Both the position numbers and the translations under genes were made by a program. The notes beneath the pieces were generated by a model. It saw nothing but the letters and a program-made list of their open reading frames with translations, searched no databases and was not told where the DNA came from. Shown here piece after piece: positions 1 through 10,179 of a stretch of DNA of 10,179 bases. Source of the DNA: an uncultured Chloroflexaceae bacterium (GTDB lineage: Bacteria; Chloroflexota; Chloroflexia; Chloroflexales; Chloroflexaceae); contig CAKZQX010000450.1 in NCBI GenBank assembly GCA_937141995.1, positions 1-10,179 of the forward strand, written 5' to 3'. Every line of letters starts with the position of its first letter. Position 1 is the first letter of the stretch.

Positions 1-995
1 CCAAGTGTCTGATAAGCCTGCTGAAGATGAATAGGTATCGGGTAGTGAATGCCGGTCGGAATGCCCCGATCCGCCAGATAAGCCATCAGTCCATCACGAT
101 CCATTACACGAATGACATACAGATGCCAGACTGGTTCGGTATAGTCGGGAGTCGTGGGCGTCTGCATCTCGATGCAGTTTGCCAACAATTGTGTGTAGTG
201 TGCCGCGTGGGTCCGGCGTGCCTCGTTCCAGATGTCAAGGTAGCGCAGTTTGACCCGTAAGATCGCCGCCTGCAGTGTATCCAGGCGGCGGTTGTATCCC
301 GGTAGTTCGTGATAATATTTGCGACGTTGACCATAGTTCCGCAGCATCTGTAGCTTGTCGGCAATAGATGTGTCATTTGTAACTACCATGCCACCATCGC
401 CATAGGCTCCCAGATTCTTGCCGGGGTAGAAACTGAAGGCTGCGGCATGCCCGAACGAACCGACTCGCTTACCGTTATATCGCGCGCCGTGTGCCTGGGA
501 CGCATCCTCAATCACGAGCAGATTATGCCGCCGGGCGATTGCCAGCAACGGGTCCATATTAACAGGTTGACCATAGAGATGGACCGGCATAATCGCCGTT
601 GTGCGTGGTGTGATCGCCTGTTCGATAGCGCTGATATCCATATTGTAGGTTTGCGGATCGATATCAACCAGCACGGGTGTGGCACCGGCATGGGTAATGC
701 CCAGCGCGGAGGCAATAAATGTATTGGCAACGGTAATAACCTCGTCACCTGGTCCAACCCCACAGGCACGTAGCGCCAGTTCCAGTGCTGATGTTCCCGA
801 ATCAACACCTACGGCATAGTCGGTTTCGCAATAAGCAGCAAATTCTTCCTCAAACAGCCTGACATCCTGTCCCAGAATGAAATCCGTTTTCTCCAGTACT
901 CGGGTTATGGCATGGTTCAGTTCATCGGCGATAGTTGCATACTGAGCGGCCAGATCAACAAACGAAATGCGCATCACGGGTTGTGTGGTGACCAT
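1..995 (-). CDS. DegT/DnrJ/EryC1/StrS-family sugar aminotransferase, C-terminus cut by window edge
   Basis: This PLP-dependent enzyme would transfer an amino group, normally from glutamate, to a keto-sugar nucleotide in the cytoplasm. I translated 331 codons from the ATG at 993-995; the frame stays open to base 1, so roughly the last 35-45 residues of a typical 370-residue member are missing. The fold-type I signature is clear: [12 protein letters not shown] (64-75), [13 protein letters not shown] (84-96), [11 protein letters not shown] (161-171, D164 for the pyridine nitrogen) and [15 protein letters not shown] (188-202) with K193 as the PLP lysine. GIHYPIPIH (315-323) is typical of the C-terminal part. 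A GAGG ribosome site sits a few bases upstream of the start. It follows the Gfo/Idh/MocA gene by 192 nt, a pairing known from WbpB/WbpE-type synthesis of 3-amino sugars. The exact sugar cannot be read from the sequence. Family call is near certain. Confidence 0.95.
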
Positions 996-1187
996 AAAAA
1001 TCTACCTCAAATATTACATATTATGTCTCTGTAGAAGGTGTGATGACTGCCAACTGCGGATACTGTTTTGTGACTGGTTCTGCCGGATTCCCACAGTAAC
1101 CAGTCACCATCCCCCCGGCAGGATAGCAACCGATATCCTGCTGGTATCGCGTGTCGTTCCGAGCGCTACGGCAGAGTGAGTTGTCGA
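996..1187. other. intergenic gap with two strong hairpins
   Basis: This 192-nt gap separates the dehydrogenase from the aminotransferase. It contains a perfect 10-bp inverted repeat, GTGACTGGTT (1070-1079) with AACCAGTCAC (1098-1107). An 11-bp stem lies next to it, 1115-1125 with 1134-1144, around an 8-nt loop. One pair in the second stem is G·T when read on the plus strand and A-C on the minus strand. Neither hairpin has a U-tract on the minus strand, so I do not call terminators. They could be RNA-processing or pausing structures, or remnants of repeats. Confidence 0.6.
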
Positions 1188-2234
1188 TCACATGCCTACT
1201 GCCTTATGGAGCAATCCGACTTCTACTGGTGCGCCATGCAACTCAACCGAGCGATCAATCGCTTCCATCACCTGCACCACTTCCCATCCTTCCTTCCCAC
1301 CGCTTTTCGGCTGTTTGCCCTGTTCAATTGCCTCCAGGAAGTGGATACACTCATTCTTGAGGGGCTCACTCACAGCAATACGCGGGCTAATAATATCGCC
1401 GTCGCGCATCAGCAGTTGAAACTCACCATAGTTGCTTGAGTCGGTCTGGATCGGAGTTACCCCCTTCTCAAAAACTCGCACACGCTCCTGAATATTAATA
1501 TCGTCAAAGACGATCCGCTGCTTACTGCCGACAACAACCAGTTCACGAACCTTATTGGGATCGGCCCAACTCACATGGATATGCCCAACGACACCATTGG
1601 GATAGCCCAGTGCGACGAACCCGACATCTTCGCGGCCATTCCCCAGGACTCGCGCACCGACGGCGCTTACCCAGTCCGGTTTCGTATCCAGCCAGTAGTT
1701 AAAGATCGATATATCGTGTGGGGCCAGATCCCACAGCGCGTTGACATCCTGCCGGATTGGTCCCAGGTTTGTGCGCCGTGCGTAGAGATAATACATCTGG
1801 CCGAGTTGATCTGATTGGGTGTATTCCTTGACCCTTTCAATAGCGGGATTGTAGATGAATGTATGTCCAACCATTATAAGAACGCCATGTAATTCTGCCA
1901 GATGCACCAGTTCCTCCGACTCGGCGGCGGTTCTCGTCAGCGGCTTCTCGATCAGTGTGGGCTTTTCGGCCAGGATACTGCGGCGGGCAATATCGAAGTG
2001 GGTTGTTGCCGTAGTGCAGACAACCACGGCATCGACATTCTTCATTTTTACGGCTTCTTCGGCATGCGTCGTCAGCACGACTCCAGGAAAGCGTTGTCCA
2101 ACTTCATGCAGGCGCTCGGCGCGTTGGTCGCATGCAACCACAACCCGGGCATTGGGTAGTTCGCTGAAGACGCGTACATAATTGATGCCCCAATATCCAC
2201 AACCAATGATAGCAACACCTATTTCTTTACTCAT
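1188..2234 (-). CDS. Gfo/Idh/MocA-family NAD(P)-dependent sugar (nucleotide) dehydrogenase
   Basis: This is a 348-residue cytoplasmic oxidoreductase that oxidises or reduces a sugar hydroxyl/keto group with NAD(P). The N-terminal Rossmann loop is GCGYWG (11-16). The family motif EKP is at 96-98, with K97 the conserved lysine, followed by GHTFIYNP (123-130) and APHDISIFNYW (171-181), whose H173 is the usual catalytic-region histidine. Length is normal. I start at the ATG at 2232-2234 because an AGAGGTG ribosome site lies about 8 nt upstream; the frame is open for 9 more codons to an ATG at 2261 with no better signal. The downstream neighbour is a DegT aminotransferase, so the likely role is forming the 3-keto sugar nucleotide that the aminotransferase aminates, as WbpB/WlbA does with UDP-GlcNAc uronic acid. 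That substrate is inference. Other Gfo/Idh members act on inositol or dideoxy sugars. Confidence 0.93.
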   Translation of the reverse strand: MSKEIGVAIIGCGYWGINYVRVFSELPNARVVVACDQRAERLHEVGQRFPGVVLTTHAEEAVKMKNVDAVVVCTTATTHFDIARRSILAEKPTLIEKPLTRTAAESEELVHLAELHGVLIMVGHTFIYNPAIERVKEYTQSDQLGQMYYLYARRTNLGPIRQDVNALWDLAPHDISIFNYWLDTKPDWVSAVGARVLGNGREDVGFVALGYPNGVVGHIHVSWADPNKVRELVVVGSKQRIVFDDINIQERVRVFEKGVTPIQTDSSNYGEFQLLMRDGDIISPRIAVSEPLKNECIHFLEAIEQGKQPKSGGKEGWEVVQVMEAIDRSVELHGAPVEVGLLHKAVGM

Positions 2235-2462
2235 CGGGTCACACCTCTTTCTTGAACGCATCGGCTGGAAATGCAGGCCGCTGTCGCATAAACAGGGCGG
2301 TTCCCGGCATTTCTATCCGGCAATAACACTGCGCGTAAATTGGTACGGTAGTCCGGTCAGGGCTGTGAAGCTGTTTTCCGGCGATTACGATGCGCCGGCT
2401 CGATGCGGCTCGGGCCGCACACGTAACGCCTGTCTCCTCAGGCACCGCTGAAATCCCCAAAC
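2235..2462. other. intergenic gap with GC-rich hairpins and one mobile-element-like end
   Basis: This 228-nt gap lies between the sugar transferase and the dehydrogenase. I see CCGGCG (2378-2383) pairing with CGCCGG (2393-2398) and TGCGGC (2404-2409) pairing with GCCGCA (2414-2419). CGTAACGCCTG (2422-2432) is, on the minus strand, CAGGCGTTACG, which matches the ends of the small elements at 5306-5557 and 7541-7735. No convincing partner end or target duplication is visible, so this is probably a decayed element. A minus-strand frame of 73 codons crosses the gap, but it has no family features. Confidence 0.5.
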
Positions 2463-3194
2463 TTATCCGGCTCCTTTGCCCAGTAATACTACTGGAATGG
2501 TGAGCAGGAGAATTTTTAGATCGAGTCGCAGGGAGCGCTGGCGGGTATACTCAATATCCAGACCGATCATATCATCCAGCGAAACCTGTGATCGTCCCTT
2601 CACCTGCCATAGGCCGGTAATCCCGGGTAGAGCCGAAAAGCGCTCGTAGTACCAATCGCGGTATTCTGCTACTTCATACGTAGGAACGGGGCGTGGTCCG
2701 ATCAGGCTCATCTCTCCTTTAATGACGTTCAATAGTTGTGGCAACTCGTCCAGACTTGTTTTGCGCAGGATGTGTCCCATGGGGGTTATCCGCGGATCGT
2801 TGGTCAGTTTGAACGAGGTCGTTGTCCCATGTGTTACCGCGATACTGCCGTGGGCAAATGCCTTGATATGGGCTTGATGCACTGTTTCATCGGCATTCTG
2901 AACCATTGAACGAAATTTGTACATCGTAAAATGTTCAATGGTCCAGATAGTCTGTTGCCCCTCGCGCCGCCGCTTTGCGCCCACACGCTCCTGGGTGAAC
3001 AGGACCGGGCCGGGCGAGTCGAGTTTGATCAGGATGGCAATAATCAGCATAACGGGTGATAGGATGATAAACAGTGTGATCGCCAGAACGAGATCAAAAC
3101 AGCGCTTGGCAATGAAACGTGCGGTGGTATCGCGTGACCCGGCATCGAGAGCCAGGAATGACTGATGTACGACTGTGCTGTTTTTCAATAACAC
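2463..3194 (-). CDS. bacterial sugar transferase (monotopic phosphoglycosyl transferase, PglC/WbaP C-domain type)
   Basis: This enzyme starts repeat-unit assembly by moving a sugar-1-phosphate from a nucleotide sugar to undecaprenyl phosphate at the inner face of the membrane. The 243 residues hold one hydrophobic segment (about 34-57, probably a re-entrant helix) followed by SPGPVLFTQERVG (60-72), YKFRSM (92-97), DPRITPMGHILRKTSLDELPQ (133-153) with the D149-E150 catalytic dyad, SLIGPRPVP (163-171) and PGITGLWQVKGRS (190-202). It lacks the extra N-terminal membrane helices of full WbaP/WcaJ proteins, so it is the short PglC-like form. I choose the GTG at 3192-3194 because GGAGG sits 8 nt before it. 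The frame extends 34 codons further to an ATG at 3296, but that extension is unlike the family and lacks a ribosome site. Function is clear; the sugar is unknown. Confidence 0.93.
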   Translation of the reverse strand: MLLKNSTVVHQSFLALDAGSRDTTARFIAKRCFDLVLAITLFIILSPVMLIIAILIKLDSPGPVLFTQERVGAKRRREGQQTIWTIEHFTMYKFRSMVQNADETVHQAHIKAFAHGSIAVTHGTTTSFKLTNDPRITPMGHILRKTSLDELPQLLNVIKGEMSLIGPRPVPTYEVAEYRDWYYERFSALPGITGLWQVKGRSQVSLDDMIGLDIEYTRQRSLRLDLKILLLTIPVVLLGKGAG

Positions 3195-3443
3195 CTTGTG
3201 TGCCTCCAATTTTGTCCAGGAGGTACGCGCATCTCCTCCTACCGGTGGGTTGTATCTCCGGCAGGCAGGTACCATGCTGTGACCGGCCGAACGCAACGGT
3301 CAGGTAGACCATCTGCTTTCGGAGCCAGCAGCGGTGCGTTTCTTCGCTTTTGCCCTACCGGAGGCAGAATCCAACCGTTTACGGAGTACGGCATACCTTT
3401 GCGCTTGAAAAGAGAAACCGCTAATTCGGGGACTCAAAAGACA

Positions 3444-3478
3444 TCAGAGATTGAGGTTGACACAAGGTCAATCTCTGA
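3444..3478. repeat. 11-bp perfect inverted repeat (operator or hairpin)
   Basis: TCAGAGATTGA (3444-3454) and TCAATCTCTGA (3468-3478) are perfect reverse complements around a 13-nt centre that itself contains TTGAC/GTCAA. The centre includes a consensus-like -35 hexamer TTGACA on the plus strand (3457-3462), but no -10 follows at the right distance. The repeat could be a protein-binding operator or an RNA hairpin; the sequence does not decide. Confidence 0.6.
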
Positions 3479-3550
3479 AGACTCGCAGCTTCGGATGTGT
3501 GTTATTGGTGTGCATACTAAACGGCGGAGATCCCACATTTTCCACCGTTT
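3466..3550 (+). ncRNA. diverged copy of the C-loop small RNA, probably inactive
   Basis: This block shares the exact 15-mer TCGCAGCTTCGGATG (3483-3497) with the small-RNA candidate at 5200-5296 (there 5228-5242). A matching AATCTC lies upstream and a terminal hairpin downstream: AAACGGCGG (3519-3527) with CCACCGTTT (3542-3550) around a loop containing TCCCACAT. Three things argue that it is degraded or used differently. The plus-strand stem has a C-A mismatch that becomes an acceptable U·G pair on the minus strand. Only three T follow the hairpin. No -10 promoter sits in the expected place. The strand is given by homology and is uncertain; it may act only as a structure in the minus-strand mRNA leader. 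Confidence 0.4.
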
Positions 3551-3627
3551 GCATGGGCTTGTTCCAACAGTTGATTGAACACTACCCACATAGTGCCAAC
3601 CATTCTATAACCGTGAAGCCATATGCA

Positions 3628-3664
3628 CTATACAATCTGATTATCGTGCAAATTAACCTCCTTT
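3628..3664 (-). promoter_or_regulatory. orphan Shine-Dalgarno with possible 7-codon leader peptide
   Basis: The minus strand reads AAAGGAGG (3657-3664), a near-perfect anti-16S match, followed after 5 nt by TTG (3649-3651). That TTG opens a frame of seven codons ending in TAG at 3628 (MHDNQIV). No larger gene starts here. It lies about 430 nt before the sugar-transferase start. A leader peptide, a ribosome standby site or chance are all possible; nothing confirms translation. Confidence 0.25.
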
Positions 3665-3835
3665 CAGTATGTTCTGTTGATAGGCCCGGTCTATGAGTCG
3701 GCCTGTTGCCCTATGAAAACCTGCAGTAAATGTCTCAGATGCGCCAATGGTGCCACTTGCACTATCATATTCCCCTGTACATCATACTGTTTTCCGGACG
3801 AAAAAACACAGGATGCATTTTTGTACCCATAGGCT

Positions 3836-5140
3836 TTATCGATAGTAAACATTCACTGGGTCAAGTTCAGCCTGGGTTACAATCACACCGACAAGTTTTG
3901 CGTCCAGGTCTGTCAATTGCCGGCGTGCAGTTTGTACCGCCTCCTGTCGTGTTTGTGTCCGTTTTACAACCAGTGCGATACCGTCAACTTGCGTTGCCAG
4001 GATTGCAGCGTCGGTCACAGCCAGAAAAGCCGGAGCATCTATTAGAACGGCGTCGGTCTGTTGTGATAACTGCCCAAGCAGGTGCGCCATCGTGGGTAGT
4101 GCCAGCAACTCAGCCGGATCAGTCGGTAGGGGACCACTGGTCAGCACCTGCAAGCCGGGAATGTCAGTCGCTTGTAGCGCATCTGCCAGGGCTGCTGTTT
4201 GACACAGAATGTTACTGAGACCAACCTCATTTGATAGATTAAACCGTTTATGCAGCATTGGTCGTCGTAAGTCACTATCCACCACAATGATCTTGCGTCC
4301 GGACTTTGCCATCATATAGGCCAGATTGGTGACCACCGTAGATTTGCCCTCACCTGGTTCAGCGCTTGTCACCAGAAGGGTTTGCAGCGATGCCGCGCTC
4401 ATTGTATAGAAAATGTTTGTACGTAAGCGGCGAATAGCTTCACCCTGGGGCGAATTGCCATTAAGAAAGGTCTTGCGCTGCTTTCGTTTAAGCGGCGGAA
4501 TCTTCCCGATCGTCGCCAGACTGGTCGTCTGCTCAATCTGATCGATTGTATGGAGCGTCGAGTCAAGGTTCTCGAAGAGGAAAGCCAGTGATAGACCGCC
4601 CGCCATGCCCACAAACAAGCCCAGTCCGATCAAAAGCATTTTGTTTGGTTTAGTCGGTCTGATCGGCGGGGTGGCCGGTTCGATCAGCGAGATCGCAAAG
4701 GTGCGACCGACCCGTGTTTTGAGACTCTCCGCGATTAGTAACTCCGTCAGAGCATTGGCTGCTTTGGCTGCCAGAACCGGATCTTTGTTTTCAATACTGA
4801 TCTGCATCAGTTCGGTATTGGCCGGGAACTCAATCTTGATCTGCTTGCTCAGATCCGCGGGTGAGCCGGTTATGGCAACCTGTTGTTGCAACTGTCGCAA
4901 CATTGGGTCGCTCGTGGCAATGCTTGCATAGGTATTCATAAGTCGTTCGACATACTGCAATTTGCCGAACACATCGTCATTGCCCTCAAAATTTGTCAAA
5001 ACACGCACCGTCGTTGTTGCAGCATACACTGGCGTTATTCGTTGTATCCCAAGCCAGACAATGATTACGGAAACAACCGTGGTCAAAACGATGATACCGC
5101 TGCGACGCCCCAGGATCTCAACATATGTTCTCAATTCCAT
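3836..5140 (-). CDS. polysaccharide co-polymerase/tyrosine autokinase (Wzz-BY-kinase fusion)
   Basis: This inner-membrane protein sets chain length and drives export of the polysaccharide through cycles of tyrosine phosphorylation. The 434 residues contain a first membrane helix (about 15-31), an extracytoplasmic Wzz region, a proline-rich stretch (PATPPIRPTKP, 155-165) and a second helix (about 168-189). The cytoplasmic kinase follows: EAIRRLR (234-240), which fits the EX2RX2R oligomerisation motif of BY-kinases; Walker A EPGEGKST (261-268); Walker A' VVDSDLRRP (286-294); and Walker B VLIDAP (365-370). The C-terminal tyrosine cluster is very short, only Y432-Y433, where many members have more. 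The extracytoplasmic part (about 135 residues) is compact. A GAGGT ribosome site is 8 nt before the ATG at 5138-5140. The gene lies between the antiterminator and the sugar transferase, a normal place in capsule operons. Confidence 0.95.
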   Translation of the reverse strand: MELRTYVEILGRRSGIIVLTTVVSVIIVWLGIQRITPVYAATTTVRVLTNFEGNDDVFGKLQYVERLMNTYASIATSDPMLRQLQQQVAITGSPADLSKQIKIEFPANTELMQISIENKDPVLAAKAANALTELLIAESLKTRVGRTFAISLIEPATPPIRPTKPNKMLLIGLGLFVGMAGGLSLAFLFENLDSTLHTIDQIEQTTSLATIGKIPPLKRKQRKTFLNGNSPQGEAIRRLRTNIFYTMSAASLQTLLVTSAEPGEGKSTVVTNLAYMMAKSGRKIIVVDSDLRRPMLHKRFNLSNEVGLSNILCQTAALADALQATDIPGLQVLTSGPLPTDPAELLALPTMAHLLGQLSQQTDAVLIDAPAFLAVTDAAILATQVDGIALVVKRTQTRQEAVQTARRQLTDLDAKLVGVIVTQAELDPVNVYYR

Positions 5141-5164
5141 ATCGGTTTACCTCAAAAGGAGGAG

Positions 5165-5193
5165 TTGGCTAAAAAGAAATGTTTTTGTATAAT
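5165..5193 (+). promoter_or_regulatory. sigma-70-type promoter for plus-strand small RNA
   Basis: TTGGCT (5165-5170, four of six matches to TTGACA) and TATAAT (5188-5193, perfect) are separated by exactly 17 nt. Transcription would start near 5200 and run rightward, away from the kinase gene whose start codon is 25 nt to the left. No plus-strand protein gene follows, only the hairpin-rich RNA candidate ending in a terminator. Confidence 0.7.
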
Positions 5194-5199
5194 GAATCT

Positions 5200-5296
5200 G
5201 CCTCAGTGCTGAATCTCCTCTGGAGTATCGCAGCTTCGGATGCAGATGGGACTGAGCTTTATGGCGAGGAGTGCCCACACACTCCTCGCCGTTTTT
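5200..5296 (+). ncRNA. small RNA candidate A (C-rich terminal loop family)
   Basis: A transcript of about 97 nt would run from the promoter at 5165-5193 to the terminator at 5261-5296. It can fold into an outer stem CTCAGT (5202-5207) with ACTGAG (5251-5256). This encloses CTCC-TCT-GGAG (5215-5225) and GCAGC-TTCG-GATGC (5230-5243), which has a cUUCGg tetraloop. The terminator hairpin carries the loop CCCACA. The TTCGGATG core and the terminator design recur in the other copies in this window. It lies between the antiterminator and kinase genes on the opposite strand, so it would also be antisense to the kinase mRNA leader. I do not recognise it as a known family. Target and role are unknown; pairing through the C-rich loop is a guess. 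Confidence 0.65.
5261..5296 (+). terminator. intrinsic terminator of small RNA A
   Basis: GGCGAGGAGTG (5263-5273) pairs perfectly with CACTCCTCGCC (5280-5290) around the loop CCCACA, and TTTTT follows at 5292-5296. On the minus strand the hairpin is followed by ATAAAG, so it is a good terminator only for rightward transcription. Confidence 0.85.
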
Positions 5297-5305
5297 GATA
5301 AGTGA

Positions 5306-5404
5306 CAGGCGTTACACGGTAGCCATGCAAACCGAACATTTGATCAGACCAAAGGCAACTGGCGGCGCATCCCAACCGCCGGCTGGATGACCGCGTATGT
5401 CCTG
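5306..5404. mobile_element. MITE-like element A (99 nt), left unit of a tandem pair
   Basis: The left end CAGGCGTTACACGGT (5306-5320) and right end ACCGCGTATGTCCTG (5390-5404) are imperfect inverted repeats of the same 15-bp type. TAAGTGA (5299-5305) precedes it and TAACTGA (5405-5411) follows, a 7-bp direct repeat with one mismatch that looks like a target duplication. The inside has a GGCGG/CCGCC hairpin and no transposase. It is non-autonomous, if mobile at all. Confidence 0.65.
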
Positions 5405-5411
5405 TAACTGA

Positions 5412-5557
5412 CACGCGTTACGTGGTTGGTTCATCAAACCGGGCGTTCCACCCGGTGAACGGCCAACGTCGCCTGCTCCGTAATTTACCTGCCCGCAGGC
5501 GAAGCCGGCGTTTGGGGTCGGCACCATGCCGGAACAGTCCGCACCGCGTAACTCCTG
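5412..5557. mobile_element. MITE-like element B (146 nt), right unit of a tandem pair
   Basis: The ends are CACGCGTTACGTGGT (5412-5426) and ACCGCGTAACTCCTG (5543-5557), inverted copies of the same family as its neighbour. It shares the TAACTGA junction (5405-5411) and has an exact second TAACTGA on its right (5558-5564). The right ends of A and B, with junctions, match at about 20 of 22 positions. The interior has several nested GC-rich hairpins, for example GCCTGC/GCAGGC and CCGGG/CCCGG, and no transposase. A minus-strand frame crosses both elements and repeats QLQELRG/QLQDIRG, but this only reflects the DNA repeat. Confidence 0.65.
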
Positions 5558-5633
5558 TAACTGATATACATTACCCGCTAGGCTCACCCGTCAGACGTAT
5601 AATTAGACGAAAAACAGGCATACTTGCCGCCAG

Positions 5634-6242
5634 TTACTTTTTAATCCACCGCCCACGCCCCCGCGTTCGCCGTTCACGCTTCTGTGGGACATTTTCACTG
5701 CTCGTTTCCAATAAGTTACGATCTACTTCCAGTTCATTCAGCCGACCCATGAACTCCAGTAGGATACGTACACGCCGGCTGGGGGTGATCGGCCCGACGA
5801 AGATTGCTTCCAGTCCACGCAGCGGCCCGCGTCTGAACTGTACGGTATCACCGGGCTGAAATCCGTGTTCCGGCAGGCCCCCTTGCTCATTGCAACATTC
5901 CACCTGTGTGTGAATTGCCTGCACCACCGCTGCCGGGATCTTCTGAGGTGTGGTGTCGAATGTCACTAACCGTGTCACACCCGGGGTTGCATTGATCCGG
6001 CTTGGTGGGACGGTGTGCAAGTCTATCTGTGCAAAGAGATACCGTGGAAACAGGGGGGCGTGTTGGATCTGTCCCTGGTAATAGCACATCACCTCGGGCA
6101 CATAGACTGTCAGGCCGAACTGTTCTTGTAAGGCCAGGGCTGCATAGCGCTCCTTGTGCGGCCGGCAGTGGACGACATACCATGCGTTGTGTCGGACCAG
6201 GTTTGTTACAGATTGCATCTCCTTCGGGTGCCGAGCCAACAT
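5634..6242 (-). CDS. NusG-family specialised antiterminator (RfaH/LoaP-like)
   Basis: This is a 202-residue paralogue of NusG that would bind RNA polymerase and suppress pausing or termination in the downstream polysaccharide operon. The N-terminal NGN domain starts with WYVVHCRPHKERYAALAL (21-38) and continues through VYVPEV (46-51) and PLFPRYLFAQID (63-74) to about 113. The C-terminal KOW domain is FQPGDTVQFRRGPLRGLEAIF (128-148) with a beta-rich remainder ending at DRNLLE (174-179). A basic tail rich in K and R follows (188-202). House-keeping NusG usually lies beside secE and rplK; here the neighbours are capsule genes, which favours a specialised factor. The start ATG (6240-6242) has AGGAAGGA about 10 nt upstream; a second ATG eight codons later has a ribosome site too close to it. 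Whether it is closer to RfaH, LoaP or UpxY cannot be settled by eye. Confidence 0.9.
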   Translation of the reverse strand: MLARHPKEMQSVTNLVRHNAWYVVHCRPHKERYAALALQEQFGLTVYVPEVMCYYQGQIQHAPLFPRYLFAQIDLHTVPPSRINATPGVTRLVTFDTTPQKIPAAVVQAIHTQVECCNEQGGLPEHGFQPGDTVQFRRGPLRGLEAIFVGPITPSRRVRILLEFMGRLNELEVDRNLLETSSENVPQKRERRTRGRGRWIKK

Positions 6243-6753
6243 CGTAGGGTGTTCCTTCCTGGTTCAATTGATAATCCTGAAGGTGTGATATGGCATGTGA
6301 TATGCCTTTCCGTTAATCGCCGCCTGTTGCTCGTCTCATCACTGTTCGTTATCCAGAATGTTCGTTATCCGGGATCTGCGTTCTAAAACCATAGCCGGGC
6401 TATCCGGGCATGCTCTGCCACTCCGGTAGCAAGTATGCCATCGGATATGCTCCGCCACTCTGACAATACATGTCAGATATGGGTGACAGTTATGACACCT
6501 GGTCTGGAGCAATGGCTACAACAAACCAGGATGATGGTATGAGCATAACGGTGTGTTGTCAGGTATGGACGGCGAGATACTATAACGTGACGGCTTATGC
6601 AGCGTTTCCACACTATATCTATTGAATTGGCTGGTGAGGCAAGTTGTATGGAGCTTCGCGTGGTGTCTTGAGCGTCCTTGGCTTGCAATGCTGCTGAGTG
6701 TCTCTTAGTACTACGGTCCCCTAAGAAATTAGTACTTTGAGGTTTTTGCAATG
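6243..6753. other. leader region of the antiterminator gene with short direct repeats
   Basis: I see no credible gene here. Three repeat pairs lie within about 225 nt of the antiterminator start. TGTGATATG occurs at 6284-6292 and 6296-6304 (12-nt period). TGTTCGTTATCC occurs at 6343-6354 and 6359-6370 (16-nt period). A looser pair around ATGCTCYGCCACTC is at 6410 and 6447 (37-nt period). TCTGACA/TGTCAGA forms a 7-bp hairpin at 6459-6477. TTAGTACT occurs twice near 6706 and 6729. No minus-strand promoter with both boxes stands out, although TATAGT-like -10 words occur near 6575 and 6615. A 134-codon minus frame from 6877 has no family features. Confidence 0.55.
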
Positions 6754-6785
6754 ATTTACTCAAGATAAGTAAATTCTGATATAAT
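6754..6785 (+). promoter_or_regulatory. extended -10 promoter with overlapping palindrome for small RNA B
   Basis: TATAAT (6780-6785) is perfect and is preceded by TGA (6777-6779), giving an extended -10 TGnTATAAT. A weak -35, TTTACT or TTACTC, lies 18-19 nt upstream. ATTTACT (6754-6760) and AGTAAAT (6768-6774) form a 7-bp inverted repeat that covers the -35 to spacer region, a natural place for a repressor or activator. Transcription would start near 6792. Confidence 0.7.
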
Positions 6786-6791
6786 GTATAT

Positions 6792-6899
6792 AACCACACC
6801 ACGAATCTACCCCGGATGCTTCTGCTTGCATTCTCGGCGTGTTCGTTGTGTTGGGTCCGCGGCGGAGAGTACCCCATATACTCTTCGTCGCCTTTTTTG
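6792..6899 (+). ncRNA. small RNA candidate B (C-rich terminal loop family, best copy)
   Basis: A transcript of about 107 nt is framed by an extended -10 promoter and a strong terminator. The 5' segment CCACACCACGAA (6794-6805) can pair with TTCGTTGTGTTGG (6842-6854), giving 11 pairs with one bulge and one mismatch. This encloses a small hairpin GGATGC-TTCTGCTT-GCATTC (6814-6833). The terminator follows with loop CCCCATA. The first 18 nt and a 21-nt core (6810-6830) recur exactly at 7037-7079. The differences between the two copies include 4-nt and 2-nt indels, which would break a reading frame and so speak for RNA rather than protein. No Rfam family comes to mind. The C-rich loop recalls multicopy sRNAs that pair with G-rich ribosome sites, but that role is only inferred. 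Confidence 0.7.
6859..6898 (+). terminator. intrinsic terminator of small RNA B, loop CCCCATA
   Basis: GCGGCGGAGAGTA (6859-6871) pairs along 13 positions with TACTCTTCGTCGC (6879-6891), followed by TTTTTT (6893-6898). Two of the pairs are G·U on the plus strand and would be A-C mismatches on the minus strand, so the stem has been kept for a plus-strand RNA. The 7-nt loop is CCCCATA. Confidence 0.9.
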
Positions 6900-7036
6900 T
6901 ATAGCTATTTACTTCACGCGCAGCCTATACCTCAGGTACCATAACCTTGAGGCCTGGCTTATATAGTTGAATATATAGATGTGGTGGGTAGAGCTACAGT
7001 GGTCAGGTAGAGGTAGTTTCATGCAGAGAGTAGAAG

Positions 7037-7139
7037 AACCACACCACGAATCTAAATCCCCCGGATGCTTCTGCTTGCAATTTCTCCGACGTTCGATCTA
7101 CTGGGCAGAAGGTGCCCCATACACCTTCAAGCTCCTTTA
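7037..7139 (+). ncRNA. second copy of small RNA B, decayed terminator
   Basis: The 18-mer at 7037-7054 and the 21-mer at 7059-7079 are identical to the 5' part of small RNA B (6792-6809 and 6810-6830). Downstream the copies diverge, but the terminal hairpin is kept in shorter form: GAAGGTG (7108-7114) with CACCTTC (7122-7128) around the identical loop CCCCATA. The T-tract has become CTCCTTTAT, so termination is probably weak and transcription may continue into the hairpins to the right. No clear promoter lies directly before it. TATATAG words at 6960-6979 are weak candidates. TAGATGTGGTGGG at 6976-6988 is a partial inverted copy of its 5' end and could pair with it. Confidence 0.55.
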
Positions 7140-7154
7140 TCTCACCAGTTGCGC

Positions 7155-7225
7155 TGCTTCACATCGCCCCATACGACGCGAAGCACTACATTCGTTACAC
7201 GTATACCCGGGTGCCCCATACATCC
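7155..7225 (+). repeat. two further hairpins with the identical CCCCATA loop
   Basis: Hairpin one is TGCTTC-ACA-TCG (7155-7166), loop CCCCATA (7167-7173), then CGA-CGC-GAAGCA (7174-7185), with a 3x3 internal loop. Hairpin two is GGGTG (7209-7213), loop CCCCATA (7214-7220), then CATCC (7221-7225), with one G·U pair. Together with 7108-7128 this makes three such hairpins spaced about 50 nt apart, after the stronger one at 6859-6891. The stems differ while the loop is constant, which suggests that the loop is the functional part. Confidence 0.6.
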
Positions 7226-7232
7226 CTGGTAC

Positions 7233-7267
7233 ACATCCTCCTGAAACACCTGGTATCAGGATGTTTT
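7233..7267 (+). terminator. weak terminator closing the hairpin cluster
   Basis: ACATCCT (7233-7239) pairs with AGGATGT (7258-7264) over an 18-nt loop that also contains CCTG/CAGG, and TTTT covers 7264-7267. It is a plausible end for a plus-strand transcript that reads through 7139, but the short T-run makes it weak. Confidence 0.45.
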
Positions 7268-7329
7268 GACTGCGAAAGCTTACACTCCTTCAATGCTGTA
7301 TGACTACCTACTGAAGTAGGGATACAAAG

Positions 7330-7377
7330 AAACCGCCTGCGATAGTCTATCGGAATGATAGGCTATGCAGCCGGTTT
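7330..7377 (+). repeat. long imperfect hairpin (48 nt)
   Basis: AAACCG (7330-7335) pairs with CGGTTT (7372-7377). CTGC pairs with GCAG after one C-C mismatch, then a bulged G is followed by ten pairs from ATAGTCTATC (7342-7351) to GATAGGCTAT (7357-7366) around the loop GGAAT. One inner pair is T·G on the plus strand and A-C on the minus strand. No U-tract follows, so it is not an intrinsic terminator. A compact RNA domain or a REP-type repeat is possible. Confidence 0.55.
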
Positions 7378-7397
7378 ACGGCAATGCTCATTCATCA

Positions 7398-7416
7398 TTG
7401 AAATTTCAACGTTGAA
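7398..7416. promoter_or_regulatory. two overlapping 12-bp palindromes, operator-like
   Basis: TTGAAATTTCAA (7398-7409) and TTCAACGTTGAA (7405-7416) are perfect palindromes that overlap by five bases, and GTTGAA follows again at 7420. Another 12-bp palindrome, AATAACGTTATT, is at 7481-7492. Overlapping dyads suggest binding of a dimeric regulator, but no promoter with both boxes is evident beside them. Confidence 0.35.
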
Positions 7417-7540
7417 GATGTTGAATTAAATTTGTGTACAAATCAGTATAGCACTAATCTGCGTTGATATCAAGTGCTTAAATAACGTTATTGTAAGAGA
7501 AATGGGAGAGACACTGATATAGTTTCTTCATTTTATGTAA

Positions 7541-7735
7541 CAGGACTTACGCAGTGGACGATCAAACTGAGTGTTTGACCAGATGCAAAGCAGATTCGCC
7601 TGCGACAACATGGCACTTTTTTATCTTGTTCACACATATGGTGCATAACGCGCACCATATGTGTGAACAAGAATGGGATTTTTCGCCCTGCCGGAGGCGA
7701 AATTCACTGTCGGGTCAGTGACCACGTAACTCCTG
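7541..7735. mobile_element. complete MITE-like element (195 nt) with 8-bp target duplication
   Basis: The ends are CAGGACTTACG (7541-7551) and CGTAACTCCTG (7725-7735), inverted repeats with one mismatch. They are flanked by the exact direct repeat TTATGTAA (7533-7540 and 7736-7743), which fits an 8-bp target duplication. Inside are TCAAAC/GTTTGA (7562-7578) and a very strong hairpin with 21-bp perfect arms, 7624-7644 and 7652-7672, around a 7-nt loop. A 7-bp TTTCGCC/GGCGAAA hairpin follows at 7681-7702. There is no open reading frame for a transposase, so movement would depend on an enzyme elsewhere. The end type matches the elements at 5306-5557. Confidence 0.8.
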
Positions 7736-7743
7736 TTATGTAA

Positions 7744-8410
7744 GGCGAGTTTTCAGTATGTGTTCAGTTATTCCCACCATTTCTCAACCGATTATATAGG
7801 TCAGGATACGACTCGTATAATCGCGTCTTCGCCGTCGTATGACCGCTTCTCTGCGGCAGAAAGTTTGCGTCTGACGGCGCGACACTTAGGATTTTCAAAA
7901 CAAAAACCGGGTGTACAGTAAGGAAAGTATACTGGATAGCCGGTCTGCGAAATGTTCTATATAATACCCCATTGGTTATGTCGAAGTGTTGGGAGTTTAT
8001 GGGGTGTGTTGGTTATATAGTATAGCAACATGGGTAAGAAAGATCAAGTTACAAACCAGTTAGGCAATTTTGATAGGATGTAATAGTACACGGGTACTCG
8101 CCGCTATCTCTCCTGATAATTGATATACAACTGACACGCTGTTCTGTAAACAGATGACAAGTTATGAAGCGGCTAACATCATAAAGACCTTTTAGGATAT
8201 TGCCAATAGTGTAAAAGGTTTTCAGGGGAGTCTATCTGGGATTATAGAGACTCACCAGAGCGAGATAATATAAAAAAACTGTTATGTAGTAATTCTGCTC
8301 AATCTGTTTGTAATATCACGTCGAGAATTCGGTGGTTACTGTCGAATATTTTTCCTTCTGCTGGCATGGTATGTTAAAAACCGGTTACCTGTGGAGTCAG
8401 GACGGTGAAT
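7744..8410. other. gene-free AT-rich stretch with scattered hairpins
   Basis: I see no gene in these 667 nt, which lie downstream of the wecA-like gene. ATACGAC/GTCGTAT (7806-7842) spans a lone TATAAT (7816-7821) without a good -35. CGCCGTC (7830-7836) pairs with GACGGCG (7873-7879) around an inner CCGC/GCGG hairpin, a possible structured RNA. ACCTTTTA (8187-8194) pairs with TAAAAGGT (8212-8219) with an inner TATTG/CAATA. GAGTCT/AGACTC lies near 8229-8253. GCCGCT (8100-8105) could pair with AGCGGC (8168-8173). A strong terminator for the wecA-like gene is not obvious. Confidence 0.5.
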
Positions 8411-9538
8411 TTAGACATGCTTCTCGCTTCGCGCTGAACCGCGATAGGAAGCATAGATCAACACGCTCACCACCACCGCTCCTAGGGCTCCCAATGCCAG
8501 CAGTTTTGCCAGCGGTGTCATAATGTCCAGCAGCGCAATGCTGCCGAATGCCGCGCTGATGGTGTAGTAGAACAACACAACCTGCCGCTGCGAGAATCCC
8601 AGGGCCAGCAGGCGGTGATGCAGATGATCCTGTCCCGCCGTTGCGGCTGATCGTCCATGCACAATGCGCCAGAAGATCAGCCAGGTCATGTCAATCAGCG
8701 GAACCCCCAGCACCAGCAGCGCAGTTGCCAGTTTGGCTCCGCCGATAATAGCACTCACGGCCAGCAGATAGCCCAGCGTCATTGCGCCGGTGTCACCCAT
8801 GAAAATGCGTGCCGGGTGAAAATTAAAGGGCAAAAAGCCCGCGCAGGCCCCCGCGATTGCCAGTGGCAGCAGTGCAACGGTCACTTGCGGCGGATCAAGC
8901 TGGAGGGTGTGCAGCGCTAGAATCGCGGCGGCAATCAGTGTTATGCCCGCCGCCAGTCCATCTAGCCCATCCGACCAGTTGACCATATTCTGAATGCCTA
9001 CGATCCAGATCAGCGTTGCGGCAATGGCGAGCCATGGACTGAGGTTATGCAGATGAACTTGATGAATAAAGGGGAAGTTAAATGCGGTCAGAATAATGCC
9101 GCGAGCCTCGGTTGCTGCGCCCAGGGCATCCGGGTAGAGCGTACGATCCCACAGATATGGACCTACCGCCAGCAGTGCCGCACCGAAATGAACCAGCAAT
9201 CGTGCCCCCGCCGGTAGATCTCGTAGGTCGTCCAGAAAACTGATGCCGGCTACAATCGTTGCGCCGGTCAGCAGCAACCCCAGACGTAACTGCTCATACG
9301 GCGAACGTTGCAAGGATGGAAAAAGTTGCTCCATCCCCAGTGACAACAGCATTGCTGCGGTAAACCCGGCAAAGATGGCAATGCCACCAACCGTTGGCAT
9401 CGGTACCCGGTGGATGCTGCGTGGTCCCGGATAGGCCAACCAGCCCATCCGCGTACAGAGCCGGGTCACCAGCGGAACGAGTAGTGCTGTCAGCCCGGCC
9501 GCAATGCCAAAGGTCAGGACAAGCAGGAGAAAAACCAT
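8411..9538 (-). CDS. wecA: WecA/TagO-type polyprenyl-phosphate N-acetylhexosamine-1-phosphate transferase
   Basis: This polytopic membrane enzyme moves a HexNAc-1-phosphate from a UDP-sugar to polyprenyl phosphate, starting synthesis of a wall or surface glycan. The 375-residue protein has about ten hydrophobic segments. Family motifs appear in order: PGPRSIHRVPMPTVGGIAIF (37-56), the metal-binding FLDDLRD (101-107, D103-D104), NMVNWSDGLDGLAAG (184-198), FNFHPARIFMGDTGAMTLG (238-256) and HLHHRLL (305-311). The last, histidine-rich motif points to the WecA/TagO/RgpG branch rather than MraY. The start ATG at 9536-9538 lacks a clear Shine-Dalgarno sequence, but an in-frame stop lies a short way upstream with no other start between, and the N-terminus matches the family. 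It follows upp by 91 nt. The last residues are basic and cytoplasmic. The donor sugar is inferred. Confidence 0.93.
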   Translation of the reverse strand: MVFLLLVLTFGIAAGLTALLVPLVTRLCTRMGWLAYPGPRSIHRVPMPTVGGIAIFAGFTAAMLLSLGMEQLFPSLQRSPYEQLRLGLLLTGATIVAGISFLDDLRDLPAGARLLVHFGAALLAVGPYLWDRTLYPDALGAATEARGIILTAFNFPFIHQVHLHNLSPWLAIAATLIWIVGIQNMVNWSDGLDGLAAGITLIAAAILALHTLQLDPPQVTVALLPLAIAGACAGFLPFNFHPARIFMGDTGAMTLGYLLAVSAIIGGAKLATALLVLGVPLIDMTWLIFWRIVHGRSAATAGQDHLHHRLLALGFSQRQVVLFYYTISAAFGSIALLDIMTPLAKLLALGALGAVVVSVLIYASYRGSARSEKHV

Positions 9539-9629
9539 GAGGAGATAGTGGGTGTGCGCTTGAGATTATGGGTCTGGACACAGGATGCGAACACTGTGCT
9601 AAACCCGGAATCACAAATCTACACGGCAA

Positions 9630-10179
9630 TCATCCGGTTCCAAACTGTCGGTCCCCTGCATCACCCAGCCCTGGAACAATATACCCCAGTTCGTTGAGAT
9701 GGTTGTCAATTGCTGCCAGGTGAATCGGTACATCAGAATGAACACTGCTCAGCACACGGACGCCCTCCGGGGCGGCAATCAAGCCCAGGAATTTGATACG
9801 ATTGGCACCCCAACGTTTCAGAATATCAACCGAGGCCACGGCCGATCCGCCGGTTGCCAGCATCGGGTCCAGAATGATGGAGAGGTCGATATCCGGCTTG
9901 GAAGGCAATTTATTATAGTAGGTGACAGGTTCCAGCGTCTGATGGTCGCGGTACAGCCCCAGGTGCCAGACATGGGCCGTCGGCACAATTTCCAGAATCG
10001 CCTCGGACATACCCAACCCTGCCCGCAGAATCGGCATCAGGCCGACCCGCTCGGCAATTTCAAAGCTGGGACAGTCTCCCAGTGGCGTCTGAACAGTCAG
10101 CGGTGCCAGCGCCAGATCCTGGGTTGCCTCATAAAAGAGCAACTGCGCAATCTCGCGCACCAGTTCACGAAACTTCTTC
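9630..10179 (-). CDS. upp: uracil phosphoribosyltransferase, N-terminus cut by window edge
   Basis: This cytoplasmic enzyme makes UMP from uracil and PRPP in pyrimidine salvage. The visible 182 residues run from KKFRELV to the natural stop at 9630-9632; the family is about 208 residues, so roughly 25 N-terminal residues lie beyond the right edge. A GTG at 10158-10160 is internal and not the start. PILRAGLGM and YYNKLP are typical of the family. [11 protein letters not shown] is the PRPP-binding loop and [16 protein letters not shown] near the C-terminus is the uracil-binding signature. It is a house-keeping gene and probably marks the border of the polysaccharide locus. The 91-nt gap to the next gene shows nothing special. 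Confidence 0.97.

Follow-up and report, generated by a model that had tools for sequence, protein, structure and literature searches.

Two predicted small RNAs and a set of shared-loop hairpins opposite a polysaccharide operon in an uncultured Chloroflexaceae bacterium

Why should a single C-rich loop recur on differing stems on the strand opposite a bacterial polysaccharide locus? The window, which is the whole stretch of 10,179 nucleotides analysed here, carries its identified protein genes on the minus strand, and these belong to a polysaccharide locus. They include a chain-length determinant fused to a tyrosine autokinase (3836..5140, minus strand; protein family search) and an RfaH-like NusG paralogue (5634..6242, minus strand), which scored 96.1 bits with the RfaH model, below the cut-off of 144.5, and 46.1 bits with the LoaP model against a cut-off of 125. 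The ops element of RfaH is a GGCGGTAGNNTG-like pattern in the leader; allowing up to two mismatches, GGCGGTAGNNTG gave 6 matches where 8.36 were expected, and none in 6243-8410. A promoter-like site with a TG (7445..7473, minus strand; TTGATA-17-TATACT), of a class not clearly enriched (9 against 5.2 expected), is a candidate leader start, and the presumed leader of the NusG paralogue gene contains B, C, D1 and D2, which are described below together with A. An initial annotation had taken three plus-strand blocks, here A, B and C, for a multicopy small-RNA family.

Unit A is positioned between the autokinase gene and the NusG paralogue gene. Its predicted promoter (5165..5193, plus strand; TTGGCT-17-TATAAT) has 10 of 12 consensus bases and precedes a predicted sRNA of about 100 nt (5200..5297, plus strand; start placed from the -10 box), in which a long 5' hairpin is followed by a terminator hairpin (5261..5292, plus strand) with 13 pairs, the loop CCCACA and a U tract. 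Unit B is a predicted sRNA of about 108 nt (6792..6899, plus strand; start likewise placed from the -10 box) with the same succession of a long 5' hairpin and a terminator hairpin (6859..6891, plus strand), the latter having 13 pairs, the loop CCCCATA at 6872-6878 and then CTTTTTT. An extended -10 box, TGaTATAAT (6777..6785, plus strand), was read from the sequence upstream of B and is absent from the promoter-scan list; no -35 box for B passed that scan. The predicted folds of A (5197-5297; -47.0 kcal/mol, z -5.22) and of B (-43.2 kcal/mol, z -5.18) were each unequalled in 200 shuffles. The perfect TATAAT boxes and U-tract terminators that had been claimed for 5200-5296 and 6792-6899 were thus confirmed, with 13-pair stems and z of about -5.2. 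The multibranched 5' part was not recovered, as A and B each are predicted to form one long irregular hairpin in its place, and the GGATG core, though present in both, occupies opposite arms: in A it falls at 5238-5242, within the 3' arm, and in B at 6814-6818, within the 5' arm. Terminators of at least 12 unbroken pairs followed by a U tract were found at 2 distinct sites in 5141-8410, and 13 of 1000 shuffled regions had at least one; when the criteria were relaxed, no clear excess was seen for promoters (9 against 5.2 expected) or for terminators (5 against 2.9 expected). A and B are well supported as predictions of sRNA genes with C-rich terminator loops.

Unit C (7037..7137, plus strand) is a partial copy of B, with 18 and 21 nt identical except for a 4-nt insert, and has a weak terminator. 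Its fold is weak (z -1.54), its U tract is broken and no TATAAT was seen directly upstream when the sequence was read. Sequence likeness among the units is confined to the 5' block common to B and C, and A was found to share no direct repeat of at least 12 nt with either of them. B and C are a duplication in which C appears decayed. The terminal loops were as described, CCCACA in A and CCCCATA in B and C. The family reading is weaker than the reading of A and B as sRNAs, since C appears to be a decayed copy of B, two further elements (D1 and D2) are no more than hairpins, and A has just its layout and a similar loop in common with the others; no further copy was found in the own genome among the candidates scored.

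The hairpin of C (7103..7133, both strands) has the loop CCCCATA on the plus strand and TATGGGG on the minus strand, where it folds slightly better. D1 (7155..7185, minus strand; -20.1 kcal/mol on minus against -10.2 on plus) and D2 (7202..7232, minus strand; -17.1 against -9.1) have the minus-strand loop TATGGGG, while the B hairpin is better on the plus strand (-20.3 against -14.5 kcal/mol) and that of A has about equal energy on both. In the window CCCCATA occurs four times on the plus strand and once on the minus strand (7998-8004), and five or more occurrences were seen in 1 of 200 shuffles. All four plus-strand copies are hairpin apexes with a summed energy of -50.8 kcal/mol, to be compared with -14.5 kcal/mol for the runner-up among the 7-mers that have at least three plus-strand copies in the window and with -26.2 kcal/mol for the best 7-mer with at least three copies in 300 shuffled windows. 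In the stems of A, B, C, D1 and D2, 11 of 12 pairs change on both sides, and yet 81.7% of the cells in their alignment pair, a value reached in none of 500 shuffles. The claim that stems differ while loops are kept is borne out by these numbers, and covariation, which the initial annotation had made a test of its proposal, is present among the paralogous stems. This shared-loop pattern is hard to obtain by chance, and a constant CCCCATA loop on compensating, variable stems appears well supported by the sequence. D2 is the weakest of the five, scoring 29.6 bits with a hairpin model (R1) for which an unrelated hairpin in genome G015 scored 30.0.

Relatives of these elements were sought widely. 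R1 had been trained on the five hairpins, which match it by construction, and in 41 and 158 genomes its best match outside the window was the 30.0-bit hairpin of G015, set aside as lying between convergent frames, overlapped by shorter frames and without a U tract. Another match (L065, 27.3 bits) was rejected for a T run on its 5' side, and one of 26.2 bits (L102) was read as sequence only. A covariance model built from B and C (R2), applied with stricter filters to overlapping sets of 158 class and 400 phylum genomes, matched its own genome only, contrary to the expectation of further copies in related genomes. A DNA search of 41 genomes with 6770-7240 gave no true relative, the best outside match falling inside a 349-aa frame. 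For A, the DNA search of 158 genomes produced nothing convincing; of two weak matches, L100 kept a short stem only, lacking the U tract, and L101 covered part of the A body only. In the own genome no further copies were found by DNA search, by loop pattern or by R1, for which 150 of 390 candidates were scored in one run and 46 of 381 in the other, so weak copies could be missed. The pattern CCCCATA-N8-16-TTTTT matched B only in this genome, and its backward control had 3 matches. A dispersed hairpin element was observed in the same genome (at least 40 matches), with near-perfect palindromes of differing arms in 14 of 20 copies. An 18-mer of the B/C block was present in 10 stretches of genome_contigs, about as many as chance would give by estimate and none of them with Chloroflexota in the record title, and in none of viral_contigs; plasmid sequences gave no match. 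The covariance models of Rfam 15 gave nothing above chance; the single match up to E 1, at 7623-7674, reached 24 bits where the gathering score is 80. Ten loci were covered by a scan for C-rich-loop hairpins. The six loci of the nearest NusG paralogues (39 to 60% identity) had none with a U tract, while more distant loci, L061 with two and L062 with one, had 7-bp hairpins with a CCC loop and at least 5 T in 9 bases, but no continuous U tract; a pattern scan of genome_contigs for the NusG paralogue confirmed none. With no relative of B/C, no convincing one of A and no such hairpin at the nearest paralogue loci, there is no conservation across species in what was searched.

The reading that we favour, though tentatively, is that A and B may be antisense regulators of the operon leader acting via loop kissing. 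They would be sRNA genes opposite the polysaccharide operon, with the intrinsic-terminator loops CCCACA and CCCCAUA as their working part. First contact would be made when these loops kiss the UAUGGGG loops of C, D1, D2 and the B site, which the leader RNA would present before the RfaH-like gene; pairing would then spread at the cognate site, and termination or stability of the leader could be controlled and with it polysaccharide output. On the minus strand UAUGGGG is found solely in these four hairpin tips, and the copy on the plus strand at 7998-8004 lies outside the kissing model. By sequence, the B loop is complementary to those of C, D1 and D2 at 7 of 7 positions, with a computed energy of -9.8 kcal/mol for the 7-bp CCCCAUA/UAUGGGG duplex; the A loop makes 4 pairs only with UAUGGGG (-6.0 kcal/mol). 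Complementarity alone proves nothing, however, since opposite strands of a palindrome give complementary loops for free. A plus-strand preference of B and a minus-strand preference of D1 and D2 are expected if B is the ligand and D1 and D2 are receptors, but as C is slightly better on minus and A about equal, the strands do not separate cleanly, and the pattern could have arisen by chance. Computation supports the gene-like anatomy of A and B, a loop that stays fixed while the stems vary, and the antisense-strand position; transcription of both strands, kissing and an effect on expression are parts of the model that we infer. Antisense RNA at a capsule locus has a precedent in kind in asSuGR, as outlined in PMC8757827, and pairing of RNAI with RNAII is described as starting loop to loop (PMC9458437). 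A bolder reading is decidedly unlikely: the two sRNAs and the series of leader hairpins would form a local RNA circuit based on one 7-nt loop and its complement. Kissing of these loops would let the sRNAs reach several sites of a single leader, the stems being free to drift, and would control the RfaH-like regulator and its polysaccharide operon.

The same hairpins might have arisen neutrally, as two unrelated terminated transcripts or stray terminators beside a local duplication decaying by mutation, with arms kept matched by palindrome correction through template switching and not by selection. Nothing alike was found outside the own genome in the genomes searched, C looks decayed, and many near-perfect palindromes in this genome have arms that differ between copies, so such a process may operate here; this account, possible if somewhat doubtful, leaves unexplained why four copies with differing arms should have one and the same loop, which that process would not constrain. 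By analogy with LhrC, A and B could instead be trans-acting sRNAs that use their C-rich loops to bind distant mRNAs at G-rich ribosome sites or starts (UAUGGGG, UGUGGG). The general design is like that of LhrC, in which a CU-rich loop A and terminator loop are described as binding lapB mRNA over the SD (PMC4132741), and by sequence both loops complement a start codon with Gs (U-AUG-GGG, U-GUG-GG). Against this rather unlikely reading, UAUGGGG is absent from all seven start contexts inspected in the window (six genes), and the ribosome-site pairing first suggested for the loops has therefore no local support. A pairing of A with the GFO/IDH/MocA start (-11.0 kcal/mol) runs through stem bases, had no control and was not used.

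It may also be that the minus strand does the work and the hairpins serve as signals in the leader that the RfaH-like NusG paralogue or the polymerase binds or senses, in analogy to LoaP, whose antitermination is described as requiring a leader RNA hairpin (PMC12691694). The paralogue gene is directly downstream and D1, D2 and C fold better on minus, but B is worse there (-14.5 against -20.3), the promoter boxes and U tracts of A and B lie on plus, no C-rich-loop hairpin with a U tract was seen at the six nearest paralogue loci (39 to 60% identity) and the ops-like pattern is no commoner than chance; we regard this as unlikely. Very improbable is a small coding repeat, with PGCFCL and later (A/T)PYT in one frame of both B and C. 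The frames 6784-6966 and 6979-7269 are open, and their common residues fall where the DNA is identical, but the ATG of B overlaps the TATAAT box with no evident ribosome site, the sequence differences preserve stem pairing and neither frame matches a Pfam or NCBIfam family, on which ground the coding reading of B and C was rejected. For these two frames only, the claim that the plus strand has no protein gene is upheld. If A and B are transcribed, they would bring RNA control to a polysaccharide operon that an RfaH-like factor already sets apart, and the recurrence of one loop on different stems would reveal where in the RNA selection acts; if the locus is neutral, it warns that palindrome correction can imitate covariation. 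Among the titles listed by one literature search, none concerned small RNAs of the Chloroflexota.

Among known systems, the copies of LhrC are alike over most of their length and the CcsR RNAs have C-rich loops. Here, in contrast to LhrC, a 5' block is common to B and C only, the body of A shares almost no sequence with B, and 2 of the 5 elements are hairpins only. The likeness to LhrC1-5 of Listeria monocytogenes lies in several copies, stem-loops and a C-rich terminator-loop motif, but in LhrC as described CU-rich sites are found in the linker and in loop A as well (PMC4132741), whereas the common element here is the terminator loop only. CCCACA and CCCCATA are C-rich terminator loops of that type, though without the UCCC motif; a promoter with an intrinsic terminator is complete in A, reduced in B to an extended -10 with no -35, and lacking in C, D1 and D2, and the target site of the LhrC kind was not found locally (seven start contexts inspected). 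CcsR1-4 of Rhodobacter sphaeroides are likewise a homologous sRNA set encoded together, but are described as processed from the ccaF1 transcript (PMC8307010), whereas A and B have promoter-like boxes of their own and Pfam and NCBIfam gave no match for the plus frames 6784-6966 and 6979-7269. The LoaP-dfn system also joins a NusG paralogue to a leader hairpin at a biosynthetic operon, that hairpin being given as UNCG type (PMC12691694), while the hairpins here have a UAUGGGG loop and the protein is below the LoaP cut-off. Compared by description, asSuGR of the Porphyromonas gingivalis K-antigen locus is an antisense RNA in an inverted-repeat region near the 5' end of a polysaccharide operon, but is one unit of 550 nt (PMC8757827), against two units of about 100 nt with repeated same-loop hairpins. 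RNAI and RNAII of ColE1 are sense and antisense hairpins meeting loop to loop, three in number and described for plasmid replication control (PMC9458437), whereas here the same loop recurs on stems that differ; as in that pair, loops complementary between the two strands are found for B with C, D1 and D2, and in part (4 pairs) for A.

The source genome (G000; 5.4 Mb, completeness 86%), which contains the window as contig C450, encodes here on the minus strand a UPRTase, a GT4 phosphosugar transferase, an RfaH-like NusG paralogue (5634-6242), a chain-length determinant with autokinase, a sugar transferase, a GFO/IDH/MocA oxidoreductase and a DegT aminotransferase. The initial annotation had placed no protein gene on the plus strand, and this holds for the two plus frames over units B and C, which gave no family match in Pfam or NCBIfam. 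All hairpins considered below, in the predicted plus-strand small-RNA units A (about 5200-5297) and B (6792-6899), the partial copy of B named C (7037-7137), and D1 (7155-7185) and D2 (7202-7232), sit in the two gaps flanking the NusG paralogue (5141-5633 and 6243-8410).

A and B each present, in order, a perfect TATAAT, an irregular hairpin (58 nt in A, 61 nt in B) and a terminator of 13 pairs that has a C-rich loop and a U tract; the perfect boxes and U-tract terminators are as first described. The promoter of B is an extended -10 with no -35 above the scan threshold. Folding gave z -5.22 for A and -5.18 for B, with 0 of 200 shuffles as good for either. Strong folding alone is not special in the window, because other stretches fold equally or more strongly: in a sliding scan (403 windows per strand, 60 shuffles each, B not in register with the sampled windows) A's window had z -4.8, and on the plus strand 7601-7708 reached -7.6 and 6376-6483 reached -5.3. 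What is special about A and B is that box, body and terminator are jointly present. The stretch 6376-6483, upstream of the NusG paralogue and outside the blocks annotated initially, is also structured on the minus strand (z -3.4). An exact 15-nt direct repeat, TCGCAGCTTCGGATG, is shared by the body of A (5228-5242) and the gap before the sugar transferase gene (3483-3497), where the fold is ordinary (z 0.24).

CCCCATA occurs four times on the plus strand inside 350 nt, at 6872, 7115, 7167 and 7214, and once on the minus strand (7998-8004). All four plus copies are hairpin tips and rank by strength within the top 0.02 to 0.6% of the window's plus-strand apex positions; their summed apex energy is -50.8 kcal/mol against -26.2 for the best 7-mer (at least 3 copies) in 300 shuffles. 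Across the five stems, A included, 11 of 12 pairs are altered on both sides, and stem cells are paired in 81.7% against at most 53.3% in slid controls (b), a comparison in which A's row was selected for a C-rich loop and hairpin, the four CCCCATA rows were picked by loop sequence, and control (a) does not preserve relatedness. The earlier observation of kept loops on differing stems in several blocks is real, its loop and terminator parts exceeding chance, but the small-RNA family, like any mechanism, is local and unproven. C, described as a third block of the same design, does have its 5' block in common with B (18 nt and 21 nt exactly alike around a 4-nt insert, divergent afterwards), but lacks a promoter box and a continuous U tract. 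In its 5' hairpin the partner strand is altered and 6 of 12 pairs are broken; in the terminal stem 4 of 13 pairs are altered on both sides relative to B and 4 depart. C is best read as a duplicate of B that has lost its features of a gene, at least on the plus strand.

The hairpin of B clearly prefers the plus strand (-20.3 kcal/mol plus, -14.5 minus); those of D1 (-10.2, -20.1) and D2 (-9.1, -17.1) prefer the minus strand, and those of A (-24.2, -25.2) and C (-13.6, -16.6) show no clear preference. These energies gave the idea of plus-strand ligands (A, B) and minus-strand receptors (D1, D2, perhaps C), although with such small numbers the split could be due to chance. On the minus strand D2 is preceded by a long near-perfect hairpin (7320-7385), which folds at -26.9 kcal/mol on one strand and -25.0 on the other.

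The genome also carries a dispersed element with at least 40 matches to 5493-5586, the window's own counted (40 of 432 candidates scored), found in the window at 5390-5586 and 7624-7736. In 14 of 20 fetched copies (L111-L130), the conserved part is preceded at a distance of 17-29 nt by a perfect hairpin whose stem measures at least 12 bp (in 12 of these 14, 21-25 bp) and differs in sequence between copies. The layout at 7624-7672 is similar: a perfect 21-bp hairpin there precedes 16 nt of the repeat. Copies also adjoin a second NusG paralogue, 32% identical, on another contig (L059, C980). The segment 7544-7556, AGGACTTACGCAG, presumably resembles an insertion-sequence end.

A model of the five window hairpins (R1) matched nothing in the genome beyond these, its own training set (with 150 of 390 candidates scored in one search and 46 of 381 in another), and gave an unrelated hairpin in another genome, G015, 30.0 bits, above D2 at 29.6. 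Further copies had been anticipated in related genomes; a covariance model of B and C (R2) matched B and C alone in 158 genomes of the class and 400 of the phylum. One same-genus sister genome yielded neither the window hairpins nor any NusG-domain match, which may reflect a search or assembly gap, since even the housekeeping NusG was undetected there. The loci of the six nearest NusG paralogues (G011, G021, G054, G016, G009 and G018; identity from 60% in G011 to 39% in G018) held no hairpin that combines a C-rich loop with a U tract. Within the reach of these searches, the set is restricted to a single, incomplete genome, and this restriction limits whatever can be claimed of its function.

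We tentatively propose, as a possibility, antisense control of the polysaccharide operon leader through loop kissing: A and B, made from the plus strand, would act on the leader, the presumed minus-strand RNA ahead of the NusG paralogue gene that spans B, C, D1 and D2, through kissing of complementary hairpin tips. Anatomy, loop constancy, opposite strand and complementary tips support this computationally; transcription, contact and outcome we infer, all three. That the stem arms stay matched without selection is a serious reading, because in the dispersed palindromes of the same genome, too, the arms stay matched while their sequence differs between copies. This reading, which does not account for the constant loop, we consider less likely than not.

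An LhrC-like role, in which the loops of A and B would pair with mRNA targets elsewhere in the genome, seems to us unlikely. Also unlikely, in our estimate, is that the hairpins work on the minus strand as leader signals sensed by the RfaH-like NusG paralogue or by polymerase, a reading retained because three of them (C, D1, D2) fold better on that strand and the NusG paralogue gene adjoins.

Among the matches listed for Chloroflexus or Chloroflexi small or noncoding RNA, no title concerned small RNAs of this group. Known systems used for comparison with the locus are LhrC (PMC4132741), CcsR (PMC8307010), ColE1 (PMC9458437), LoaP (PMC12691694) and asSuGR (PMC8757827).
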